Source: Arthrobacter sp. DNA4
Lineage (GTDB): Bacteria > Actinomycetota > Actinomycetes > Actinomycetales > Micrococcaceae
NCBI RefSeq assembly: GCF_024362385.1
Contig: NZ_CP101466.1
Location: 372,001-436,000, forward strand
Length of the DNA stretch: 64,000 nt
Reading direction: 5' to 3'
How positions within the stretch are numbered: position 1 is the first letter of the stretch; each line of letters begins with the position of its first letter. A program made the translations under genes and the position numbers. This document shows positions 1 to 64,000 of the stretch, piece after piece. The notes below the pieces were generated by a model. That model searched no databases, was not told the origin of the DNA, and saw nothing but the letters and a program-made list of their open reading frames with translations.

Positions 1-524
1 GGCAATGGCAATCTTCACGCAGGGCGGTGCCGCCTTCTACACCGAGGCTGACTCCCTGTACAAGGACGCCACCGACCCGGCTAAGTCCAAGGTTGCGGAC
101 AAGGTAGGTTTTGCGCCGCTGCCCGCCGTCCCCGCCGGAAGCAAGCCGTACAACATCCCTTCCTGGGCCCTTGGCGTCAACCAAAACTCCAGCAACCAGG
201 ACAACGCCTGGAAGTTCATCCAGTGGGCCACCAGCAAGGAGCGCACCCTGGCAGCCCAGAAGGCCGGCGTCCCGGGCCCGCGTACCTCGGTCTGGTCCAA
301 CCCGGACGGAACCTCCACCTTACCCCAAGGACCTTGCTGACGCCATTGCCGCCAGCGCCAAGAACGGCGTCGGACACGACCGCCCCGAAGTAATCACCGT
401 CGGCAAGGCACGCGAAATCGTGGGCGGGCCCATTGTTGCCAGCATCACCGGCGCGGACACTGCCGCCGCTGCCAACGAGGCCCAGACCGCTTTCCAGACC
501 TTCCTGGACAGCGAAAAGAAGTAG
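1..524 (+). pseudogene. Sugar ABC transporter substrate-binding protein, C-terminal part, frameshifted
   Basis: This is the C-terminal part of a family 1 extracellular solute-binding protein (lipoprotein of a CUT1 sugar importer). The reading frame enters from the left window edge. It contains the typical late segment with FAPLPAVPAG and the PSWALGVNQNS stretch followed by the helix AWKFIQWATSKE. The frame stops at 338-340, but the expected continuation (YPKDLADAIAAS to FLDSEKK, stop 522-524) lies in the next frame. Removing one T at 320-321 joins the two parts without any gap, so a single-base insertion, or a sequencing error, breaks the gene. Two permease genes follow on the same strand, which supports the assignment. 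A broken binding protein would disable this importer unless another binding protein replaces it. Confidence 0.85.
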
Positions 525-543
525 CGCCTTCGTCATCAGCCCG

Positions 544-572
544 CCGGGACGGGCAGCAACCCCCCGTCCCGG
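544..572 (+). terminator. Intercistronic hairpin after binding-protein gene
   Basis: Arms 544-553 (CCGGGACGGG) and 563-572 are perfectly complementary (10 bp) around a 9-nt loop. The hairpin lies 20 nt after the binding-protein stop and 38 nt before the permease start. No T-run follows, so it is more likely a partial terminator or mRNA-stabilising element that gives binding protein in excess over permease, as is common in such operons. Confidence 0.6.
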
Positions 573-609
573 CGCGGCCCCACTTCACCCCCAACTTTTT
601 AGGTGAACC

Positions 610-1563
610 ATGTCTGTTTTGAACCCTCCCCGCAGCGCCGGCACCCGCAAGGCCAGTGGCCGCAAGGGCGCAGGGGGGAGCTTTTCCGCCTGGGCCAACC
701 GGCACCGCAAATGGCTCTTCGCCGCACCGGCCATGATCTTTGTCGGCGTCCTGATCATCTTCCCCCTGGCCTGGACCGTGTACCTGAGCCTTACCGACTC
801 CCAGGGCTCCGTCCGCGCCGCCACCGACTTCATCGGGCTGCAGAACTACCTCACCGTCCTGACGGACCTGGAGCGGTTCTGGCCGGCGGTGGGCCGCACA
901 CTGTCCTTCACCGGCCTGGCACTTGCCTTCGAGGTAGTCCTCGGCATGGGCATTGCGCTGCTCCTGTGGCGGCCCTTCCGCGGGGAAAAGTGGGTACGGG
1001 TGGCCATCCTGCTGCCGCTGGTGGCCACGCCCGTGGCCGTCGGCATGATGTGGCGGCTGATCTTCGATCCCAACATCGGCTTCGCCAACCAGCTCTTGGG
1101 CGCAATCGGCATTCCGCCCCAGCCGTGGCTGTCCGGGCAGGACACCGCCCTGGGCACCACCATCTTCATGGACGTATGGCAGTGGACGCCCATGGTGGTA
1201 CTGATCCTGCTCGCCGGCCTGACCTCGCTGTCGGACGAGCCGGATGAAGCTGCCCGCGTGGACGGCGCAAACGCCTTCCAGCGGTTCTTCTTCATCACCC
1301 TCCCGCTGATGATGCCCACCGTTATCGTCGCCATCCTGCTGCGGGGCATCGACGCCCTGAAGACCTTCGACATCCTGTACGCCACCAAGGGCAAAGGCGG
1401 CGGCTCGTTCCACGAAGTGGAGACCCTGAACGTCTACGCGTACGGGCTGAGCTTCGACTACAACCAGTACGGGCTCTCCTCCGCCGTGTTGATCCTGTTC
1501 TTCATGATCATCATCGGCATCATGTGGCTGCTGACCATGCGCAAGAAAGCGGTAAGCAAATGA
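610..1563 (+). CDS. Sugar ABC transporter permease (MalF/UgpA type)
   Basis: 317-aa inner-membrane permease of a CUT1 carbohydrate importer. It has about six hydrophobic segments, beginning at roughly residue 37 (LFAAPAMIFVGVLIIFPLAW). The cytoplasmic EAA loop that contacts the ATPase is visible as DEAARVDGANAFQRFFFITLP near residues 212-232. The start ATG has an AGGTGA ribosome site six bases upstream. The stop overlaps the next permease start in an ATGA junction, so the two are translationally coupled. No ATPase gene is in the operon here; such importers usually borrow a shared MsiK-type ATPase in actinobacteria. By context the substrate is probably an aldonate or related sugar acid, which is inference. 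Confidence 0.93.
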   Translation: MSVLNPPRSAGTRKASGRKGAGGSFSAWANRHRKWLFAAPAMIFVGVLIIFPLAWTVYLSLTDSQGSVRAATDFIGLQNYLTVLTDLERFWPAVGRTLSFTGLALAFEVVLGMGIALLLWRPFRGEKWVRVAILLPLVATPVAVGMMWRLIFDPNIGFANQLLGAIGIPPQPWLSGQDTALGTTIFMDVWQWTPMVVLILLAGLTSLSDEPDEAARVDGANAFQRFFFITLPLMMPTVIVAILLRGIDALKTFDILYATKGKGGGSFHEVETLNVYAYGLSFDYNQYGLSSAVLILFFMIIIGIMWLLTMRKKAVSK

Positions 1564-2432
1564 CCGTCGTGACAGATTCCACCACCGCTGCCAAGCGGAC
1601 GCCACGGCGGCGCAAGCCGCTGGCCACCCGCGCCTACAAGGTGTTCCGGGTTGTCGCCCTGATCGTTGTGGTGCTGTTCCTGCTCGCCCCGCTGTTCTGG
1701 ATGCTGCTGGCGTCCCTCAAGACCAACGTGGACATCTATGACACTGCCAAGGCGGTGGTGTTCTCGCCCACGTTCGAGAACTACGCCAACGTGCTCCAGC
1801 GCAACAACTACTTCGTCTTCATCTTCAACAGCTTCTGGGTGGCCTTTGTCTCCACGGCACTGTCGATCGTCCTCGGCGTCCCCGCGGCGTACGCGATGAG
1901 CCGCTTCACCATGCACCGCTCCGCCTTGGTGGTCCTGATGGCACGGGTTATCCCGGGCGTCTCGCTCCTGGTGCCCTGGTACTACGTCTTCTCCAACCTG
2001 CGGATGGTGGGCAGCTTCGAAGTGCTGATCCTCAGCCACATGTTCGTCGCCCTGCCCCTGATCGTCTACATCATGATGAGCTACTTCGATTCACTTCCGC
2101 TGGAACTGGAGGAATCGGCCGAGGTGGATGGGCTTACGCCCATCGGTGCGTTCCGCCGGATCACGTTGCCGCTGGCCGTGGCCGGCATCGCCACCGCCGG
2201 AATCCTGTCCTTCATCTTCTCCTGGAACAACTTCATGTTCGCCCTGGTGCTATCGGGCGCCAAGACCAAGACCCTGCCGGTGGCGATCTTCGACTTCGTC
2301 TCCTACGCGAGCATCGACTGGGGCGGGCTGATGGCCGCGGCGACGGTCGTGACAATCCCCATCATGATCATTGCGCTCTTCACGCAGAAGTACATCGTCT
2401 CCGGCCTGACCGTAAGCGCCACCAAGGGTTAG
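1560..2432 (+). CDS. Sugar ABC transporter permease (MalG type)
   Basis: 290-aa second permease of the heterodimeric importer. The start at 1560 (MTVVTDST) is preferred to the longer frame at 1524 because it forms the ATGA overlap with the upstream permease. A basic N-terminus (KRTPRRRK) precedes the first membrane segment near residues 24-45. The EAA loop (EESAEVDGLTPIGAFRRITLP) sits near residues 193-213, and the MalG-type end is typical of the family. The downstream galactonate dehydratase begins 10 bases after the stop, so transport and catabolism are in one transcript. Confidence 0.93.
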   Translation: MTVVTDSTTAAKRTPRRRKPLATRAYKVFRVVALIVVVLFLLAPLFWMLLASLKTNVDIYDTAKAVVFSPTFENYANVLQRNNYFVFIFNSFWVAFVSTALSIVLGVPAAYAMSRFTMHRSALVVLMARVIPGVSLLVPWYYVFSNLRMVGSFEVLILSHMFVALPLIVYIMMSYFDSLPLELEESAEVDGLTPIGAFRRITLPLAVAGIATAGILSFIFSWNNFMFALVLSGAKTKTLPVAIFDFVSYASIDWGGLMAAATVVTIPIMIIALFTQKYIVSGLTVSATKG

Positions 2433-2442
2433 GAACCGCCGC

Positions 2443-3591
2443 GTGACCGTCATCAGCCGGATCGAAACATTCCTCATTGCCCCCCGCTGGCTCTTTGTCC
2501 GGATCGAAACCGACAGCGGCATCGTGGGGTGGGGCGAGGCCACCTGCGAGGGCCGCAGCGAAACTGTGCGCGCCGCCGTCGGACAGCTCTCGGAGCTGCT
2601 CATCGGCAGGGATGCCCTCCGGATCGAAGACCACTGGCAGGTCATGACCAAAGGGTCCTTCTACCGCGGCGGGCCCATCCTGGCCAGCGCCGTCTCCGGC
2701 CTGGACCAGGCGCTGTGGGACATCGCCGGCAAGCACTTCAACACCCCGGTGCACCAGCTCCTGGGTGGCCACGTCCGCGACCGGATCCGGATGTACGGCT
2801 GGGTGGGCGGCGACGAGCCCAACGAGGTGGCCGACCAGATCAGCGCCCAGCTGGAGGTGGGCCTCACCGCCGTCAAAATGAACGCCAGCGGCCGGATGAG
2901 CCCGGTGGCGTCGGTGGCAGAGATCGACGGCGTCATCCGCCGTGTCGCGGCAGCCCGCCAGGTTTTGGGTGATCACCGGGACGTCGCCGTCGATTTCCAC
3001 GGCCGCTTCAGCCTGGCCAACGCCAGGCGGGTGGCGCCCCTGCTGGAGCCGTTCCGGCCCTTCTTCCTCGAGGAACCGGTGGTCCCGGAAAACACCCACC
3101 TGCTCCGCGAATTCACCTCATCCACCACCACCCCGGTGTCCACGGGGGAGCGGCTCTACAGCCGGCAGGAATTCCTGCCCGCGCTGCAGGCAGGCATCGC
3201 AGTGGCTCAGCCGGACCTGTCGCACGCCGGTGGGATCACGGAGGTCCGCAAGATCGCCGCGCTGGCCGAAGTGTACGAAGTCCAGTTGGCGCCGCACTGC
3301 CCGCTGGGCCCCCTGGCGCTCGCGGCCTGCCTGCAGGTGGGCTTCGCCACGCCGAACTTCCTCATCCAGGAACAAAGCATCGGGATCCACTACAACCAGG
3401 GCGCCGAAGTCCTGGACTACGTGGTGGACAAGACGCCGTTCAAGTTCGTTGACGGCCACATCGAGCGGCTCACCGGGCCCGGACTGGGCGTCGAGATTGA
3501 CGAGGCCGTGGTGCGGGCAGCGGACAAGCGCGGCCACGCCTGGCGCGGACCGGTGTGGCGCCACCCCGACGGATCCTTCGCAGAATGGTGA
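2443..3591 (+). CDS. dgoD: D-galactonate dehydratase (enolase superfamily)
   Basis: 382 aa, the same length as the Escherichia coli enzyme. It dehydrates D-galactonate to 2-keto-3-deoxygalactonate in the cytoplasm. The enolase-superfamily layout is clear: an N-terminal capping domain ending near residue 110, then a barrel carrying the Mg ligands Asp (VAVDFHGRF, around 185), Glu (FLEEPVVPEN, around 211) and Glu (STGERLYSR, around 237), with the second catalytic His in LAPHCPLGP near 287. The start is GTG at 2443. It is followed directly by the aldolase and kinase genes, which process its product. A gluconate or other aldonate dehydratase is possible, but the motif spacing fits DgoD best. Confidence 0.9.
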   Translation: MTVISRIETFLIAPRWLFVRIETDSGIVGWGEATCEGRSETVRAAVGQLSELLIGRDALRIEDHWQVMTKGSFYRGGPILASAVSGLDQALWDIAGKHFNTPVHQLLGGHVRDRIRMYGWVGGDEPNEVADQISAQLEVGLTAVKMNASGRMSPVASVAEIDGVIRRVAAARQVLGDHRDVAVDFHGRFSLANARRVAPLLEPFRPFFLEEPVVPENTHLLREFTSSTTTPVSTGERLYSRQEFLPALQAGIAVAQPDLSHAGGITEVRKIAALAEVYEVQLAPHCPLGPLALAACLQVGFATPNFLIQEQSIGIHYNQGAEVLDYVVDKTPFKFVDGHIERLTGPGLGVEIDEAVVRAADKRGHAWRGPVWRHPDGSFAEW

Positions 3592-3596
3592 ACCCC

Positions 3597-4274
3597 ATGA
3601 CATCCCAGAACCCAGCTGTTACCTCCGCCGGCCTGCTCGCCGGTATCCGGCAGGCGCGCCTCGTGGGCATCGTCCGCGGGAACGACGGCGGTGCTGCCGC
3701 CAAGGCCGCGCTGGCCGCCATGGAGGAGGGCTTCCAGTACGTGGAGATCGCCCTCACCACGCCCAACGCGCTGGACGCCATCCGCGAGGTTCGCGCGGCT
3801 GCCCCGGCCGGCTGCCTGGTGGGCGCCGGGACCGTCCTCAGCCAGGCCGACGTCGAACACGTCACCGCAGCGGGCGGCCAGTTCATCGTCACCCCCTCCC
3901 TGGCCCCCTCGATCAGCGAGGCCGCCAATGCCGGCATCCCCGTCCTTGCCGGGGCCTTGACTCCCAGCGAGGCCTATGAGGCGATGGAACGCGGCGCCAC
4001 CGCCATCAAACTGTTCCCCGCCTCGATCGGCGGCCCCGGCTACCTGAAGGCAGTCCGCGATCCCTTCCCGGACATCCCCTTCATCGCCGTCGGCGGCGTG
4101 GGCCTTGACGAAGCCGCCGGGTACTGGGAAGCCGGGGCCATCGCCGTCGGACTGGGGGGACCGCTCTTCGGCACGGCGGCCTCGGGCGGTGACCTTTCGG
4201 ACATGCGGGACCGCGCCCGCCGTTTCCTGGGCCTCGCTGCCGAATTCGCGGCCCGTACCGGGACCCCTTCGTGA
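3597..4274 (+). CDS. dgoA: 2-dehydro-3-deoxy-6-phosphogalactonate/gluconate aldolase
   Basis: 225-aa class I aldolase of the KDPG/KDPGal family (Eda/DgoA). It cleaves the phosphorylated keto-deoxy sugar acid to pyruvate and glyceraldehyde-3-phosphate. Seen are RLVGIVRGND near the N-terminus, the GAGTVLS motif, FIVTPSLAPSI, and the Schiff-base lysine in ATAIKLFPAS, all in family order. The start at 3597 gives a protein of normal length; in-frame starts at 3555 and 3585 would overlap dgoD. The next gene starts inside its stop codon (GTGA), so aldolase and kinase are coupled. It may also serve the mannonate branch downstream, because Eda-type aldolases can accept KDPG. Confidence 0.88.
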   Translation: MTSQNPAVTSAGLLAGIRQARLVGIVRGNDGGAAAKAALAAMEEGFQYVEIALTTPNALDAIREVRAAAPAGCLVGAGTVLSQADVEHVTAAGGQFIVTPSLAPSISEAANAGIPVLAGALTPSEAYEAMERGATAIKLFPASIGGPGYLKAVRDPFPDIPFIAVGGVGLDEAAGYWEAGAIAVGLGGPLFGTAASGGDLSDMRDRARRFLGLAAEFAARTGTPS

Positions 4275-5233
4275 CGGTGGACCTGCTGACCTTTGGCGAG
4301 TCCATGGTCTCGCTCCGGTCCACCGGCCCGCTGGCCTCCGGCGGGACCCTGAACATGCAGGTGGCCGGGGCGGAATCGAACGTTGCCATCGGCGTGGCAC
4401 GCCTTGGCCACACGGCGGCCTGGGCCGGGTCCGTGGGCGCGGACCCGCACGGCGAGTTCATCGTCAGGCAGCTCCGGGGCGAGGGTGTCCAGCTGCACCA
4501 CAGCGTCCACCCGGAGCGGAGCACCGGCGTGATGTTCCTGGAGCAGCGCACCGCAGACCTCAGCCGGGCCTTCTACTACCGCGCGGGGTCCGCAGGGGCC
4601 ACCATCTCGCGTGCGCACGTGTCGGCCGCGCTGGATTGCGGTGCCCGGATCCTGCACCTGACCGGCATCACCGCAGCGCTCAGCCCGGAAGCCCGCGACG
4701 CCGTGGAATACGCCGCGGAACGGGCGGCCGCTGACGGTGTGGTGGTCAGCCTCGATGTGAACTACCGCAGCAAGCTCTGGTCTCCGGACCAGGCGCGCGC
4801 GGTGCTCGGCCCCCTGGCGCGGCACGCCACCGTCGTCATCGCGTCCGACGACGAGCTCGACCTGATTGCCCCGGCGAACGAGGGGAGCGGGGCGGCTATG
4901 GACGAAGCTTCCGCCGCGGCCCGGCTGCTCGACGCCGGAGTCAGCGAAGTGGTGGTGAAGCGCGGCGCAGCGGGCGCGGCGGTTTATACCGCGGAAGGGC
5001 GCCTGGAAGCACCGGCCCTCGCCGTGACCTGCGTGGACACCGTGGGAGCCGGGGATGCCTTCACCGCCGGCTACCTCTCGGCGCTGCTCGACGGCGTCGG
5101 TACCGCCGACCGCCTGCGGCAGGGCATCCTGGCAGGCGCCTTCGCTGTCAGCACGCGCGGCGACTGGGAGGGGCTGCCGCGGACCGACGAACTCGCCCTG
5201 CTTGATGCCGCCAGGGGCAGCACCGTGCGCTGA
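4271..5233 (+). CDS. kdgK: 2-keto-3-deoxygluconate/galactonate kinase (PfkB family)
   Basis: 320-aa ribokinase-fold sugar kinase that phosphorylates the 2-keto-3-deoxy aldonate before aldol cleavage. It begins with GTG at 4271, overlapping the aldolase stop by four bases. It has the N-terminal GESMVSLRSTGPL, the PfkB signature region around AGAESNVAIGVARLG, and the C-terminal anion-hole and catalytic base motif DTVGAGDAFTAGYL near residue 257. It is not related to E. coli DgoK, which belongs to another fold, so this operon uses a KdgK-type enzyme for the galactonate step. Whether it prefers KDG or KDGal cannot be told from sequence. Confidence 0.88.
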   Translation: MTVDLLTFGESMVSLRSTGPLASGGTLNMQVAGAESNVAIGVARLGHTAAWAGSVGADPHGEFIVRQLRGEGVQLHHSVHPERSTGVMFLEQRTADLSRAFYYRAGSAGATISRAHVSAALDCGARILHLTGITAALSPEARDAVEYAAERAAADGVVVSLDVNYRSKLWSPDQARAVLGPLARHATVVIASDDELDLIAPANEGSGAAMDEASAAARLLDAGVSEVVVKRGAAGAAVYTAEGRLEAPALAVTCVDTVGAGDAFTAGYLSALLDGVGTADRLRQGILAGAFAVSTRGDWEGLPRTDELALLDAARGSTVR

Positions 5234-5285
5234 CTCCTGCCCTTCACACTCCAGACCTTAAGAGATTCCAACCCGAAAGCCAGCC

Positions 5286-6515
5286 ATGAAAATCGTTGCC
5301 GCCGATGTGTTTGTTACCAGTCCGTCCCGGAACTTTGTGACCCTTCGGATCACGACGGAGGATGGTGTGACCGGTATTGGTGATGCCACGTTGAATGGCC
5401 GGGAGTTGGCTGTTGCTGCGTATTTGAAGGAGCATGTGGCGCAGCTGTTGATCGGGAAGGATCCGCACCGGATCGAGGACACGTGGCAGTTCCTGTACCG
5501 GTCCTCGTATTGGCGGCGGGGCCCGGTGACGATGGCGGCGATCGCTGCGGTGGATATGGCGTTGTGGGATATCAAGGGCAAGCTCGCGGGGATGCCGGTG
5601 TACCAGCTGCTCGGTGGTGCGTCGCGGAACGGGTTGCGGGCGTACGGGCATGCGTCGGGGGCGGATATTGAGTCGTTGTTCGATTCCGTGCGTGAGCACC
5701 TGGAGCTGGGGTACAAGTCGATCCGGATCCAGACCGCGGTCCCGGGGATCAAGGCCGTGTACGGTGTGGCGGCGCAGGCGCAGGCGTCGGGGGAGCGGTA
5801 TGACTATGAGCCGTCCGGGCGGGGTGCGTTCCCGGTGGAGGAGGACTGGGACACCCGCGCCTACCTGCGGCATTTGCCGACCGTGTTCGAGGCGGTGCGG
5901 AACGAGTTTGGTCCGGAGATCCCGTTGCTGCATGACGGGCACCACCGGATGACGCCGATCCAGGCCGCGAAGCTGGGCAAGGCGTTGGAGCCGTATGACT
6001 TGTTCTGGTTGGAGGACTGCACCCCGGCGGAGAACCAGGAGGGTCTGCGCCTGGTCCGGCAGCACACCACCACGCCGTTGGCGATTGGGGAGATCTTCAA
6101 TACCGTGTGGGACTACCAGACGCTGATCAAGGAACAGCTCATCGACTACGTCCGGGCCGCGTCCACGCACTTCGGCGGAATATCGCCGCTGAAGAAGGTG
6201 ATGGATTTCGCCGCGCAGTATCAGATCAAGTCCGGCTTCCACGGGCCGACGGACATTTCCCCGGTGGGGTTCGCGGCGCAGCTGCACGTGGGGTTGGCGA
6301 TCCATAACTACGGGATCCAGGAGTACATGCAGCACTCGGACAAGACCAACGAGGTCTTCGAGCAGTCCATGACTTTCGTGGACGGGTACCTGCACCCGGG
6401 CGACAAGCCCGGGATCGGCGTCGAATTCAACGAAGAAGCCGCAGCAGCCTACCCGTACCAGCAGGCCTACCTGCCCTACAACCGCCTCGTCGACGGCACC
6501 GTCCACGACTGGTAA
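5286..6515 (+). CDS. manD: D-mannonate dehydratase, RspA/ManD type
   Basis: 409-aa enolase-superfamily enzyme of the ManD subgroup, giving 2-keto-3-deoxygluconate from D-mannonate. Metal ligands are visible as Asp and His in LHDGHHR (around 217-221), Glu in [11 protein letters not shown] and Glu in AIGEIFN, with the His of [10 protein letters not shown] behind them. The product would feed the kinase and aldolase encoded just upstream. Start ATG 5286 is 52 bases after the kinase stop, with only a weak ribosome site. Codon use between about 5300 and 6330 is rich in TTG, GTG, GCG and GGT, unlike its neighbours, and returns to C-ending codons in the last 60 codons. Some RspA-type proteins have low activity, so the in vivo substrate is not certain. 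Confidence 0.85.
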
Positions 6516-6562
6516 TCGCGCTTCGCGTTGACACTGCAGCCGCCCGGTGTGACGATGGCGCA

Positions 6563-7387
6563 ATGAACCAGGTTTCGGCGTTCTACACCGGCCCCGGCGG
6601 ACTTGTGGGGGCCATCGGTTCTGCCTTGGACGCGGCCGGTGTGGACCGTACGAGGCTGCGGCCGGTCGATCTCGCTGCTGTTGACGAGTTCCACATCCGT
6701 GGCCGCAGGGCAACCCTGGAAATCATCGAAGCACTCGCGCTCACCGCCGATTCCCATGTGCTCGACCTCGGCAGCGGACTGGGCGGGCCCGCGCGGACCC
6801 TCGCCGAAATGACCGGGTGCACGGTCATAGGGGTCGACCTCACCCCGGAGTTCTGCCAGGTAGCGACGGCACTCTCGGAGTGGACAGGCCTGTCCGGCCG
6901 TACCCGCTTCCGCGTTGGGGACGCCACAGCCACCGGTCTTCCCGATAGGTCAGCGGATGCGGCGCTGACCATGCATGTGGCCATGAACATCCCGAACAAG
7001 CATGCGCTGTATGTGGAAGCTTTCCGTGTCCTCCGGCCGGGCGGCAGGTTCGTGGTTTACGACGTCCTGCAGGGGGAAGGCGGCGAGGTGCACTACCCGG
7101 TGCCGTGGGCCGCCGACTCCTCGACGAGCTTTCCCGCGACGCTGGAAGAGATGCGCGAACTCCTCCCGTCCGCAGGTTTTGACGTCGTCTCGGAAGTCGA
7201 CTCGTCGGACGAAAGCCTCGCCTGGTTCCAGAGGATGCTCGCCAAGATCCAGAGGGAGGGGCCACCGCCGGTGACCTTCGCGACTTTCCTGGGGGACGAT
7301 TTCGCGCAGATGACAGCCAACCAGGTGGCCAACCTCGCCGAGCGGCGCATCCGGACCGTCATGTTCGTGTGCTCAAAGCCGTCTTGA
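6563..7387 (+). CDS. SAM-dependent class I methyltransferase
   Basis: 274-aa soluble methyltransferase of the type-11 group. Motif I is VLDLGSGLGGPA (about residues 69-80), the acidic end of strand 2 is GVDLTPEF, and the later strand is ADAALTMHVAMNIPNK, followed by FRVLRPGGRFVVYDV. These are the expected SAM-binding elements. Similar proteins include sarcosine/dimethylglycine and quinone methyltransferases, but nothing here fixes the substrate. It starts 48 bases after manD on the same strand with no clear terminator between, so it may be read through from the aldonate operon. I see no functional link to that operon. Confidence 0.8.
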   Translation: MNQVSAFYTGPGGLVGAIGSALDAAGVDRTRLRPVDLAAVDEFHIRGRRATLEIIEALALTADSHVLDLGSGLGGPARTLAEMTGCTVIGVDLTPEFCQVATALSEWTGLSGRTRFRVGDATATGLPDRSADAALTMHVAMNIPNKHALYVEAFRVLRPGGRFVVYDVLQGEGGEVHYPVPWAADSSTSFPATLEEMRELLPSAGFDVVSEVDSSDESLAWFQRMLAKIQREGPPPVTFATFLGDDFAQMTANQVANLAERRIRTVMFVCSKPS

Positions 7388-7535
7388 TCGTCTGAGCGTC
7401 CCAACCACTTAGCTTCCGCGGGACTTCATGCCGCACAAGTGCTTCCTAAGGCGACTCGTGGCTGACGCAGCGGCCGGTGGCAACCCGGTCCTTTGGACTC
7501 TGGGGCTACGTTTGGCGCAACACTACGCTGATGCC

Positions 7536-8273
7536 ATGAGCGACGTGCTGACGCTGAGTCCTCCCGTTCAACGTAACGTGGGCGCCAACCGGGCGCTGCA
7601 TCCGGACCGTCTATGGATCCGTCTAGTACGCGGCGGCGCCGGACTTGCCATGCTCGCGGCGCTTGGGCAGGAGCTATATGACGCGACCCAGCCCGGCAAT
7701 TCCGTCGATATCCCCCAGCTCATTTCCCAGTTCACGTTCCAGTCAAACCTCGTCCTCGGGCTCGTGTTCCTTGTGTCCGCCGCGCGGCCGCGTGCGCGGC
7801 TGCCGCAGTGGTGGGACCATCTCTTCGGTGCCCTCGCGTTCTACCTGGTGATGACGGGCATTATTTATGTGGTGCTCGTGGCTCCGCCTGGTGAACCGTG
7901 GTGGACGCTGGACATGTACTGGCCGTGGATGGTGACCCATCGCATCGCACCGCTGGTCGCGGGGCTCGACTGGCTCCTGGTCACGCGCACCGTCCGAGGC
8001 CCGTGGCGGCGGCCCCTCGTCTGGCTTTGCTACCCGGGGGTGTTCCTGATCTTCTCCTGGGTGCGCGGTGCCCTCGACGGCTGGTACCCCTACGACTTCC
8101 TCAACCCGGGGCTCGACGGCGGCTGGCCGGCGGTCATCGCCACCAGCGCCCTGGTACTCGCCTCGTTTCTCGTGGTCGGCATACTCGTGCACCTCGCCGG
8201 CAATGCCCGGGTGGGTCTCGCCCGCGGGCCCGGAAAGGAAACCCCTGCCCAGCTGGCATTCCCGGTAAGCTAG
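7536..8273 (+). CDS. Pr6Pr family integral membrane protein
   Basis: 245 aa with about six hydrophobic segments, including GLAMLAALGQ, NLVLGLVFLVSA, ALAFYLVMTGIIYVVLVA, HRIAPLVAGLDWLLV, PLVWLCYPGVFLIFSW and AVIATSALVLASFLVVG. The spaced aromatic and His residues (MYWPWMVTHRIAPL) match the Pr6Pr family, a six-helix group common in actinobacteria without an established biochemical role. The start at 7536 (MSDVL) is preferred; the open frame to 7428 would add a non-family N-terminus. It is monocistronic by spacing, and the next gene is on the other strand. Confidence 0.72.
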   Translation: MSDVLTLSPPVQRNVGANRALHPDRLWIRLVRGGAGLAMLAALGQELYDATQPGNSVDIPQLISQFTFQSNLVLGLVFLVSAARPRARLPQWWDHLFGALAFYLVMTGIIYVVLVAPPGEPWWTLDMYWPWMVTHRIAPLVAGLDWLLVTRTVRGPWRRPLVWLCYPGVFLIFSWVRGALDGWYPYDFLNPGLDGGWPAVIATSALVLASFLVVGILVHLAGNARVGLARGPGKETPAQLAFPVS

Positions 8274-8528
8274 ATGCGTCGTCACGCTCGGGAGATTTGC
8301 TGGTCCACCCACGTCGCAAACTGCCGTGTGAAGATCCCTATCTCCAATAGCCAAAAACGACCGTTTAGGGAGGCGGTGTTAGTGCAGTGGGGGAGGGGAT
8401 GATTGGGAGCCCAGTCTTCCTACGGATTAGGACTGTGTCAATAACGTTGTTTCCCGGCTTGAAGCGGCGCCCATGATCCATCATCCCAACCTTTATCGGG
8501 CATTTCCCCGACGGCGCATACTGAGGAA
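8274..8528. other. Intergenic stretch between convergent genes
   Basis: 255 bases separate the Pr6Pr stop and the TetR stop on the opposite strand. No credible reading frame, RNA gene or strong hairpin was seen. Confidence 0.5.
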
Positions 8529-9104
8529 TTACGTGTAGCGTCCAAGAGATCGACCGATCTGCCGGATGGCGGCATCATAGGCCGCATCCCACGTCCAGCC
8601 AGCTGCGGGTGCGCCGGCCAGCTCTAGTGACACCAGCCCGTGGACCTGGCCCCAGACAACGCCGACCATAGAGGCGATCTCATCATCTGCTGCTCCGGGC
8701 AGGGCTGCGGCGACCGCGGTGAACAGCGGCGCGATCGATGGCTCAGTGGCTCCCGGCGTCGGCGTACACGGCACTTGGCTGGCCAGCGAGCCGCCGAACA
8801 TCAAGCCGTAGAGGGCGGGATGCTCGAGCGCCCAGGTTCGGTAAGCCCGGCCCAATGCTTCGAGGCCGGCAGCGCCGGCTGCTTGTTGGGAGGCAGCAAA
8901 GGACGCGAAGCCGTCGTCAAGCACGGCAGTCAGCAATTCCGCCTTGCCCCCGAAGAGCGAGTACACCGCCGTCGTCGAAGTCCCAGCGGTTGCGGCAATA
9001 CTGCGCAACGATACGGAGGCAACGCCGTCACGGCTGATCAAGGAGGCTGCGGCGTCGAGCAGCCTGCGACGCAGGGCCGCATCGTGGACTACGGGTCTTG
9101 CCAT
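8529..9104 (-). CDS. TetR/AcrR family regulator with WHG-type C-terminal domain
   Basis: 191-aa repressor. The N-terminal helix-turn-helix spans about residues 8-54 (RRRLLDAAASLISRDG, then ATAGTSTTAVYSLFGGKAEL). The C-terminal region has AYRTWALEHPALYGLMFGG, typical of the WHG ligand-binding domain. The start at 9104 (MARPVV) is preferred over the frame start at 9125, because the latter lies inside the inverted repeat at 9119-9144 that is the likely operator. It is divergent from the DUF4188 gene with 55 bases between the starts, so it probably represses both itself and that gene. The ligand is unknown. Confidence 0.88.
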   Translation of the reverse strand: MARPVVHDAALRRRLLDAAASLISRDGVASVSLRSIAATAGTSTTAVYSLFGGKAELLTAVLDDGFASFAASQQAAGAAGLEALGRAYRTWALEHPALYGLMFGGSLASQVPCTPTPGATEPSIAPLFTAVAAALPGAADDEIASMVGVVWGQVHGLVSLELAGAPAAGWTWDAAYDAAIRQIGRSLGRYT

Positions 9105-9118
9105 AGGACAAGTATTGC

Positions 9119-9144
9119 ATAACAATGTTTTGTAACAGTGTTAT
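9119..9144. promoter_or_regulatory. TetR operator candidate between divergent genes
   Basis: ATAACAATGTT (9119-9129) and AACAGTGTTAT (9134-9144) form an inverted repeat, 10 of 11 positions matching, around TTGT. Each half also holds the near-palindrome AACANTGTT, so two dimers could bind. It lies between the divergent TetR and DUF4188 starts. Confidence 0.8.
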
Positions 9145-9159
9145 GGATAGGAGAAGCGC

Positions 9160-9669
9160 ATGTCACAGCAAGTGCTCAAAGGACGTTTCACTGCCGATCC
9201 CGGGGGTGGCCCCGTGACGGTCTTCCTGATCGGGATGCGTGCAAACCGGTGGTGGAAGTTCGGGAAGGTGGTACGGGTGGGGGCGGCCATGCCCAAAATG
9301 CTTGCCTACCTAGCCAAGACGCCGGAGGCTGGCTTGCTGGGCTACCAGCAATGGTTCGGGCGGACCACCATCATGGTCACCTACTGGAAAAGCCCGGAGG
9401 ATTTGCAGCGGTTCGCGGCCGACCGGTCGGCGCCGCACCTTGAGCCCTGGCGCCGGTTCATGCGCGAATCAGCCGGCAATGGCGACGTCGGCGTATGGCA
9501 CGAAACCTATGAGACGGTTCCGGGTGGCAGGGAAAGCGTGTATAGCGATATGCCGGTCTTTGGGTTGGCAGCGGCCACCGGCCATGTGCCGGTGGGAGCA
9601 GGACTGAACACCGCACGCCAGCGTTTGGAGGCAGGTGGCCCAGACGGTCGACCGTCGGCGCGGGGTTGA
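9160..9669 (+). CDS. DUF4188 domain protein, monooxygenase-like
   Basis: 169-aa soluble protein of the DUF4188 family, which has a ferredoxin-like fold resembling heme-degrading or antibiotic-biosynthesis monooxygenases. Characteristic stretches are MRANRWWKFGKV near residue 26, GYQQWFGRTTIMVTYWKSPEDL near 66, and HLEPWRRFM and GVWHETYE towards the end. Start ATG 9160 has an AGGAG site six bases upstream. It sits beside a divergent TetR gene and its operator, suggesting induction by a toxic or signalling small molecule. The biochemical activity is not known for the family. Confidence 0.82.
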   Translation: MSQQVLKGRFTADPGGGPVTVFLIGMRANRWWKFGKVVRVGAAMPKMLAYLAKTPEAGLLGYQQWFGRTTIMVTYWKSPEDLQRFAADRSAPHLEPWRRFMRESAGNGDVGVWHETYETVPGGRESVYSDMPVFGLAAATGHVPVGAGLNTARQRLEAGGPDGRPSARG

Positions 9670-9765
9670 ATGCCCGGCCCGTGCGTACGCGACGCCTCTT
9701 TGAGTAGATGATACGGATGGACCTCTTCGGGACGCCGTGAGCTGAGGGTCCTTGTGTGACATCCG

Positions 9766-9803
9766 GCGATAAATAGCGGTATCTTCGCGACGCTATTTGT
9801 CGC
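9766..9803. terminator. Hairpin between convergent genes
   Basis: Arms 9766-9778 (GCGATAAATAGCG) and 9791-9803 pair over 13 positions with one G-U type mismatch and a 12-nt loop. It lies between the stop of the DUF4188 gene and the stop of the convergent membrane protein gene, which fits a bidirectional terminator, although no T-run follows. Confidence 0.55.
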
Positions 9804-9877
9804 ACAGGACAGCCCAAGAGGGGATTGATTAGCTGCCCGTTAGCCGATCGGTATACGGGCATGCCAGGTACTTGCAG

Positions 9878-10792
9878 TTACTTTGAAGGGACTGGGATTG
9901 CGGGGCGTCCGGTTTCGGTTGTCGACAGGCCGGGGCAGGGGTAGGTTTCGCCAGGACCCAGTGTGGGCGGAACTCCGGCGCATTCCGGTGCCGGTTCTCC
10001 CACGACTCCGGAGGTGCCGGTTCCGCGGCCGATGACGAATTCGCCGACCACGGTTTTGCCCGTTGAGTCGTAGACGGGGACGACGAACTCTTTGCCCTTG
10101 ATTGATTCCTGCCAGGCGAGGGCGTCCGCGGGGCTCTTGAACGTTTTGCTGGCTGTTGTTCCGTTGGCGTCCTCGAGGTCGGTTCGGTAGGCGTATCCGC
10201 TTGTCCCGTTTGTTGCTATGACGGCGACCAGGTCGGGGCTTCCGTTTTCGTTTGCAGCACCGTAGGTATCTCCATGGGGGTTCACTGCCCAGTCGGTAAT
10301 TTCGGTATTGACGTACTGGGCTGTTAGTTTCCAGCTGGCTTGGGGGCTCGTAGTGATGGTGATGCTCTCTTTTCCGGCCGTGAGAGGCAGCGTGTAACCG
10401 GTCCAGTCCTGGCGTGTTCCAACGTCCTCCGGTTTGCAGGTGGCGTTGGCGCCGTCCTCGAATTCAAAGCGCCCAGGAGTGAGGCAGTTGAGCTGCAGTT
10501 CGATGCCTGTGGCGCCTTCGGGTGTGTGACCGAGCTGAACAGTGGCCGTTCCTGTGTGTATCTCTGTCACAGGAGATGCCAGGGGTGTCACCTGCGAGGA
10601 GCCGGGAGTTGAAAACAGGCCGGCGGCGGTCGCGCCGACACCGCCTAGGAGGCCGATGCCGGCAACTGCCGCAGTTCCAGCCCAGAGTCTGGCGCGCTTC
10701 TTTGCCCGGGAAGGAGCGATTTTTTCGACTTCTGTCACGAGTTTCGTGCGCAGGGCGTCACTGAAGAGGTCGTCCACGTGGAGCTGATTCAT
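9878..10792 (-). CDS. Membrane-anchored protein paired with ECF sigma factor, possible anti-sigma factor
   Basis: 304 aa that I do not recognise as a named family. Residues 1-35 are a cytoplasmic segment with KKRARL, followed by one hydrophobic helix (about 36-61, LWAGTAAVAGIGLLGGVGATAAG) and a long extracytoplasmic part rich in Thr, Gly and Pro with two separated Cys pairs. A repeat-free beta-rich tail ends in Pro-rich sequence. The ATG overlaps the sigma-factor stop by four bases, so the two are coupled. That arrangement, one helix plus an outside domain, fits a membrane-bound partner or anti-sigma factor, but the cytoplasmic part is short and carries no recognised zinc-anti-sigma motif, so the role is inference. 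Confidence 0.65.
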   Translation of the reverse strand: MNQLHVDDLFSDALRTKLVTEVEKIAPSRAKKRARLWAGTAAVAGIGLLGGVGATAAGLFSTPGSSQVTPLASPVTEIHTGTATVQLGHTPEGATGIELQLNCLTPGRFEFEDGANATCKPEDVGTRQDWTGYTLPLTAGKESITITTSPQASWKLTAQYVNTEITDWAVNPHGDTYGAANENGSPDLVAVIATNGTSGYAYRTDLEDANGTTASKTFKSPADALAWQESIKGKEFVVPVYDSTGKTVVGEFVIGRGTGTSGVVGEPAPECAGVPPTLGPGETYPCPGLSTTETGRPAIPVPSK

Positions 10793-11397
10793 GACCGTTC
10801 TCCTTCCAGAACTGGGGTTGCAGCCGTGGGTGAGTTCGTTGATGCATCCCCGTTCAGGGCGGTTCTTAGCCGCTGTCTGGCTCGGTGCATGCGTGATTTC
10901 GCTGCTGACGGTGTCAGATTCAGGATGGCCGCGGCTGCAGCGATGGTGTGTTCTTCGAAAACGACCAGGCTCACCAGCTGCAGATCCTCAATGGTCAAGC
11001 TGGCCAAAGCCTGTGCCAGGTCGTTGTCCAGCTGGTTTTGGTATCGGCGGTAGGGATCTGCACTGGCGTCGTCAGGTTCCCGGCTGCGCGGCAGCGAGTT
11101 CAGAAGCCGTTGGTAGCGAGCGGCAGCACGGGCACGGTTTCGCGCAACGTTCGTGGTCGTGACCAGCAGCCAGGGAAGAATGGATCCCTCGACCACTCGG
11201 ACGTGCTTTCGCCGTCGCCACAGTTCAAGGAACGCCGCGGCCATGATGTCTTCGGAATCGTGGTGGTTTCCGCACAGCCGGTAGGCGTGGCGGAAAACCC
11301 TGTCGCGGTGCCGGTCGTACAGGTCGCCAAAAGCGTCGCCCTGTCCCAAAAGGCTCCGGCGCCACAGCGTCTCATCACCCGTATCTATGGTCCCCAT
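10789..11397 (-). CDS. ECF-type RNA polymerase sigma factor
   Basis: 202-aa sigma-70 family extracytoplasmic-function factor. Region 2 is seen at about residues 20-60 (AFGDLYDRHRDRVFRHAYRL followed by SEDIMAAAFLELWRR), including the -10 recognition helix. Region 4 is at about 130-175 (LTIEDLQLVSLVVFEEH and LNLTPSAAKSRMHRARQRLR), the -35 recognition helix-turn-helix. It would direct RNA polymerase to a small regulon. It is transcribed with the following membrane protein (ATGA overlap), the usual organisation of an ECF sigma factor and its regulator. Codon use and GC are lower than in the flanking catabolic clusters. Confidence 0.9.
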   Translation of the reverse strand: MGTIDTGDETLWRRSLLGQGDAFGDLYDRHRDRVFRHAYRLCGNHHDSEDIMAAAFLELWRRRKHVRVVEGSILPWLLVTTTNVARNRARAAARYQRLLNSLPRSREPDDASADPYRRYQNQLDNDLAQALASLTIEDLQLVSLVVFEEHTIAAAAAILNLTPSAAKSRMHRARQRLRTALNGDASTNSPTAATPVLEGERS

Positions 11398-11529
11398 GCC
11401 CTTTAGTGTCCGGCAAAGTCCAAAAGGTTTCGCCCGATCAGGAAAGCTTCAAGAGCGGAAACAGAGCATGTCCGCTTATCGATCGGGTTACTTGCGGTGG
11501 TGAGACTCCCAGAAAAATGGGGATGTTCA

Positions 11530-11967
11530 ATGATCCAGGTCGAAGCTAGGCTTCAGCACATGAACGAGCACGCGGTTCCCAGTCCTGCCGACGGGTACTT
11601 GTTTGAGTTCAAAGGAAAGCACCCCCTTCGTGAGACAGCCCGCTGGGTATCTGGCGTCGGTTTGGTTTGCGCGGGAGTAGCCATCGCAATCATAGGGACA
11701 GCCTTCCATTCGTACTTATCCATGCCGCTTGGGATTGCCGTAGCGGTTCTTGGTGCCATCATGCTTGTCTTGTACGCACTGACAAAGAGCCGAACGAAGG
11801 CCACGGCGGCTGCTTCTGGCACGGTTGGCAAGCGCCATACGAAGAATCAAAGCACCGGCCCGCACTCGGTCGCAGCGGATCTTTCCCTTCTTGCGGACCT
11901 CTATTCGAGGGGCGCCCTCAGCACAGAAGAATTTTCCGCAGCCAAACGTCGCATACTCGAAAGCTAA
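11530..11967 (+). CDS. SHOCT domain-containing membrane protein
   Basis: 145 aa. Two hydrophobic helices are predicted at about residues 42-62 (GVGLVCAGVAIAIIGTAF) and 65-88 (MPLGIAVAVLGAIMLVLYAL), followed by a basic linker and a C-terminal SHOCT motif at about 116-145 (LSLLADLYSRGALSTEEFSA). SHOCT is a short helical oligomerisation element found at protein ends. Start ATG 11530 has GGGGA six bases upstream, better than the GTG at 11497. It is divergent from the ECF sigma gene, with about 130 bases between, so it could belong to that sigma factor's regulon. Confidence 0.72.
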   Translation: MIQVEARLQHMNEHAVPSPADGYLFEFKGKHPLRETARWVSGVGLVCAGVAIAIIGTAFHSYLSMPLGIAVAVLGAIMLVLYALTKSRTKATAAASGTVGKRHTKNQSTGPHSVAADLSLLADLYSRGALSTEEFSAAKRRILES

Positions 11968-12046
11968 GCGTCCACGCTAAAGCCGCCCGGTCAGGGATCC
12001 TCTACCGAGCGCCACTCTGTACCAGGCGGATAGGCCGTCTAGCGAT

Positions 12047-12298
12047 TCACTCGAGCCGCGACCCTGACGGGTGGGAGGGCTCGTTGCCGTTCAACCTTTT
12101 GTGGCTCTTGCGAGAGGAAACGGCTATCGCCATAGCAAAGACCACGACGCAGGCTACAGGCACGGCCAACGCATCGGGAGCTAGCGGGCTGAAGTTTCTG
12201 ACTATCCATGCAACACCCGAACCAACCGGGATCGCTGCAACCAGCCATAACCAATTCATCCAGCGCGGCTGGACTTTCCGTTCTTCCAGGTTCCCCAT
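12047..12298 (-). CDS. Small hypothetical membrane protein
   Basis: 83 aa. A basic N-terminus is followed by two hydrophobic segments, WLWLVAAIPVGSGVAWIV (about residues 16-33) and ALAVPVACVVVFAMAIAVSS (about 44-62), then a polar tail. I recognise no family. It is supported by membrane-protein composition and similar small neighbours. The gene lies in the lower-GC stretch 9.7-13.5 kb. No strong ribosome site is seen. Confidence 0.5.
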   Translation of the reverse strand: MGNLEERKVQPRWMNWLWLVAAIPVGSGVAWIVRNFSPLAPDALAVPVACVVVFAMAIAVSSRKSHKRLNGNEPSHPSGSRLE

Positions 12299-12385
12299 TG
12301 TGGAAGCATAATCCCGCCTCCAGCGGAATGCCCCAGCTGCTTTTTACTCCAAGCCGATCCGGGCTGAGCCCCGACGTGGGCCACC

Positions 12386-12411
12386 GTGCGGTGGAGGATC
12401 CTCCACCGCAC
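12386..12411 (-). terminator. Perfect 26-nt palindrome after small membrane protein gene
   Basis: GTGCGGTGGAGGA (12386-12398) is followed directly by its exact complement (12399-12411), 13 bp with no spacer. It lies 12 bases beyond the stop of the minus-strand gene at 12424, the position of a terminator without a T-run, as is common in actinobacteria. Confidence 0.6.
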
Positions 12412-12423
12412 GCCGTCGACGGT

Positions 12424-12648
12424 CTACCTGAGCATCGTGCGGAGAACCATCAACAACACACCGGCGACAAAGAGCAGCGCACAGAACAGCGTGCCCAGCA
12501 GTTCCATACCCCGCACCTGCTCGGCTGTGTCCCTAACGGGAAGGACTTTGAACTTCTCCGTAATCAGGTACACCTGATATGCCGCTATCCGCTTACGGAA
12601 GACAAACCAAACAGCGGCCACCAGCACGAAAACTACGCCTTCACCCAT
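12424..12648 (-). CDS. Small hypothetical two-helix membrane protein
   Basis: 74 aa. One hydrophobic segment starts the protein (VVFVLVAAVWFVF, residues 5-17) and a second ends it (LLGTLFCALLFVAGVLLMVL, residues 50-69), with a basic linker KRIAAYQVYLITEKF between. No family was recognised. The palindrome just beyond its stop supports it as a transcription unit. It could alternatively be a remnant of a larger gene. Confidence 0.5.
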   Translation of the reverse strand: MGEGVVFVLVAAVWFVFRKRIAAYQVYLITEKFKVLPVRDTAEQVRGMELLGTLFCALLFVAGVLLMVLRTMLR

Positions 12649-12785
12649 TCGCTGCCCCCAAGATGATTTAGCAGGTTGACCCGAGCCCGGAACCTGATTG
12701 TCCCATTGGTCCCAGTCAGTGTTGCCGACTCCGTGTTCCAGGAGATGTCCGCTTGCCGATCCTTCACCGGCCGCCGTTGATGTAG

Positions 12786-13289
12786 TCAGCTCGGCGAGTC
12801 AGGCGTCTCGGTACGCGCAGGTGCGGTTTCGTCGGCTGATGGCTTTCTCCACCGTTGGATTTGGAAAACCAGCCATGCGGTGGCGGCAATTGGCACTAGC
12901 GGGAAGACGGGCCTCCCGCTGAATGCAACTACGGCAAAGGCGATCCAAAGGACACCAGTGAGGACGCCCATGGAGATCAATGACTTGCGGGTAACCCGAT
13001 AGGAAGGCAGTTCAATCCCTTCGGCGCGGAGCTGTCGGGCCTCCGAAGCTGCGGCCCGGATCAAGGGAACAAACATTGCAGCCAATGCGGCGGCTACAAG
13101 CGTGGATCGCCACGGTTCCGGAACGCCGAATGCCTCTAGGGCGGACCCCAGCAATGATCCCAGGATAATGAACCAAAAAATTGCCCAGCTTACCAAGCGC
13201 CTCCGCTTAGGCGGCATTCCCTCTAAGGAATCCGGTGGCCATGATTGCCACTCATATCTGTTGTCGCTCTTGCCTGCCCCCATGGCCAT
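12786..13289 (-). CDS. Hypothetical membrane protein
   Basis: 167 aa from the internal start MAMGAGKSD. The open frame runs on to 13436 but the extra N-terminus looks non-coding. Four hydrophobic segments are visible: LVSWAIFWFIILGSLLGSA, STLVAAALAAMFVPLIRAAA, SLISMGVLTGVLWIAFAVVAF and VFPLVPIAATAWLVFQI, with a polar C-terminal tail. No family was recognised. The start is uncertain because no good ribosome site is seen at any candidate. Confidence 0.5.
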   Translation of the reverse strand: MAMGAGKSDNRYEWQSWPPDSLEGMPPKRRRLVSWAIFWFIILGSLLGSALEAFGVPEPWRSTLVAAALAAMFVPLIRAAASEARQLRAEGIELPSYRVTRKSLISMGVLTGVLWIAFAVVAFSGRPVFPLVPIAATAWLVFQIQRWRKPSADETAPARTETPDSPS

Positions 13290-13602
13290 GTCCACAGGAT
13301 ACGCCGGCGCTGGGTGCGGGGGGCGGAAGTGTTCACCGTTGAGATTCCTTGCCGGGGTTGTGCCCGTATGGCGGTCGTTTACCGTGCAGCCAGGCATGGA
13401 TTCTTGTTTCGCAACCGCTGCTGACCATACATGCACGTTTACCCCGCACGATGAAATGCACGGTGAAGGTGCCCTAACCGCAACGCTCCAGAGTGTGTCG
13501 GAACCCTTGGAATGAGTAACGTCTCATCGGTCCCCGAACGGGTTCACGGAGTTGCCCAAGCTCGTGTAGCTAAACCTTAAAAACGGAAATCCAGGCAGCT
13601 GC
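13290..13602. other. Non-coding stretch before MarR gene
   Basis: About 310 bases between the hypothetical membrane protein start and the MarR stop. I see no convincing gene, repeat or terminator. An overlapping plus-strand frame across it has no family features. Confidence 0.4.
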
Positions 13603-14070
13603 CTACTCCGCCGCGCCCCACAGTGCCTTGCGGAGCAGCCGCTTCAGTTCCTGCGACTCCTCCCCGGACAGCACGGCCAGCTGGTTCAGTTCGGCCGCGT
13701 CCATGGCGGTGCGGGCCTTCGCGTGCATCTTCCGCCCCTCGGCAGTGGAGACGATGATCTTGGCGCGCCGGTCCTGCTTGCCCTGCGCCCGTTCCACGAG
13801 GCCGCGGCGTTCCAGATCGTCCACAAGGGTGACCACCTGGCTGGGGTCCAGGCTGAGGAAATCTGCCAGTTCCCGCTGCGTGGGCTCAAGCCCGCTGCAC
13901 GCCAGCGTCAGGATGGAGAAGGACCGCTCCCGCAGCCCGAAGTCAGCCAACGCCTTGTTGTTCAGCACCGAGCCGGCGGCGTGCAGCTTGGCGAGCAGCA
14001 GGCCCACATCACTGCCGATCCTGGCTGCCGCAAGGCGGGGTGTCTGAACTTCGGTGCCCAAGGTGGCCAT
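13603..14070 (-). CDS. MarR family transcriptional regulator
   Basis: 155-aa winged-helix regulator. The start at 14070 (MATLGTEV) has GGAG five bases upstream and is preferred over 14109. The DNA-binding wing is seen at about residues 62-101 (LEPTQRELADFLSLDPSQVV, then LERRGLVERAQGKQDRRAKI), with the conserved DxR. It is divergent from the SDR-led catabolic operon, and palindromic sites lie in the 130-bp gap. It probably represses that operon and itself, and is released by an aromatic acid or its CoA ester, as known MarR regulators of such clusters are. The ligand is inference. Confidence 0.9.
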   Translation of the reverse strand: MATLGTEVQTPRLAAARIGSDVGLLLAKLHAAGSVLNNKALADFGLRERSFSILTLACSGLEPTQRELADFLSLDPSQVVTLVDDLERRGLVERAQGKQDRRAKIIVSTAEGRKMHAKARTAMDAAELNQLAVLSGEESQELKRLLRKALWGAAE

Positions 14071-14092
14071 CACAACTCCGGTGTAAAAAACA

Positions 14093-14128
14093 ATCGTTGA
14101 CTTTTTCAATGATCCGTAATTTCATTGA
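14093..14128. promoter_or_regulatory. MarR operator candidates and promoter
   Basis: A perfect inverted repeat TCAATGA (14106-14112) / TCATTGA (14122-14128) overlaps a second one, ATCGTTGA (14093-14100) / TCAATGAT (14106-14113), 7 of 8 matched. TTGACT at 14097-14102 could be the -35 box of the SDR operon, so bound repressor would block it. Confidence 0.7.
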
Positions 14129-14200
14129 TTCCAACAAGGATCTCACACCGCAGTGGGACCACCCCAACGGCTTCGGCCGTCGCATGCGAAGGAGCAGGCC

Positions 14201-15142
14201 ATGAGCTTGAACGGCAAGGTTGCAATCGTCACCGGCAGCGGGCAGGGTCTCGGCCTCGCCTACGCCAGGGAGCTCGCCAGCCAGGGCGCCGCCGTCGTCA
14301 TCAACGACGTCAACGCCGACACCGCCGCGCAGGCCGTCTCCCAGATCGAGGCCGACGGCGGCCGCGCCACCGCCGTGGTGGTTCCGGTGGGCACCACCGA
14401 TGCCGCCAAGGCGCTGGTGGCCGGAGCCGTGGACACCTTCGGCGGCCTGGACATCCTGGTCACCAACGCCGGCATCCTCCGCGACAAGTCCCTGCTCAAA
14501 ATGACGGACGAGGACTTCGACCTGGTGATCAACGTCCACCTCAAGGGCACCTTCACCTGCGTCCGCGAGGCCTACGCCTACTTCAAGGAACACAACGTCC
14601 GGGGCCGCATCATCACCATCGGTTCGCCAACGGGCCAGCGCGGCAACTTCGGCCAGACCAACTACGCCGCCGCCAAGGCCGGCATCGTGGGCATGGTCCG
14701 CACCTGGGCGCTGGAAATGAAGAAGGCCGGCGTGACGGTCAACAGCGTCATCCCCGTGGCCGCCACCGCCATGACCAAGACCGTGCCCTACTTCCAGAAA
14801 GCCGTGGAAGCGGACGAGCGCGGCGAGGCCATGCCGTCCTTCTTCCGCCACGACCTGGGCTTTGGAACGGCCGACGACGTCTCCGGACTGGTTGCCTTCC
14901 TCGCCTCCGACGAGGCAGCCAACATCACCGGCCAGGCCATCGGCGCCGGCGGTGACCGGCTTCAGGTCTGGACCCACCCGGAAGCGGCCACCACCGAGTA
15001 CCGCGAGGGCGGCTGGAGTTATGAGGCGCTGCATGAAAACGCCGGCCACCTGTTCACCGCGGAAACGCTCCAAACGTATGGCGAAGAATTCCTTCCCCTG
15101 CCGGAGGACCTGAAGCCCGCACAGCCCGCCGAGGCCCGCTGA
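14201..15142 (+). CDS. SDR family oxidoreductase (3-hydroxyacyl-CoA dehydrogenase-like)
   Basis: 313-aa short-chain dehydrogenase. It has the NAD(P) motif VTGSGQGLGLAYA (about residues 11-23), the NAGI strand near 90, and the catalytic Tyr-Lys in NYAAAKAG near 155, with the Ser upstream in IGSPTG. The C-terminus is longer than in classical SDRs and resembles the dehydrogenase part of MaoC-fused peroxisomal-type enzymes. It would oxidise a hydroxyacyl-CoA made by the MaoC-type hydratase of the same operon. Start ATG 14201 follows AAGGAGCA. The amidohydrolase begins two bases after its stop. Confidence 0.85.
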   Translation: MSLNGKVAIVTGSGQGLGLAYARELASQGAAVVINDVNADTAAQAVSQIEADGGRATAVVVPVGTTDAAKALVAGAVDTFGGLDILVTNAGILRDKSLLKMTDEDFDLVINVHLKGTFTCVREAYAYFKEHNVRGRIITIGSPTGQRGNFGQTNYAAAKAGIVGMVRTWALEMKKAGVTVNSVIPVAATAMTKTVPYFQKAVEADERGEAMPSFFRHDLGFGTADDVSGLVAFLASDEAANITGQAIGAGGDRLQVWTHPEAATTEYREGGWSYEALHENAGHLFTAETLQTYGEEFLPLPEDLKPAQPAEAR

Positions 15143-15144
15143 CC

Positions 15145-16035
15145 ATGGCCGACCGTTACGAACTGGGCATCGACCCCACAAAGCTCGATGCCATCGACAT
15201 GCACGTCCACCTTGAGGTGGACAGCTGCGGCCACGGTTCCCTGCCGGAGGAACTGACCGAAGCCTCGGCCAAGTACTTCAAGGCCGAGGACCGCGCCCCG
15301 TCCCTGGACCGCATCGCCGAGGTTTACCGCGGAGTGAACATGGCCGCCGTCGTCTTCACCGTGGACGCCCGCACCCAACTCAAGCACGAGCCCAACAGCA
15401 TCCCCGAACTCATCGCCGGTGCCGCCCGGAACAATGACGTCCTGATCCCGTTCGGCAGCGTGGACCCTCGCACCGGCGAGGACGCCATCGCCGGCGCCAA
15501 ACACCAGGCCATCGAACTCGGCGCCCGCGGCTTCAAGTTCCACCCGTCCCTGCAGGGCTTCGACCCCTCCAGCGAGCGCTTCTACCCGCTCTGGGAAACC
15601 CTCCAGGAACTGGGCCTGCCCGCCATCTTCCACACCGGCCAAAACGGAATGGGCGCGGGCCTTCCCGGCGGTTTCGGCATCAAGCTGGCCTACTCCAACC
15701 CCCTGCTCCTGGACGCCGTGGCCGCGGACTTCCCGGGCCTGCAGATCATCATGGCCCACCCGTCCGTGCCGTGGCAGGACGAGGCCAACTCCATCGCCAC
15801 CCATAAGGCCAACGTGTTCATCGACCTTTCCGGCTGGTCGCCCAAGTACTTCCCGGAATCGCTGGTGAAGGCCTCCAACTCCTACCTCCAGGACAAGGTG
15901 CTGTTCGGCACCGACTTCCCGCTGATCACCCCGCAAAAGTGGCTCGGGGCCTTCGCGGACCTCCCGCTGAAGGACGAGGTCCGGCCCAAGATCCTCAAGG
16001 ACAACGCGGTCCGCCTCCTCGGGCTGGGTGGCTGA
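15145..16035 (+). CDS. Amidohydrolase family metal-dependent hydrolase
   Basis: 296-aa TIM-barrel enzyme of the Amidohydro_2 group, which contains decarboxylases and hydrolases of aromatic or cyclic acids. The metal-binding HxH is in IDMHVHLEV near residue 21. Further barrel ligands are the Lys region RGFKFHPS, the His in IFHTGQNG, the His in IIMAHPSV and the Asp in LFGTDFPLI. It could hydrate or decarboxylate a ring or dicarboxylic intermediate in the CoA-dependent route. Start ATG 15145 follows the SDR stop at once, and the next gene abuts its stop. Confidence 0.83.
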   Translation: MADRYELGIDPTKLDAIDMHVHLEVDSCGHGSLPEELTEASAKYFKAEDRAPSLDRIAEVYRGVNMAAVVFTVDARTQLKHEPNSIPELIAGAARNNDVLIPFGSVDPRTGEDAIAGAKHQAIELGARGFKFHPSLQGFDPSSERFYPLWETLQELGLPAIFHTGQNGMGAGLPGGFGIKLAYSNPLLLDAVAADFPGLQIIMAHPSVPWQDEANSIATHKANVFIDLSGWSPKYFPESLVKASNSYLQDKVLFGTDFPLITPQKWLGAFADLPLKDEVRPKILKDNAVRLLGLGG

Positions 16036-16036
16036 G

Positions 16037-17251
16037 ATGGGCACGCTGGCGACGCCGGATGCCGCCCTGGGTGCCCGGCTGTACGAAGCAGCGGACTGGT
16101 ACGACGCCGAGTCCCTACTCACTCCCGAGGAGCGCCAGGTCCTGTCCCGGCTGCGGTCATTCCTGGACGCGAACGCCAGGCCCCTCCTGGCCGAGTACTG
16201 GGAACGCGGGGAGTTTCCCGAGCAGCTCGCCCGGCCGCTGATCGACCTGGACCTGATGGAACCTGCCGAGCTCACGGCCGACGGCCCGGCCCGCGGCATT
16301 TACCAGGGCTTCCGGATCTTCGAGCTTGCCCGCACGGACGCGTCCCTGGCCACCTGGTACACCGCCCAGGCCGGCCTGTTCCGGACAGCCATCCGGGTGG
16401 GTGCGTCGGCGGAACAGCAGGCCGAATGGATGCCCAAGGTCATCGACTTCTCCCTCAAGGGCGTGTTCTCGCTGACCGAACCAGAATCCGGATCGGACAT
16501 CGCCGGCGGACTCTCCACCACCGCCCGGCGGCAGGCCGACGGCAGCTGGATCCTGGACGGTGCCAAACGCTGGATCGGCGGCGCAGTCACCGCGGACGTC
16601 CTCGCAGTATTCGCCCGGGACACCGCGGACGGGCAGGTCAAGGCCTTCCTCGTGGACCGGACAGCCGACGGCGTCAGCCTGGAGAAGATCCAGGGCAAGA
16701 CCTCGCTGCGGATGATGCAGAACGCCCACATCACCCTCACCGGTGTCCGCGTCCCCGAGGCCATGCGCCTGCACAACGTGAACTCCTTCCGGGATGTGGC
16801 GGCGATGCTCCGGGCCATGCGCTCGGACGTCGCCTGGATCGCCACCGGCATTGCCGCCGGTGCCTTCGAGGCCGCCCTCGCCTACGTCAACGAACGCCGG
16901 CAGTTCGGCCGGACTCTAGGCTCCTTCCAGCTGGTCCAGGAAAAACTGGCCCGCATGCTGGGCAACGTCACAGCCAGCCTGTCCCTGGTGGTCCGGCTCA
17001 CGGAACAGCAGGCCAAAGGCGTCTACCGCGACCAGGACTCCGCCCTGGCCAAGATGCAAACGTCCCTGTTCATGCGCGACACCGTAGCCCTGGCCCGCGA
17101 AGTGGTGGGCGGCAACGGCATCACCCTGGCAACCGCCGTCGCGCGTTTCCACGCTGACGCCGAAGCCGTTTACTCGTACGAAGGCACCCACGAGATCAAC
17201 GCCCTCATCATCGGCCGCGCCCTCACCGGCGAAAGCGCCTTCACCCGCTAA
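16037..17251 (+). CDS. Acyl-CoA dehydrogenase
   Basis: 404-aa flavoprotein of the acyl-CoA dehydrogenase family. It has an N-terminal helical domain, the middle beta-domain motif SLTEPESGSDIAGG near residue 148, and a C-terminal helical domain with RRQFGRTLGSFQLVQEKLAR and EVVGGNGI. The catalytic Glu is in YEGTHEINALIIGRAL near 380. The pattern is closest to glutaryl-CoA-type dehydrogenases. It would introduce a double bond into the acyl-CoA made by the ligase of the operon. ATG 16037 is chosen; a GTG at 16028 overlaps the previous stop. Confidence 0.9.
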   Translation: MGTLATPDAALGARLYEAADWYDAESLLTPEERQVLSRLRSFLDANARPLLAEYWERGEFPEQLARPLIDLDLMEPAELTADGPARGIYQGFRIFELARTDASLATWYTAQAGLFRTAIRVGASAEQQAEWMPKVIDFSLKGVFSLTEPESGSDIAGGLSTTARRQADGSWILDGAKRWIGGAVTADVLAVFARDTADGQVKAFLVDRTADGVSLEKIQGKTSLRMMQNAHITLTGVRVPEAMRLHNVNSFRDVAAMLRAMRSDVAWIATGIAAGAFEAALAYVNERRQFGRTLGSFQLVQEKLARMLGNVTASLSLVVRLTEQQAKGVYRDQDSALAKMQTSLFMRDTVALAREVVGGNGITLATAVARFHADAEAVYSYEGTHEINALIIGRALTGESAFTR

Positions 17252-17304
17252 GCCCTGCAACACCTGCACAGCACCACAACCACACACCAGCCCAGGAGGC
17301 AACG

Positions 17305-17760
17305 ATGCCCAATCTCGTCGTCGATTTCGACACCCTGCTCACCCTGTCCGGCAAGGACCTCGGCACCACCGACTACCGCCAGATCACCCAGGAACAGATC
17401 AACCTGTTCGCGGACGCCACCGACGACCACCAGTGGATCCACACCGACCCCGAACGGGCCAAGGACGGCCCGTTCGGCGCACCCATCGCCCACGGTTTCC
17501 TCACCCTGTCCCTGATCATCCCGTTCTGGGGCGAGCTGTTCGACGTCGAGGGCGTCACCACCAAGGTCAACTACGGCCTGGACAAGGTCCGCTTCACCTC
17601 ACCGGTCACCGCGGGCTCCAAGGTCCGCATGCAGGCCACCATCGCCGAGGTGACCGAGGTCAAGGGCGGCGCCCAGATCAAGGTCAACGCCACCATCGAG
17701 ATCGAAGGCCAGGAACGCCCGGCCGTCGTGGCCGAATTCCTGGCCCGCTTCTACAAGTAA
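17305..17760 (+). CDS. MaoC family (R)-enoyl-CoA hydratase/dehydratase
   Basis: 151-aa single hot-dog domain protein. The hydratase motif with catalytic Asp and His is seen in INLFADATDDHQWIHTDP (residues 33-50), then the helix-flanking GPFGAPIAHGFLTLSLI near 58. It would add water to the enoyl-CoA produced by the upstream acyl-CoA dehydrogenase. It starts 53 bases after that gene, with CAGGAGG as ribosome site. Length is normal for the stand-alone R-specific hydratase group. Confidence 0.9.
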   Translation: MPNLVVDFDTLLTLSGKDLGTTDYRQITQEQINLFADATDDHQWIHTDPERAKDGPFGAPIAHGFLTLSLIIPFWGELFDVEGVTTKVNYGLDKVRFTSPVTAGSKVRMQATIAEVTEVKGGAQIKVNATIEIEGQERPAVVAEFLARFYK

Positions 17761-17867
17761 GCCGCTTCCACCAGTAACAGCAGTTCCAAACCCCAGGCGG
17801 TCCGCTCCGGCGCCGCCGCCTCAGGCAACCCCAAAACCCCCACATTCCTCCGTTTTTAGGAACAGCC

Positions 17868-19193
17868 ATGTCCGGACACACCACGCTCGCACCTGCGGGC
17901 ACGGCCGCCAAGCGCAAGGAAGCGCGCACGGTCATCCTGTCCAGCTATCTGGGCAGCACCATCGAGTTCTACGACTTCCTGCTGTATGCCACGGCAGCAG
18001 CAGTGGCCTTCCCCAAGGTCTTCTTCGCCGGCACGGACGAATGGGTGGGCGTCGTCGCCGCTTACGCCACCTTTGCCGCTGGGTACGTTGCCAGGCCGCT
18101 GGGTGGCGTGATCTTCGGTCACTTCGGTGACAAGGTGGGCCGCAAGGGGATGCTGATCATCTCCATGGCCATGATGGGCATCGCCTCCACCCTTATTGGT
18201 GTGATTCCGGGTGCCGGCGTGATCGGGCCGTGGGGCGCGGTCATCCTGGTGCTGCTGCGGGTCTGCCAGGGCATCGCCGTCGGCGGTGAATGGGGCGGGG
18301 CCGCACTGATGGCCCTGGAGCACGCGGACCCCAAACGGCGCGGCTTCGCGGCGTCGTTCGTCAACGCCGGTGCCCCCACCGGCGCCGTGCTGGGCACCCT
18401 GGTAATGGGCGCTTTTTCGGCCCTGCCGCAGGATGCGTTTTTGGCCTGGGGCTGGCGCGTGCCGTTCCTGCTGTCCTTCGTGCTCCTCATCGTGGGCATG
18501 TTCGTCCGCCTCCGGGTCTCCGAAAGCCCCATCTTCGCCGAGGCCGTGGCCAAAGAAGAGGCGCAGGGTGCCAAGCGCAAGATCCCGCTGCTGGACGTGC
18601 TCCGCCGGCCCAAGGCACTGATCATGATCATGTTCGCCGGGGCTGCCGGTTTCGGCCTGCAGGTGGTGCTGCCCACCTTCTCCGTGACGTACGCCGTGTC
18701 CAAGGGCGCACCGCAACAGGGCGTGCTCTACGCCTTCGCCGGAGCCTCCGCCATCTCCATCGTCTTCGTCCTGCTGGGCGGCCGCCTTTCGGACCGGTTC
18801 GGCCGCCGCCCGGTGATGATCGCCGGCCTGGCCCTGTTCATCGCCTACCTCTTCCCAATGTTCGGCATGCTCGGCTCGGGCAACGTGGGGTTGGTCTTCC
18901 TGGCCTTCACCGTGGCGCTCATCCTGCACTCCTCCCTTTACGGGCCGCTGGCGGCGTTCGTGTCCGAACAGTTCGGCACCACCTCCCGCTACACCGGCGC
19001 CGCCGTGGGCTACCAGCTGGCCACCCTCATCGGCGCAGGCTTCACCCCGGGCATCATCGCCGGACTCTACAAGGACTCCGGGCAAAACATCCTCCCGGTG
19101 GTGGTGTTCCTGTCCGTCATGGCGCTGGTCTCGATTGTCTTCATCACCCTGACGCGGGAATCTAAGAACAACGACCTCACCACGGTCCGTTAG
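17868..19193 (+). CDS. MFS transporter, metabolite:H+ symporter (MHS) type
   Basis: 441-aa major facilitator with about 12 membrane helices. The MHS subgroup is indicated by the opening SSYLGSTIEFYDFLLYATAA, by RPLGGVIFGHFGDKVGRKG between helices 2 and 3, and by RVCQGIAVGGEWGGAALMALEHA in helix 4. Members import dicarboxylates, shikimate, proline betaine or aromatic acids with protons. Here it probably brings in the acid that the following ligase activates. AGGAAC lies before ATG 17868. The ligase begins seven bases after its stop. Confidence 0.9.
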   Translation: MSGHTTLAPAGTAAKRKEARTVILSSYLGSTIEFYDFLLYATAAAVAFPKVFFAGTDEWVGVVAAYATFAAGYVARPLGGVIFGHFGDKVGRKGMLIISMAMMGIASTLIGVIPGAGVIGPWGAVILVLLRVCQGIAVGGEWGGAALMALEHADPKRRGFAASFVNAGAPTGAVLGTLVMGAFSALPQDAFLAWGWRVPFLLSFVLLIVGMFVRLRVSESPIFAEAVAKEEAQGAKRKIPLLDVLRRPKALIMIMFAGAAGFGLQVVLPTFSVTYAVSKGAPQQGVLYAFAGASAISIVFVLLGGRLSDRFGRRPVMIAGLALFIAYLFPMFGMLGSGNVGLVFLAFTVALILHSSLYGPLAAFVSEQFGTTSRYTGAAVGYQLATLIGAGFTPGIIAGLYKDSGQNILPVVVFLSVMALVSIVFITLTRESKNNDLTTVR

Positions 19194-19200
19194 GAGAACC

Positions 19201-20763
19201 ATGGACAACAATGGAGTTGGATCCTGGCTGCAGCGCCGCCGCCGGAAGTCGGGCTCCAAGGCAGCCCTCCTGTCCGGTGCCGGCGCCTTGAGCTACCAAG
19301 AGCTGGCCGAAAGGGCCGACCGCCTGGCCAACGCACTCCGGGACAGGGGAGTGGCCAAGGGTGACCGGGTGGCCTACCTTGGCGAGAACCACCCTTCCTT
19401 CGTGGAAACGTTCTTTGCCTGCGGCATCCTGGGCGCCATCTTCGTGCCGCTGAACACCCGGCTCGCGCCGCCGGAACTGCAGTTCCAGCTGCAGGATTCC
19501 GGAGCCCGGCTCCTGGTCAACGCCGGCGTCCTTGAGGCGTCCGCAACTGCCGCGCTGGAAGGGACCGGTGTCACCCACCGCCTGGTGGTAACGCTCGACG
19601 GCGGGACGGAACCTTCCGCCGCCGCGTCACCCGCCGCCGTCGAACGCTCCGTCACGGTGGAACAGTACGGGGAGGCGCTGCAAACGGCGGCTGCCGAACC
19701 CGTCGACGTGCCCGTGGCCCATGACGACGGCGCCATGATCCTGTACACCTCCGGGACCACGGGCAAGCCCAAAGGTGCGCTGCTGACGCACGGGAACATC
19801 ACGTGGAACTGCATCAACACCATCGTGGACATGGACCTGAACCGCAACGACGTGGCGCTGATGATCTCGCCGCTGTTCCACGTGGCGTCCCTGGACATGG
19901 GGCTGCTGCCGATGCTCCTCAAGGGCGCCACCGTGGTCCTCGAGGCCAAGTTCGATCCCGCCAGGGTTCTGGACCTGATCCAGAAACACAAGGTGACCAC
20001 CCTCAACGGGGTGCCCACCACGTTCCAGCTGCTTTGCGAAGACCCAGGCTGGGCAACCGCGGACCTCAGCTCCCTGGACAAGCTCACCTGCGGGGGCTCC
20101 GCCATTCCGCGCCGGGTCCTGGACGCGTACGAGGACCGCGGCATCGGCTTCACCAGCTGCTACGGCATGACCGAAACGGCCCCCGGCGTCACCATGCTTC
20201 CCGTGGACCGGTCCAGGGAGAAAGCCGGTTCGGCGGGCCTGCCGCACTTTTTCACCGACCTCCGGATCGCCGATCCCATGGGTGGCGCGGTGGCCCCTGG
20301 CGAGGTGGGGGAAATCCAGATCTCCGGCCCCAACGTGATCAAGGAGTACTGGAACCGGCCGGAGGCCACTGCCGCCAGCTATGCGGACGGGGCATGGTTC
20401 CGCTCCGGCGACATGGGCTACCGGGACCCGGAAGGCTTCCTGTTCGTCTCGGACCGGCTCAAGGACATGATCATCTCCGGCGGGGAGAACATCTACCCGG
20501 CAGAGGTGGAAGCGGTCATCTCCGAGCACAGTGCCGTGGGCAGCGTGGCCGTCATCGGCGTCCCGGATGACAAATGGGGCGAGGTCCCCCAGGCGATCGT
20601 GACCCTGCGCGAAGGGGAATCGTTGACCGCGGAGCAGCTGCGCAGCTTCCTCGACGGCAGGCTCGCCCGCTACAAGATCCCCAAGTCATTAGTGGTGGTG
20701 GAGGACATGCCGCGCACCGCCAGCGGCAAAATCCGCAAGATGGAGCTCCGCAAGCAGCTCTGA
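19201..20763 (+). CDS. Acyl-CoA synthetase (AMP-forming ligase)
   Basis: 520-aa ANL-superfamily enzyme that activates a carboxylic acid with ATP and CoA. The phosphate loop is YTSGTTGKPKGA near residue 182, the A5 motif is GMTETAPGV near 322, the hinge is RLKDMIISGGENIYPAEVE near 420, and the catalytic Lys is in TASGKIRKMEL at the end. It is the last gene of the cluster, after a proton symporter, and a hairpin follows. The acid is unknown; medium-chain, dicarboxylic and aryl acids are all possible. Confidence 0.9.
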   Translation: MDNNGVGSWLQRRRRKSGSKAALLSGAGALSYQELAERADRLANALRDRGVAKGDRVAYLGENHPSFVETFFACGILGAIFVPLNTRLAPPELQFQLQDSGARLLVNAGVLEASATAALEGTGVTHRLVVTLDGGTEPSAAASPAAVERSVTVEQYGEALQTAAAEPVDVPVAHDDGAMILYTSGTTGKPKGALLTHGNITWNCINTIVDMDLNRNDVALMISPLFHVASLDMGLLPMLLKGATVVLEAKFDPARVLDLIQKHKVTTLNGVPTTFQLLCEDPGWATADLSSLDKLTCGGSAIPRRVLDAYEDRGIGFTSCYGMTETAPGVTMLPVDRSREKAGSAGLPHFFTDLRIADPMGGAVAPGEVGEIQISGPNVIKEYWNRPEATAASYADGAWFRSGDMGYRDPEGFLFVSDRLKDMIISGGENIYPAEVEAVISEHSAVGSVAVIGVPDDKWGEVPQAIVTLREGESLTAEQLRSFLDGRLARYKIPKSLVVVEDMPRTASGKIRKMELRKQL

Positions 20764-20773
20764 CGTTCGCTGT

Positions 20774-20810
20774 ACAACGCCCGCCCCGGTATCCCGGAGC
20801 GGGCGATTGT
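20774..20810 (+). terminator. Terminator after CoA-catabolic operon
   Basis: CGCCCGC (20778-20784) pairs with GCGGGCG (20799-20805), and flanking ACAA/TTGT extend the stem past a one-base bulge. It lies 10 bases after the ligase stop and before the convergent LacI gene. Confidence 0.7.
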
Positions 20811-20985
20811 CTTAAGGGGCGATGAGCCCTGTCAGGCGGCACGTCCACGGGCGCCCGTTTGGAAAGTGACACCGAGACTGCGGTGGAAGGAAGCGCGCCA
20901 CCTCGATTTCGACAACAGCGGAGCTTCCGTGGATGTCAACGACTTCGCAACCCAGACAACCCCAGGGGCAGCATAGGGTGCTGTT

Positions 20986-22011
20986 TCACGTACCGGTGCG
21001 CTGGGGCGCTCCGCTGGATTGGCGTGGGATGAGAGTGGGCATGGACCGGCGGATGAGTGGTTCGATGCCTGGGTTGACGATGAGGTCGATGGCGGTGGCT
21101 GCTATCTGGTCCAGGGGAACGTGCACCGAGGTCAGGGGCGTCGGCAGCCGGGCGGACAGTGGCGTGTCGTTGTATCCGACCAATGCCAGATTGTCGGGGA
21201 TGCTGATCCCGTTGCGGTGGGCTGCGGCCATGACACCCATGGCGATGTTGTCGTTGGCGGCGAAGATGGCTGTCGGGCGGGATTGCGGTGTTCCTGCGAG
21301 GAGCGTTTCGCTTACCGTGTAGCCATTCTCGATGCCGTACCCGGCAGCGATAAGCCATTCTTCGCGCGGCTGGATGCCTGCTTCATTCAGTGCTCTGCGT
21401 GCTCCCGCCAAGCGTGCGGTTCCGGTGGAGGTGAAAGCGGGGCCGGTAACGACAGCAATGTTGCGATGGCCCAGGTCGATGAGGTGACGTGTGGCGAGGT
21501 AGCCGCCGACCTCGTCGTCTCCGAGCGCCGAGGGACTGATGCCGTCGGTTCGGAGCACCAGCGCATGCGCTACACGGCGCTCACGCAGCAGTCGGGGGAG
21601 CTCGTCATCGAGCCGCGCCGTGGCGAGAATCAACCCATCGACGTTTCTATCGAGGAGTGTTTCGGCCGCGCTGCGTTCATCCACGGGGTCATCTCCGCTG
21701 GTGGCGACCATCGCAAAGTAGCCGCGGGAAGACGCTGCCTTCTCGAGCTCTTCGAACATCAAGGCCATGACCGTGTCGCTGAGCCGGGGCACAAGGACGC
21801 CCAAAGTCCGGGTCTCGCCGCGGCGCAGGCTTGAGGCAAAGGAGTTCCGCCGGTACCCGAGTTCTTCCGCGATCTTCCGGACATGGGCTGCCGCCGCGGA
21901 TCTGGAGGTGGTGCGTTCATCCAGCGCGCGGCTGGCGGTCGAGATGCTCACGCCACTGGCAGCCGCGACATCCTTGAGCGTGACAATCCCTGCGGGGGCG
22001 GGACGTTCCAT
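20986..22011 (-). CDS. LacI family transcriptional regulator
   Basis: 341-aa repressor. The helix-turn-helix and hinge are at residues 8-60 (VTLKDVAAASGVSISTASRA and VRKIAEELGYRRN), followed by the periplasmic-binding-protein-like effector domain (GVLVPRLSDTVMALM, FAANDNIAMGVMAA, NLALVGYNDTPLS). The start at 22011 (MERPAP) has AGGAG upstream; the open frame to 22185 crosses the promoter. It is divergent from the DapA-family gene and the MFS gene, and three CG-centred sites in the gap fit a LacI-type protein. Its effector is probably a sugar acid or the substrate of the DapA-like enzyme. Confidence 0.92.
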   Translation of the reverse strand: MERPAPAGIVTLKDVAAASGVSISTASRALDERTTSRSAAAAHVRKIAEELGYRRNSFASSLRRGETRTLGVLVPRLSDTVMALMFEELEKAASSRGYFAMVATSGDDPVDERSAAETLLDRNVDGLILATARLDDELPRLLRERRVAHALVLRTDGISPSALGDDEVGGYLATRHLIDLGHRNIAVVTGPAFTSTGTARLAGARRALNEAGIQPREEWLIAAGYGIENGYTVSETLLAGTPQSRPTAIFAANDNIAMGVMAAAHRNGISIPDNLALVGYNDTPLSARLPTPLTSVHVPLDQIAATAIDLIVNPGIEPLIRRSMPTLIPRQSSGAPQRTGT

Positions 22012-22062
22012 CGCGGTTCTCCTCTTCAGCAAGGGTGTTACAGCCACTCTATTCCTCCTTCT

Positions 22063-22129
22063 TGCAAACGTTCTCTTGACAGTGAGCTGCGACACGTGCA
22101 AACTTGAAAACGTTCCCGCAAACGATTTC
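22063..22129. promoter_or_regulatory. Promoter with three LacI-type operator sites
   Basis: Three related CG-centred sites are present: GCAAACGTTCTC (22064-22075), GAAAACGTTCCC (22106-22117) and GCAAACGATTTC (22118-22129). TTGACA at 22076-22081 is a consensus -35 box for the DapA-like gene, immediately after the first site. The outer pair would allow repression by looping or road-block. Confidence 0.75.
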
Positions 22130-22178
22130 ATCTTAGCGGAACTACCGACCATCAATGAAGACAAGAAGGTAGCTGCAA

Positions 22179-23114
22179 ATGGCACTCGATCTCCGCGGAC
22201 TTAGCCCCGCACCTGTCACCCCGTTCACCGAAGATGGCGCTGTCGACTTCGCTGCGATCCAGCGCCTGGGTTCGTGGCTCGGATCGATTGAGGGCGTAAA
22301 GAGCCTCGTCGTCCTGGGCCACGCCGGCGAAGGCACGTTCCTCACCGAAGAAGAACAGCTTGACGTCATCCGCGCGTTCGTGGCCTCCACCGACGGCCGG
22401 GTACCGGTTGTGGCTGGTATCACCAAGGAAGGCAACAAGACTGCGGCCCTCGAGGCCAAGAAGGCCGTCGAGGCCGGCGCGTCAGCTGGTCTCGTTTACC
22501 CCTCGCACGGCTGGCTGCGCTTCGGCTACCAGCAGGGCGCACCGCAGTCGCGCTACAAGGAAATCTATGAAGAGTCCGGCCTGCCGCTGATCCTCTTCCA
22601 GTACCCCGACAACACCAAGGCGACCTACGACCTCGACACTCAGCTGGAGATCGCTGGCCAGGAGGGAGTCTTTGCCACGAAGAACGGTGTCCGGAACATG
22701 CGTCGGTGGTACACCGAGATCCCCGCCCTGCGCGCCGCTTACCCCGAACTGCAGATCCTGTCCTGCCACGACGAATACCTGCTGCCGACAATGTTCGATG
22801 TCGACGGCCTGCTCGTCGGCTACGGTAACATCGCCCCCGAACTGCTCGTCGAACTGATCGAAGCAGGCAAGGCGCAGGACTACAAGCGTGCCCACGCAAT
22901 CCATGAGCGGCTGCTCCCGGTAACGAAGAACGTTTACCACCGCGGCTCCCACATGGAAGGCACGGTCGCCTTGAAGTGGGGCCTCGTGAACCGCGGCATT
23001 CTGGACCACGCCACGGTGCGCACCCCGCTCCTGCCCCTGCCCCAGGGCGCCGAAACCGAAATCGCGGAAGCCTTCGCTGCCGCGAACATCGGCAAGGTCA
23101 CCGTCAGCGCCTGA
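22179..23114 (+). CDS. Dihydrodipicolinate synthase/N-acetylneuraminate lyase family protein
   Basis: 311-aa DapA-superfamily aldolase or dehydratase with a TIM barrel. Seen are the substrate-carboxylate loop GHAGEGTFLTEEEQ near residue 48, the barrel Tyr in LILFQYPDNTK near 144, and the Schiff-base Lys in VFATKNGVRN near 168. It is not the lysine-pathway enzyme by context: it is controlled by a LacI protein and followed by an MFS transporter. It may cleave or dehydrate a 2-keto sugar acid or a hydroxyproline- or aromatic-derived keto acid. A strong terminator separates it from the transporter. Confidence 0.82.
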   Translation: MALDLRGLSPAPVTPFTEDGAVDFAAIQRLGSWLGSIEGVKSLVVLGHAGEGTFLTEEEQLDVIRAFVASTDGRVPVVAGITKEGNKTAALEAKKAVEAGASAGLVYPSHGWLRFGYQQGAPQSRYKEIYEESGLPLILFQYPDNTKATYDLDTQLEIAGQEGVFATKNGVRNMRRWYTEIPALRAAYPELQILSCHDEYLLPTMFDVDGLLVGYGNIAPELLVELIEAGKAQDYKRAHAIHERLLPVTKNVYHRGSHMEGTVALKWGLVNRGILDHATVRTPLLPLPQGAETEIAEAFAAANIGKVTVSA

Positions 23115-23126
23115 TCCCCGGATCCT

Positions 23127-23157
23127 GAGGATGGCGGGAGCAACTCCCGCCATCCTC
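23127..23157 (+). terminator. Strong hairpin between DapA-like and MFS genes
   Basis: GAGGATGGCGGGAG (23127-23140), loop CAA, and the exact complement 23144-23157 give a 14-bp perfect stem. It lies 13 bases after the stop, with only a weak T-content tail, so it may attenuate rather than fully stop transcription into the MFS gene. Confidence 0.75.
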
Positions 23158-23229
23158 CCCTAGGCTTTAGCCATCTCCACTCTGGTCAATGAGGACCCCA
23201 GCATCACCGCTGGAGAAGGAGGACTCGCA

Positions 23230-24627
23230 ATGCGCGAGCCAAACAACACCACAACCATGGCTGGCGGCCCCAACGCCGCCAGGATCAATGCAGAGCTCGT
23301 AGCCCGCCTCGAACGGCTCCCGCTCACCCGACGCCTGACCCTCATCCGCGTGGTCATCGGGTCAGCCACGTTCTTCGACGCTTACACCGTCCTGGCCATC
23401 GCATTCGCAATGCCCCAGCTGTCCTCAGAATGGCACCTCACCGCCGGGGAAATCGGAATGATCCTCTCCGCCGGCTACGTCGGCCAAATCTTCGGATCAC
23501 TCTTCTTCGGCCAACTCGCCGAACGGATCGGACGCCTCCCGGTCCTGCTGATCACGATCCTGCTTTTCGTCTCCATGGACGTAGCCTGCCTCTTCGCCTG
23601 GGGCGCCACGTCAATGATCATCTTCCGCTTTCTCCAAGGCATCGGCACCGGCGGCGAAGTACCGGTCGCCAGCGCCTACATCAACGAATTCGTCGGAGCC
23701 AAGAAGCGCGGCAGATTCTTCCTGCTCTACGAGGTCATCTTCCCTGTCGGTCTCATGTTCGCGGGCGTCGCCGGATACTTCCTCGTCCCGGTCGTTGGCT
23801 GGAAGGCCATGTTCATCGTCGGCATCGTCCCGGCCCTGCTCACCATCCCGATGCGGTGGCTGATGCCCGAATCACCGCGCTGGCTAGCCTCCCGCGGACA
23901 CGTCCACAAAGCCGAAACCGTCGTCACCATGCTCGAAAAGGAAGCACTCAAGGCAGGACACACCCTCTCCGAGCCCGTCATCCGCCCCGTGGATCCGAAG
24001 GCCACCGCCCGCACCAGCTGGCGCGAACTCTTCTCAGGCATATACAAAAAGCGCACCTTCATGATCTGGATGCTCTGGATCTGCGTCTACATGGTCAACA
24101 ACGGCCTGGTCACCTGGCTGCCGACCCTTTACAAGCAGACATTCAACCTCCCCCTGCAGACCAGCCTCGCCTACGGCTGGGTCACCTCCGCCGTGGGCGT
24201 CGTGGCATCCATCCTCTGCGCACTGCTGATCGACCGCGTAGGCCGTAAACGTTGGTACACATTCGCCTTCCTGGCCGCGACCGTCCCTCTTGTCATCCTC
24301 ACAGCCCTCGGCGCCGTGTCGGCGACACAGGTCGTAGTATTCGCCAGCATCGCCTACGCCATCCTCCAGACCATCTCCTTCTCGCTCTACCTCTACTCCG
24401 CCGAGCTGTACCCGACCCGGCTCCGCGCCATCGGCACCGGCTTCGGCAGCGCCTGGCTCCGCGCCGGCTCCGCCATCGGCCCCATCCTGGTCGGCTACAT
24501 CGTGGACAACTACGGCATCAGCCTGGTGTTCACCGTCTTCGCAGCCGTTGCCCTCATAGGTGGCCTGGTGACTATCTTCTTCGCCATCGAAACTAAAGGC
24601 CGGGTCCTCGAGGAACTCTCGCCCTAA
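23230..24627 (+). CDS. MFS transporter, sugar/acid:H+ symporter
   Basis: 465-aa protein with 12 predicted helices. Family signatures are GQLAERIGRLPV after helix 2, RFLQGIGTGGEVPVASAYIN in helix 4, PESPRWLASRG before the central loop, and DRVGRKRWYT after helix 8. This fits the sugar-porter/aromatic-acid transporter branch. GAAGGAGGA precedes the ATG. It lies downstream of the DapA-like gene and probably imports the compound that enzyme degrades, although the hairpin between them means its expression may be tuned separately. Confidence 0.88.
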   Translation: MREPNNTTTMAGGPNAARINAELVARLERLPLTRRLTLIRVVIGSATFFDAYTVLAIAFAMPQLSSEWHLTAGEIGMILSAGYVGQIFGSLFFGQLAERIGRLPVLLITILLFVSMDVACLFAWGATSMIIFRFLQGIGTGGEVPVASAYINEFVGAKKRGRFFLLYEVIFPVGLMFAGVAGYFLVPVVGWKAMFIVGIVPALLTIPMRWLMPESPRWLASRGHVHKAETVVTMLEKEALKAGHTLSEPVIRPVDPKATARTSWRELFSGIYKKRTFMIWMLWICVYMVNNGLVTWLPTLYKQTFNLPLQTSLAYGWVTSAVGVVASILCALLIDRVGRKRWYTFAFLAATVPLVILTALGAVSATQVVVFASIAYAILQTISFSLYLYSAELYPTRLRAIGTGFGSAWLRAGSAIGPILVGYIVDNYGISLVFTVFAAVALIGGLVTIFFAIETKGRVLEELSP

Positions 24628-24814
24628 CTCCCTAGCACCCGCCTCAATGGCAGCGCCACGAACCAGCTCCGGTCCGTGGCGCTGCCGTTGCCAGTCAAGG
24701 ACTACCCTCGGAACATTGCTTCCCGTTCCGCCCAGATCCCAGGTGCGCCGTCTTGAGGACACTCGCGCTGCGCTTCGGCGGCCAAGGCGTCGACCTCAAA
24801 GGCGCATTGCCGCG

Positions 24815-24860
24815 GGATTCCGCCGTTGTTACCGTTCACGGTCATCAATTGGCGGAATCC
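24815..24860 (+). promoter_or_regulatory. Nested inverted repeats upstream of BASS symporter
   Basis: GGATTCCGCC (24815-24824) and GGCGGAATCC (24851-24860) are perfect complements enclosing ACCGT-TC-ACGGT (24831-24842). The set ends 25 bases before the symporter start. It may be an operator or a structured mRNA leader. The region 24628-24814 before it shows nothing else. Confidence 0.55.
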
Positions 24861-24885
24861 TATAGGACAGTGCCACCATTATTGG

Positions 24886-25884
24886 ATGCTTGAGGCAACT
24901 AAACCCCAGAAGTCCCCGGACGGGACACCCGTCAATCCCGCGCTCGAGGCGGAAAGCAGGATCGCCCGCATCGCGGTGACTGTGTTCCCCATCCTGGTGG
25001 TCGTTGCCGGCATCCTCGGTTTCCTGCTCCCCGGAGTCTTCAAGCCCATGGCCCCCAGCGTGCCCTACCTGCTGGGCATCATCATGTTCTGCATGGGCCT
25101 GACCCTCACCCCGCCGGACTTCGCCGCCGTGGCCAAGCGGCCGTGGGCTGTGGCCTTGGGAATCGTGGCGCACTACATCATCATGCCCGGCGCAGGCTGG
25201 CTGATCGCGGGCGCCCTCAACCTCCCGCCCGAGCTGGCCGTCGGCGTGATCCTGGTGGGCTGCGCACCCTCCGGCACGGCCTCGAACGTCATGGCCTTCC
25301 TGGCCAAGGGCGATGTTGCCCTCTCCGTGGCCGTGGCCTCCGTCTCCACCCTGATCGCCCCGATCGTCACCCCGCTGCTGGTCCTGTTCCTGGCCGTCTC
25401 GTACCTGCAGATCGACGCTGCCGGCATGGTCCTGGATATCGTCAAGACCGTGCTGCTCCCGGTGGTGGTAAGCCTCCTCGCCCGGGTCTTCCTCAAGAAG
25501 CTCGTTGCCAAGGTGCTGCCCGCGCTGCCGTGGGCGTCCGCCGTCGTGATCTCCCTGATCGTGGCCATCGTGGTAGTAAGCAGCGCCAACAAGATCATTG
25601 AGGCCGGGGCCATCGTCTTCCTCGCCGTGGTGCTTCATAACGGATTCGGACTGGGCCTTGGCTACCTTGCCGGCAAGCTGGGCCGCCTGGACGACAAAGC
25701 CCGCCGCGCCCTCGCGTTCGAAGTGGGCATGCAGAACTCCGGCCTGGCCGCGACGCTGGCCACCGCCCACTTCACGCCCCTGGCCGCACTGCCGTCCGCG
25801 GTCTTCTCGCTGTGGCACAACATCTCCGGGGCCATCGTGGCCGCCTGGCTGGCCCGGCGCCCGCTGCAGGACAAGCAAGCCTAA
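24886..25884 (+). CDS. Bile acid:sodium symporter (BASS) family transporter
   Basis: 332-aa membrane protein with about 9-10 helices. BASS motifs are seen as LLGIIMFCMGLTLTPPDFA near residue 58, GWLIAGALNLPPELAVGVILVGCAPSGTASNVM split over two helices near 105-130, and EVGMQNSGLAATLA near 280. Bacterial members move organic anions such as pantoate or keto acids with sodium. ATG 24886 is chosen; a TTG at 24826 would add a poor N-terminus. No strong ribosome site is seen, so the nested repeats just upstream may matter. The next gene begins 95 bases later. Confidence 0.88.
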   Translation: MLEATKPQKSPDGTPVNPALEAESRIARIAVTVFPILVVVAGILGFLLPGVFKPMAPSVPYLLGIIMFCMGLTLTPPDFAAVAKRPWAVALGIVAHYIIMPGAGWLIAGALNLPPELAVGVILVGCAPSGTASNVMAFLAKGDVALSVAVASVSTLIAPIVTPLLVLFLAVSYLQIDAAGMVLDIVKTVLLPVVVSLLARVFLKKLVAKVLPALPWASAVVISLIVAIVVVSSANKIIEAGAIVFLAVVLHNGFGLGLGYLAGKLGRLDDKARRALAFEVGMQNSGLAATLATAHFTPLAALPSAVFSLWHNISGAIVAAWLARRPLQDKQA

Positions 25885-25914
25885 GGAGCCCGTTTCCAGC
25901 CAGCCATCCTGGGT

Positions 25915-25965
25915 ACAGGATCCGGTAGGGACAGCGCCGTTTCGACGCTGTCCGCCGGTTCCTGT
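25915..25965 (+). promoter_or_regulatory. Large two-part hairpin next to the ribosome site of the molybdopterin enzyme gene
   Basis: Outer arms ACAGGATCCGG (25915-25925) and CCGGTTCCTGT (25955-25965) match at 10 of 11 positions. The inner arms GGACAGCG (25929-25936) and CGCTGTCC (25946-25953) are perfect, around a 9-nt loop. The AAGGAG ribosome site follows at 25966-25971. This could be a leader switch, or the terminator of the symporter gene. Confidence 0.6.
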
Positions 25966-25979
25966 AAGGAGATGGACAG

Positions 25980-28445
25980 ATGGCTCGGATTGACCGGATA
26001 GCTGAACCATGGGGGACACGGACGCCGTACGGCAGCGGCGCTGACTGGCCGGTCAGGGTGGATACCCACTTGGCCGAAGGCGTGACGCCGGAGGACGTGG
26101 ACCGGTGGGTCCAGACGGCCTCGCTCCTGCATTCCAACGGCGACGCCATGGACATTGCCGTCAAGGACAACAGGATCGTTGGCGTGCGCGGACGTGCCGT
26201 GGACCGGGTCAACCACGGCCGGCTGGGACCGAAGGACCTGTACGGCTGGCAGGCCAACGCCTCCCCGGACCGGCTCACCAAACCCCTTATCCGCGAGGGC
26301 GGGAAGCTGGTGGAAACGGACTGGGACACCGCCATGCAGCGTATCGTGGACAAGTCCAAGGCGCTGCTCGCGGAACAGGGCCCCAGCGCCCTCGGCTTCT
26401 ACACCACCGGCCAACTCTTCTCCGAGGAGTACTACACCCTGGGCACTATGGCCCACGGCGGCATCGGCACCAACCACGTGGACGGCAACACGCGTCTGTG
26501 CACCGCGACGGCGGGGGAGGCGCTGAAGGAATCCTTCGGCTGCGACGGGCAGCCCGGCTCCTACACGGACGTGGACCACGCCGATGTCATCGCCCTGTAC
26601 GGGCACAACGTGGCGGAAACCCAGACCGTCCTCTGGACCCGGATGCTGGACCGGCTGGCCGGTCCCAACCCGCCCAAGATCATCTGCGTGGACCCGCGCA
26701 TGACGCCCGTGGCCAGGGCCGCCACCGTGCACCTGGCGCCGCGGCCCGGCACCAACGTGGCGCTGATGAACGGCATCCTGCACGAGATCATCACCAACGG
26801 CTGGGTGGACCAGGAGTACATCCAGGCGCACACCGTGGGGTACTCCGAGCTCGAGAAAGAGGTCAAGAACTACCCGCCGGCCCTCGTGGCGGAGATCTGC
26901 GGTGTCCCGGCGGAACAGATCTCCGAGGCGGCCAGCATCATTGGCCACGCGGAGCGGCTGCTGTCCACGGTGCTGCAGGGCTTCTATCAGTCCAACCAGG
27001 CCACGGCCGCCGCCGTGCAGGTCAACAACGTCAACATCATCCGCGGCATGCTGGGCAAACGCGGCTGCGGCATCCTGCAGATGAACGGCCAGCCCACCGC
27101 CGAGAACACCCGCGAATGCGGGGCCGACGGCGACCTCGCCGCCTTCCGTAACTGGTCTAACGACGCGCACATCCAGGACCTGGCCCGGGTCTGGAACATC
27201 GACCCCATGTCCATCCCGCACTACTCCCCGCCCACGCACGTCATGCAGATGATGCGGTACGCGGAGGACGGCTCCATCCGGATGCTGTGGGTCAGCGGCA
27301 CCAACCCCGCCGTCTCGCTGCCCGAGCTGGCACGCATCCGCAGCATCCTGGAACAGGACCGCCTGTTCCTGGTGGTGCAGGACATCTTCCTGTCCGAGAC
27401 GGCCCAGCTGGCCGACGTCGTCCTTCCCGCCGCCACCTGGGGCGAAAAGACCGGCACCTTCACCAACGTGGACCGCACCGTGCACCTCTCCGAGAAGGCG
27501 GTTGACCCGCCGGGCGAGGCCCGGCCGGACCTGGAGATCTTCATCGACTACGCCCACCGCATGGGCCTGCAGGACAAGGACGGGCAGCCGCTGATCAAGT
27601 GGCACGACCCCGAATCAGCCTTCGAGGCCTGGAAGGAATGTACCCGCGGTAAGCCCTGCGATTACACCGGCATCACCTACGACAAACTGCGCGGCGGCTC
27701 CGGCATCCAGTGGCCCTGCAACGAGGAGAACCCGGACGGCACGGAACGCATTTACGCTGACGGAAAATTCTGGGCGCACCCCGAGTACTGCGAAACCTAC
27801 GGCCGCGACCTCATCACCGGTGCCCCGGTGGAACCCACGGAGTACAAGGCCCTGAACCCGGAGGGCAAGGCCATCATCAAGGCCGCCGAATACATGCCGC
27901 CGCACGAGCTGCCCAGCCAGGACTTCCCGCTCCAGCTCATCACCGGCCGCACGCTCTACCAGTTCCACACCCGCACCAAGACGGGGCGTGCACCGGAGCT
28001 GCAGGCGGCCGCGCCTGACGTGTGGGTTGAGTTGTCAGCGGACGACGCCGGCGCGTACGGGATCGCCGAAGGTGACCTTGCCGAGGTGGAGACGCCCCGC
28101 GGTTCGGTCCGTGCGCGGGTGCGGATCAGCGGCATCCGGAACGGCGTCCTCTTCCTGCCCTTCCATTACGGCTACTGGGACACCAAGGGCGGACACCAGC
28201 CGGACGGGGCCGGGCGGGCAGCGAACGAACTGACCATTACCGACTGGGATGCGGCGTCCAAGCAGCCCATCTTCAAGACGGCGGCAGCACGCATTACCCG
28301 CATTTCCGGCGGTGATGGGCCCTCTTCGGCGCCCACCACCACGGCGTCGGCACCCGCCGGCGTCTTCCCGGAAGACGCCAGGACCAAGGGCCTACCCACC
28401 GCCTTGGCGGACGAAGCCACCGGCACGGCAGGAGGGGCACGATGA
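25980..28445 (+). CDS. Molybdopterin oxidoreductase lacking the N-terminal Fe-S cysteines
   Basis: 821 aa of the DMSO-reductase superfamily, closest in pattern to assimilatory nitrate reductase and formate dehydrogenase catalytic subunits. The usual four-Cys Fe-S site near the N-terminus is absent: there is no Cys before residue 174, and the segment WVQTASLLHSNGDAMDIAV stands in its place. Other landmarks are intact: the Mo-ligand candidate Cys174 in NTRLCTATAGEA, GCDGQPGSYTD, VVLPAATWGEKTGTFTN, and the cofactor-binding C-terminal domain (LITGRTLYQFHTRTKTGRAPEL). No twin-arginine signal is seen, so it is cytoplasmic. Its stop overlaps the next start (ATGA). The substrate and electron partner are unknown. 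Confidence 0.87.
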   Translation: MARIDRIAEPWGTRTPYGSGADWPVRVDTHLAEGVTPEDVDRWVQTASLLHSNGDAMDIAVKDNRIVGVRGRAVDRVNHGRLGPKDLYGWQANASPDRLTKPLIREGGKLVETDWDTAMQRIVDKSKALLAEQGPSALGFYTTGQLFSEEYYTLGTMAHGGIGTNHVDGNTRLCTATAGEALKESFGCDGQPGSYTDVDHADVIALYGHNVAETQTVLWTRMLDRLAGPNPPKIICVDPRMTPVARAATVHLAPRPGTNVALMNGILHEIITNGWVDQEYIQAHTVGYSELEKEVKNYPPALVAEICGVPAEQISEAASIIGHAERLLSTVLQGFYQSNQATAAAVQVNNVNIIRGMLGKRGCGILQMNGQPTAENTRECGADGDLAAFRNWSNDAHIQDLARVWNIDPMSIPHYSPPTHVMQMMRYAEDGSIRMLWVSGTNPAVSLPELARIRSILEQDRLFLVVQDIFLSETAQLADVVLPAATWGEKTGTFTNVDRTVHLSEKAVDPPGEARPDLEIFIDYAHRMGLQDKDGQPLIKWHDPESAFEAWKECTRGKPCDYTGITYDKLRGGSGIQWPCNEENPDGTERIYADGKFWAHPEYCETYGRDLITGAPVEPTEYKALNPEGKAIIKAAEYMPPHELPSQDFPLQLITGRTLYQFHTRTKTGRAPELQAAAPDVWVELSADDAGAYGIAEGDLAEVETPRGSVRARVRISGIRNGVLFLPFHYGYWDTKGGHQPDGAGRAANELTITDWDAASKQPIFKTAAARITRISGGDGPSSAPTTTASAPAGVFPEDARTKGLPTALADEATGTAGGAR

Positions 28446-28924
28446 AATTCGGGCTGGTACTGGAGGAAATGCACCGCTCCGAGAACGACCTGGCACACCA
28501 CCTGCTGGTCATCTCCGAGCGGCACAAGGTGGACCACGAGATCTACCACCTCGCCCGGGACCTGGCGCGATGGTCGCAGCAGCACGTCCGGGACATCGCG
28601 GACATCGCCAAGAACTACGGCCAAAACCTGGATCCGGAGCCCCGCGGCGAAGCAGGGCTGATGGAAACCATCCGGGAGAAGGGCAGCGAGATGGTTGGCC
28701 GTCGCCCCGAAACCGGGATGCTGCTGCTGCGCGACCTCCGCGAGCTTTACCTGAAGGCCTGCGGGGTGTCAGCGGACTGGGAACTGCTGGCCCAGGCCGC
28801 CCAGGGGATGAAGGACAAGAATCTGCTGGCCCTGGCGGAGAAGTGCCACCCGCAGACCATCCGCCAGATGAAGTGGGCCAACGGGAAGCTGAAGGAATCC
28901 GCCACCCAGATCCTGGTCAGCTAA
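28442..28924 (+). CDS. Helical protein coupled to molybdopterin oxidoreductase
   Basis: 160 aa, unrecognised. It is almost wholly helical and rich in Glu, His and Leu. The first half has many potential metal ligands in helical spacing (EEMHRSENDLAHHLLVI, then ERHKVDHEIYHLARDL), resembling a four-helix ferritin-like bundle, but no canonical di-iron motif is clear. The second half ends with KWANGKLKESATQILVS. It starts within the stop of the molybdopterin gene, so the two proteins are made together. I infer an accessory, electron-transfer or maturation partner. It has no signal or membrane helix. Confidence 0.72.
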   Translation: MKFGLVLEEMHRSENDLAHHLLVISERHKVDHEIYHLARDLARWSQQHVRDIADIAKNYGQNLDPEPRGEAGLMETIREKGSEMVGRRPETGMLLLRDLRELYLKACGVSADWELLAQAAQGMKDKNLLALAEKCHPQTIRQMKWANGKLKESATQILVS

Positions 28925-28943
28925 GCGCCGGCTGCGGGAACTT

Positions 28944-29580
28944 TCAGCGCGTCTCCCGCGCCGCCTGGAGGTGCGCCACCAGGGCCTGCAGCTGCTCCGC
29001 GGTCCACGGCAGGGCGTGGCTCAATTCGGTGCTGTTCTCCGCCCACATCGCGCGGGCGGCTTCCTTGGTGCCCTCGCTGCTGTGGAAACGCGAGCCCAGC
29101 TCATCCCAGCGGCGCACCAGCTCCCGCGCGTCGGGGCTGACGGCGGGGACACCGCCGTCGACCTGCCGCAGGCCTTCCTGCACGAGGCCCGCCCACTCGG
29201 TCCGTGATTCATCGGCGGCCTCCTGCCCCAGTCATCCTTTCCAAAACAGTCATGAAATAGGCGGGCTCGGCGTGCCCTTGCCCCTGCCCGCCGAGGCGTG
29301 CCAGCAGCTCCCGGACGGTCCCCTGAGGCTGTTCCAGCTGCAAGGCCTGCTCGCCCAAGGCATCGAGCTGCCTCAGCAGCAGTTTTTGCAGGGAATCGGA
29401 ACTTCCTTCCGGCCCGTCCACCAGGGCGCCAATCTCGCCAACTCCAGCGGGGTTCTTCCGGTTGTTCCATACCGCCCACCGTAGGACCTGACGCCGCGTC
29501 AGGTTCAACCGCGGCGCACGCGACCCTGGGCAGGATCCTGCGCGGAGTGAACCAGTTTCATTCAGTGAAACTGGCGGCGC
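28944..29580 (-). pseudogene. Decayed MerR/TipAS-type regulator
   Basis: Two frames together resemble a MerR regulator with a TipAS effector domain. The first (about 29580-29209) has the linker and dimerisation helix region AGVGEIGALVDGPEGSSDSL and ends at MTGAGGRR with a stop. The second, in another frame (to 28944), has the C-terminal WAGLVQEGLRQVDGGVPAVS and ARELVRRWDELGSRF. About 20 residues expected after the ERMT motif are missing and the frame changes near 29195-29215. No intact N-terminal helix-turn-helix is found in any frame upstream. The gene has lost both its DNA-binding domain and its continuity. Confidence 0.72.
29552..29574. promoter_or_regulatory. Palindrome upstream of aromatic/ester catabolic operon
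   Basis: CCAGTTTCA (29552-29560) and TGAAACTGG (29566-29574) are exact complements with a 5-nt centre. It lies about 130 bases before the alpha/beta hydrolase start and looks like the operator of an IclR- or TetR-type regulator. No such regulator is adjacent. Confidence 0.6.
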
Positions 29581-29706
29581 GTGCAGCCCGGCCCATGGCA
29601 CAGAGTTGAGTCCATGAACGCGGGTCCCGTTGCGGGCCCCCGCCCAGCCCATCCAGCAGTTCGGTAAAAACAGCACAGAAACGGCGCGCTACACATGGAG
29701 TCAACG

Positions 29707-30588
29707 ATGACGGGACGGCAGATCCTCAAAGGGATCGAGTTCGCCCGGCCACAGAACGCGGCGCCGCTGCTGCTGGACCTCTACCTTCCCGCAGGAGCAA
29801 CGCACCAGGGCGGCCAGCCGGCGGTGGTCCACTTCCACGGCGGCGGCTGGCGGACGGGGGAGCGGTCTTCGCTGGGCCCCGCTGTTGACGGTTTTGGGCT
29901 GAACCCCATCGAACAGCTCGCGGATGCCGGGTTCGTGGTGGCTTCGGCCGACTACCGGCTCAGCACGGTTGCCACGTTCCCGGCCCAGCTGGAGGACGCC
30001 AAGGCAGCCGTCCGCTGGCTCCGCACCCACGCGGCCGAGTACGGCGTGGACCCACACCGGATCTACGCCTGGGGAGACTCGGCCGGCGGCCACCTCGCTG
30101 CCCTCCTGGGCCTGACCGCAGGGGCAGCGGAGCTTCCGGGCCAAGCCGGATATGACGGGCCCGCCAGCGACGACTCGGTTGCCGGCGTCGTGGCCTGGTA
30201 CCCGCCCACTGACCTCCTCCGGATGGGTGGACAGGCACGGCCGGATGCCGTGGCCCGGGCGGATGATCCCGGATCCCGGGAAGCGCTGCTGATCGGCGCG
30301 CAGCCGGCCGACGCCCCGGACAAGGCCAGGGCCGCAAGCCCCCTCAGCCACGTCCACGCAGGCGCCCCGCCTTTCCTCCTCATCCATGGAACGGCGGACC
30401 GCTTCGTCCCGGTAGCCCAGTCCACCTCGCTGGCCGGGGCGCTGGAAGGCGCGGGCAACGCCGTCGAACTCCTCCTGCTTGACGGCGCGGACCACATGTG
30501 GGCCAGCCCGGACGGCAACAGCGAGGACGCGGAACAGGCCATTGCCGCCACCATCGATTTCCTCCGCCGCCAGGCAAAGCAGCACTGA
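29707..30588 (+). CDS. Alpha/beta hydrolase (HSL-type esterase)
   Basis: 293-aa esterase of the hormone-sensitive-lipase-like group. It has the oxyanion motif HFHGGGWRTGE, the nucleophile Ser in WGDSAGGHLAAL, the Asp in LIHGTADRFVP, and the His in DGADHMW. The start at 29707 (MTGRQ) has GGAG six bases upstream and is favoured over ATG 29695, in which the site would be internal. It is the first gene of an operon with a fumarylacetoacetase-type hydrolase and a flavin monooxygenase, so it may split an ester or depside of a plant phenolic. It has no signal peptide. Confidence 0.86.
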   Translation: MTGRQILKGIEFARPQNAAPLLLDLYLPAGATHQGGQPAVVHFHGGGWRTGERSSLGPAVDGFGLNPIEQLADAGFVVASADYRLSTVATFPAQLEDAKAAVRWLRTHAAEYGVDPHRIYAWGDSAGGHLAALLGLTAGAAELPGQAGYDGPASDDSVAGVVAWYPPTDLLRMGGQARPDAVARADDPGSREALLIGAQPADAPDKARAASPLSHVHAGAPPFLLIHGTADRFVPVAQSTSLAGALEGAGNAVELLLLDGADHMWASPDGNSEDAEQAIAATIDFLRRQAKQH

Positions 30589-30646
30589 TTTCCCACCACC
30601 ATGCCGGGGCAATACGCGCACCCCGGACCAGACCGAAAGGCCTCCC

Positions 30647-31528
30647 ATGCAGTTCATCGGCATCACCCACCACGGCGGACCCTGGGCAGCGGCGCTCGCA
30701 GGCTCCCGCGTCCTCCCGCTCACGTCCGTCGACGATTTCTGGGCCGACGCCGAGGGCTGGCAGGACAAGGCAGCAGCCTTGGTTGCCGGCGCAGCAGACA
30801 CTGAAACGTCCGACGCCGGCACCTGGCTGGAGCGCGGCAGTGTCACCGAAGTGCCGCTGGTCCCGGCCTCCGCTCGCGTGATCTGCGTGGGGCTGAACTA
30901 CAAGGCGCACGTAGCCGAGGGCAGCTTCAAGGACCAGGAACTGCCGTCCTACCCCACTCTGTTCGCCCGCTGGACGGCCTCCCTGTCCGTGGGCAACGTC
31001 CCGGTCCCCGTCCCGGCGGGCGAGGAAGGCCTGGACTGGGAAGGCGAAGTGGCCGCCTACATCGGCCGCCGCGTGGAGTCCGCCGACGAGGACACGGCCG
31101 CGGATTCCGTCTTTGGCTACTCCACGTTCAACGACATCACCTCCCGCAAGGCCCAGAAGCTCACCTCGCAGTGGACCCTGGGCAAGAACGGCGATTTCAG
31201 CGGCCCCCTGGGTCCCGTGGTGAGCCGCGACGAGGTGGGTGACCTGCGCGACGGGTTGCAGGTCCGCACCCGCGTCAACGGGATCGAAGCCCAGAACGGC
31301 AACACCCGGGACATGATCTTCTCCGTCCCGGCCATCATCTCGCTCATCAGCGAAACCTTCACCCTGCACCCGGGTGACGTCATCGCCACCGGCACCCCCG
31401 AAGGCGTGGGCTACGCCCGTACCCCGCAGTGGCTCCTGCAGCCCGGCGATACCGTGGAAGTGGAGATCGAGAAGCTGGGCACCCTGACCACGCCGGTGGG
31501 CGACATTTCCCTCCGGAGCCGTGCCTGA
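30647..31528 (+). CDS. Fumarylacetoacetate hydrolase family protein
   Basis: 293-aa enzyme of the FAH fold. The catalytic domain begins near residue 85 (VICVGLNYKAHVAEG). Metal ligands are in LDWEGEVAAYIG (two Glu) and STFNDITSRKAQ (Asp), with the following TLGKNGDFSGPLGPV and PGDVIATGTPEGVG also typical. Members hydrolyse C-C bonds of acylpyruvates or hydrate 2-oxo-dienoates after ring cleavage. The start is ATG 30647; longer frames are non-coding. The stop overlaps the monooxygenase start (ATGA). Confidence 0.88.
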   Translation: MQFIGITHHGGPWAAALAGSRVLPLTSVDDFWADAEGWQDKAAALVAGAADTETSDAGTWLERGSVTEVPLVPASARVICVGLNYKAHVAEGSFKDQELPSYPTLFARWTASLSVGNVPVPVPAGEEGLDWEGEVAAYIGRRVESADEDTAADSVFGYSTFNDITSRKAQKLTSQWTLGKNGDFSGPLGPVVSRDEVGDLRDGLQVRTRVNGIEAQNGNTRDMIFSVPAIISLISETFTLHPGDVIATGTPEGVGYARTPQWLLQPGDTVEVEIEKLGTLTTPVGDISLRSRA

Positions 31529-33294
31529 TGAACTCCTTCCATACCGCTGCTGACCTGCCGGCGGAGGTACAGGTCCTGATCGCCGGCGGCGGCCCCAGCG
31601 GGCTGTTCCTGGCCCTGGACCTCGCCTCCCGCGGGGTGCCCAGCACCGTCATCGAACCGCGGACAGCGCTGGACCACACCCGTCCGCGCGCCAAGACCAC
31701 CAATGCCCGTACCATGACGCACCTGCGCCGGCTGGGCCTCGCCGAGGTCCTCCGGGACGCTTCGCCGCTGCCGGTGGAGTACGCCCAGGACGTCATCTTC
31801 TGCACCGGCCTCACCGGCCCTTCCGCGTACGAGCTGCGCAGGTTCAGCAACGCCTTCCAGCTGGTCCCCGGCAGGTACGGGCCGCAGCCGGAGTGCGGCC
31901 AGCAGGTGCCCCAGCCCGTCCTCGAGGAGGTGCTCCGGGCCGCCGTCGAAAGCCACCCGCTGGTGACGTTCCTGGTAAGCTGGACTGTCACTGGCGTCAA
32001 CGTCCCTGAAGGCGGGGCAGCCACGGAACCGCGCGCCGTCGTCATTAGGGATCCCGAAGGTGATGAACGCACCATCGCCGCCGAGTACGTCATCGGTGCC
32101 GACGGCGGGTCCTCCGCCGTGCGCCGCAGCCTCAGGCTGCGGCTGGAAGGCGGGTCCGCCGAGCTGTCCAACATCAGCATCCTCTTCCGCTCTGAATCGC
32201 TGGCGTCAGCTGTCTCCTTGGCTCCGGCGGTGCAGTACTGGGTGGTGGGCTCGGAGACCTCCGGCATGGTGGGGCCCATGGACCGTGACGGGACGTGGTG
32301 GGCGATCGTCCAGGGCGTGGATCCGTCCTTCACCGTCACTGCGGGGGAGGCGGCCGCGATGGTCCGCTCCCTGGTGGGCTCGGATGTGGACATCGAGGTG
32401 GTGGCCACCGACCCGTGGACGGCCCGGATGCTGCTGGCTCCCGAATACAGCCGCGGCAACGTCTTCCTGGTGGGGGACGCCGCCCACCTCAACCCGCCCT
32501 GGGGAGGCCACGGATTCAACACCTGCATCGGTGACGCCGCCAACTTGGCCTGGAAGCTCGCCGCCACGATCAACGGCTGGGCCGGGCCCGGACTCCTTGC
32601 CAGCTATGGGGCGGAACGCCGGCCGGTGGCTGCGCGCACCATCCGCGACGCCGCCACCAACGGCAAGGCCCTGGCCTACCACTTCGCAGACCCGGAGCTG
32701 GTTGCGGCGGGGATTGCCGGGGAAGCCGCGCGGGACGCGGCCCACCGGGCGCTCGCCGTGAAGCAGAGCGAGTTCGATTCCCTGGGCCTGGTGCTGGGCT
32801 ACGACTACGGCGGTTCATCCGTGGTGGTGCCGGACGGTTCGGCCCTCCCCGACGAGGACCCCATCCGTTACGTTCCGTCCGCTGTTCCGGGGGCCCTGCT
32901 GCCGCACGCCTGGCTGGCGGATTCGGTCTCCGTGTACAGCGCCCTTGGTGCGGGTTTCACGTTGCTGGCCGACGCCGGGGCGCTGGGCGGGGTGCCCGCC
33001 GCCGAAGTTTTCGAGCCGGTCCTGGCAGCCGGTGCCCGGCAGGGCATCCCGGTGACCGTCGCCGCCGTCGGGCCTTCCGACGACGGAACGCACCTTGCGG
33101 ACCTGTGGGGCGCCACTGCACTGCTGGTCCGTCCCGACCAGCACGTGGCCTGGCGCGGCAACTCCCCGGTGGAGGCCGCCGCAGCGTTGTCCGTCGCCGC
33201 GGGCTGGGCGCCGGCTGTCCTTCCCGCACGTCCTGAAGAATCTGCACCTTCCATCGAGACCAGGAGCGCCCGTGTCGACGCCGTCATTCCGTGA
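31528..33294 (+). CDS. FAD-dependent aromatic monooxygenase
   Basis: 588-aa class A flavin monooxygenase. The Rossmann GxGxxG is in VLIAGGGPSGLFLALDLASR (residues 15-34), the DG motif is in IGADGGSSAVRRSL near 190, and the GD motif is in VFLVGDAAHLNPPWGGHGFN near 312. A C-terminal thioredoxin-like domain (about 440-588) marks the phenol-hydroxylase/3-hydroxyphenylpropionate-hydroxylase branch. It probably hydroxylates a phenolic ring before cleavage. The start at 31528 overlaps the FAH stop. The next gene starts 23 bases inside this one. Confidence 0.9.
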   Translation: MNSFHTAADLPAEVQVLIAGGGPSGLFLALDLASRGVPSTVIEPRTALDHTRPRAKTTNARTMTHLRRLGLAEVLRDASPLPVEYAQDVIFCTGLTGPSAYELRRFSNAFQLVPGRYGPQPECGQQVPQPVLEEVLRAAVESHPLVTFLVSWTVTGVNVPEGGAATEPRAVVIRDPEGDERTIAAEYVIGADGGSSAVRRSLRLRLEGGSAELSNISILFRSESLASAVSLAPAVQYWVVGSETSGMVGPMDRDGTWWAIVQGVDPSFTVTAGEAAAMVRSLVGSDVDIEVVATDPWTARMLLAPEYSRGNVFLVGDAAHLNPPWGGHGFNTCIGDAANLAWKLAATINGWAGPGLLASYGAERRPVAARTIRDAATNGKALAYHFADPELVAAGIAGEAARDAAHRALAVKQSEFDSLGLVLGYDYGGSSVVVPDGSALPDEDPIRYVPSAVPGALLPHAWLADSVSVYSALGAGFTLLADAGALGGVPAAEVFEPVLAAGARQGIPVTVAAVGPSDDGTHLADLWGATALLVRPDQHVAWRGNSPVEAAAALSVAAGWAPAVLPARPEESAPSIETRSARVDAVIP

Positions 33295-34507
33295 TTTCCT
33301 CTTTGCCCCGGACCACCCCCGCGTGGCGGACATCCGGGGGCTGGACGCCCGCGAATACGCCGAGGCGGCCAAGACCGATGCGTTCGCCGGGCCCATGATC
33401 GAGGGCTGGCGGAAGCTCTATCCCCAGCCGTTCACGGGCATCACCAGCGACGGCGTCCGCCGGGAGGGCCTGTATCCGCTGGCTCCTGCCCGGCCGGGGG
33501 AGGAAGCGCCCACGGCGGACATGGTGGCTGCGGCGCGGAAGCTGCTTGGCGCTGTCGCCGCGGACCAGGCCGGGAAGCTTTGCTACGCCGTGGACGCGCC
33601 GGAGTGGCAGAGCTGGGCCAACCCCGAATTCATGCAGCACGACACCGGACTCCGTTTGGACGAGGTTGCCGGTCCCGTGCGGGACGCGGTGTTGGGCGTG
33701 GTGGAGGCTTCGCTGAGCCCGGCCGGGTTTGAGCTGGTGCGGAACCTGATGCGGATCAACGGTTTCCTGGGTGATCTGGTGGAGCTGCCGCTGCTCATGA
33801 ACGAGTTCAGCTACAACTTCGCCCTCTACGGGGAGCCTTCCGAGACGGAACCGTGGGGGTGGCAGCTGTTTGGCCACCACGCGGCGCTGAACTGCCTGGT
33901 GGCCGGGACGCAGCTGGTGATCTCGCCGGTGTTCATGGGGGCCGAACCGGACATGATCGACGCCGGCCCGCACAAGGGTGTCAAGGTGTTCAAGGAGCGC
34001 ATCGCCCTGGCCCGGCAGCTGATGGCCGCCCTGCCCGCGGACCTGCGGTCCCGGGCCGTTGTTTATGCCGGGATGGTGGATCCGGCCATGCCCGAGGGGC
34101 GCCTCCACCCGGGCGACGAGCGGCACCTGGGCGGCTGCTTCCAGGACAACCGGGTGATCCCGTACGAGGGCATCCGGGTGGCCGAGCTGCCGGCCGGGGC
34201 CCGGGAATTGCTCGACGCGGTGGTGGAGGACTTCATCGCCTACCTTCCGGACGGTCCCCGTGCCGCCCGGCGTCGGGAAATTCAGGAGCACTATTCAGAG
34301 ACGTTCTTCAGCTGGATCGGCGGCTGGGAAGGGGAGGAGGCCTTCTACTTCCGGGTCCAGAGCCCGGTGGTGGTGCTGGAACTGGACCACCACACCGGCG
34401 TCTTCCTGGGCAACGATGAGCCCGCCCCCTTCCACATGCACACCGTGGTCCGCACCCCCAACGGCAATGACTACGGCCGCGAACTCGTCAGGCAAGCCAC
34501 TTCCTGA
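33272..34507 (+). CDS. DUF3500 domain-containing protein
   Basis: 411 aa of the DUF3500 family, which has no firm biochemical function. Characteristic stretches are PEFMQHDTGLRLDEV, LMRINGFLGDLVELPLLMNE, WGWQLFGHHAALNCL and the C-terminal LELDHHTGVFLGNDEPAPFHMH, where several conserved His may bind metal. The start is GTG 33272 with AGGAGCGCC upstream, inside the end of the monooxygenase. Such genes often lie beside monooxygenases and dioxygenases, so a hydrolytic or isomerising step in aromatic breakdown is plausible but unproven. Confidence 0.83.
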   Translation: MSTPSFRDFLFAPDHPRVADIRGLDAREYAEAAKTDAFAGPMIEGWRKLYPQPFTGITSDGVRREGLYPLAPARPGEEAPTADMVAAARKLLGAVAADQAGKLCYAVDAPEWQSWANPEFMQHDTGLRLDEVAGPVRDAVLGVVEASLSPAGFELVRNLMRINGFLGDLVELPLLMNEFSYNFALYGEPSETEPWGWQLFGHHAALNCLVAGTQLVISPVFMGAEPDMIDAGPHKGVKVFKERIALARQLMAALPADLRSRAVVYAGMVDPAMPEGRLHPGDERHLGGCFQDNRVIPYEGIRVAELPAGARELLDAVVEDFIAYLPDGPRAARRREIQEHYSETFFSWIGGWEGEEAFYFRVQSPVVVLELDHHTGVFLGNDEPAPFHMHTVVRTPNGNDYGRELVRQATS

Positions 34508-34553
34508 CCCACTCTCCACCCATCCACTCAGCAATCGATGGGTTTCAAAGACC

Positions 34554-34591
34554 AGAAGGCCCGGATTTCCTCTCGGAAGTCCGGGCCTTCT
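34554..34591. terminator. Bidirectional terminator between convergent operons
   Basis: AGAAGGCCCGGA (34554-34565) pairs with TCCGGGCCTTCT (34580-34591), with further pairing inside the loop (TTTCC/GGAAG). TGTGTT follows on the plus strand. It separates the DUF3500 stop from the dioxygenase stop. Confidence 0.85.
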
Positions 34592-34605
34592 GTGTTAACT
34601 GTGGG

Positions 34606-35676
34606 TTAGGGGATGTCCAGTGCTGCGCGGCGCTGCGGCGGCGGGCCGACGACGGTCAGGTCCATCTCGGCCTGGGCGCGCCCGAAGCCGTCCATGTCCA
34701 TGTAGGGCTCGCCGCCCTCGGTGTACATGTAGTCCTCCGTGGGTTCGTTGAAGTACTCGAAGAAGCCGTTGAACACCGAAGGGGTCAGGAAGCCCACCAT
34801 CTGGGTGTTGTGGGCATCGAGCGCGAATGAGTGGATGGTCCCGGCGGGGGCGTGCACAAAATCGCCCTTCGTCAGGAGCATCTCGCGGCCGTTGGCATAG
34901 AGCCACATCCGGCCCTCGGTGCAGAGGAAGTTCTCCGTGTGCTGGGAGTGGAAGTGAAGCGGGATATAGGGGCTCTTGGCGCCCTTGGTGTGCACAGCGA
35001 AGTAGTTGGAGCCGGTGTTGGCGGGCCGGGACAGGTAGGTGAACATAGTCTGGTAGCTGACCATCCGCTCACCCTCCCCGGCAGTGAGGAAGTACGGGCT
35101 CTGTGTGGGCGGCAGCCCGGCGTCGTGCTTGAACGACGGCGCCACCCGCTCAACGTCTGGGAACGTGATGCCAAACTCGGCACCCACCTCGGCCTGCTCC
35201 TGCAGGCTGGCCTTGTGGCCAGGGCGCGCCGGCGGGACGTGCGAATCGATGGGCGTGCCCACCCGCTCGTAGTAGGCCTCGCCGCCGCCGGGGGTCATCC
35301 AGTTCAGGAAGCGGGTGTAGTGGCTGGCCATCCGGTAGGCGTGCGGCGTGTTGGGCGGGATGACCACGGAGTCGCCGGGGGTGAGGATGCGGCTCTCGCC
35401 CGGCAGCCAGACATGGAGGATCCCGTCGAAAACGTAGAGCGTCTTGTGCTCCACCGTGTGGCTGACAAACGGGGACTCAGCGCCCATGCCGCCGGAGATG
35501 TAGGCAGCGCTGAAGATGCCCCCGGTGTCGGCAGCGCGGGCGATGACCGTGACCAGCTGGCCGTTGATCTCGTAGCGCGCGCCTTCGCCCGAGGCCATGT
35601 AATACGGGACCGCCTCGCCGGGCAGCGCGTTGGCCACCGGGAGCTGCTTGTTCATTTCCTCAACGCTGAGGGACAT
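34606..35676 (-). CDS. Quercetin 2,3-dioxygenase-like bicupin
   Basis: 356-aa protein with two cupin domains. Domain 1 (about residues 40-150) has VSHTVEHKTLYVFDG and PPNTPHAYRMAS. Domain 2 (about 215-320) has LHFHSQHTENFLCTEG and APAGTIHSFALD. The His, His, Glu, His sets are those of quercetinases such as the Bacillus bicupin enzyme, which opens the flavonol ring with release of CO. Start ATG 35676 is preceded by a GGAAAG-rich stretch. It faces the esterase/FAH/monooxygenase operon across a shared terminator. Pirin-like or isomerase bicupins are less likely alternatives. Confidence 0.85.
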   Translation of the reverse strand: MSLSVEEMNKQLPVANALPGEAVPYYMASGEGARYEINGQLVTVIARAADTGGIFSAAYISGGMGAESPFVSHTVEHKTLYVFDGILHVWLPGESRILTPGDSVVIPPNTPHAYRMASHYTRFLNWMTPGGGEAYYERVGTPIDSHVPPARPGHKASLQEQAEVGAEFGITFPDVERVAPSFKHDAGLPPTQSPYFLTAGEGERMVSYQTMFTYLSRPANTGSNYFAVHTKGAKSPYIPLHFHSQHTENFLCTEGRMWLYANGREMLLTKGDFVHAPAGTIHSFALDAHNTQMVGFLTPSVFNGFFEYFNEPTEDYMYTEGGEPYMDMDGFGRAQAEMDLTVVGPPPQRRAALDIP

Positions 35677-35804
35677 GGTTTCCTTCTTTCCAGTCGGTAA
35701 GCCCTTGCCGGAGCGTGACCTACATCATGGCTGTCCCACGCCCCCGGCCACGAGCCCTGATTCCATTAGTTGAAATCCGAACGTGGCCGGTCATCGTCCC
35801 CCTG

Positions 35805-36104
35805 CTACCCCTCACATTCCTTGCAGTACTTCTTGCCGTCCTTCTCACGGGCCAACTGGCTGCGGTGGTGCACCAGGAAGCAGGACATGCACGTGAATTC
35901 GTCTGCCTGCACCGGGACCACCTGGATGAGGAGTTCCTCGTTGGAGAGGTCGGCGCCGGGCAGCTCGAAGCTGTCCGCGAGATCCGTTTCGTCCATGTCG
36001 GGAGCGGCCTCCCGGCGGCCGGACTTGTCGGACTTCAGCTCCTCCAAGGCGACGTTCGGCTCTTCCTCGGGAGTCACCCGCGGAGCGTCGTAGTCAACTG
36101 ACAT
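35805..36104 (-). CDS. DUF4193 zinc-ribbon protein
   Basis: 99-aa acidic actinobacterial protein. The N-terminal half is disordered and rich in Asp and Glu, and the C-terminal part holds two CxxC pairs (FTCMSCFLVHHRSQL, then KKYCKECEG) that should bind zinc. The start at 36104 (MSVDYDAP) is chosen; the frame to 36278 is not family sequence. DUF4193 genes are highly conserved in actinobacteria and often thought to be regulatory, as members resemble RNA-polymerase-binding zinc-ribbon proteins. Its function is not established. Confidence 0.88.
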   Translation of the reverse strand: MSVDYDAPRVTPEEEPNVALEELKSDKSGRREAAPDMDETDLADSFELPGADLSNEELLIQVVPVQADEFTCMSCFLVHHRSQLAREKDGKKYCKECEG

Positions 36105-36132
36105 GTGGTGTGTTCTCCTGTCCAGCTGCTGA

Positions 36133-36152
36133 TGTCCAGATTGTTCTGGACA
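36133..36152 (-). promoter_or_regulatory. Inverted repeat upstream of DUF4193 gene
   Basis: TGTCCAGA (36133-36140) and TCTGGACA (36145-36152) are exact complements with TTGT between. It lies between the GH15 stop and the DUF4193 start, so it is either a terminator of the former or an operator of the latter. Confidence 0.5.
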
Positions 36153-36177
36153 GATCGACAACGCCGGATGGGCGCAA

Positions 36178-38097
36178 CTAATTCCCATTCCGGATGTTGC
36201 TGTTTTCCCGCAGGGCCAGCGCGGCCTGCACCAGGGCGGCGTGGGTGAGGGCCTGGGGGTAGTTGCCCAGGAAGGCACCGGAGGCGGGATCCAGTTCCTC
36301 GCTGAAGAGTCCCAGCGGGGAGGCCAGGTCCAGCAACGCCCGGAAGGTCTCCACCGCCTCCCGGCCCCTGCCCGTCAGGGCCAGGGCCTGCACCAGCCAG
36401 AAGGAACAGGGCAGGAAGGCGCCCTCACCGCCCTCCAGCCCGTCCTGGCCGGGCGGATACCGGTACAGGAGGGGCCCGCCCGCGCCGAGCTCGGCCCGCA
36501 CCGCGTCAACGGTTTGGCGGACCACGTCAGCGTCCGGGTCCTCCAGCCCAATCAGCGGAAGGACCAGCAATGCCGCGTCCAGGTCTGCCGACCCATAGGT
36601 CCGCGTGTAGGTGCCCCGCACGGGGTCGATGCCCAGGCTCCGGACTTCGGCGCCCAGCTGGTCCCTCGCGGACAGCCAGCGCTGCCGCTGCCGCGCGCCC
36701 AGGTGGTGGGTGGCACCGATGCGCAGCGCCCGGTCCAGGGCGAGCCACGCCATGAGCTTGGAGTGGACGTGGTGGGCGGCATCATCCCGGATTTCCCAGA
36801 TCCCTGCATCCGGGGCGGCCCAGGACGCCGCCACCCTGTCGGCGAAACCGCGCATGGCCCGCCACGTCTCCGAGTACAGCCGGTGCCCGCCCTGCACCAG
36901 CACCCAGGCGGCGTCCAGCACCCAGCCGTAACCGTCCAGCTGGTGCTGCCCGGCCGCCCCGTTGCCCGTCCGCACCGGTACGCTCCCCAAATATCCAGGC
37001 CAGCCGCGCAACTCGTGCTCGCGGGGGACCGGCCGACCGGACAGTGTGAGCAGCGCCGGAAGCCGTGGCCGCTGGAGCCGGCTGGCGTGCAGCAGCCAAC
37101 CGAAGAAGTTCCGGGCCACATCCGTCTTGCCCGCGTGCAGGAACGCGGCCACGCCGATGCTGGCGTCCCGCGGCCAGGCAAACCGGTAGTCCCAGTTCCT
37201 GATGCCGCCCGGATTTTCGGGCAGCGACGTGGTGGGTGCGGCCACTGGAGCCCCGGACGGTGAATAAGTGAGCAGCCGCAGGGTGAGCAGGCTCCGCAGG
37301 ACCTGGCCGCGGAACGGGATGTCGGCGTCCACCTCCCCGGACCAGGCTTCCCACCGTTGCTCGTCCTCAAGCACCAGGTGCCAGGCCGCCTCGGGGTCCA
37401 CGTGAATCAGCGGCTCGCCGTAGGCAATGGACAGGACCAGGGTCACCGGGTTGCCGGGCTGCACCACCAGCGTCTGTTCTTCGCCGTCGGGGAGCGGGCA
37501 CCCCTCGCTGGAGCCCAGCGCTATGGCCAGCGGTCCCCATTCGCACACCAGGTCCCGCGCCCGCCGGCTGATCCGTGGCACGCGGTGGGTTTCACCCAGG
37601 CGTGGAGTGAAGCGGACGACGGCGGCTGCCGGGCCGCCGTGGGCGGTGAGCCGGCGCACCAGGAGCGTTGTGGGCAGCAGGGCTCCGGAGACTTCGGCCA
37701 CCATCGCTTCGGTGAGCGTCAGCCGGGCCCCGCCCGCGGACCATGTCGTTTCCAGTGTTGCCGTATTCCCGCGGTAATGGCGCTGGAGCAGGTGGGCGGG
37801 GCCGGCGGGTCCGGCGACGAACTGGCCCGCTTCCGTTCCTCCCAGCAGGGCGCCGAAGATTGGCTCGCCGTCGAACGCCGGAGCGCACATCCAATCCACC
37901 GACCCCTTGGAGGACACCAGGGCGGCCGTCCTGGTGTCGCCGAGCATGCCGTAGTCGGCGATGGCAGCGGGCTGCCAGGGCCTTGGTTCGCGCGTGGGGA
38001 CGGGGGAGGGGGCGACGGCGGGGTGCCGCTTTGGCGGCCCGGTCACGGAAGGTTCTTCCATCGAAGGGCGGGGCTTCCGCTCGAATGCGATGCTCAC
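36178..38097 (-). CDS. Glycoside hydrolase family 15 protein (glucoamylase/trehalase type)
   Basis: 639-aa cytoplasmic enzyme. After a Pro-rich N-terminal tail (about 1-45) comes the beta domain (GSVDWMCAPAFDGEPIFGAL) and then the (alpha/alpha)6 barrel. Conserved barrel motifs are NWDYRFAWPRDAS, PREHELRGWPGYLGSVPVR, QLDGYGWVLDA, the general-acid Glu in GIWEIRDDA and the base Glu in SEELDPASGAFLGNYPQA. Bacterial GH15 proteins of this type hydrolyse alpha-1,4 glucans, or trehalose in the actinobacterial trehalase branch; sequence alone does not decide. It sits 10 bases after a small membrane protein gene on the same strand. Confidence 0.9.
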   Translation of the reverse strand: MSIAFERKPRPSMEEPSVTGPPKRHPAVAPSPVPTREPRPWQPAAIADYGMLGDTRTAALVSSKGSVDWMCAPAFDGEPIFGALLGGTEAGQFVAGPAGPAHLLQRHYRGNTATLETTWSAGGARLTLTEAMVAEVSGALLPTTLLVRRLTAHGGPAAAVVRFTPRLGETHRVPRISRRARDLVCEWGPLAIALGSSEGCPLPDGEEQTLVVQPGNPVTLVLSIAYGEPLIHVDPEAAWHLVLEDEQRWEAWSGEVDADIPFRGQVLRSLLTLRLLTYSPSGAPVAAPTTSLPENPGGIRNWDYRFAWPRDASIGVAAFLHAGKTDVARNFFGWLLHASRLQRPRLPALLTLSGRPVPREHELRGWPGYLGSVPVRTGNGAAGQHQLDGYGWVLDAAWVLVQGGHRLYSETWRAMRGFADRVAASWAAPDAGIWEIRDDAAHHVHSKLMAWLALDRALRIGATHHLGARQRQRWLSARDQLGAEVRSLGIDPVRGTYTRTYGSADLDAALLVLPLIGLEDPDADVVRQTVDAVRAELGAGGPLLYRYPPGQDGLEGGEGAFLPCSFWLVQALALTGRGREAVETFRALLDLASPLGLFSEELDPASGAFLGNYPQALTHAALVQAALALRENSNIRNGN

Positions 38098-38107
38098 GGC
38101 TGCCTGC

Positions 38108-38584
38108 TCACAGCGCCCTCAGCAGAAGCCCCAGCACGGCCCCGTAGGCGACATGCGCCACGATGGCTACCGCCGGTGTCTGGATGCCGTAATTCAAACC
38201 CAGCAGTCCCGGTGGCTCCAGCACGGCGGTAGTGGACAGGCCCGCGCGGGTGGATGCCATCCTCGGGTGGACACCGGGCAGCAATGGCAGGATGACCGTC
38301 AGGGCCACGGCTACGTGCAGCAGGCCCAGCAGCGCGCCGATCCACCAGGTTGCCCTGCCCAGGAGGGAGAACGCCGCGGCATAACCGAGGGCAAACACCT
38401 GGTAAGCAGCCAGATGGATGAAGAAGCCGGCAACACGGGCCCGGTCGGGATCAGGCGTCACCAGGGTGCCCAGGACCAGAGGCAGGTCGAGCCGGGTCAG
38501 GCTTACCATCTGGGCCGCGATCATGATGACCGTCAGTGCGGCGGTAGCCAGGAGCCCGAACAGGTCCCATCCTTGCCAGTCCAT
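38108..38584 (-). CDS. Small integral membrane protein upstream of GH15 gene
   Basis: 158 aa with four predicted helices: LFGLLATAALTVIMIAAQM, FFIHLAAYQVFALGYAAAF, WWIGALLGLLHVAVALTVIL and AVAIVAHVAYGAVLGLLL. A His in the second and another in the third and fourth helices are notable. I recognise no named family with certainty. The start at 38584 (MDWQGWD) is chosen because the frame beyond crosses the promoter palindrome. It is translated just ahead of the GH15 gene, with a 10-base gap, so they share a transcript, although no functional link is evident. Confidence 0.72.
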   Translation of the reverse strand: MDWQGWDLFGLLATAALTVIMIAAQMVSLTRLDLPLVLGTLVTPDPDRARVAGFFIHLAAYQVFALGYAAAFSLLGRATWWIGALLGLLHVAVALTVILPLLPGVHPRMASTRAGLSTTAVLEPPGLLGLNYGIQTPAVAIVAHVAYGAVLGLLLRAL

Positions 38585-38878
38585 GTCATGCCGTCCAGCC
38601 CTGGTCGTTCTAAAAAAGATTATCTTGAATTTAGAAGCATCCGCGGAGGTTGTCAAGAGTGAGCGCGGGCCAGCACACCCGCTCCCCGATTCCGAGGGCC
38701 TGATGGCGTTGTTAACGCCCTTGATTACGCCATTGAGACGCCGCGGCACGTGAATGTTGGCATGCTTGAGCTCATGCCCATCTTCCAGGTCCCGGGCGGC
38801 CTGACCTTTGACCGCCGCGAGCCCACTGCCTGACGTCCGCCCGCACTTCAACCACCACCAACCGATAGGTCCCCGCCA
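38585..38878. promoter_or_regulatory. Divergent promoter region with AT-rich palindrome
   Basis: TTCTAAA (38608-38614) and TTTAGAA (38630-38636) enclose AAGAT-T-ATCTT (38616-38626), itself a palindrome. The half TATCTTGAATT resembles redox- or quinone-responsive MarR operators. A second repeat GGCGTT-GTT-AACGCC is at 38705-38719. The region separates the membrane protein/GH15 unit from the hydroxyacid dehydrogenase operon. Confidence 0.55.
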
Positions 38879-39832
38879 ATGCAGCATGTGCACACCGTCA
38901 GCTTTCCCGATTCCCAGCTCCTGGCCGACCTGTCGCCGCTTCCCGGAAGCCTGCGCGGGGTTGTCTGGGACATGAAGGAGGCCCCCGGTGGGGACCTGGG
39001 CAGGATCGACGGCGTCATCCTGCCGTACATCAACGCCGGGGAAGTGCTGGGTTCCCTGGGCAAGGTCCCGGACCTCAAGTTCGTGCAGACGCAGTCAACA
39101 GGGTACGACGGCGTGTGCGAGGCCGCCGGTCCGGGCGCCGCGGTGGCAAACGCCTCGGGCGTCCATGCAGCTGCCACCGCGGAGCTGGCCGTGGGCCTCA
39201 TCCTCGCCAAGCTGCGGGGGATCGACCAGGCTGTCAAGGACCAGCAGGCTGAAAGCTGGAGGCCGCAACGCCGCCAGTCCCTGGCCGACCGCAAGGTCCT
39301 GCTGCTGGGCATCGGCGGGATCGGCAAGGAACTGGCCCGCCGCCTGGAACCCTTCGAGGTCACCATCACCCGGGTGGGAAGCACGGCCCGCACGGACGCC
39401 GACGGGCAGGTTCACGGCCCGGACGAACTGGTGGCCCTCGCCGCGGACCACGACATCCTGGTCTCCGTCCTGCCCCTGAACGACAACACCCACGACCTGG
39501 TGGGCCGGGACGTCCTGGCCGCCCTGCCCGACGGAGCCCTGGTAGTGAACGTGGGCCGCGGCGCCGTCATCAGCACCGAGGCGCTGACCCGCGAAGTGGT
39601 CTCCGGCCGCCTCCAGTGCGCCATCGACGTGGTCGATCCCGAGCCGCTTCCCGCCGGCCACCCTCTGTGGTCCGCGGAGAACGCCCTCATCACCCCGCAC
39701 GTGGGCGGCAACGCCTCGGCCTTTGAGCCCCGAATCCTGAAACTCCTGAAACAGCAGCTCGAGGCCCTGGCGACAGGCCAAACCCCGGACAACCTGGTGC
39801 AGCAGGGACCCTTTCAGCAGGGCCCGTTCTAA
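38879..39832 (+). CDS. D-isomer-specific 2-hydroxyacid dehydrogenase
   Basis: 317-aa NAD-dependent enzyme. The cofactor motif is LLGIGGIGKELARRLE (about residues 142-157). The catalytic triad is visible as Arg in VNVGRGAVISTEAL, Glu in DVVDPEPLPAGHPLW and His in ITPHVGGNA. It reduces or oxidises a 2-hydroxy/2-keto acid, possibly 2-ketogluconate given the idonate-type genes behind it. The C-terminus ends in a tandem QQGPFQQGPF, coded by a short duplicated DNA stretch. It is followed at 64 bases by the SDR gene. Confidence 0.88.
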   Translation: MQHVHTVSFPDSQLLADLSPLPGSLRGVVWDMKEAPGGDLGRIDGVILPYINAGEVLGSLGKVPDLKFVQTQSTGYDGVCEAAGPGAAVANASGVHAAATAELAVGLILAKLRGIDQAVKDQQAESWRPQRRQSLADRKVLLLGIGGIGKELARRLEPFEVTITRVGSTARTDADGQVHGPDELVALAADHDILVSVLPLNDNTHDLVGRDVLAALPDGALVVNVGRGAVISTEALTREVVSGRLQCAIDVVDPEPLPAGHPLWSAENALITPHVGGNASAFEPRILKLLKQQLEALATGQTPDNLVQQGPFQQGPF

Positions 39833-39895
39833 CGGCCGCCGCGATCTCATGCAGGCAGCGGTACGAAACAACAATGAAGAGGAAGTAACCAGGAC

Positions 39896-40666
39896 ATGAC
39901 AGGGCTTTTTGATCTTACGGGGCGCGTAGCCCTGGTCACCGGTTCGAGCAGGGGCATCGGTTCGGCCCTTGCCAAGGCATTGGCCGACGCCGGAGCAACA
40001 GTAGTGCTGAACGGCGTCAACCCCGAGCGGCTCAAGGACGCCGAAGCGGCCATGGCGGCAGGTTTCCCGCCGGGCCGAATCCACAGCGTGGCCTTCGACG
40101 TCACCGACGACGATGCTGCCGCCCGCAGCATCCGCTGGATCGAGGACAACGTAGGGCCGCTCGAGATCCTGGTGAACAACGCCGGTATCCAGCACCGCGT
40201 CCCCATGCTTGAGCTGGACGTGGCGGACTGGGAACGCGTCCTCTCCACGGACCTCACCAGCGCCTTCCTGGTGGGCCGCGAAGCCGCCCGGCACATGATC
40301 ACCCGGGGCCGCGGCAAGATCATTAACATCTGCTCTGTCCAGGCCGACCTGGCCCGCCCCACCATCGCCCCGTACATCGCGGCCAAGGGCGGGCTGCGGA
40401 ACCTCACCCGTGCCATGACCGCAGAATGGGCGGGCTCCGGGCTGCAGATCAACGCCGTTGCACCGGGCTACATCCACACCGAAATGACCCAGAACCTGGT
40501 GGATGACGAGGAGTTCAACTCCTGGATCCTCGGCAGGACACCCGCGCACCGCTGGGGCACCGTGGAGGATCTGGCCGGTCCCGTGGTGTGGCTGGCCTCG
40601 GACGGGTCCAACTTCGTGAACGGGCAGACCATCTTCATCGATGGCGGAATGACGGTGGTGGTCTGA
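39896..40666 (+). CDS. idnO: Gluconate 5-dehydrogenase-type SDR
   Basis: 256-aa classical short-chain dehydrogenase. The cofactor motif is VTGSSRGIGSALAKAL (residues 15-30), the NNAGIQHR strand is near 91, the Ser is in ICSVQADL, the Tyr-Lys pair is in PYIAAKGGLRN, and the tail ends GQTIFIDGGMTVVV. The pattern is that of IdnO, which interconverts 5-ketogluconate and gluconate. The next gene, an IdnD-type dehydrogenase, starts on its stop (ATGA), matching the idonate pathway order. Other sugar SDRs are possible. Confidence 0.86.
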   Translation: MTGLFDLTGRVALVTGSSRGIGSALAKALADAGATVVLNGVNPERLKDAEAAMAAGFPPGRIHSVAFDVTDDDAAARSIRWIEDNVGPLEILVNNAGIQHRVPMLELDVADWERVLSTDLTSAFLVGREAARHMITRGRGKIINICSVQADLARPTIAPYIAAKGGLRNLTRAMTAEWAGSGLQINAVAPGYIHTEMTQNLVDDEEFNSWILGRTPAHRWGTVEDLAGPVVWLASDGSNFVNGQTIFIDGGMTVVV

Positions 40667-41742
40667 TGGCACCGTCCCTTGATGTCGCATTGCCCGCCAC
40701 CGGTCCGGCGCTGGTGGCCCATGCCGCCGGCGACCTGCGGATCGACGAGGTCCCGCTGCCCCTGCCCGCAGCCGACGAAGCGGTGGTCGAGGTCCGCTAC
40801 GGCGGCATCTGCGGTTCCGACCTGCACTACTGGCTGCACGGTGCGGCGGGGGAGTCCATCCTCAAGGCGCCGCTGGTCCTGGGGCACGAAATCTCCGGGA
40901 CCGTGGTCCGGGCCGCGGCCAACGGTACCGGGCCGCAGGCAGGGACCGCCGTCGCCGTCCACCCGGCAACGCCTGGTCCAGGCGCCGCGCGCTATCCGGA
41001 GGACCGGCCCAACCTGTCCCCTGGCTGCACATACCTGGGCAGCGCCGCCCGCTACCCGCACACCGACGGCGCCTTCAGCCGCTACGTCACGCTGCCCGTC
41101 CGGATGCTCCGCCCGCTCCCGGACAGCATCGACCTGCGCACCGCGGCCCTGATCGAACCCGCGTCCGTGGCCTGGCACGCCGTGTCCCGCGCCGGTGACG
41201 TCCGCGGGAAAACCGCGCTGGTCATCGGCTCCGGCCCCATCGGCGCCCTCACCGTCGCCGTCCTCAAACGCGCCGGCGCCGCCCGCATCACCGCCGTCGA
41301 CCTCCATCCCAAGCCGCTGGAGATCGCCACGGCCGTCGGCGCGGACCAGGTCATCAACGCCGCGGACACCGCAGCCATCGCCGCCGTCGAGGCCGACGTC
41401 GTGATCGAATCCTCCGGCAACCACCACGGCCTTGCCTCCGCCATCAACGGCGCGGTCCGCGGCGGGACTGTGGTGATGGTGGGCCTGCTGCCAGCCGGCA
41501 TGCAGCCGGTGCCCATCTCGCTGGCGATCACCCGCGAACTGCAGCTGCTCGGCTCGTTCCGCTTCAACGACGAGATCGATGACGTGATCACGGCCCTCGC
41601 CGACAGATCCCTGCACATCGAGCCCGTCATCACCCACGAATTCCCGCTGGCCGACGCCCTCCACGCCTTCGAAGTCGCCAAGGACTCCACCAGTTCCGGC
41701 AAGGTGCTCCTCTCTTTCGGCGATGAGGGGCAGGCCCAATGA
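40666..41742 (+). CDS. idnD: L-idonate 5-dehydrogenase-type zinc alcohol dehydrogenase
   Basis: 358-aa medium-chain dehydrogenase. Catalytic zinc ligands are visible in GICGSDLHYWLHG and LVLGHEISG, with Glu in LIEPASVAWHA. The cofactor motif is LVIGSGPIGALTVAVLKRAG. GSAARYPHTDGAFSRY matches the IdnD signature of the E. coli enzyme. The usual structural-zinc lobe with four Cys is reduced to one Cys (PNLSPGCTYLG), so the second zinc is probably lost. It would oxidise L-idonate to 5-ketogluconate for IdnO. The start overlaps the idnO stop. Confidence 0.85.
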   Translation: MAPSLDVALPATGPALVAHAAGDLRIDEVPLPLPAADEAVVEVRYGGICGSDLHYWLHGAAGESILKAPLVLGHEISGTVVRAAANGTGPQAGTAVAVHPATPGPGAARYPEDRPNLSPGCTYLGSAARYPHTDGAFSRYVTLPVRMLRPLPDSIDLRTAALIEPASVAWHAVSRAGDVRGKTALVIGSGPIGALTVAVLKRAGAARITAVDLHPKPLEIATAVGADQVINAADTAAIAAVEADVVIESSGNHHGLASAINGAVRGGTVVMVGLLPAGMQPVPISLAITRELQLLGSFRFNDEIDDVITALADRSLHIEPVITHEFPLADALHAFEVAKDSTSSGKVLLSFGDEGQAQ

Positions 41743-41762
41743 GGAGAACTTCTCCTGCGCGA

Positions 41763-41794
41763 AGGTGGTAGGTAGACTGGTCTACCTACCACCT
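41763..41794. promoter_or_regulatory. 32-bp perfect palindromic operator
   Basis: Arms AGGTGGTAGGTAGAC (41763-41777) and GTCTACCTACCACCT (41780-41794) are exact 15-bp complements around TG. The core TAGAC-TG-GTCTA is a known type of TetR site. It ends 16 bases before the TetR start and covers a possible -10 TAGACT, so autorepression is likely. Confidence 0.9.
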
Positions 41795-41810
41795 CTGTGA
41801 GGAGTGAACT

Positions 41811-42407
41811 ATGGCAGCTTCAGGACTTTCATCACCTGCCCGGCGCCCCGCCCGGGAGCTCCTGCTCGACGCTGCGGCGCGCCTTTTCTATGCAAACGGC
41901 GTCGCGGCCACCGGGATCGATACCATCACTGCCGAAGCCGGAGTGGCCAAAAAGAGCCTCTACAACAACTTCACTTCCAAGGCGGACCTGGTGGCCGCAT
42001 ATCTTGAGGCGAGGCACGAGGAATGGCTCGGCCTGTACCGCAAGCGGCTGGAAACGGCGCCGACACCGCGCAGCCAGGTCCTGGCCGTCTTCGATGCCTA
42101 CCTGGACCACGCCAACTTCGCCTACGAGCACGGCTTCCGGGGATGCGGCTTGCTCAACGCCGCCGCGGAACTGCCGGCCGGCGATCCCGGCCGGGACGCC
42201 GTGCGCCGCCACAAGGAAGAAGTCCAGGAACTCCTGGCCGGGCACGTGTCGGGGTTGTTGCCGGAGCGGGAGGAACAGGTCCCCGCCATCGCCGCGCACC
42301 TGGCGTTCCTGCTCGAAGGCGCCATGGCCCGCGCCGGGCTGGAAGGCAATGACGGTCCGCTGAAGGACGCCAGGCGCATGGCCGGACAGTTGCTGGACGC
42401 CCTGTGA
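41811..42407 (+). CDS. TetR/AcrR family regulator
   Basis: 198-aa repressor. The helix-turn-helix is at about residues 15-60 (RELLLDAAARLFYANGVAAT, then AGVAKKSLYNNFTSKADLVA), with the C-terminal ligand domain beyond. GAGGAG lies upstream of ATG 41811. A 32-bp palindrome covers its promoter. The EamA transporter starts inside its stop (GTGA), so the regulator controls its own operon and the exporter. The ligand is probably a compound exported or imported by that transporter. Confidence 0.92.
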   Translation: MAASGLSSPARRPARELLLDAAARLFYANGVAATGIDTITAEAGVAKKSLYNNFTSKADLVAAYLEARHEEWLGLYRKRLETAPTPRSQVLAVFDAYLDHANFAYEHGFRGCGLLNAAAELPAGDPGRDAVRRHKEEVQELLAGHVSGLLPEREEQVPAIAAHLAFLLEGAMARAGLEGNDGPLKDARRMAGQLLDAL

Positions 42408-43522
42408 GCATCGAGCGCCACCACCCCAAGGCCCAACGGTGGGGGGCAATGTCCGTGGTGGCTGCCTCCGTCCTCTGGGGCACCACCGGGACCGCAGCCA
42501 CCTTCGCCCCCGACGTGAGCCCGCTGGCCATTGGCGCCGTGGCAATGGGACTGGGCGGCCTGCTGCAGGCGCTCTTCGCAGCACGGCACATCGGCCTCCA
42601 GACGGGCAGCCTGCTCGCACGGTGGCGCCTGGTCTCGCTCGGTGCCGCGGCCGTGGCCACCTACCCCCTGGCCTTCTACAGCTCGATGCACCTCTCCGGC
42701 GTAGCGGTGGGAACCGTCGTCTCCATCGGCTCGGCCCCCGTGGCGGCAGCGCTCATCGAACGCTTCGCGGACAGGAAACCGCTGAGTAAGCAATGGATTC
42801 TTGGGGCCCTGCTGGGAGTCGGCGGCGCCGCATTGCTCTCCTTTGCCGGGCATGCCCCCGCAGCGTCATCACCGGTTCCAGCTGCTCCGGCTGCTGCGGG
42901 GGAGGCCACGGCTTGGAGTTCGACGGCGGGAATCCTCCTTGGGCTGCTGGCCGTCGCCACCTATGCCCTGTATTCCTGGGCGGCGCACCGCCTGACTGGT
43001 CTCGGTGTTACCCCCAGGGCCGCCATGGGCAGCATTTTCGGGCTGGGCGGACTCCTCCTGATGCCTGTCCTCGCGGTGACGGGCGGCCCGCTGCTGCAGT
43101 CCTGGGCCAACGCGGGCGTGGGGGCCTACATGGCTGTGGTGCCGATGTTCGCAGGGTATGTCCTGTTCGGCTGGGGCCTGGCCCGCGTGGGGGCGAGCAC
43201 GGCCACCAGCATCTCCCTGCTGGAGACCGTGGTGGCTGCTGTCCTCGCCGTACTGGTGGTGGGTGAAAGGCTCCCGGCGCTCGGCTGGCTTGGCGCCGCC
43301 GTCGTCCTGGCCAGCTTGTTCATCCTGACCCCACGCACCCGCGCACTGGCCCCCGCAACGGCATCATCACCCGCAACGGCATCATCACCCGCAGCGGCAC
43401 AGTCACGGGCAACAGAACGGCCTGTTGCGGAATCAGCCGGTGTGCTGCCGACCCGCGCTCCGGGCCAGTACCGTGGGGCCGAGCAGCAGGCAGGCGCCCA
43501 GCCCCAGCAGCAAAATCCCTAG
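42404..43522 (+). CDS. EamA family (DMT) transporter with Ala/Pro/Ser-rich tail
   Basis: 372-aa drug/metabolite transporter with ten predicted helices in two EamA repeats, e.g. VVAASVLWGTTGTAATFAP (repeat 1) and GILLGLLAVATYALYSWAA (repeat 2). The helical core ends near residue 308 (LFILTPRTRA). Beyond it is a 60-residue disordered tail coded in part by an 18-bp tandem repeat (43352-43387, partial third copy to 43400). The last 90 bases overlap the convergent DUF3040 gene, which suggests that the original stop was lost and translation now runs on. The start is GTG 42404 on the TetR stop. Confidence 0.85.
   Translation: MSIERHHPKAQRWGAMSVVAASVLWGTTGTAATFAPDVSPLAIGAVAMGLGGLLQALFAARHIGLQTGSLLARWRLVSLGAAAVATYPLAFYSSMHLSGVAVGTVVSIGSAPVAAALIERFADRKPLSKQWILGALLGVGGAALLSFAGHAPAASSPVPAAPAAAGEATAWSSTAGILLGLLAVATYALYSWAAHRLTGLGVTPRAAMGSIFGLGGLLLMPVLAVTGGPLLQSWANAGVGAYMAVVPMFAGYVLFGWGLARVGASTATSISLLETVVAAVLAVLVVGERLPALGWLGAAVVLASLFILTPRTRALAPATASSPATASSPAAAQSRATERPVAESAGVLPTRAPGQYRGAEQQAGAQPQQQNP
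43352..43400 (+). repeat. 18-bp tandem repeat in transporter tail
   Basis: The unit CCCGCAACGGCATCATCA occurs twice in full (43352-43369, 43370-43387), with a diverged partial third copy. It encodes alternating Pro, Ala, Thr, Ala, Ser, Ser in frame, so copy-number change keeps the reading frame. Confidence 0.85.
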
Positions 43523-43729
43523 CACCACCGCGCCCGGGGCAGGGACCCCGGCCCCTGCAAAGACGAGCACCACGCCGATCAGGGCCGCCAGGATCCCCGG
43601 GAACAGGCCTGCGGGGAAACGCCGCGCGGGATAGCCGGACAGCAGTTCCATGGCCAGGTGGGGATCGTCCGCGATCAGCCCCAGTTCGAGCTCCTTGAGC
43701 AGGCGTCGCTCCTCATCGGACATTGGCAT
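43433..43729 (-). CDS. DUF3040 domain membrane protein
   Basis: 98-aa actinobacterial protein. The N-terminal amphipathic segment MPMSDEERRLLKELELGL is diagnostic of DUF3040. Two hydrophobic helices follow (GILAALIGVVLVFAGAG and AVVLGILLLGLGACLLLG). Its last 90 bases overlap the convergent EamA gene end. The function is unknown. Typical length and the strong N-terminus make it a real gene, so the overlap is better explained by extension of the EamA frame. Confidence 0.85.
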   Translation of the reverse strand: MPMSDEERRLLKELELGLIADDPHLAMELLSGYPARRFPAGLFPGILAALIGVVLVFAGAGVPAPGAVVLGILLLGLGACLLLGPTVLARSAGRQHTG

Positions 43730-43823
43730 GGCGGGCCCCTGTTTTCCCTGGGAGGCGGTAACGGTATCGACCGTAGGAGCCTTCTACCGGTTAGTCAATA
43801 GGTGCAGCGGCCCGGCACTGCCC

Positions 43824-44357
43824 TCACTCCAGGACGTCGTAACGCAGCTCATCGCCCGTTACCCGTACGCCTCTGGTGGGAACGTGCGGAACTGCCTTGG
43901 CCGTCGGCATCAGGTGTTCAACGGGCAGGCTTACCAGCAGGACGCAATGGTCCGCGATGAGGCGGCGGTGGCAGCGCCACCACAGGGTTTCGCTGCACAT
44001 GATTGCGGTGGTTGCCGCCTGGGAGCCTGCCACCAGTTCTGCGGCTGCCGCCAGGAAGTCTTCACTGCGCATATAGCCTGCGTAGGCGCGGAACGACTCG
44101 TTGCGGAGGGCCGTATCCGGAGAGTCCGGGAGCAGCTTGCGGAACCCGCCCAGCCGCTTCTCCCAGCGGTAGTCGATGCACGCCTCCGGAAGCCACAGGG
44201 CCAAACGGTCCTTGCCGAAATGCGGATACTTGCGGCTGCCCGGGCCGATCCGGACATCCACCAGGGACGTCACTCCGGCGCTGCGGAGCAGCCCGGCGAA
44301 GTCCTCCTCGGACGCGGTGCCGTGACCTACGGTGAACAGGGCCTTCATCGAAGCCAT
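43824..44357 (-). CDS. DUF488 domain-containing protein
   Basis: 177-aa protein of the DUF488 family. Typical motifs are LFTVGHGTASEEDFAGLL near the start, TSLVDVRIGPGSRKYPHFGK, YRWEKRLGGFRKL, and AIMCSETLWWRCHRRLIADH, with the Cys-rich segment that may bind metal or take part in redox. Biochemical function is not established. The start is uncertain among 44366 (GTG), 44357 and 44348; no ribosome site is clear. It lies 36 bases after the stop of the aldo/keto reductase on the same strand. Confidence 0.82.
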   Translation of the reverse strand: MASMKALFTVGHGTASEEDFAGLLRSAGVTSLVDVRIGPGSRKYPHFGKDRLALWLPEACIDYRWEKRLGGFRKLLPDSPDTALRNESFRAYAGYMRSEDFLAAAAELVAGSQAATTAIMCSETLWWRCHRRLIADHCVLLVSLPVEHLMPTAKAVPHVPTRGVRVTGDELRYDVLE

Positions 44358-44393
44358 GATAGGCACGTGGGCGGGGTGGCCCGCAGAAGCCGG

Positions 44394-45440
44394 CTACCGT
44401 CGTCGTAATTCGGCGAACTCGATGGACGGCACGATGGCGCCCGCATCCCGCTCCACGAAGTTGGTGCCCGGGGGCACCAGGTCGTCGATGGCGTCCAGTA
44501 CTGTCTCGCCCAGCTGGACGTCGGCTGCGCGAAGGTACGCCTGGAGGTGTTCCTCGCTACGGGGGCCGATGATCACGCTGCTGATGGCGGGGTGGGTCAG
44601 GGCGAACCCCACCGCCAGGTCCACCAGGGACAGCTCCAGCTTGTCCGCCAGGCGGGCCAAGGAGTCTGCGGCGAGCAGCTTCCGCTCGCTGGACGGTCCG
44701 GACAGGTCGTACCGGCCGGGAAGCGTATGGACGCGGGTGGGCGGCTTGCCCGATTCCAGCACGAAACTGCCGGAAAGCCAGCCGCCCGCCAGGGGCCCGT
44801 ACGCAAGGACACCCAGGCCGTACTGTTGGGCAATCGGCAGCACGTCGCGTTCATTGCCGCGGACCAGCATGGAATACGGGACCTGGTTGCCCACCGGCGG
44901 GATCAGGTGGTTGGTGGTGGCCAGCCATTGTGCCTCCACCAGCTGCGCCGGCGTGAACACCGAGGTGCCGTAGTACAGGATCTTGCCCTGGCGGATGAGG
45001 TCGTTCAGGGTGGTGATGGTTTCCAGGACGTCGGTGTTGTAGTCCGGCCGATGAGCCTGGTAGAGGTCGATCCGGTCCGTCTGCAGCCGGCGGAGGCTGC
45101 CCTCCACAGCCTGCATGATCCAGCGCCGGGAGTTCCCGGAATGCGCGGGGTTGCGGCTCATCTGGCCGTGAAACTTGGTGGCCAGGAAGACGTCGTCCCG
45201 GCGTCCCCGGAGTGCGCGGCCTACCACCTGCTCCGATTCGCCCTGCGAGTAGACATCGGCGGTATCAACCGCGGTGATGCCGGCGTCCAGGGCCGCGTGG
45301 ATGATGCGGATGCTCTCGTCGGCCCCGGTGGGTGCACCCTGGCCGTTGCCGGTCCCCTCACCGAAATTCATGGTCCCAAGGGTGAGGGGACTGATGGGGG
45401 TTCCCGACCGTCCAAACACCCGCAGTTCGCTCAGGCTCAT
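44394..45440 (-). CDS. Aldo/keto reductase
   Basis: 348-aa NADPH-dependent TIM-barrel oxidoreductase. The catalytic tetrad is visible as Asp and Tyr in VDTADVYSQGESE, Lys in VFLATKFHGQM, and the His region in LYQAHRPDYN. Cofactor binding is shown by SVIIGPRSEEHLQAYL. It belongs to the YajO/Tas-like open-barrel group. The start at 45440 (MSLSELRVF) has CGGAG just upstream. The substrate is unknown. It shares its strand with DUF488. Confidence 0.9.
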   Translation of the reverse strand: MSLSELRVFGRSGTPISPLTLGTMNFGEGTGNGQGAPTGADESIRIIHAALDAGITAVDTADVYSQGESEQVVGRALRGRRDDVFLATKFHGQMSRNPAHSGNSRRWIMQAVEGSLRRLQTDRIDLYQAHRPDYNTDVLETITTLNDLIRQGKILYYGTSVFTPAQLVEAQWLATTNHLIPPVGNQVPYSMLVRGNERDVLPIAQQYGLGVLAYGPLAGGWLSGSFVLESGKPPTRVHTLPGRYDLSGPSSERKLLAADSLARLADKLELSLVDLAVGFALTHPAISSVIIGPRSEEHLQAYLRAADVQLGETVLDAIDDLVPPGTNFVERDAGAIVPSIEFAELRRR

Positions 45441-45574
45441 CTCCGGTCTCCTCCATTCAGTTGCCGTCCCCTGGATCGTCACGACGCTACACAGATCAGG
45501 CAGGCGGCCGCAGATTTCCGTTTTAGTCCTTCTCTTTTCGTCGCATGGAGTAACCGGGGCAGCGGGGATGACGT

Positions 45575-45613
45575 TTTGTGGCGCACAAAGGAGGAGGGAA
45601 CAACGCCTATATT
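45575..45613 (+). promoter_or_regulatory. Possible promoter of the ANTAR gene
   Basis: TTTGTG-GCG-CACAAA (45575-45589) is a perfect small inverted repeat. TATATT at 45608-45613 is a good -10 hexamer but ends six bases before the ATG, so the mRNA could be leaderless. A weak GAGGG site overlaps the same bases. Confidence 0.4.
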
Positions 45614-45619
45614 GAGGGC

Positions 45620-46354
45620 ATGGGCATCCTCAGCAGCGATGAACAGTTCGTCCAGTTGCACGACCTCATTATCGGCAGCAGCAACGTGGCCGACTTCCTG
45701 TCCGAGCTTTCCGCTGTTGCCGCGTCAGCGCTCAGCGATGCAGCGGGCGTCTTCATCGAATGCGGGGTCACGCTCCGCCGCCGCAAACGCAGCGCCACCA
45801 TTGCCGGCAGCAGCGAACGGGCCGTCGTGCTGGACAAGCTGGAACAGGCCCTCGGGGAAGGGCCGTGCATCGCCTCCCTGGACGCAATGAAGCCCATGGT
45901 CCTGTCCGACGTCCACACCGATACCCGCTGGCCTGAATACCAGAAGGTGCTGGCCGACAACGGCTGCCGCAGCGTGCTGGGCGTGCCTTTGGCGCTCGAC
46001 CGGAACCAGGCGGCCGCGTTGAACTTCTTCGCCGCGGAGCCCGACGTCTTTGCCCCCAATGTCATCCGCACGGCGGAGGGGTTTGCGGACCTTGCCGGCC
46101 GGGCGCTTCGACTGGCCCTGCGGATCGCGGACGCCCAGAACCTGGCGGACGACTTGAAGGCCGCGATGGCGAACCGCACCGCGATCGACCTTGCGTGCGG
46201 GGTGATCATGGCGCAGAACCGGTGTACCCAGGATGAAGCCATGGCCCTGCTCACCAAGGCATCCAGCCACCGGAACCAGAAGCTGCGGGACCTGGCCGCT
46301 GAAGTCCTTGGCAGGGTGAGTACCGGGCCGGTGACGACGCACTTCGATCCGTAG
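45620..46354 (+). CDS. GAF and ANTAR domain transcription antiterminator
   Basis: 244-aa regulator. The GAF sensor spans about residues 20-165 (LSDAAGVFIECGVTLRRR to GFADLAGRALRLAL). The ANTAR RNA-binding three-helix domain spans about 172-232 (LADDLKAAMANRTAIDLACG, then IMAQNRCTQDEAMALLTKAS). ANTAR proteins bind paired hairpins in leader RNAs and prevent termination. Here the sensor may read a redox or small-molecule signal. Start ATG 45620 is favoured over GTG 45578. No target hairpin pair is evident next to it. Confidence 0.93.
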   Translation: MGILSSDEQFVQLHDLIIGSSNVADFLSELSAVAASALSDAAGVFIECGVTLRRRKRSATIAGSSERAVVLDKLEQALGEGPCIASLDAMKPMVLSDVHTDTRWPEYQKVLADNGCRSVLGVPLALDRNQAAALNFFAAEPDVFAPNVIRTAEGFADLAGRALRLALRIADAQNLADDLKAAMANRTAIDLACGVIMAQNRCTQDEAMALLTKASSHRNQKLRDLAAEVLGRVSTGPVTTHFDP

Positions 46355-46529
46355 GCAGCCCGGATCCACTCCCTATAAACCGGTCTTGACCCGCTTGTAT
46401 GCCGCCTGGGTTTCGCCTCCGCGCCGCGCTGCAATAATCTGAACCAACGGTTGTGCACGGGGGTGTGAGCGCCCGGCACGACAGGCAGCACTGTAAGTTC
46501 CGGGACCATCACAGACGAGGCGGACGCCC

Positions 46530-48752
46530 ATGACGGCTTCAGACCAGCAGCACGCAGCACGGCCAACGACGCCCGCAGACCCTCCAGCCGCGGCGCCAGG
46601 GCCGGTGGATCCGCACCTGCTGCAGCAACTGGCCGACGCGCACGGCGTGGGCACGTCCTTCCAGGGCTGGGACGGCCTTCCGCACTCCGTTGCCGAACCG
46701 ACGCTGATCAAAGTGCTGGCGGCGCTGGGAGTCGAGGCCCACACCAACCAGCACATCGAGGCCGCCCTGGCCGAGGTGGAACTGGCGCCCTGGCGGCGGA
46801 TGCTGCCACCCGCCGTCGTCATCAAGCAGGGCGAACCGGCGCAGGTTCCGGTCCACGTGCGGGACGGTGCCACAGCCAGCCTCACCATCAACCTTGAAGG
46901 GGGAGCCGGATCCAGGGAGGCGCTCCAGCAGGACATCTGGATCCAGCCCCGGGAGGTCGACGGCGTCTCCACCGGACGTGCCACGTTCTCCCTGCCCGAG
47001 GACCTGCCGTTGGGCTGGCACACCCTGCATGCGGAGGCAGAGGGCGCCACGGCCAGTGCCGTCCTGGTGGTCACGCCCGCCCGGCTAACGACGGCAAAAC
47101 CTTTGGAGGAACGCCGCGGCTGGGGGCTGGCCACGCAACTGTATTCGGTCCGGTCCAAGCGGTCATGGGGCATCGGCGACTTTGCGGACCTGGCGGACCT
47201 GGCGGCCATCAGCGGTGCGCGCGGGGCCGATTATGTGCTGGTCAACCCGCTGCACGCGGCGGAGCCCGTCCCGCCCGTCCAGCCCTCGCCCTATTCGCCG
47301 TCCACCCGCCGGTTCTTCAACCCGCTGTACATCCGCATCGAGGCCATCCCCGAACTGGCGTACCTCCGGCCCCGGAAACGGGCGGCGCTGGAAAAGCTGC
47401 ACGAGGAAGTGGCCGGCCTGAACCGGGACGCTGCGCGGTTGGACCGGGACGCTGTCTATGCGGCCAAGCTGCAGGCACTGGAGATGCTGTACCACACGCG
47501 GCGTTCGCCCTCCCGGCAAGCCGCCTTCGAGGAGTTCTGCCGCATCTCCGGCAGCGGGCTGGATGATTTTGCGCTTTGGTCCGCCATCCGCGAGGACCTG
47601 GCGCCCGGTGATCCGTTGTGGGCGGATCCGGCGTGCGCCATCGGAACACCTGAGGCGGAGTCGCTGCGGGAGAAGCTGGCGGACCGGATCGGGTTCCACC
47701 GCTGGCTGCAGTGGATCTGCGATGAGCAACTGGAAAACGCCCAGCAGGTGGCGCTCCGCTCCGGCATGCGGCTGGGCGTGGTGCACGACCTTGCAGTCGG
47801 CGTGGACCACAACAGTGCCGACGCGTGGACGCTGGGCCGTGTGCTGGCCCCGAACACCAGCGTGGGCGCGCCGCCGGACATGTACAACCAGCAGGGCCAG
47901 GACTGGGGCCAGCCGCCATGGCACCCGGCCCGCCTGGCCGAGGCCGGTTACGAACCGTTCCGCAACATGCTGGCGAACGTGCTCCGGCACGCCGGCGGCA
48001 TCCGCGTGGACCACATCCTGGGCCTGTTCCGGCTGTGGTGGATTCCCATGGGGAACGCGCCCGGGGACGGTGCCTATGTCCGGTACGACCACGAGGCATT
48101 GATCGGCATCCTGGCCCTTGAGGCGCACCGCGCCGGGGCCGTGGTGATCGGAGAGGACCTGGGCACCTTCGAACCCTGGGTGCGTGACTACCTCGCGGCC
48201 CGCGGCATCCTGGGTACGTCCATCCTCTGGTTTGAGTACGACGGCGAGTCGCCCCTTGCGCCGGAAAAGTACCGTACGCAGGCGCTCGCAAGCGTAAACA
48301 CCCATGACCTTCCGCCCACGGCAGGCTACCTTGCAGGGGACCACGTGGGGCTGCGGAGCCGGCTGGGACTGCTGGAGCGGTCTGAGGAGGAAGAACGGGC
48401 CGAGCACAACGCGTCGCTGGAGAAGATGTTTGCCCTGCTGCGCGAACGCGGGTACCTCTCCGAGGGGGCAGCCGGCGGAGCCGGTGCGCAGTCGGCGGAG
48501 GAGCACACCATCGAGGCGCTGCACCTCCTGCTGGCCCAGGCACCGTCTGTACTGCTCGGTGTGGCACTGGTGGACGCGGTGGGGGAGCGGCGGGTGCAGA
48601 ACCAGCCCGGAACAACGGAAGCCCTGTATCCAAACTGGCAGGTTCCGCTGGGCGGCCCGGACGGCAGGCCGGTTTACCTGGACGACCTCCCCGGCAATAA
48701 GCGCTTCAACGCACTGCTCGCTGCCGTGGAGGGATCCCTGCACGGGTCCTGA
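46530..48752 (+). CDS. malQ: 4-alpha-glucanotransferase
   Basis: 740-aa GH77 enzyme of the longer actinobacterial type, with an extra N-terminal domain (about 1-165). The barrel begins at GWGLATQLYSVRSKRSWGIG. The nucleophile Asp is in GGIRVDHILGLFRLWWIP, the acid/base Glu in VVIGEDLGTFEPWVRDYL, and the third carboxylate in VNTHDLPPTAGYLAG. It disproportionates maltooligosaccharides in the cytoplasm and would process products of the secreted amylase encoded convergently next to it. A 22-bp stem terminator follows. Confidence 0.94.
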   Translation: MTASDQQHAARPTTPADPPAAAPGPVDPHLLQQLADAHGVGTSFQGWDGLPHSVAEPTLIKVLAALGVEAHTNQHIEAALAEVELAPWRRMLPPAVVIKQGEPAQVPVHVRDGATASLTINLEGGAGSREALQQDIWIQPREVDGVSTGRATFSLPEDLPLGWHTLHAEAEGATASAVLVVTPARLTTAKPLEERRGWGLATQLYSVRSKRSWGIGDFADLADLAAISGARGADYVLVNPLHAAEPVPPVQPSPYSPSTRRFFNPLYIRIEAIPELAYLRPRKRAALEKLHEEVAGLNRDAARLDRDAVYAAKLQALEMLYHTRRSPSRQAAFEEFCRISGSGLDDFALWSAIREDLAPGDPLWADPACAIGTPEAESLREKLADRIGFHRWLQWICDEQLENAQQVALRSGMRLGVVHDLAVGVDHNSADAWTLGRVLAPNTSVGAPPDMYNQQGQDWGQPPWHPARLAEAGYEPFRNMLANVLRHAGGIRVDHILGLFRLWWIPMGNAPGDGAYVRYDHEALIGILALEAHRAGAVVIGEDLGTFEPWVRDYLAARGILGTSILWFEYDGESPLAPEKYRTQALASVNTHDLPPTAGYLAGDHVGLRSRLGLLERSEEEERAEHNASLEKMFALLRERGYLSEGAAGGAGAQSAEEHTIEALHLLLAQAPSVLLGVALVDAVGERRVQNQPGTTEALYPNWQVPLGGPDGRPVYLDDLPGNKRFNALLAAVEGSLHGS

Positions 48753-48762
48753 CTGGCTGGTT

Positions 48763-48810
48763 AACCACCATGGCCCCGCCGCTTCCGTAAGCGGCGGGGC
48801 CATGGTGGTT
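48763..48810. terminator. Long bidirectional terminator between malQ and amylase gene
   Basis: The arms 48763-48784 and 48789-48810 are exact 22-bp complements with loop CCGT, followed on the plus strand by GTTGTT. It is placed 10 bases after the malQ stop and 11 bases before the amylase stop. Confidence 0.93.
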
Positions 48811-48821
48811 GTTCCGCTGAA

Positions 48822-51800
48822 CTAGCGTGCGGTGATCACGTGGGTGAAGTGGTCGTAGCGGAAGGTGACCGGGCCGCCGTCGTGCTCAAACACGATGTTG
48901 GCTCCGGGCGTTGCCCCGCCGGCCCCGTAGCTGACGTCCCATGACTTGTTGAGGGCCGCCTTGAACTCGTAGCTCCCTGCCGGCAGGTCAGGCACGGTGA
49001 GCTTCCAGACGAGGTCTGCCGGGTCCAGGACCAGCTGGGCCTGCTGGCAGGCCGGCTCCCAGTCGGTGGCGCAGCCCAGCTCGCTGTCCATGCTTCCGGC
49101 CGCCGCCACGGCGGACGGCTGCTGCGACGCGTAGACGGCGCTGAGCAGGTGCGTGCTGTTGTCGTAGCGGAAGGTGACCGGTCCGCCGGGGTGGTCCAGC
49201 ACGATGTTCTGGCCATTCAGCTGGCCGTCGGAACCGTAGTTTTCGTCCCAGCCGCCGTTGAGCGCGGCCTTGTATTCGTACTTCCCGGTAAGCAGGTCCG
49301 CGGTCAGCCGCCAGATGCGGTCCGCCGGGTCCAGGACCATCTTTGCCTGCGGGCAGGCCGGATCCCACTGCGCGGTGCAGCCCATGGCCTGGTTCAGTGA
49401 TCCGGCCACCGTGACCGAGTCGGGCTGCGGCGCCTGGCCTACCGTGACGGTCCTGGTGCCGCTGGTGACGCTGAAGGCCGTGCCGGCCATGACGGCCCGG
49501 TACTGGACCTTCGTGCCGTCAGCCAGCGTGGAGACATCATCGGTTGCCGAGTACACGGGCGACGACGAGTCGGTCCCCACCGCCGTCCAGTCTCCGCCGT
49601 TCACGCTGCGCTCAAAGGACACCACGTGGCTGGCCTTCTCCGGATCGGCGGTGGCGCTCAGCTCCACCTTTCCTTCCACGCTGCTGCCTTCGGCGGGCTT
49701 CTGCAGGGTCAGCACGGGCGCGGGGACGCTTGCTTGACGGCTCTGGCTGGTGGCGGTGTGGCCGCCGTTGTCCAGCACGGTGGCGCGGTACTCCAGGGGT
49801 GTGCCGGCGTCCAGGGCCGCGACGTCGTGGAACACCTGGTACGGGGCGGTGTCGTCCGTGCCGATCGGCTGCCACTGGCCGCCTGCCGTTCGGGCCTCGA
49901 AGGTGACCTCGTAGAACGAAGTACCGTCGACGTCGGCCGTCACGTTGATGCGCCCGTTGTCGCTTGGGGCTGCGGCCGGCTGTTGCAGGGCGACGGCGGG
50001 TGCAGCCTTTGAGTGCGGGATCCGCCCCGAGGATTCGTAGACGACGGCGGAAAGCGGCGGCACGGTGACCGTCAGCTTGGCGTCCTCCGAGGTTTTGGCC
50101 TCGTCGGCCCCTTCGCCGTAAATGCGCGTGTAGCTGCGCTTGGCAATGTAGGTGGGGATTTCGGCCGTCTGCGGCTGGGCGCTGTTGTTCAGGGCCACCA
50201 CGTATTCGCGCTGGTCCTGGGCGTCCGTGCGGGAGAAGGCGTAGATGCCTGGGCCGTCCGAGGCGTAGCGGTGCTGGTGGGCGCCGTTCCGCAGTGCCGG
50301 ATGCTCCTTGGTGAGGGCGGCCAGGTCGCGGATCTTCGCATACAGCGGATGGCCAGGGTTGAAGTTGTCCGTGGCGTGGGTGGCATCCGTGCCCAGCAGG
50401 TCGTCGTCGAGGTAGTCCGGGACCTTGCTTGCGAAGAGTGTCTGGCGGGCGTCCTGGTCGCCGCCGGGGCCGGTGAATCCCTGTTCGTCGCCGTAGTACA
50501 CCACCGGGTTGCCGCGGGAGAAGTACATCAGCTCGTGGGCCAGTTCGTCGCGGGCCACCTTCTCGGCATCGCTGGCGGCCGGGTTGTCCTGGCTGATGAA
50601 ACTGCCGATGCGGCCCATGTCGTGGTTGCCCAGGAAGGTTGGCAGTTCGTAGACGTTGGAGTCGGCGTCGGTGTACCAGTCGTCCCCGGCGAAGAAGGTT
50701 TGCAGGGCCTTGGCGTCCTGGCCCTTGGACGCGAAGTTGCGGGCCGCATCCTGGAAGGGGAAGTCCAGGACTGCCTGCATCTTGTTGCGGGTGGTGAACT
50801 GGGACGTGAAGCTCTTGGTGGTGTCGAAGACCTCGCCGAACATGAAGAACTCGTCCTTGCCGTGCTCTTTGGCGTAGTTGAGGACGTTGGGGCCGAATTC
50901 CTGCCAGAACTCGTTGTTGACATGCTTCATGGTGTCGATCCGGAAGCCGTCCACGCCGAAGTCGCCGATCCAGGACTTGTAGATGTCCTCCATGCCGTGC
51001 ACCACTTTGGGGTTTTCGGTGAACAGGTCATCGAGGCCGAAGAAGTCACCGTACATGGAGTCCTCGCCGGTAAAGGTGGTGTCGCCCCGGTTGTGGTACA
51101 GCGTGGGGTCGTTCAGCCAGGCCGGCACTTTGAGGTTTTCTTCGCCGGGTGTCAGGACGGGTTTGTAAGGGAATGAAGTGTTCGCGTCCAACTGGGGGAA
51201 GGTCCCGGTGCCGGCATAGTCGCGGTCATCGAAGGGTTCGCCCGAGGCCGTCTTGTACGGGACGGCGTCCTTGGAGACGTAGCCTTTGCGGTCGCCCTCC
51301 TGGTAGCCGATGACGTCAGCCGTGTGGTTGGTGATGATGTCGAAGTACACCTTCATGCCGCGGGCGTGGGCCTCGTCAATCAGGGCCTTGAGTTCGTCAT
51401 TGGTGCCCAGGTGCGGATCGATCTGGGTGAAGTCGGTGACCCAGTAACCGTGGTAACCGGCTGACTTGTCTTCCGGCTGGACTGCCTTGTTCTTAAAGCT
51501 GGGGGTCAGCCAGATCGACGTGGTGCCCAGGCCCTGGATGTAGTCGATCTTGTTTCGGAGGCCGGCGAGGTCGCCGCCGTTGTAGAAGCCTTTCTTTGTG
51601 GGATCGAAGCCGGAGACCATGGGATCGGGGCCAAGGCCGCCTTGGTCGTTGGCCGTGCTGCCGTTGCTGAACCGGTCCGCCATGACGAAGTAGAAGTTTT
51701 CATCCGTCACGGGACCGCGCAGCGAATGCAGGGCGGGCGCGGATCCCTGGTTCCTGGTGCCCGGGTCGTTGGACCCTGGACCGTTGGGGGCGGCCTGCGC

Positions 51801-51968
51801 CGGGAGGACTGCTGCGGAGACTGCGACGGCGGCCGCCAGGAGGCCGGCGGCGGACCGGCCAGCAACGCGTTTCCGCGTTGGCCGGGTGGTTGGAGGGTGC
51901 GGTGTCCCTGCCGGACCTGCCGGCAGGTGGGCGCGTGGGGGCGCGCCGGGAGGGGTGCGGAATAACAA
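48822..51968 (-). CDS. Secreted GH13 alpha-amylase with two C-terminal X25-like modules
   Basis: About 1048 aa. Signal peptide: basic KRVAGRS, hydrophobic AAGLLAAAVAVSAAVL, cleavage after AQA near residue 59. The GH13 barrel follows (FYFVMADRFSNGS, DIITNHTADVIGY, GFRIDTMKHV with the nucleophile Asp, MFGEVFD with the acid/base Glu, FLGNHDMGRI). Behind it are two beta domains and two similar about 95-residue modules with Ala-Gly-Ser, paired Cys and WDxxYG motifs, like pullulanase X25 starch-associated domains. The start TTG 51968 has AGGAAGG upstream; the open frame continues to a TTG at 52070, near the operator. The end product pattern, maltose or larger, is not known. Confidence 0.9.
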   Translation of the reverse strand: MLFRTPPGAPPRAHLPAGPAGTPHPPTTRPTRKRVAGRSAAGLLAAAVAVSAAVLPAQAAPNGPGSNDPGTRNQGSAPALHSLRGPVTDENFYFVMADRFSNGSTANDQGGLGPDPMVSGFDPTKKGFYNGGDLAGLRNKIDYIQGLGTTSIWLTPSFKNKAVQPEDKSAGYHGYWVTDFTQIDPHLGTNDELKALIDEAHARGMKVYFDIITNHTADVIGYQEGDRKGYVSKDAVPYKTASGEPFDDRDYAGTGTFPQLDANTSFPYKPVLTPGEENLKVPAWLNDPTLYHNRGDTTFTGEDSMYGDFFGLDDLFTENPKVVHGMEDIYKSWIGDFGVDGFRIDTMKHVNNEFWQEFGPNVLNYAKEHGKDEFFMFGEVFDTTKSFTSQFTTRNKMQAVLDFPFQDAARNFASKGQDAKALQTFFAGDDWYTDADSNVYELPTFLGNHDMGRIGSFISQDNPAASDAEKVARDELAHELMYFSRGNPVVYYGDEQGFTGPGGDQDARQTLFASKVPDYLDDDLLGTDATHATDNFNPGHPLYAKIRDLAALTKEHPALRNGAHQHRYASDGPGIYAFSRTDAQDQREYVVALNNSAQPQTAEIPTYIAKRSYTRIYGEGADEAKTSEDAKLTVTVPPLSAVVYESSGRIPHSKAAPAVALQQPAAAPSDNGRINVTADVDGTSFYEVTFEARTAGGQWQPIGTDDTAPYQVFHDVAALDAGTPLEYRATVLDNGGHTATSQSRQASVPAPVLTLQKPAEGSSVEGKVELSATADPEKASHVVSFERSVNGGDWTAVGTDSSSPVYSATDDVSTLADGTKVQYRAVMAGTAFSVTSGTRTVTVGQAPQPDSVTVAGSLNQAMGCTAQWDPACPQAKMVLDPADRIWRLTADLLTGKYEYKAALNGGWDENYGSDGQLNGQNIVLDHPGGPVTFRYDNSTHLLSAVYASQQPSAVAAAGSMDSELGCATDWEPACQQAQLVLDPADLVWKLTVPDLPAGSYEFKAALNKSWDVSYGAGGATPGANIVFEHDGGPVTFRYDHFTHVITAR

Positions 51969-52078
51969 GGGTGAGACCTTCCTGGGAAGCAGCGCTGCTG
52001 TACAGGCTTGCCGTTGACATGGGGATGCGGCAGGAGGGTTCGAAGAACAGCATGCTGTCTTGTGAACCAAGTCACAAC

Positions 52079-52092
52079 TGTAAGCGCTTGCA
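52079..52092 (-). promoter_or_regulatory. LacI-type (maltose-regulator-like) operator of amylase gene
   Basis: TGTAAGCGCTTGCA is a near-perfect palindrome around GCGC, matching sites of LacI-type maltose and starch regulators. It lies 111 bases before the chosen TTG start and is a reason to doubt the longer frame starting at 52070. Confidence 0.65.
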
Positions 52093-52155
52093 CTGAATTA
52101 CTCCAGTGTTTAGGGAACGCGCTGGCGCGGGAAGCTTCCGCGGGGACCTGAAGTG

Positions 52156-53217
52156 CTAGCCGGCGGCTATCAGTGCGGTGGGCGACGCGGCATGCAGGTT
52201 GTGCAGCACCGGTCCGGGAAGGCCGGTGATGGGATCCAGCTCAAAGGTCGCGATGTTGTGTGATCGTTCGTGCGCCACGTGGAGCCAGTTTCCGCGGACA
52301 AGGTGGTGGCGCGGCCAGTTCCCGCCGCTGTCAAAGTCCTTGACGGGTATCAGTTCGGTGCCATCCCCGGCAACCTCCAGGACGCTGATGAGGTTGGAGC
52401 CGCGCACGCCGGCATAGGCGAAGTTTCCTTGCGGGCCCAGGCAGATCTCGGCGGCGGAGTCCCCTCGCTGGCTTCCGCCCGCCGTCGCAGGTCCGCGGAA
52501 GACCAGCTCGTAGGTGCCGGCCTCGGGACGGACCACGAAGACTTCCACGGAGTACTCCGACACGATGAAGACGTTCCCGTTCGGGTGCTCCACCAGGTGG
52601 CGCGGGCCGCAGCCGAAGGGGAGGACCACCTCGTGGTCCGCCACCAGCCCTGCACCCGCCTGGTAGGTCCAGATGCGGAGGGTGTCATGGCCCAGATCTG
52701 TGGTCATCACCCGGCCGTCCCGCAGCATCAGGCTCGCGTGGGCACGGCTTTGCCTCGGGCTGCCGGGAAAAAGGGCAGCGTGGGGATCAACGGACGGTGC
52801 GGCCGGGAACCGCCCGGCCAGGCCGCCGTCGGAATCCAGCTCGTAGAGCAGAACCTGCCCGTCGCCCCAGCACGCGGCAGTGACAAAGCGGCCGTGCGGG
52901 TCAACGGCAACATGGCAGGTGGCCTCGCCGGTCGGTTGTGGTTCCCCGTAGGGTTCCAGGGCGGCTTCGCCGTGACGGCGGTATGCCCGGACTTTCCTGC
53001 GCTGCTCAGCCGCCGCGTACACCACCGGCAGGGTTGGGTGTGCAGCAACGAACGACGGCGATTGCGCTTCGACGGCCGTTCCCAACCATTCCAGGCGGCC
53101 GTCCTGGTGCGCGCGGACGGCGCCGATGCCGTCCGCGCGGCCGCCGCCGTCGGGGGTGTACGCGCCGATCCACAGGATGTTGGTGGCCGGATTGTTGGTG
53201 GCTGCGCCGTTGGTCAT
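52156..53217 (-). CDS. Lactonase family protein (beta-propeller, 6-phosphogluconolactonase-like)
   Basis: 353-aa seven-bladed beta-propeller of the lactonase family (YbhE type), e.g. LWIGAYTPDGGGRADGIGA in the first blade, ATCHVAVDPHGRFVTAACWG, GCGPRHLVEHPNGNVFIVSE and NWPRHHLVRGNWLHVAHERS. Family members hydrolyse 6-phosphogluconolactone or other sugar lactones. A role in sugar-acid metabolism is plausible given the aldonate genes elsewhere in the window, but it is not adjacent to them. It starts at ATG 53217 and is divergent from the methyltransferase gene. Confidence 0.88.
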   Translation of the reverse strand: MTNGAATNNPATNILWIGAYTPDGGGRADGIGAVRAHQDGRLEWLGTAVEAQSPSFVAAHPTLPVVYAAAEQRRKVRAYRRHGEAALEPYGEPQPTGEATCHVAVDPHGRFVTAACWGDGQVLLYELDSDGGLAGRFPAAPSVDPHAALFPGSPRQSRAHASLMLRDGRVMTTDLGHDTLRIWTYQAGAGLVADHEVVLPFGCGPRHLVEHPNGNVFIVSEYSVEVFVVRPEAGTYELVFRGPATAGGSQRGDSAAEICLGPQGNFAYAGVRGSNLISVLEVAGDGTELIPVKDFDSGGNWPRHHLVRGNWLHVAHERSHNIATFELDPITGLPGPVLHNLHAASPTALIAAG

Positions 53218-53388
53218 GGCCCAATCCTGCCAAGGTTTCGCCCCTATTCCCGTACCCCGGGCCGCCGATTAGCATGGGATTTCCGGCAGTGGCAGAAGGG
53301 AGACGGGCGCGGTCATGGCTGCATGGATGTCGATTGTCCACACCCGACGCCCTTCTGGGGCTTGGGCCTAGCCCGCGTGGAGGTGCCC

Positions 53389-54252
53389 GTGGGCTGGCCG
53401 GAGGGCGCTGCCCAGCCTCCTCCCGGACCGCGCGCTGTTCACGGCCGGTCCCCGTTGCTGGGCTTCGGCCGGATCGTTTCCCTGTTGCGTGCTGCCGGTT
53501 GTGTATTCGCCGAAGACGAGGCGCGGCTCCTGCTCGCTGAGGGCGCTGGCCCCGAGGAACTTTCACGCAGTGTCCAGCGCCGTATGGAGGGTGTTCCCCT
53601 GGAGCACATCCTGGGCTGGGCTGAGTTTGCCGGTGGCCGCGTTGTGGTTGAGCCCGGCGTTTTCGTGCCACGGCGCCGCACGGAACTGCTGGTCAATGAG
53701 GCCTTGGTTCTGCTGACGGACGGAGCACTGCCTGCGCCGCCGGTTGTGGTTGACCTGTGCTGCGGGTCCGGGGCCGTGGGAGCTGCAATTCTTCGCCGTG
53801 CCCCCCAGGTGGAGCTGCATGCAGCGGATATCGAGCCCGCTGCCGTAAGGTGCGCCCGGCGGAACCTGGATCCCCTGGGCGGCCATGTTCATGCGGGTGA
53901 CCTGTTCGCAGCCCTCCCGCCGGCGCTGCACGGGCGGGTCGGGGTGCTCGCCGTCAACGCGCCGTATGTCCCTACGGAAGCAATTCGAACCATGCCTCCG
54001 GAAGCGCGCCTTTACGAACCTGTTGCCTCGCTCGACGGAGGCCCTGACGGCCTGGACTTCCACCGACGGGTCGCCGCCGGGGCCGTTCACTGGCTGGTTC
54101 CCCACGGCCGCCTACTCATCGAAACCAGTGACCGGCAGTCGGTAAGCACCTCCAAAATCCTGGCCGCAGCGGGGTTCACCGTCCGCACCGTGCGGTCGGA
54201 AGAGCTGGATGGGACGGTGGTCGTGGGACAGTACGAGTCCCAAAACCCCTAA
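53389..54252 (+). CDS. Putative N5-glutamine (PrmC/HemK-like) methyltransferase
   Basis: 287-aa protein with a PrmC-type N-terminal helical part (FGRIVSLLRAAGCVFAEDEA, about residue 25) and a methyltransferase domain. The SAM motif is VVDLCCGSGAVGAAILR near 130. The catalytic NPPY-like motif is altered to VNAPYVPTEAI near 197. GVPLEHILGWAEFAGGRV matches the release-factor-methyltransferase leader. The start GTG 53389 has GGAGG five bases upstream. True PrmC sits beside prfA; this one does not and has NAPY instead of NPPY, so its target may be another protein or a small molecule. Confidence 0.83.
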   Translation: MGWPEGAAQPPPGPRAVHGRSPLLGFGRIVSLLRAAGCVFAEDEARLLLAEGAGPEELSRSVQRRMEGVPLEHILGWAEFAGGRVVVEPGVFVPRRRTELLVNEALVLLTDGALPAPPVVVDLCCGSGAVGAAILRRAPQVELHAADIEPAAVRCARRNLDPLGGHVHAGDLFAALPPALHGRVGVLAVNAPYVPTEAIRTMPPEARLYEPVASLDGGPDGLDFHRRVAAGAVHWLVPHGRLLIETSDRQSVSTSKILAAAGFTVRTVRSEELDGTVVVGQYESQNP

Positions 54253-54269
54253 GTGGAAAACCTGGCTGT

Positions 54270-54300
54270 GGTTTAAGCGCTGCCGGGGTTTAAGCACTGC
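54270..54300 (+). repeat. 17-bp-spaced direct repeat
   Basis: GGTTTAAGCGCTGC (54270-54283) and GGTTTAAGCACTGC (54287-54300) differ at one base. They lie directly before a hairpin in the gap after the methyltransferase stop. Confidence 0.6.
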
Positions 54301-54336
54301 TTACCGCCGCGTCCCCCAAGGATCGCGACGGTAAGC
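54299..54336. terminator. Terminator between convergent genes
   Basis: GCTTACCG (54299-54306) pairs with CGGTAAGC (54329-54336), and inner CCGCG and TCC pair with GGA and TCGCG. It is placed 47 bases after the methyltransferase stop and 85 bases before the stop of the convergent gene. Confidence 0.7.
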
Positions 54337-54420
54337 AAGGCGATTCAGTTGTAACACAAAGGCGTGCCACGCCCATGTCACGCGGCGGCCCGTGCGTAAT
54401 GAACGTTGCCGCTGCGGCAA

Positions 54421-54846
54421 TCAGGACTTCGTGCCGGTCCCATCGGAGGTACCAAGGTTGGTGGTCTCCGGGTGGGTGCTGTGGGCTGGGATGTGGTCCT
54501 CGCCCAGGGCACCGGCGTCGCCGGCCCCGGAAGTGCCGGTGGAAGTACCAGCGGCAGCAGCAGTAGAGGGTCCTGAGGCCTGGCTGCCACCGGATGCGCC
54601 GTCACGGTGCATCGCAGAGCCAATCACGGTGCCTGCCCTGCGTGCGGCTTCCCCAAGCTGGTCTGCCACTTCAGGCGCCTTTTCCTTGATGGTTTCCGTC
54701 GCCACGGACACTTTGTCCTGGACCGGCTTGCTGTCCCAGATGCCGGCCGCGCGGGCCTTCAGCTTGTCGTAAGCCGCACGGCCTGACCGCGAACCGAGGA
54801 CGTATCCCACGGCAACGCCTACACCCAAAAGAAGCTTGTTTTTCAC
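54421..54846 (-). CDS. YtxH-like membrane-anchored protein
   Basis: 141 aa. A short N-terminal hydrophobic helix (MKNKLLLGVGVAVGYVLGSR) is followed by GRAAYDKLKARA, a pattern of the YtxH-type group, then a helical part (VATETIKEKAPEVADQLGEA) and a long Ser/Thr/Gly/Ala-rich disordered tail. Such proteins are small envelope-stress proteins without known activity. It follows the GlsB-like gene on the same strand after a strong hairpin, so the two may be co-regulated rather than one message. Confidence 0.7.
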   Translation of the reverse strand: MKNKLLLGVGVAVGYVLGSRSGRAAYDKLKARAAGIWDSKPVQDKVSVATETIKEKAPEVADQLGEAARRAGTVIGSAMHRDGASGGSQASGPSTAAAAGTSTGTSGAGDAGALGEDHIPAHSTHPETTNLGTSDGTGTKS

Positions 54847-54919
54847 GATGAACTCCTGCTCTGCGAGAAGGTTGTCAGTCCCGGCCGGGGCAACGGGCGC
54901 CCGTGGCCGGGGAAAATGA

Positions 54920-54954
54920 AAGCCGGCCTGGGGATGATGTCCCCAGGCCGGCTT
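54920..54954 (-). terminator. Terminator after GlsB-like gene
   Basis: Arms 54920-54933 (AAGCCGGCCTGGGG) and 54941-54954 are exact 14-bp complements with a 7-nt loop. On the minus strand it follows the GlsB-like stop by 18 bases, and TTCATTTTCC is downstream, giving the expected T-rich tail. Confidence 0.88.
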
Positions 54955-54972
54955 CCTGGCTTGCCCGTGCAG

Positions 54973-55239
54973 TTATCCGCGGGCGCTGCGCTTGGTGACC
55001 ATGCCGTAAATGGCAAGGACGATCAGCGAGCCGACGATCGCCAGCAGCCACGTCTGGATCGAGAAGAACTCCTGCAGTCCACTGCCGAAGATCATCCCGC
55101 CCAGCCAGCCACCGAGGAATGCGCCAACGACGCCCAGGATCAGAGTGATGACCCAGCCGCCACCCTGCCTGCCCGGGAGGATCGCCTTAGCGATCGCACC
55201 AGCAATAAGTCCGAGAATCAGAAATGCAATAAATCCCAT
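54973..55239 (-). CDS. GlsB/YeaQ/YmgE family stress response membrane protein
   Basis: 88-aa protein with three hydrophobic segments: MGFIAFLILGLIAGAIAKAIL, GWVITLILGVVGAFLGGWLGGMIFG and TWLLAIVGSLIVLAIYGM, which fit the transglycosylase-associated (GlsB) family. The start at 55239 has AGGAAGAGAGC upstream. Its leader carries a GCCTCC/GGAGGC hairpin (55267-55285) and an inverted repeat at 55305-55324. It is probably induced by envelope or osmotic stress. Confidence 0.9.
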   Translation of the reverse strand: MGFIAFLILGLIAGAIAKAILPGRQGGGWVITLILGVVGAFLGGWLGGMIFGSGLQEFFSIQTWLLAIVGSLIVLAIYGMVTKRSARG

Positions 55240-55304
55240 TTGAAGCTCTCTTCCTAAGTAAAGGAGGCCTCCAGGTTCCGGAGGCACTTCATCCTTCTGG
55301 CTCA

Positions 55305-55324
55305 ATAGTAATCATGCTTACTAT
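55305..55324 (-). promoter_or_regulatory. Operator-like inverted repeat upstream of GlsB-like gene
   Basis: ATAGTAA (55305-55311) and TTACTAT (55318-55324) are exact complements around TCATGC. It lies 66-85 bases before the start, a place where a stress regulator could act. Confidence 0.55.
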
Positions 55325-55371
55325 CTATTTGCCAACCCCGTTTTTGGAAAAGAGTGCAGTTCAGGCTGGTT

Positions 55372-56205
55372 TCAGTGTCCTGTTTTGTCCGAGTCGTTGC
55401 CTGATCCGGGACCTTCGTCAAGGATCGATAATTCCGCTAGATCCTGCGGGTCCAGGGCGAAATCAAACACGTCCAGGTTCTCCGCCATCCGGTCCGGCGA
55501 AGCGGTCTTCGGAATCGTTACCAATCCGTTTTGTATGTGCCACCGAAGGACGAGTTGGCCAGGGGTTTTCCCATGCTTTTCCGCCAGTTGGGAAAGGACG
55601 GGAGCGCCCAACAAACCCGCTCCCGAGCCGCCCAGCGGACTATAGGACTCAGTAATAATGCCATGCCGGCTATGGAATTCCCGCTCGGCGGACCGCGTGA
55701 TGGCCGGGCTGAGTTGGATTTGGTTTACCGCCGGCACTACGTCAGTCTCCGCCATCAGCCGTTCGAGGTGCGCTGGCTTGAAGTTGGACACTCCGATGGA
55801 CCGGACTTTTCCCTCCGCCTGCAGCCGTTCAAAGGTCTGCCACGTGGAGACGTACTGGTCCCTGCCGGGCAGGGGCCAGTGGATCAGCAGCAGGTCCACG
55901 TAATCAAGCCCAAGACGCGCCAGCGACCCCTCGAGGCCGGCTACGGCACGGTCGTGGCCCTGGAATTCGCCGTCCAGCTTGGTGGTGATGAATAGCTCAC
56001 TGCGGTCCGCGCCGCTGGCCCTGATGCCGTTGCCCACACCGCGTTCGTTGCCGTACTTCACGGCGGTGTCGATATGCCGGTACCCGGCTTCCACGGCCTG
56101 TACGACGGCGGCGCCCGCCTGTTCGTCGTCCAGCGGCCAGGTGCCAAGCCCCAGCTGCGGAATCCTGTTGCCGTCATTGAGTTCGATGAGCGGTGCAAGT
56201 GTCAT
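55372..56205 (-). CDS. Aldo/keto reductase (2,5-diketogluconate reductase-like)
   Basis: 277-aa AKR5-type enzyme. The tetrad Asp/Tyr is in YRHIDTAVKYGNE, Lys in LFITTKLDGE, His in LLLIHWPLPG, and the cofactor loop is VTIPKTASPDRMAEN near the end. The length and the motif IGVSNFKPAHLERL are typical of 2,5-diketo-D-gluconate reductase relatives. It may reduce keto sugar acids or aldehydes. The gene is single by spacing, with a hairpin upstream of it (56227-56265). Confidence 0.9.
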   Translation of the reverse strand: MTLAPLIELNDGNRIPQLGLGTWPLDDEQAGAAVVQAVEAGYRHIDTAVKYGNERGVGNGIRASGADRSELFITTKLDGEFQGHDRAVAGLEGSLARLGLDYVDLLLIHWPLPGRDQYVSTWQTFERLQAEGKVRSIGVSNFKPAHLERLMAETDVVPAVNQIQLSPAITRSAEREFHSRHGIITESYSPLGGSGAGLLGAPVLSQLAEKHGKTPGQLVLRWHIQNGLVTIPKTASPDRMAENLDVFDFALDPQDLAELSILDEGPGSGNDSDKTGH

Positions 56206-56226
56206 GCGATCAGTCTGCCCCCTCCC

Positions 56227-56265
56227 GGCCGTCCCGGCTCCAAGTGCCCGCGATTCGGGACGGCC
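56227..56265 (-). terminator. Terminator after acyl-CoA ligase gene
   Basis: GGCCGTCCCG (56227-56236) and CGGGACGGCC (56256-56265) are exact complements, and flanking CCTCC/GGAGG can extend the stem past a bulge. It lies 20 bases after the stop of the beta-oxidation operon, on the minus strand. Confidence 0.7.
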
Positions 56266-56285
56266 CGGAGGGTACTGCCGGCGGC

Positions 56286-57842
56286 CTAGGCCGGTTCCTC
56301 CGCCAGTTTCCGCTTCAGGATCTTTCCACTGGGTCCCAGCGGGAGCTCGGAGAGTATCTTGACCACGCGCGGATACTTGTAGGCCGCAAGCTGGGAGCTG
56401 GCGAAGTCCATCAGCTCGGTCTCGGTGACACTGGCCCCGGCGTCCAGCACGATGGCGGCCGCGATCTCCTGGCCGTGGACATCGTGCGGGATGCCGTAAA
56501 CGGCGGCACTGACAACTGCAGGGTGTGTCAGCAGGACTTCCTCCACCTCCCGCGGATACACGTTGTAGCCGTTGCGGATGATCATGTCCTTCTTGCGGTC
56601 CACGATGGTGAGGTAACCGTCGTCGTCCTTTGTGCCAAGGTCCCCGCTGCGGAACCAGCCATCCACCACGGCCTCGGCGGTGGCCTCAGGCCGGTTGAGG
56701 TAGCCCTTCATCAGCAGGTGTCCGCGGATCACCAGCTCGCCGAGTTCCCCGTTGGGCAGCAGCTCGATCCGCTCCGTCACCTCAGGGCGGGCGATTTCGA
56801 TATCCACACCCCAGATCGGGATACCGATGGTGCCGGGCCGTGGCTGCATGCCCACGTGGTTGAAGGCCGCCACGGGGGACGTCTCGGTCAGGCCGTAGCC
56901 CTCATGGATCTCCACGCCGAAGACGTCGCGGAACCGGTCCATCACTGCCAGTGGAAGTGAGGCTCCGCCGGAGATGCCGTAGCGCAGGGCCGCCGGCCGG
57001 TCCGGCACGGTCTTGGCGGCTTCCAGGAGCGCCACGTACATGGTGGGGACGCCCAGGAAGATGTTCACGTCGTGCTTCGCCAGCAGCTTCAAGGCGTCCG
57101 GGCCGGTGAACCGGGGCATGAGGACGATGGTGGCCCCGGCGCGCAGGCCCGTGTTCAACACCACCGTCTGGCCGAAGGTGTGGAAGAGCGGCAGGCCGCC
57201 GAACAGGACGTCACCGGGCCGGAAGTCCATCACGCTGGTCAGCAGGACGCTGGTTTGTTCCACCAGGGCGAAGTGGCTGCCCAGTGCGCCCTTGGGCTTG
57301 CCGGTGGTGCCTGAGGTGTACAGGATGGTGGCCGTGTCCGATGGGCGGCAGGGTTCGTACGTCCGGATCGGCTCCGCGGCGGCCGCCTCCGCTTCCAGCC
57401 GTGGAAACCCGCCGTCGTCGGGCGCCATGACCGTCAGCACATCGACCCCGCTGGCTGAAGCACCGGCAGCGCCTTCCGTGAGCAGGGGAGCAGCGCAGAT
57501 GAGCAGCCGGGCGCCGCTGTCCTGCAGGACGTACTCGATCTCGCGCGCCTTGAGCAGGGCGTGGACCGGGACAACGATGGCGCCCAGCGACAGGATGGCG
57601 TAGTACACCCGGGCGAAGTCCGGGACGTTGGGGATCAGGACGGCGACGGCGTCTCCCGGCCCGATTCCCCGCGCCCGCAGTGCACCGGCATAGCCGCGGG
57701 TTTGGCTCCACAGGTCGGCGTAGCTGACCTGGTCCTCGCCGACAACGAGGGCGATGCTGTCAGGATTCCTCTTGGCTGATTCTGCCAGGACGGCAGCGAC
57801 GGAGATGGTGGCGAAGCCGTCAGCGGAGTTTGTGTTGGTCAT
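56286..57842 (-). CDS. Long-chain fatty acid--CoA ligase
   Basis: 518-aa AMP-forming acyl-CoA synthetase. Motifs: YTSGTTGKPKGALGSH near residue 172, EGYGLTETSPVAAFNHVG near 323, DRKKDMIIRNGYNVYPREVE near 420, and the catalytic Lys in GPSGKILKRKL at the end. It activates a fatty or related acid for the thiolase and dehydrogenase encoded just upstream on the same strand, with 24 bases between the thiolase stop and its start. Terminator-like hairpins follow. Confidence 0.92.
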   Translation of the reverse strand: MTNTNSADGFATISVAAVLAESAKRNPDSIALVVGEDQVSYADLWSQTRGYAGALRARGIGPGDAVAVLIPNVPDFARVYYAILSLGAIVVPVHALLKAREIEYVLQDSGARLLICAAPLLTEGAAGASASGVDVLTVMAPDDGGFPRLEAEAAAAEPIRTYEPCRPSDTATILYTSGTTGKPKGALGSHFALVEQTSVLLTSVMDFRPGDVLFGGLPLFHTFGQTVVLNTGLRAGATIVLMPRFTGPDALKLLAKHDVNIFLGVPTMYVALLEAAKTVPDRPAALRYGISGGASLPLAVMDRFRDVFGVEIHEGYGLTETSPVAAFNHVGMQPRPGTIGIPIWGVDIEIARPEVTERIELLPNGELGELVIRGHLLMKGYLNRPEATAEAVVDGWFRSGDLGTKDDDGYLTIVDRKKDMIIRNGYNVYPREVEEVLLTHPAVVSAAVYGIPHDVHGQEIAAAIVLDAGASVTETELMDFASSQLAAYKYPRVVKILSELPLGPSGKILKRKLAEEPA

Positions 57843-57866
57843 GGCCTGCTTCTTTGTTGGGATGGG

Positions 57867-59063
57867 TCACGCTGTGAGGATCAGGGCGTCGCCCTGGCCG
57901 CCGCCCCCGCAGAGGGCCACGACGCCGGTGCCTCCGCCGCGGCGTTTCAGCGCCAGTGCCTGGTGGAGCACCAGGCGTGCACCCGAGGCGCCCACGGGGT
58001 GGCCCAGTGCGATGGCGCCGCCTTCGGCGTTCACGGATTCGGTGTCGATGCCAAGATCGTTGGCGGACTGGATGAGGACCGAGGCGAAGGCCTCGTTGAT
58101 TTCCACCAGGTCCAGCTCCTGCACGGTCAGCCCCTGGTCCTTGAGCGCGCGCTCGATGGCGCGGGCGGGCTGGGAATGCAGGGATCCGTCGGGGCCTGCG
58201 GTCTGGCCGTGGGCGCCGACCTCGGCAATCCACTCCAGGCCTGCCGCTTCCGCGGCTGCCTTGCTGGCAATGACCAGCGCCGCTGCGCCGTCGGAAAGGG
58301 GCGACGACGACCCCGCCGTGATGGTGGCACTCTCCGCCTTGGAGAACGCCGGGCGGAGCTGCGCCAGGGATTCCGCGGTGGTGTCCGGACGGATGCCTTC
58401 GTCGTGTTCAAGGGTCACGGCAGGTCCCTTGCGCTGCGGTATCTCGATCGGAGCGATCTCCTCGGCCATGATCCCGGCGGCGCGGGCGGCTTCGGCGCGC
58501 TGGTGGGAGCGGGCCGCGACGGCATCCTGCTCTTCGCGCGTGATGCCGCGTTCGGCGTTTCCCGAGTCGGTGGCCTCACCCATGAGCTTCTTGCTCACCG
58601 GGTCCTGCAGCCCGTCATGGTTAAGGGAGTCCAGCATGGGCGCATCACCGATGACGACGCCGGCGCGCAGCCCGGGGACCAGGTGCGGTGCGTTGGTCAT
58701 CGATTCCTGGCCGTCGGCCACAATGAAGTCGGCTTCCCCTGTGCGGATCATCCGGGCGGCGTCGATCACTGCCGTCAGGCCGGACAGGCAGAGCTTGTTG
58801 ATGGTGATGGTGGGGACGTCCCAGCCGATTCCGGCGGCCAGGCTGGCCTGCCGTGCGGGGCCCTGGCCGGCGCCGGCTTGAATGACCTGGCCGACAATGA
58901 CGGCGCCGATCTGCTCTGGCGCCACGCCGGTGCGTTCCAGCGCGGCGCGGATGGCGTGGGCGCCGAGTTCGCTGGAGGAAAAGGGCGTGAGTCCGCCGCG
59001 GAACCTGCCGAACGGGGTGCGGGCGCCGCCCAGGATGACGGGGATGTTGGCGTTCTGGTTCAA
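57867..59063 (-). CDS. Acetyl-CoA C-acyltransferase (thiolase)
   Basis: 398-aa thiolase. The nucleophilic Cys is in INKLCLSGLTAVIDAARM near residue 89, the conserved EINEAFASVL is near 322, HPVGASGARLVL near 352, and the second Cys in VALCGGGGQGDALIL at the end. It cleaves 3-ketoacyl-CoA, or condenses acetyl-CoA. The start is TTG 59063 with AAAGGA upstream; the longer open frame to 59222 overlaps the dehydrogenase gene and is not family sequence. It is the middle gene of the operon. Confidence 0.92.
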   Translation of the reverse strand: MNQNANIPVILGGARTPFGRFRGGLTPFSSSELGAHAIRAALERTGVAPEQIGAVIVGQVIQAGAGQGPARQASLAAGIGWDVPTITINKLCLSGLTAVIDAARMIRTGEADFIVADGQESMTNAPHLVPGLRAGVVIGDAPMLDSLNHDGLQDPVSKKLMGEATDSGNAERGITREEQDAVAARSHQRAEAARAAGIMAEEIAPIEIPQRKGPAVTLEHDEGIRPDTTAESLAQLRPAFSKAESATITAGSSSPLSDGAAALVIASKAAAEAAGLEWIAEVGAHGQTAGPDGSLHSQPARAIERALKDQGLTVQELDLVEINEAFASVLIQSANDLGIDTESVNAEGGAIALGHPVGASGARLVLHQALALKRRGGGTGVVALCGGGGQGDALILTA

Positions 59064-59112
59064 GAACAGTCCTTTCAGGGGATGATGGGCAACCAAAGCC
59101 GAAGGGCAGGGC

Positions 59113-60369
59113 TCAGGCGAAGGCGGAGGTGCCGGTGATGCCGCGGCCGATGATGAGGGCCTGCATGGTTTCGGTGCCTTCGTAGGTGTGGATGGCTTCG
59201 ATGTCCGCAAGATGCCTGGCAACGCGGTTTTCCAGCAGGATGCCGTTGCCGCCCAGGAGGTCGCGGGCGTTGGAGGCGATGCCGCGTGCGGTGCGGGTGC
59301 AGGTGTACTTCACGAGGGACGCCTGCTCGGGCGTGAGCGTTCCGGCTTCATCAAGCCGGGTCATCTGCACCACCATCAGCTGCATGGTGGCCAGTTCACT
59401 GAGCATCCGCGCCAGGCGCTCCTGCACAATCTGGGACGCGGCCAGCGGCCGGCCGAACTGCTTGCGCTGTTTGGCGTACTGGACGGCCGTTTCGTAGCAG
59501 GCGGTGGCATGGCCGACGGCGGACCAGGCCACGCCCAACCGGGTCGCCAGCAGTACCCGGGCCGTGTCCTTGAAGGTGCGTGCCCCCGGCAGGACGTTCT
59601 CCTCGGGGACGAAGACGTCCTCCAGGCGGATGTGGGCCTGCCAGATGGCGCGGAGGGCAAGTTTGCCTTCGATTTTGGTTGCGGTGTAGCCGGGGGAGTC
59701 CTGCGGAACCAGGTAGCCGTGGACCTGGCCGTCGTCGCCCCGGGCCCAGACGATGCTGACGCCGCCCACGGAGCCGTTGCCGATCCACTTCTTTTCGCCG
59801 TTGAGCAGGAACCCGCCGTCCGTGCGGGTTGCCGTGGTTTCCAGAGCCACCGAGTCGGAGCCGTGCGTAGGCTCGGTGAGGGCGAACGCCGCGTATTCCG
59901 TGCCCCTGGCAATTGCCGGCAGCCAGCGTTCCTTCTGTGCCGCAGAGCCACATTCAGCCACGGAACGCAGTGCCAGGCCGCCCTGGACGGCAATCATCGT
60001 GGCCACGGAGCCGTCGCCCCGGCTGATTTCCATGTTCACCAGGCCGGCGGCCATGCTGCTCATGGGTGCGAAGCCCTCCACGGTGATGCCGTCGCGGAGC
60101 AGGTCCAGTTCGCCCAGGCGCTGGAGGAGGTGCAGTGGGTACTCGCCGCGTTCCCAGTAGCAGTCAATGACGGGCAGGACCTCGTCCTGGACAAAGCTGC
60201 GGGCGCGCTCCCAGTAGGCGCGGTCCTCGTCCCCGACGCCGGCCAGGATAGACGCCGGGTCCGTCCCGAGGGCTTCGGTCAGGACATATTCCGGCTCAAC
60301 TGTTCCGGAGGGGAAACCGGCGGGATCCCCGGTGCGGGTGGGCGCGGGGCTGGGCGACGTCGTCGTCAT
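59113..60369 (-). CDS. Acyl-CoA dehydrogenase
   Basis: 418-aa flavoenzyme of the glutaryl-CoA-type acyl-CoA dehydrogenase group. The middle-domain motif is FALTEPTHGSDSVALETTA near residue 165, the C-terminal domain has KQRKQFGRPLAASQIVQERL and DLLGGNGILLENRVARHL, and the catalytic Glu is in IHTYEGTETMQALIIGRGI. It is the first gene of the beta-oxidation operon. The start at 60369 (MTTTSPSP) has GGATGC upstream. It is distinct from, but related to, the copy at 16037. Confidence 0.92.
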   Translation of the reverse strand: MTTTSPSPAPTRTGDPAGFPSGTVEPEYVLTEALGTDPASILAGVGDEDRAYWERARSFVQDEVLPVIDCYWERGEYPLHLLQRLGELDLLRDGITVEGFAPMSSMAAGLVNMEISRGDGSVATMIAVQGGLALRSVAECGSAAQKERWLPAIARGTEYAAFALTEPTHGSDSVALETTATRTDGGFLLNGEKKWIGNGSVGGVSIVWARGDDGQVHGYLVPQDSPGYTATKIEGKLALRAIWQAHIRLEDVFVPEENVLPGARTFKDTARVLLATRLGVAWSAVGHATACYETAVQYAKQRKQFGRPLAASQIVQERLARMLSELATMQLMVVQMTRLDEAGTLTPEQASLVKYTCTRTARGIASNARDLLGGNGILLENRVARHLADIEAIHTYEGTETMQALIIGRGITGTSAFA

Positions 60370-60449
60370 TGAAAGCATCCTTTGAATCAGCGGCGGCGGG
60401 AGGGCCGGGGCCTTGTGGCCTGGACCACACCCTCCAAGGATGCAATGAA

Positions 60450-60476
60450 ACCCAGTTCCACGTCAAGAAACTGGGT
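60450..60476 (-). promoter_or_regulatory. Likely TetR operator in front of beta-oxidation operon
   Basis: ACCCAGTT (60450-60457) and AACTGGGT (60469-60476) are exact complements with an 11-nt centre. TTGACG, a -35-like box on the minus strand, lies inside (complement of 60461-60466). The site is between the TetR stop and the dehydrogenase start. Confidence 0.75.
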
Positions 60477-60504
60477 ATCAAGAGGCTGTAGTGGCGGGTT
60501 GGGG

Positions 60505-61230
60505 CTAGGGGAGGGCGTCCCGGACCGCCTGGGCGATTGCGTCCTTGTCGGCGGGGCCGGGGAAAACCGTAACGACGACGGTCGGCGCAGGTGGGGCGGC
60601 AGCGGCCGCGCCCAGGAGCGCAGGCCGGAACGTATCCGCCAAAGCATGGAGTTCGGCAGCCAGGGCGGTGGCCCGCTGCCGGTCGCCCGCCAGGGTGTCT
60701 CCGGCACTGGGAGCGGCCCGCAGCCACTCCCGCAGGAACGCGTTGTGCACCGCCACTACCGCTGCAGCGAAGGCGACGGCCTTGTATTCGCGCCGGTCGT
60801 TCCGGGGCAGCTTGTCGCTCAGGTAGTGCAGGAACGCCCGCTCGTACCGGTGCGAGGTCACCAGCTCCCGGTCCCTGAGGGCCGGGACTGCCTGCAACAG
60901 CCCGTACCGGGCGCGGGAGGTCTGGGGGTTCCGCAAGTGGTGGTCGAAAACCAGCAGCGCTGCGTCCGCCACTGCAGCCAGCGGCTCGAGCCTGGATTCG
61001 GCGAGCCTTTCGTTGACCTGGTGCAGGATCCGCTCGTGGTCGGCGAAGACGACGTCCTCCTTGGACCCGAACCTGCGGAAGAACGTGCTGCGGCTCATGC
61101 CCGAGGCTTCTGCGAGTTCCTCGACCGACGTTGTGTCGAAACCCTGCTTCGCCAGGAGGCCAATGGCTGCGGCAACGGGCCCGTCGGCAGGATGCCCATC
61201 GACGGGACGGTGGGAAGGGGGCGAAGTCAT
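60505..61230 (-). CDS. TetR/AcrR family regulator
   Basis: 241-aa regulator. The helix-turn-helix is at about residues 17-62 (PVAAAIGLLAKQGFDTTSVE, then ASGMSRSTFFRRFGSKEDVV). The C-terminal region ends in an Ala/Pro-rich stretch. It lies upstream of the acyl-CoA dehydrogenase operon on the same strand and an inverted repeat lies between, so it is the probable fatty-acid-responsive repressor of that operon. The frame to its right is separated by a hairpin from the epimerase. Confidence 0.9.
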   Translation of the reverse strand: MTSPPSHRPVDGHPADGPVAAAIGLLAKQGFDTTSVEELAEASGMSRSTFFRRFGSKEDVVFADHERILHQVNERLAESRLEPLAAVADAALLVFDHHLRNPQTSRARYGLLQAVPALRDRELVTSHRYERAFLHYLSDKLPRNDRREYKAVAFAAAVVAVHNAFLREWLRAAPSAGDTLAGDRQRATALAAELHALADTFRPALLGAAAAAPPAPTVVVTVFPGPADKDAIAQAVRDALP

Positions 61231-61246
61231 GCGCCGAAATGTAGCA

Positions 61247-61266
61247 CAGCTGCCCTCCGGCAGCTG
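61247..61266 (-). terminator. Terminator after epimerase gene
   Basis: CAGCTGCC (61247-61254) and GGCAGCTG (61259-61266) are exact complements with loop CTCC. It lies 51 bases after the epimerase stop on the minus strand and just before the TetR promoter. Confidence 0.6.
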
Positions 61267-61317
61267 GCGCGCCGCTGGCCCGCCGCCGGCTGCGGCAGGC
61301 CAGCGTGCGGCCGGGGG

Positions 61318-62340
61318 TCAGGCGCCCTGCCGCGCCCAGCCGGTCAGCTTGTCGGAAAGCTGCATGTAAGCCTCGTTGACCTGCTGCAGCTCCGGGTGGC
61401 TGTCGTGCCACTCCACGATTTCCCGGGCACCGTCCGCGAACGGGATGGCGGCGGTGTAGTCCGGGACCAGTGACTTGATCTTGGTGTTGTCGAAGACCAC
61501 CGAATGGGACCGGTCGCCCAGGAGGTTGGAACCCAGTTCCTGGTCGTGGGCGGCGATGGTTTCAGACGCCACATGGACCAGCTCCGGTTCCCGGACCCCG
61601 GCCGCCCTCGCGAAGAGCCGGTAGATCTGGTTCCAGGGCAGGTACTCGTCGGAGGTGATGGTATAGCTTTCACCCACCGCCTGCGGCCGGCCGAGCAGGC
61701 CGACGAACGCCTTGGCAAAGTCCTTGCTGTGCGTCAGCGTCCACAGCGAGGTGCCGTCTCCGTGGACCATGACCGGGAGGCCGTTGCGCATCCGGTGGAT
61801 GTCCGTCCAGCCGCCCACCATGGCGATCTTGGTGCGGTCATAAGTGTGCGACGGCCGCACCACCGTCAATGGAAAGTCATCCTCCCGGTAGGCCCGGAAC
61901 AGCAGCTCCTCGCACGCGATCTTGTCCCGGGAGTAATGCCAGAACGGATTCTTCAACGGCGTGGACTCGCGGATGGGCAGCCTGGTGGGCGGCTTCTGGT
62001 ACGCGGAGGCCGAGCTGATGAAGACGTATTGACCTGTCCGCTCCCGGAACAACTCCATGCTGGTTTGGGCCTGGTCCGGAGTGTAGGAGATGAAGTCCGC
62101 CACGGCGTCGAACTCCCTCCCGCCCAGCACCTCCCTGACGGAGGCCGCATCGCGGACGTCTGCGTGCAGCACTTCGGTGCCGTCGGGGACAGGCCTGCCG
62201 GACTGCCCCCGGTTCAGGATGGTCAGCCGGTGGCCCAGCGCGGCGGCGCGTTCTGCCGCCGCCGCGCTGATGACCCCGGTGCCGCCGATGAAAAGGATGC
62301 TCCTGGGCGCCGCCGTATCCGCGGCGATTGTGCCTACCAC
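61318..62340 (-). CDS. NAD-dependent epimerase/dehydratase (extended SDR)
   Basis: 340-aa extended short-chain dehydrogenase. The cofactor motif is ILFIGGTGVISAAAAERAAA near residue 15, with an unusual GGTGxIS form. HADVRDAASVREVLGGREFD, the active-site ISSASAYQKPP, and the catalytic region HYSRDKIACEEL follow. It may act on a nucleotide-sugar or free sugar derivative. Its N-terminal start at 62340 overlaps the stop of the aldo/keto reductase gene by seven bases, so the two are coupled. Confidence 0.88.
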   Translation of the reverse strand: MVGTIAADTAAPRSILFIGGTGVISAAAAERAAALGHRLTILNRGQSGRPVPDGTEVLHADVRDAASVREVLGGREFDAVADFISYTPDQAQTSMELFRERTGQYVFISSASAYQKPPTRLPIRESTPLKNPFWHYSRDKIACEELLFRAYREDDFPLTVVRPSHTYDRTKIAMVGGWTDIHRMRNGLPVMVHGDGTSLWTLTHSKDFAKAFVGLLGRPQAVGESYTITSDEYLPWNQIYRLFARAAGVREPELVHVASETIAAHDQELGSNLLGDRSHSVVFDNTKIKSLVPDYTAAIPFADGAREIVEWHDSHPELQQVNEAYMQLSDKLTGWARQGA

Positions 62341-63305
62341 GCGTAGTCTTCCGGCGCCGTGCGGTGTCCCGGGAAGATATCGTCAAGCCGCTTGAGTGCG
62401 TCGGCATCGAGGGAGACATCCAGCGCGCGGATTGCGGCATCCAGCTGTTCCTGGGTCCTGGGGCCCACGATCGGCGCGGTCACGGCAGGCTGATGGAGGA
62501 GCCATGCGAGGGCCACGTCGCCGGGTTCGTGGCCCAGTTCGTCCGCGAAATCCTCGTACTGGCGGATCTGGTCCTCGTGCTTCTTCAGCGTTTCCGCGGC
62601 CCGTCCCTCCGTGCGGCGGACTCCCTGGCGTTCCTTCTTCAGCACGCCGCCCAGCAGCCCGCCCTGCAGCGGCGACCAGGGAATGAGGCCCAGCCCGTAC
62701 TGCTGTGCCGCCGGGATGACTTCCAGTTCCACCTGGCGCATGAACAGGTTGTAGATGGACTGCTCGCTGACCAGGCCCGTGTAGTTCCGGCGGCGTGCCG
62801 CTTCCTGCGCCTGGGCGATGTGCCAGCCGGCGAAGTTGCTGCTGCCCGAGTACAGGATCTTGCCCTGCTGTACGGCCACTTCGATGGCCTGCCAGATCTC
62901 GTCCCACGGAGTGTCCCGGTCGACGTGGTGGAACTGGTACACATCGATGTAGTCCGTCTGCAGTCGCTTGAGGCTGGCATCCAGCGCGCGGCGGATGTTC
63001 AGTGCGGAGAGCTTGGACTCGTTGGGCCGGTCCGTCATGGTGCCGTAAAGCTTGGTGGCCAGGACGGTGTGCTCCCGGCGCTCGCCGCCCTTTGCAAACC
63101 AGCGCCCGATGATCTCCTCGGTCCAGCCGCGGTGGTCGGCGCCCCCGTACACGTTGGCGGTGTCGAAGAAGTTGATGCCGGCTTCGTGGGCCGAGTCCAT
63201 GATGCTGTGGGCATCCGCCTCCTCCGTCTGCGGCCCAAAGTTCATGGTGCCCAGGCAGAGGCGGGAGACTTTCAGGCCGGAGCGGCCCAGATGGGTGTAC
63301 TGCAT
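62334..63305 (-). CDS. Aldo/keto reductase
   Basis: 323-aa enzyme of the Tas/YajO-like group. The tetrad is seen in NFFDTANVYGGADH (Asp, Tyr), TVLATKLYGTM (Lys) and VYQFHHVDRDTPWDE (His), with the cofactor end APIVGPRTQEQLDAAI. The start at 63305 (MQYTHLG) has AAAGGA upstream. Its stop region overlaps the epimerase start, so they form one unit with a joint role in a sugar or aldehyde route. The substrate is unknown. Confidence 0.9.
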   Translation of the reverse strand: MQYTHLGRSGLKVSRLCLGTMNFGPQTEEADAHSIMDSAHEAGINFFDTANVYGGADHRGWTEEIIGRWFAKGGERREHTVLATKLYGTMTDRPNESKLSALNIRRALDASLKRLQTDYIDVYQFHHVDRDTPWDEIWQAIEVAVQQGKILYSGSSNFAGWHIAQAQEAARRRNYTGLVSEQSIYNLFMRQVELEVIPAAQQYGLGLIPWSPLQGGLLGGVLKKERQGVRRTEGRAAETLKKHEDQIRQYEDFADELGHEPGDVALAWLLHQPAVTAPIVGPRTQEQLDAAIRALDVSLDADALKRLDDIFPGHRTAPEDYAW

Positions 63306-63359
63306 GGAAGATCCTTTCAACGGGTAGGCATGCCAACCGGTGGGTGGGCCGGTTGGAAC

Positions 63360-64000
63360 CTACATCTGGGTGAAGGAGGCGACGGCGGGATCGGAGCCAA
63401 TGCGCGCACCGGACTCCAGTGCGGTGATGGCGGACAGTTCGTCTTCGGACAGCTTCAGGGACGAAGCGGCGAAGTTTTCCCGGATGCGGCCAGGGTTCGC
63501 GGATTTGGGAATGACGATGTTGCCGTTGGCGAGGTGCCAGGCGAGCACCACCTGGGCGGTGCTGGCGTCGTGGGCGTTGGCGATTGCGGTGACTGCGTTC
63601 CCGTTGAGGTCACCGCCCTGCCCCAGCGGGCTGTACGCCTCCACGGCGATTCCCAGGCTCCGGCACTTGGCGGCAAGGTCCGCCTGCTGGTAGCTGGGGT
63701 GAAGCTCGATCTGGTTGACGGCGGGCACTGTTTCCGCGGATTCCAGCAGGGTGTCCAGATGGTCGGAGAGGAAGTTGGAGACGCCGATGGCGCGGATCTC
63801 CTTGTTTTCGTACAGCCGCTCCAATTCCTTCCATGCCTGGACGAAGAGGCCCTGCGAAGGAACCGGCCAGTGGATGAGGTAGAGGTCGATGAAGTCCAGG
63901 CCCAGGGCCTTGCGGCTGTTCTGGAACGCTTCCTGGGCCCGGCCCTGCTCGCCGTTGCGGAGCTTGGTGGTCACGAAAATTTCCTCGCGGGGGATCCCGG
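63360..64000 (-). CDS. Aldo/keto reductase, N-terminus beyond window
   Basis: Partial gene running to the window end with about 213 residues present. Visible parts are IFVTTKLRNGEQGRAQEAF (tetrad Lys), LYLIHWPVPSQG (His), IRAIGVSNFLSDHLDTLLES, and the cofactor loop IVIPKSANPGRIRENF. It is a 2,5-diketogluconate reductase-like AKR5 enzyme. The N-terminal Asp/Tyr region lies outside. Its stop is 55 bases from the start of the next reductase on the same strand, so the three genes may be co-transcribed. Confidence 0.9.
   Translation of the reverse strand, partial: GIPREEIFVTTKLRNGEQGRAQEAFQNSRKALGLDFIDLYLIHWPVPSQGLFVQAWKELERLYENKEIRAIGVSNFLSDHLDTLLESAETVPAVNQIELHPSYQQADLAAKCRSLGIAVEAYSPLGQGGDLNGNAVTAIANAHDASTAQVVLAWHLANGNIVIPKSANPGRIRENFAASSLKLSEDELSAITALESGARIGSDPAVASFTQM

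Follow-up and report, generated by a model that had tools for sequence, protein, structure and literature searches.

The window analysed here is a stretch of 64,000 nucleotides from the soil actinobacterium Arthrobacter sp. DNA4, and the features described below all lie on its forward strand. An 821-residue molybdopterin oxidoreductase without Fe-S ligands is encoded at 25980-28445, an assignment based on the open reading frame and on domain and homology matches, and is followed by the gene for a 160-residue helical partner (28442-28924), whose start overlaps the enzyme's stop by four bases (ATGA at 28442-28445). The enzyme gene has an AAGGAG ribosome-binding site, read from the sequence at 25966-25971, and a leader hairpin (25914-25966) ends on the first A of that motif. 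The initial annotation had proposed the reading frame, the stop/start overlap and a hairpin directly at the ribosome site, and each of these is borne out.

In a Pfam domain search the enzyme passes PF00384 (210 bits) and PF01568 (96 bits), but the Fe4S4 domain PF04879 stays below its cut-off (13.1 versus 22.7 bits), and this sub-threshold match covers residues 57-82, downstream of the first three cysteine positions. None of the 25 NCBIfam matches listed reaches its cut-off; the top one is TIGR01591 (466.3 bits, cut-off 666.25), and the NasC and NapA equivalogs score 414.8 and 313.3 against cut-offs of 1100 and 904. The best PDB sequence match is 7qv7, the FdhF of the hydrogen-dependent CO2 reductase (HDCR), at 363 bits; Desulfovibrio NapA aligns over residues 41-772 with 342 bits, and the best TMAO or DMSO reductase chain reaches 90 bits. 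Sequence comparison places the enzyme in the NapA/NasC branch of the molybdoenzymes. Its relatives carry database names such as 'nitrate reductase', and names of this kind hide both the loss of the cluster and the presence of the partner.

The first cysteine of the enzyme is residue 174, as the initial annotation had stated, and the absence of upstream ligands is not a peculiarity of one protein. In an alignment of 121 rows (the window protein with the best 120 database relatives listed) none of the four ligand positions holds a cysteine in any row, and only four rows have a cysteine elsewhere within the first ~120 residues. The former Cys-x2-Cys-x3-Cys stretch, which aligns with that motif in relatives that retain it, now reads Ser48-x2-His51-x3-Asp55 (26121-26144), and the site of the fourth cysteine is Gly83-Pro-Lys85-Asp86 (26226-26237). 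Column 48 is Ser, Thr or Ala and column 83 is Gly (118/121) or Asp (3), and His51, Asp55, Lys85 and Asp86 are each present in 121/121 rows; the emptied pocket has therefore not been left to drift. Judged from these alignments, an N-terminal 4Fe-4S cluster of the usual mode cannot form, and the suggestion that electrons take a different route holds to the extent that the route must differ.

Enzymes of this type exist today in three states: 4-Cys relatives, a 3-Cys clade in which the fourth cysteine is glycine, and the 0-Cys clade that includes the window protein. Among 68 classified rows (40 0-Cys, 25 3-Cys and three 4-Cys), residues 51, 55 and 86 are His/Asp/Asp in 40/40 0-Cys rows versus Cys/Cys/Gly in 25/25 3-Cys rows. 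Homologues with all four cysteines, whose alignment over this region the initial annotation had regarded as a potential objection, do align here, as do 3-Cys enzymes, and the finding is not overturned; their alignment shows the cluster to be an ancestral feature that has since been lost. The 3-Cys clade, which includes enzymes within the window's own genus that share 62-66% identity, is on this comparison an extant intermediate of the loss. In a free tree one of the 0-Cys rows, L041, groups with 3-Cys rows from actinobacteria, and a single 0-Cys clade is not rejected (AU p 0.061); the loss may have happened once or twice.

The features expected at the molybdenum site are retained. Cys174 (26499-26501), the expected Mo ligand, occupies what we take to be the position of NapA Cys140 and is present in 121/121 rows and in 68/68 of the classified 0-, 3- and 4-Cys rows. 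Arg378-Glu379 (27111-27116) aligns with Arg-Asp of Desulfovibrio NapA and with Arg-Glu in two of three 4-Cys relatives, Arg378 presumably corresponding to the active-site arginine of nitrate reductases. The combination of a cysteine Mo ligand and a substrate-site arginine that characterizes NapA/NasC is thus found, by alignment position alone, but the adjoining residues have changed from Met and Asp in NapA to Thr and Glu. The active-site motif of formate dehydrogenases is Cys or Sec and then His, whereas Cys174 is followed by Thr in 121/121 rows.

Four further cysteines, at 554, 560, 580 and 604 (27639-27791), are typical of the family, occurring in 121, 121, 119 and 120 of the 121 rows. They are near-invariant in 0-Cys rows (40, 40, 38 and 40 of 40), somewhat looser in 3-Cys rows (23, 25, 22 and 19 of 25) and found in 0, 1, 0 and 0 of the three 4-Cys rows compared.

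The small partner is a constant companion of the enzyme. It lies beside it in 28/28 loci from 99 genomes, with the enzyme upstream in 79 of 80 named loci, so the joint conservation on which the initial annotation depended is observed; 45 proteins in the alignment, of the 3-Cys type, carry it as a fusion to the enzyme C-terminus. Fusion and constant pairing suggest that it is a stable subunit. Structure prediction gives a four-helix, ferritin-like fold, and a search of the PDB with the partner profile returned only chance-level matches and no significant solved chain. Glu14 is present in 60/63 rows and His28 in 63/63; Glu14 and His48 fit one E-x2-H di-iron half site by helix register only, and the ligand positions of helices C and D are by the same register Ala106, Thr139 and Gln142, so that the second half site looks replaced. 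Set beside ferritin-like four-helix proteins such as Bfr, YciE and XCC3681, the partner thus looks to have no conserved canonical di-iron ligands, and of the proposal that the partner is 'possibly ferritin-like' the fold survives as a prediction while conserved iron ligands are not seen at the register positions. A model of a natural fusion (P0241) was too poor for docking of the partner (pLDDT 70.8).

The leader hairpin does exist, but as a local element. The leader, 86 bases long, has a folding energy of -45.3 kcal/mol (z -4.9), a stability that none of 200 shuffles attains. In 15 close relatives the pairs, named by hand, are formed in 79.6% of cells compared with 25-47% for slid controls, but both sides change in only two of 20 pairs, and covariation (0.077, shuffled mean 0.068) is reached by 13 of 500 shuffles and exceeded by a version slid two columns (0.089). 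RNAalifold on the 15 relatives does not recover the window hairpin, and Rfam gives two matches to the leader at E <= 1, both far under the gathering score. A search model built on the RNAalifold structure, rather than on the window hairpin, matched 12 of 51 hand-chosen sources at E < 1e-9, all of them Arthrobacter/Pseudarthrobacter or the window's genus and most of them rows of the model itself; the other matches are weak, the best (L020, E 0.013) lying well upstream of the gene start. With strong matches in close relatives only, we reject the hairpin as a conserved regulatory RNA or general part of the system.

Genomic context offers few guides to function. Genes for HPP or FNT (nitrite-type) transporters lie beside the pair in some 3-Cys and 0-Cys loci, but are absent there in the window's own close relatives, and a scan of other window-type 0-Cys loci from actinomycetes turned up no HPP. 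In L105, L123 and L126 FNT-like reading frames also occur, at a distance of a few kb from the pair. Zinc alcohol dehydrogenases (26 loci) and SDR family members (14 loci) recur as neighbours at varying distance and strand, and also near a Staphylococcus enzyme; these are large paralogous families and were dropped as a functional guide. The 40 commonest clusters of neighbouring genes, largely unannotated, included no recurrent electron-donor gene that we recognised.

The enzyme shares with NapA/NasC its domain order, the positions of the Mo-cysteine and active-site arginine, and a near full-length alignment, but differs in lacking all four Fe-S cysteines, in the Thr rather than Met after the Mo-cysteine, and in having the extra cysteine set and the helical partner. 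From FdhF and other formate dehydrogenases it is distinguished both by the missing ligands and by the Cys-Thr pair. The type III reductases (DMSO/TMAO and biotin sulfoxide reductases) have a catalytic subunit that is likewise free of an N-terminal cluster, but their Mo ligand is serine, the window enzyme has cysteine at that position, and similarity is lower. AioA, which has a C-x2-C-x3-C motif and a Rieske partner and in which no protein residue ligates Mo, resembles (within the AioA/IdrA group) the 3-Cys sister clade in lacking the fourth cysteine, whereas in the window's clade all four are gone. Titles and abstract openings in the open-licence literature gave no description of this family. 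Papers on M. smegmatis nitrate reductase report several molybdopterin oxidoreductase genes (PMC7816997, PMC3662644), and molybdopterin goes unmentioned in the searched text of two Arthrobacter papers (PMC9975570, PMC9608346).

Alignments and loci establish that the cysteines were lost, that an intermediate exists, that the residues replacing them are invariant, that Cys174 is conserved, and that enzyme and partner are paired and in some proteins fused. The explanation that we prefer, with a probability of about one half, is a two-subunit oxyanion reductase of NapA/NasC type that has lost its cluster and whose Mo-pterin is fed directly by an external donor. The pair would be a probably cytosolic molybdoenzyme, its catalytic subunit carrying bis-MGD with Mo on Cys174 and Arg378 at the substrate, and its small subunit, of predicted ferritin fold and probably non-ferroxidase, would stay docked. 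Starting from an ancestor with a standard 4Fe-4S cluster at its N-terminus, the lineage would have lost the fourth cysteine first, to glycine, and then the other three, the emptied pocket being rebuilt as an invariant polar site of His51, Asp55, Lys85 and Asp86. The substrate would be an oxyanion, most likely nitrate reduced to nitrite, and electrons would pass straight from the donor to Mo-pterin without a proximal cluster, as they do in DMSO/TMAO reductases. Several observations sit uneasily with this. A third nitrate reductase looks redundant because the genome already has NarG, a 4-Cys NasC-like enzyme and NirB; the unmet NCBIfam cut-offs, the Thr/Glu in place of NapA Met/Asp, the lack of HPP in the other actinomycete 0-Cys loci scanned and of a recognised donor gene among the largely unannotated neighbours all count against it, and docking is unsupported by the fusion model.

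Other accounts concern what became of the pocket and of the partner. A broader scheme, in which stepwise 4-to-3-to-0 dismantling left the pocket as a conserved site of one His and two Asp, perhaps joined by a new cysteine centre elsewhere, as part of a novel electron route, strikes us as possible but doubtful; to our knowledge no such route is known in the DMSO reductase family. Its specific forms appear weaker. A mononuclear metal held by His51, Asp55 and Asp86 (sometimes with Asp83 or Ser/Thr48) and relaying electrons to Mo-pterin would account for the invariance of these residues and of Lys85, whose NapA counterpart presumably sits between cluster and pterin, but a Lys85 salt-bridge network would explain the same conservation, and mononuclear His/Asp-type sites seldom act as one-electron relays; we regard it as unlikely. 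A new electron entry made of Cys554, 560, 580 and 604, as an Fe-S or Zn site that has moved or as redox disulfides, would fit their graded distribution, yet the set is incomplete in several 3-Cys enzymes, one or two members being absent (604 in Halomonas; 580 and 604 in Deinococcus), and the WPC cysteine (580) is shared by NapA and HDCR FdhF, both with the usual cluster, so that, with three 4-Cys rows compared, this seems improbable. We are nearly as sceptical of a reaction without net transfer of electrons, such as hydration, transhydroxylation or passage of an oxygen atom between two substrates, for which the enzyme would need no relay: the loss of all relay ligands would agree, as would the lack of a recognised recurrent redox-partner gene among the mostly unannotated neighbour clusters, and acetylene hydratase and pyrogallol transhydroxylase are precedents in the superfamily, but both of these carry Fe-S clusters, and the loci in which HPP or FNT genes are linked to the pair suggest nitrite or formate.

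For the partner, a role as a maturation chaperone like TorD or NarJ is an alternative to a subunit, since it is all-helical with its gene beside the enzyme's and many such chaperones are encoded beside their enzymes; its fusion to the enzyme C-terminus in 45 proteins, and the lack of any TorD-type Pfam domain at E <= 1 (the sole match being a sub-threshold DUF5810), make this rather unlikely. Least probable is that it is a di-iron electron donor replacing the cluster. The predicted fold and the conserved Glu14 and His28 are in its favour, as is Gln121, which with Leu129 follows the cysteine state loosely (Gln121 in 32/33 partners of 0-Cys enzymes versus 10/30 of 3-Cys enzymes). But the same partner already accompanies 3-Cys enzymes, His48 being present in 20/30 rows there, the register positions hold Ala106, Thr139 and Gln142, and no partner column strictly follows the cysteine state at the threshold that the enzyme's pocket columns pass. 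The partner as cluster substitute is thus disfavoured, and the initial hint of an iron protein providing the new route is not supported.

The proximal 4Fe-4S cluster is generally seen as the wire that leads to Mo in nitrate reductases and formate dehydrogenases with a cysteine ligand. A lineage that keeps the Mo-cysteine but no longer has the cluster, and of which a 3-Cys intermediate still exists, amounts to a natural experiment on whether and how that wire can be taken out. This cluster-free lineage is common in Actinobacteria, and for enzymes of the NapA/NasC type a partner with a ferritin fold would be out of the ordinary.

The 821-aa molybdopterin oxidoreductase is encoded at 25980-28445 of the window, in a single-contig genome of 4.56 Mb, and the start codon of the gene for its 160-aa partner overlaps the enzyme stop codon (ATGA, 28442-28445). 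In Pfam profile searches the enzyme exceeds the cut-offs of PF00384 and PF01568 and does not reach that of the Fe4S4 domain PF04879; the 25 NCBIfam hits listed all fall below their cut-offs. The closest solved structures are FdhF of the hydrogen-dependent CO2 reductase (7qv7) and Desulfovibrio NapA, to both of which the enzyme aligns from near residue 50 until the MGD domain ends. RNA folding gives a stable stem at 25914-25966 that ends at the ribosome-binding site of the enzyme; this hairpin is common to close relatives, with weak covariation. The genes upstream of the pair (16028-25884) seem to serve catabolism (acyl-CoA dehydrogenase, MFS, AMP-binding, LacI regulator, DHDPS-like and SBF transporter), and we see no evident link between them and the pair.

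Alignment of the window enzyme with 120 listed of 7931 database relatives, at 76% identity or more, shows the four former 4Fe-4S cysteine positions occupied by S/T/A48, H51, D55 and G/D83. H51, S52, N53, G54, D55, K85 and D86 are each present in all 121 rows, as are Cys174, which is expected to bind Mo, and the threonine after it. The invariance of H51-D55, K85 and D86 thus points to strong selection on the former cluster site among relatives of at least 76% identity, with no visible decay. H51, D55 and D86 persist in 40 of 40 members of a wider set lacking all four ligands (0-Cys).

Relatives from the same genus at 62-66% identity (11 loci) keep the first three cysteines (ACVLCSNGC) and have glycine for the fourth (GRLGPKG), and from their sequences we regard such 3-Cys enzymes as an extant intermediate of cysteine loss. 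Plasmids of Deinococcus, Hymenobacter, Halomonas and Curtobacterium encode enzymes in this state too, as does a Staphylococcus plasmid (42% identity). All four cysteines are present in the more distant relatives L055-L057. A comparison of 69 rows, including 15 database proteins hand-picked from 292 listed and the near-copies L063 and P0241, and omitting L001-L008, L029, L048, L050 and L052-L054 as duplicates or fragments, contains 40 0-Cys, 25 3-Cys and three 4-Cys rows and one that is unreadable. At thresholds of 93% and 85%, only columns 10, 51, 55 and 86 tell the 0-Cys and 3-Cys rows apart. Trees built without the Cys columns (FastTree, and a quick IQ-TREE run on 48 of the 69 rows) both place 3-Cys lineages basally with 0-Cys lineages nested inside, with an unsure base because the long Staphylococcus branch joins the long outgroup, as a program warning indicates. 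The free tree requires two changes to 0-Cys because L041 sits beside actinobacterial 3-Cys rows; the AU test does not reject a single 0-Cys clade (p 0.061, IQ-TREE, 48 rows).

The partner accompanies the enzyme closely. Among 99 genomes (the window's own, 60 from the genus and 38 from the order, counting enzymes at 62% identity or more), 26 carry 28 enzyme and 28 partner copies, adjacent in all 28 cases, and none has a lone partner. When loci are instead picked through the partner (the best 80 of 359 relatives), the enzyme lies upstream in 79; 76 of these score as adjacent, and in the other three (L072, L103, L137) the best enzyme alignment stops early. The 80th locus is L141, where no enzyme was found in the stretch examined. 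H51 and D55 are found in 76 of 76 partner-found loci with a readable motif. In a phylum sample of 396 genomes, 33 with an enzyme match at E <= 1e-110, the partner is present in 23 of the 26 0- or 3-Cys loci (L029-L054, of which two repeat genomes of the 99-genome set and two fragments, L053 and L054, have unreadable motifs); of the three loci where it was not found, two are truncated at contig ends, and L051 shows no partner. None was seen in the short flanks of the three 4-Cys loci L055-L057. Nine of ten annotated plasmid loci contain the partner, in pieces in Gloeothece and fused in Halomonas; it was not found in the Staphylococcus locus. In 52 database proteins (P0241-P0292) the partner is a domain of the enzyme itself, and this fusion argues for its being a stable subunit. 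All 45 aligned fusion proteins extend through the partner domain and are of the 3-Cys type (cysteines in 44, with one gap, 45 and 45; glycine in 45).

Several individual loci depart from the common arrangement. On a Halomonas sp. KO116 plasmid (L063:5983-8811) a 3-Cys enzyme carries the partner as a C-terminal fusion, and by database name such fusions also occur in Microvirga, Massilia and Siccirubricoccus. The Gloeothece verrucosa plasmid copy (L061:6225-8765) looks broken, its open frame lacking the N-terminal part, and is followed by a partner split into two annotated pieces and then an HPP gene. The Staphylococcus saprophyticus plasmid enzyme (L064:5953-8379) has no recognisable partner, and a 181-aa protein without a Pfam hit is encoded upstream. 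In Nonomuraea deserti (L141:8001-8471) partner-like sequence is in frame with an ORF that by eye resembles a regulator, and no enzyme was found in the stretch examined, within 16 kb, possibly through rearrangement or assembly error.

As to substrate, the active site (Cys-Thr, Arg-Glu) resembles, in sequence, those of nitrate reductases more closely than those of formate dehydrogenases. In several loci an HPP transporter gene comes immediately after the partner, after the fused enzyme, or after an FNT (nitrite-type) gene that itself follows the partner. It does so in five of the eight 0-Cys loci that we group as deep-branching (L039 and L041-L047; HPP in L039 and L044-L047, wider stretches L148-L152), in the 3-Cys loci of Deinococcus, Halomonas and one Arthrobacter-genus relative (L010), and also behind the broken Gloeothece copy. 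FNT genes adjoin the pair in Deinococcus as well as in a single 0-Cys locus (L043/L167). All three of the HPP proteins that were checked carry PF04982, and the Deinococcus FNT protein carries PF01226; an HPP protein reportedly transports nitrite (Maeda et al. 2014, cited in PMC8835330). Against nitrate, however, the window's genome already has NarG, NirB and a 4-Cys NasC-like enzyme next to what by eye is an MFS-like transporter, and HPP was not found beside window-type actinomycete copies in the loci scanned. That NasC-like enzyme (L168:3096-5315) does not match PF04879 at E 0.001 despite its four cysteines. A gene scan also places a small Cys-rich protein near the pair in 14 loci, including L067, L081, L099 and L100; that of L067 is annotated as a four-helix bundle copper-binding protein.

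We put the overall explanation of the enzyme-partner system, in which the anatomy is observed and the chemistry proposed, at a probability of about 0.5. Bolder electron routes may run through a metal bound in the rebuilt pocket (His/Asp/Asp) or through a centre built on cysteines. A second cysteine set, Cys554, 560, 580 and 604, is present in 121, 121, 119 and 120 of the 121 rows (the window enzyme and 120 listed of 7931 relatives), and in 40, 40, 38 and 40 of 40 0-Cys, 23, 25, 22 and 19 of 25 3-Cys, and 0, 1, 0 and 0 of three 4-Cys rows; the cysteine at position 580 is present too in NapA and in FdhF of the CO2 reductase. In DMSO/TMAO reductase the Mo-pterin is reduced directly by a docked donor, and the simplest route in an enzyme without the proximal cluster would likewise be for a docked donor to pass electrons straight to the Mo-pterin.
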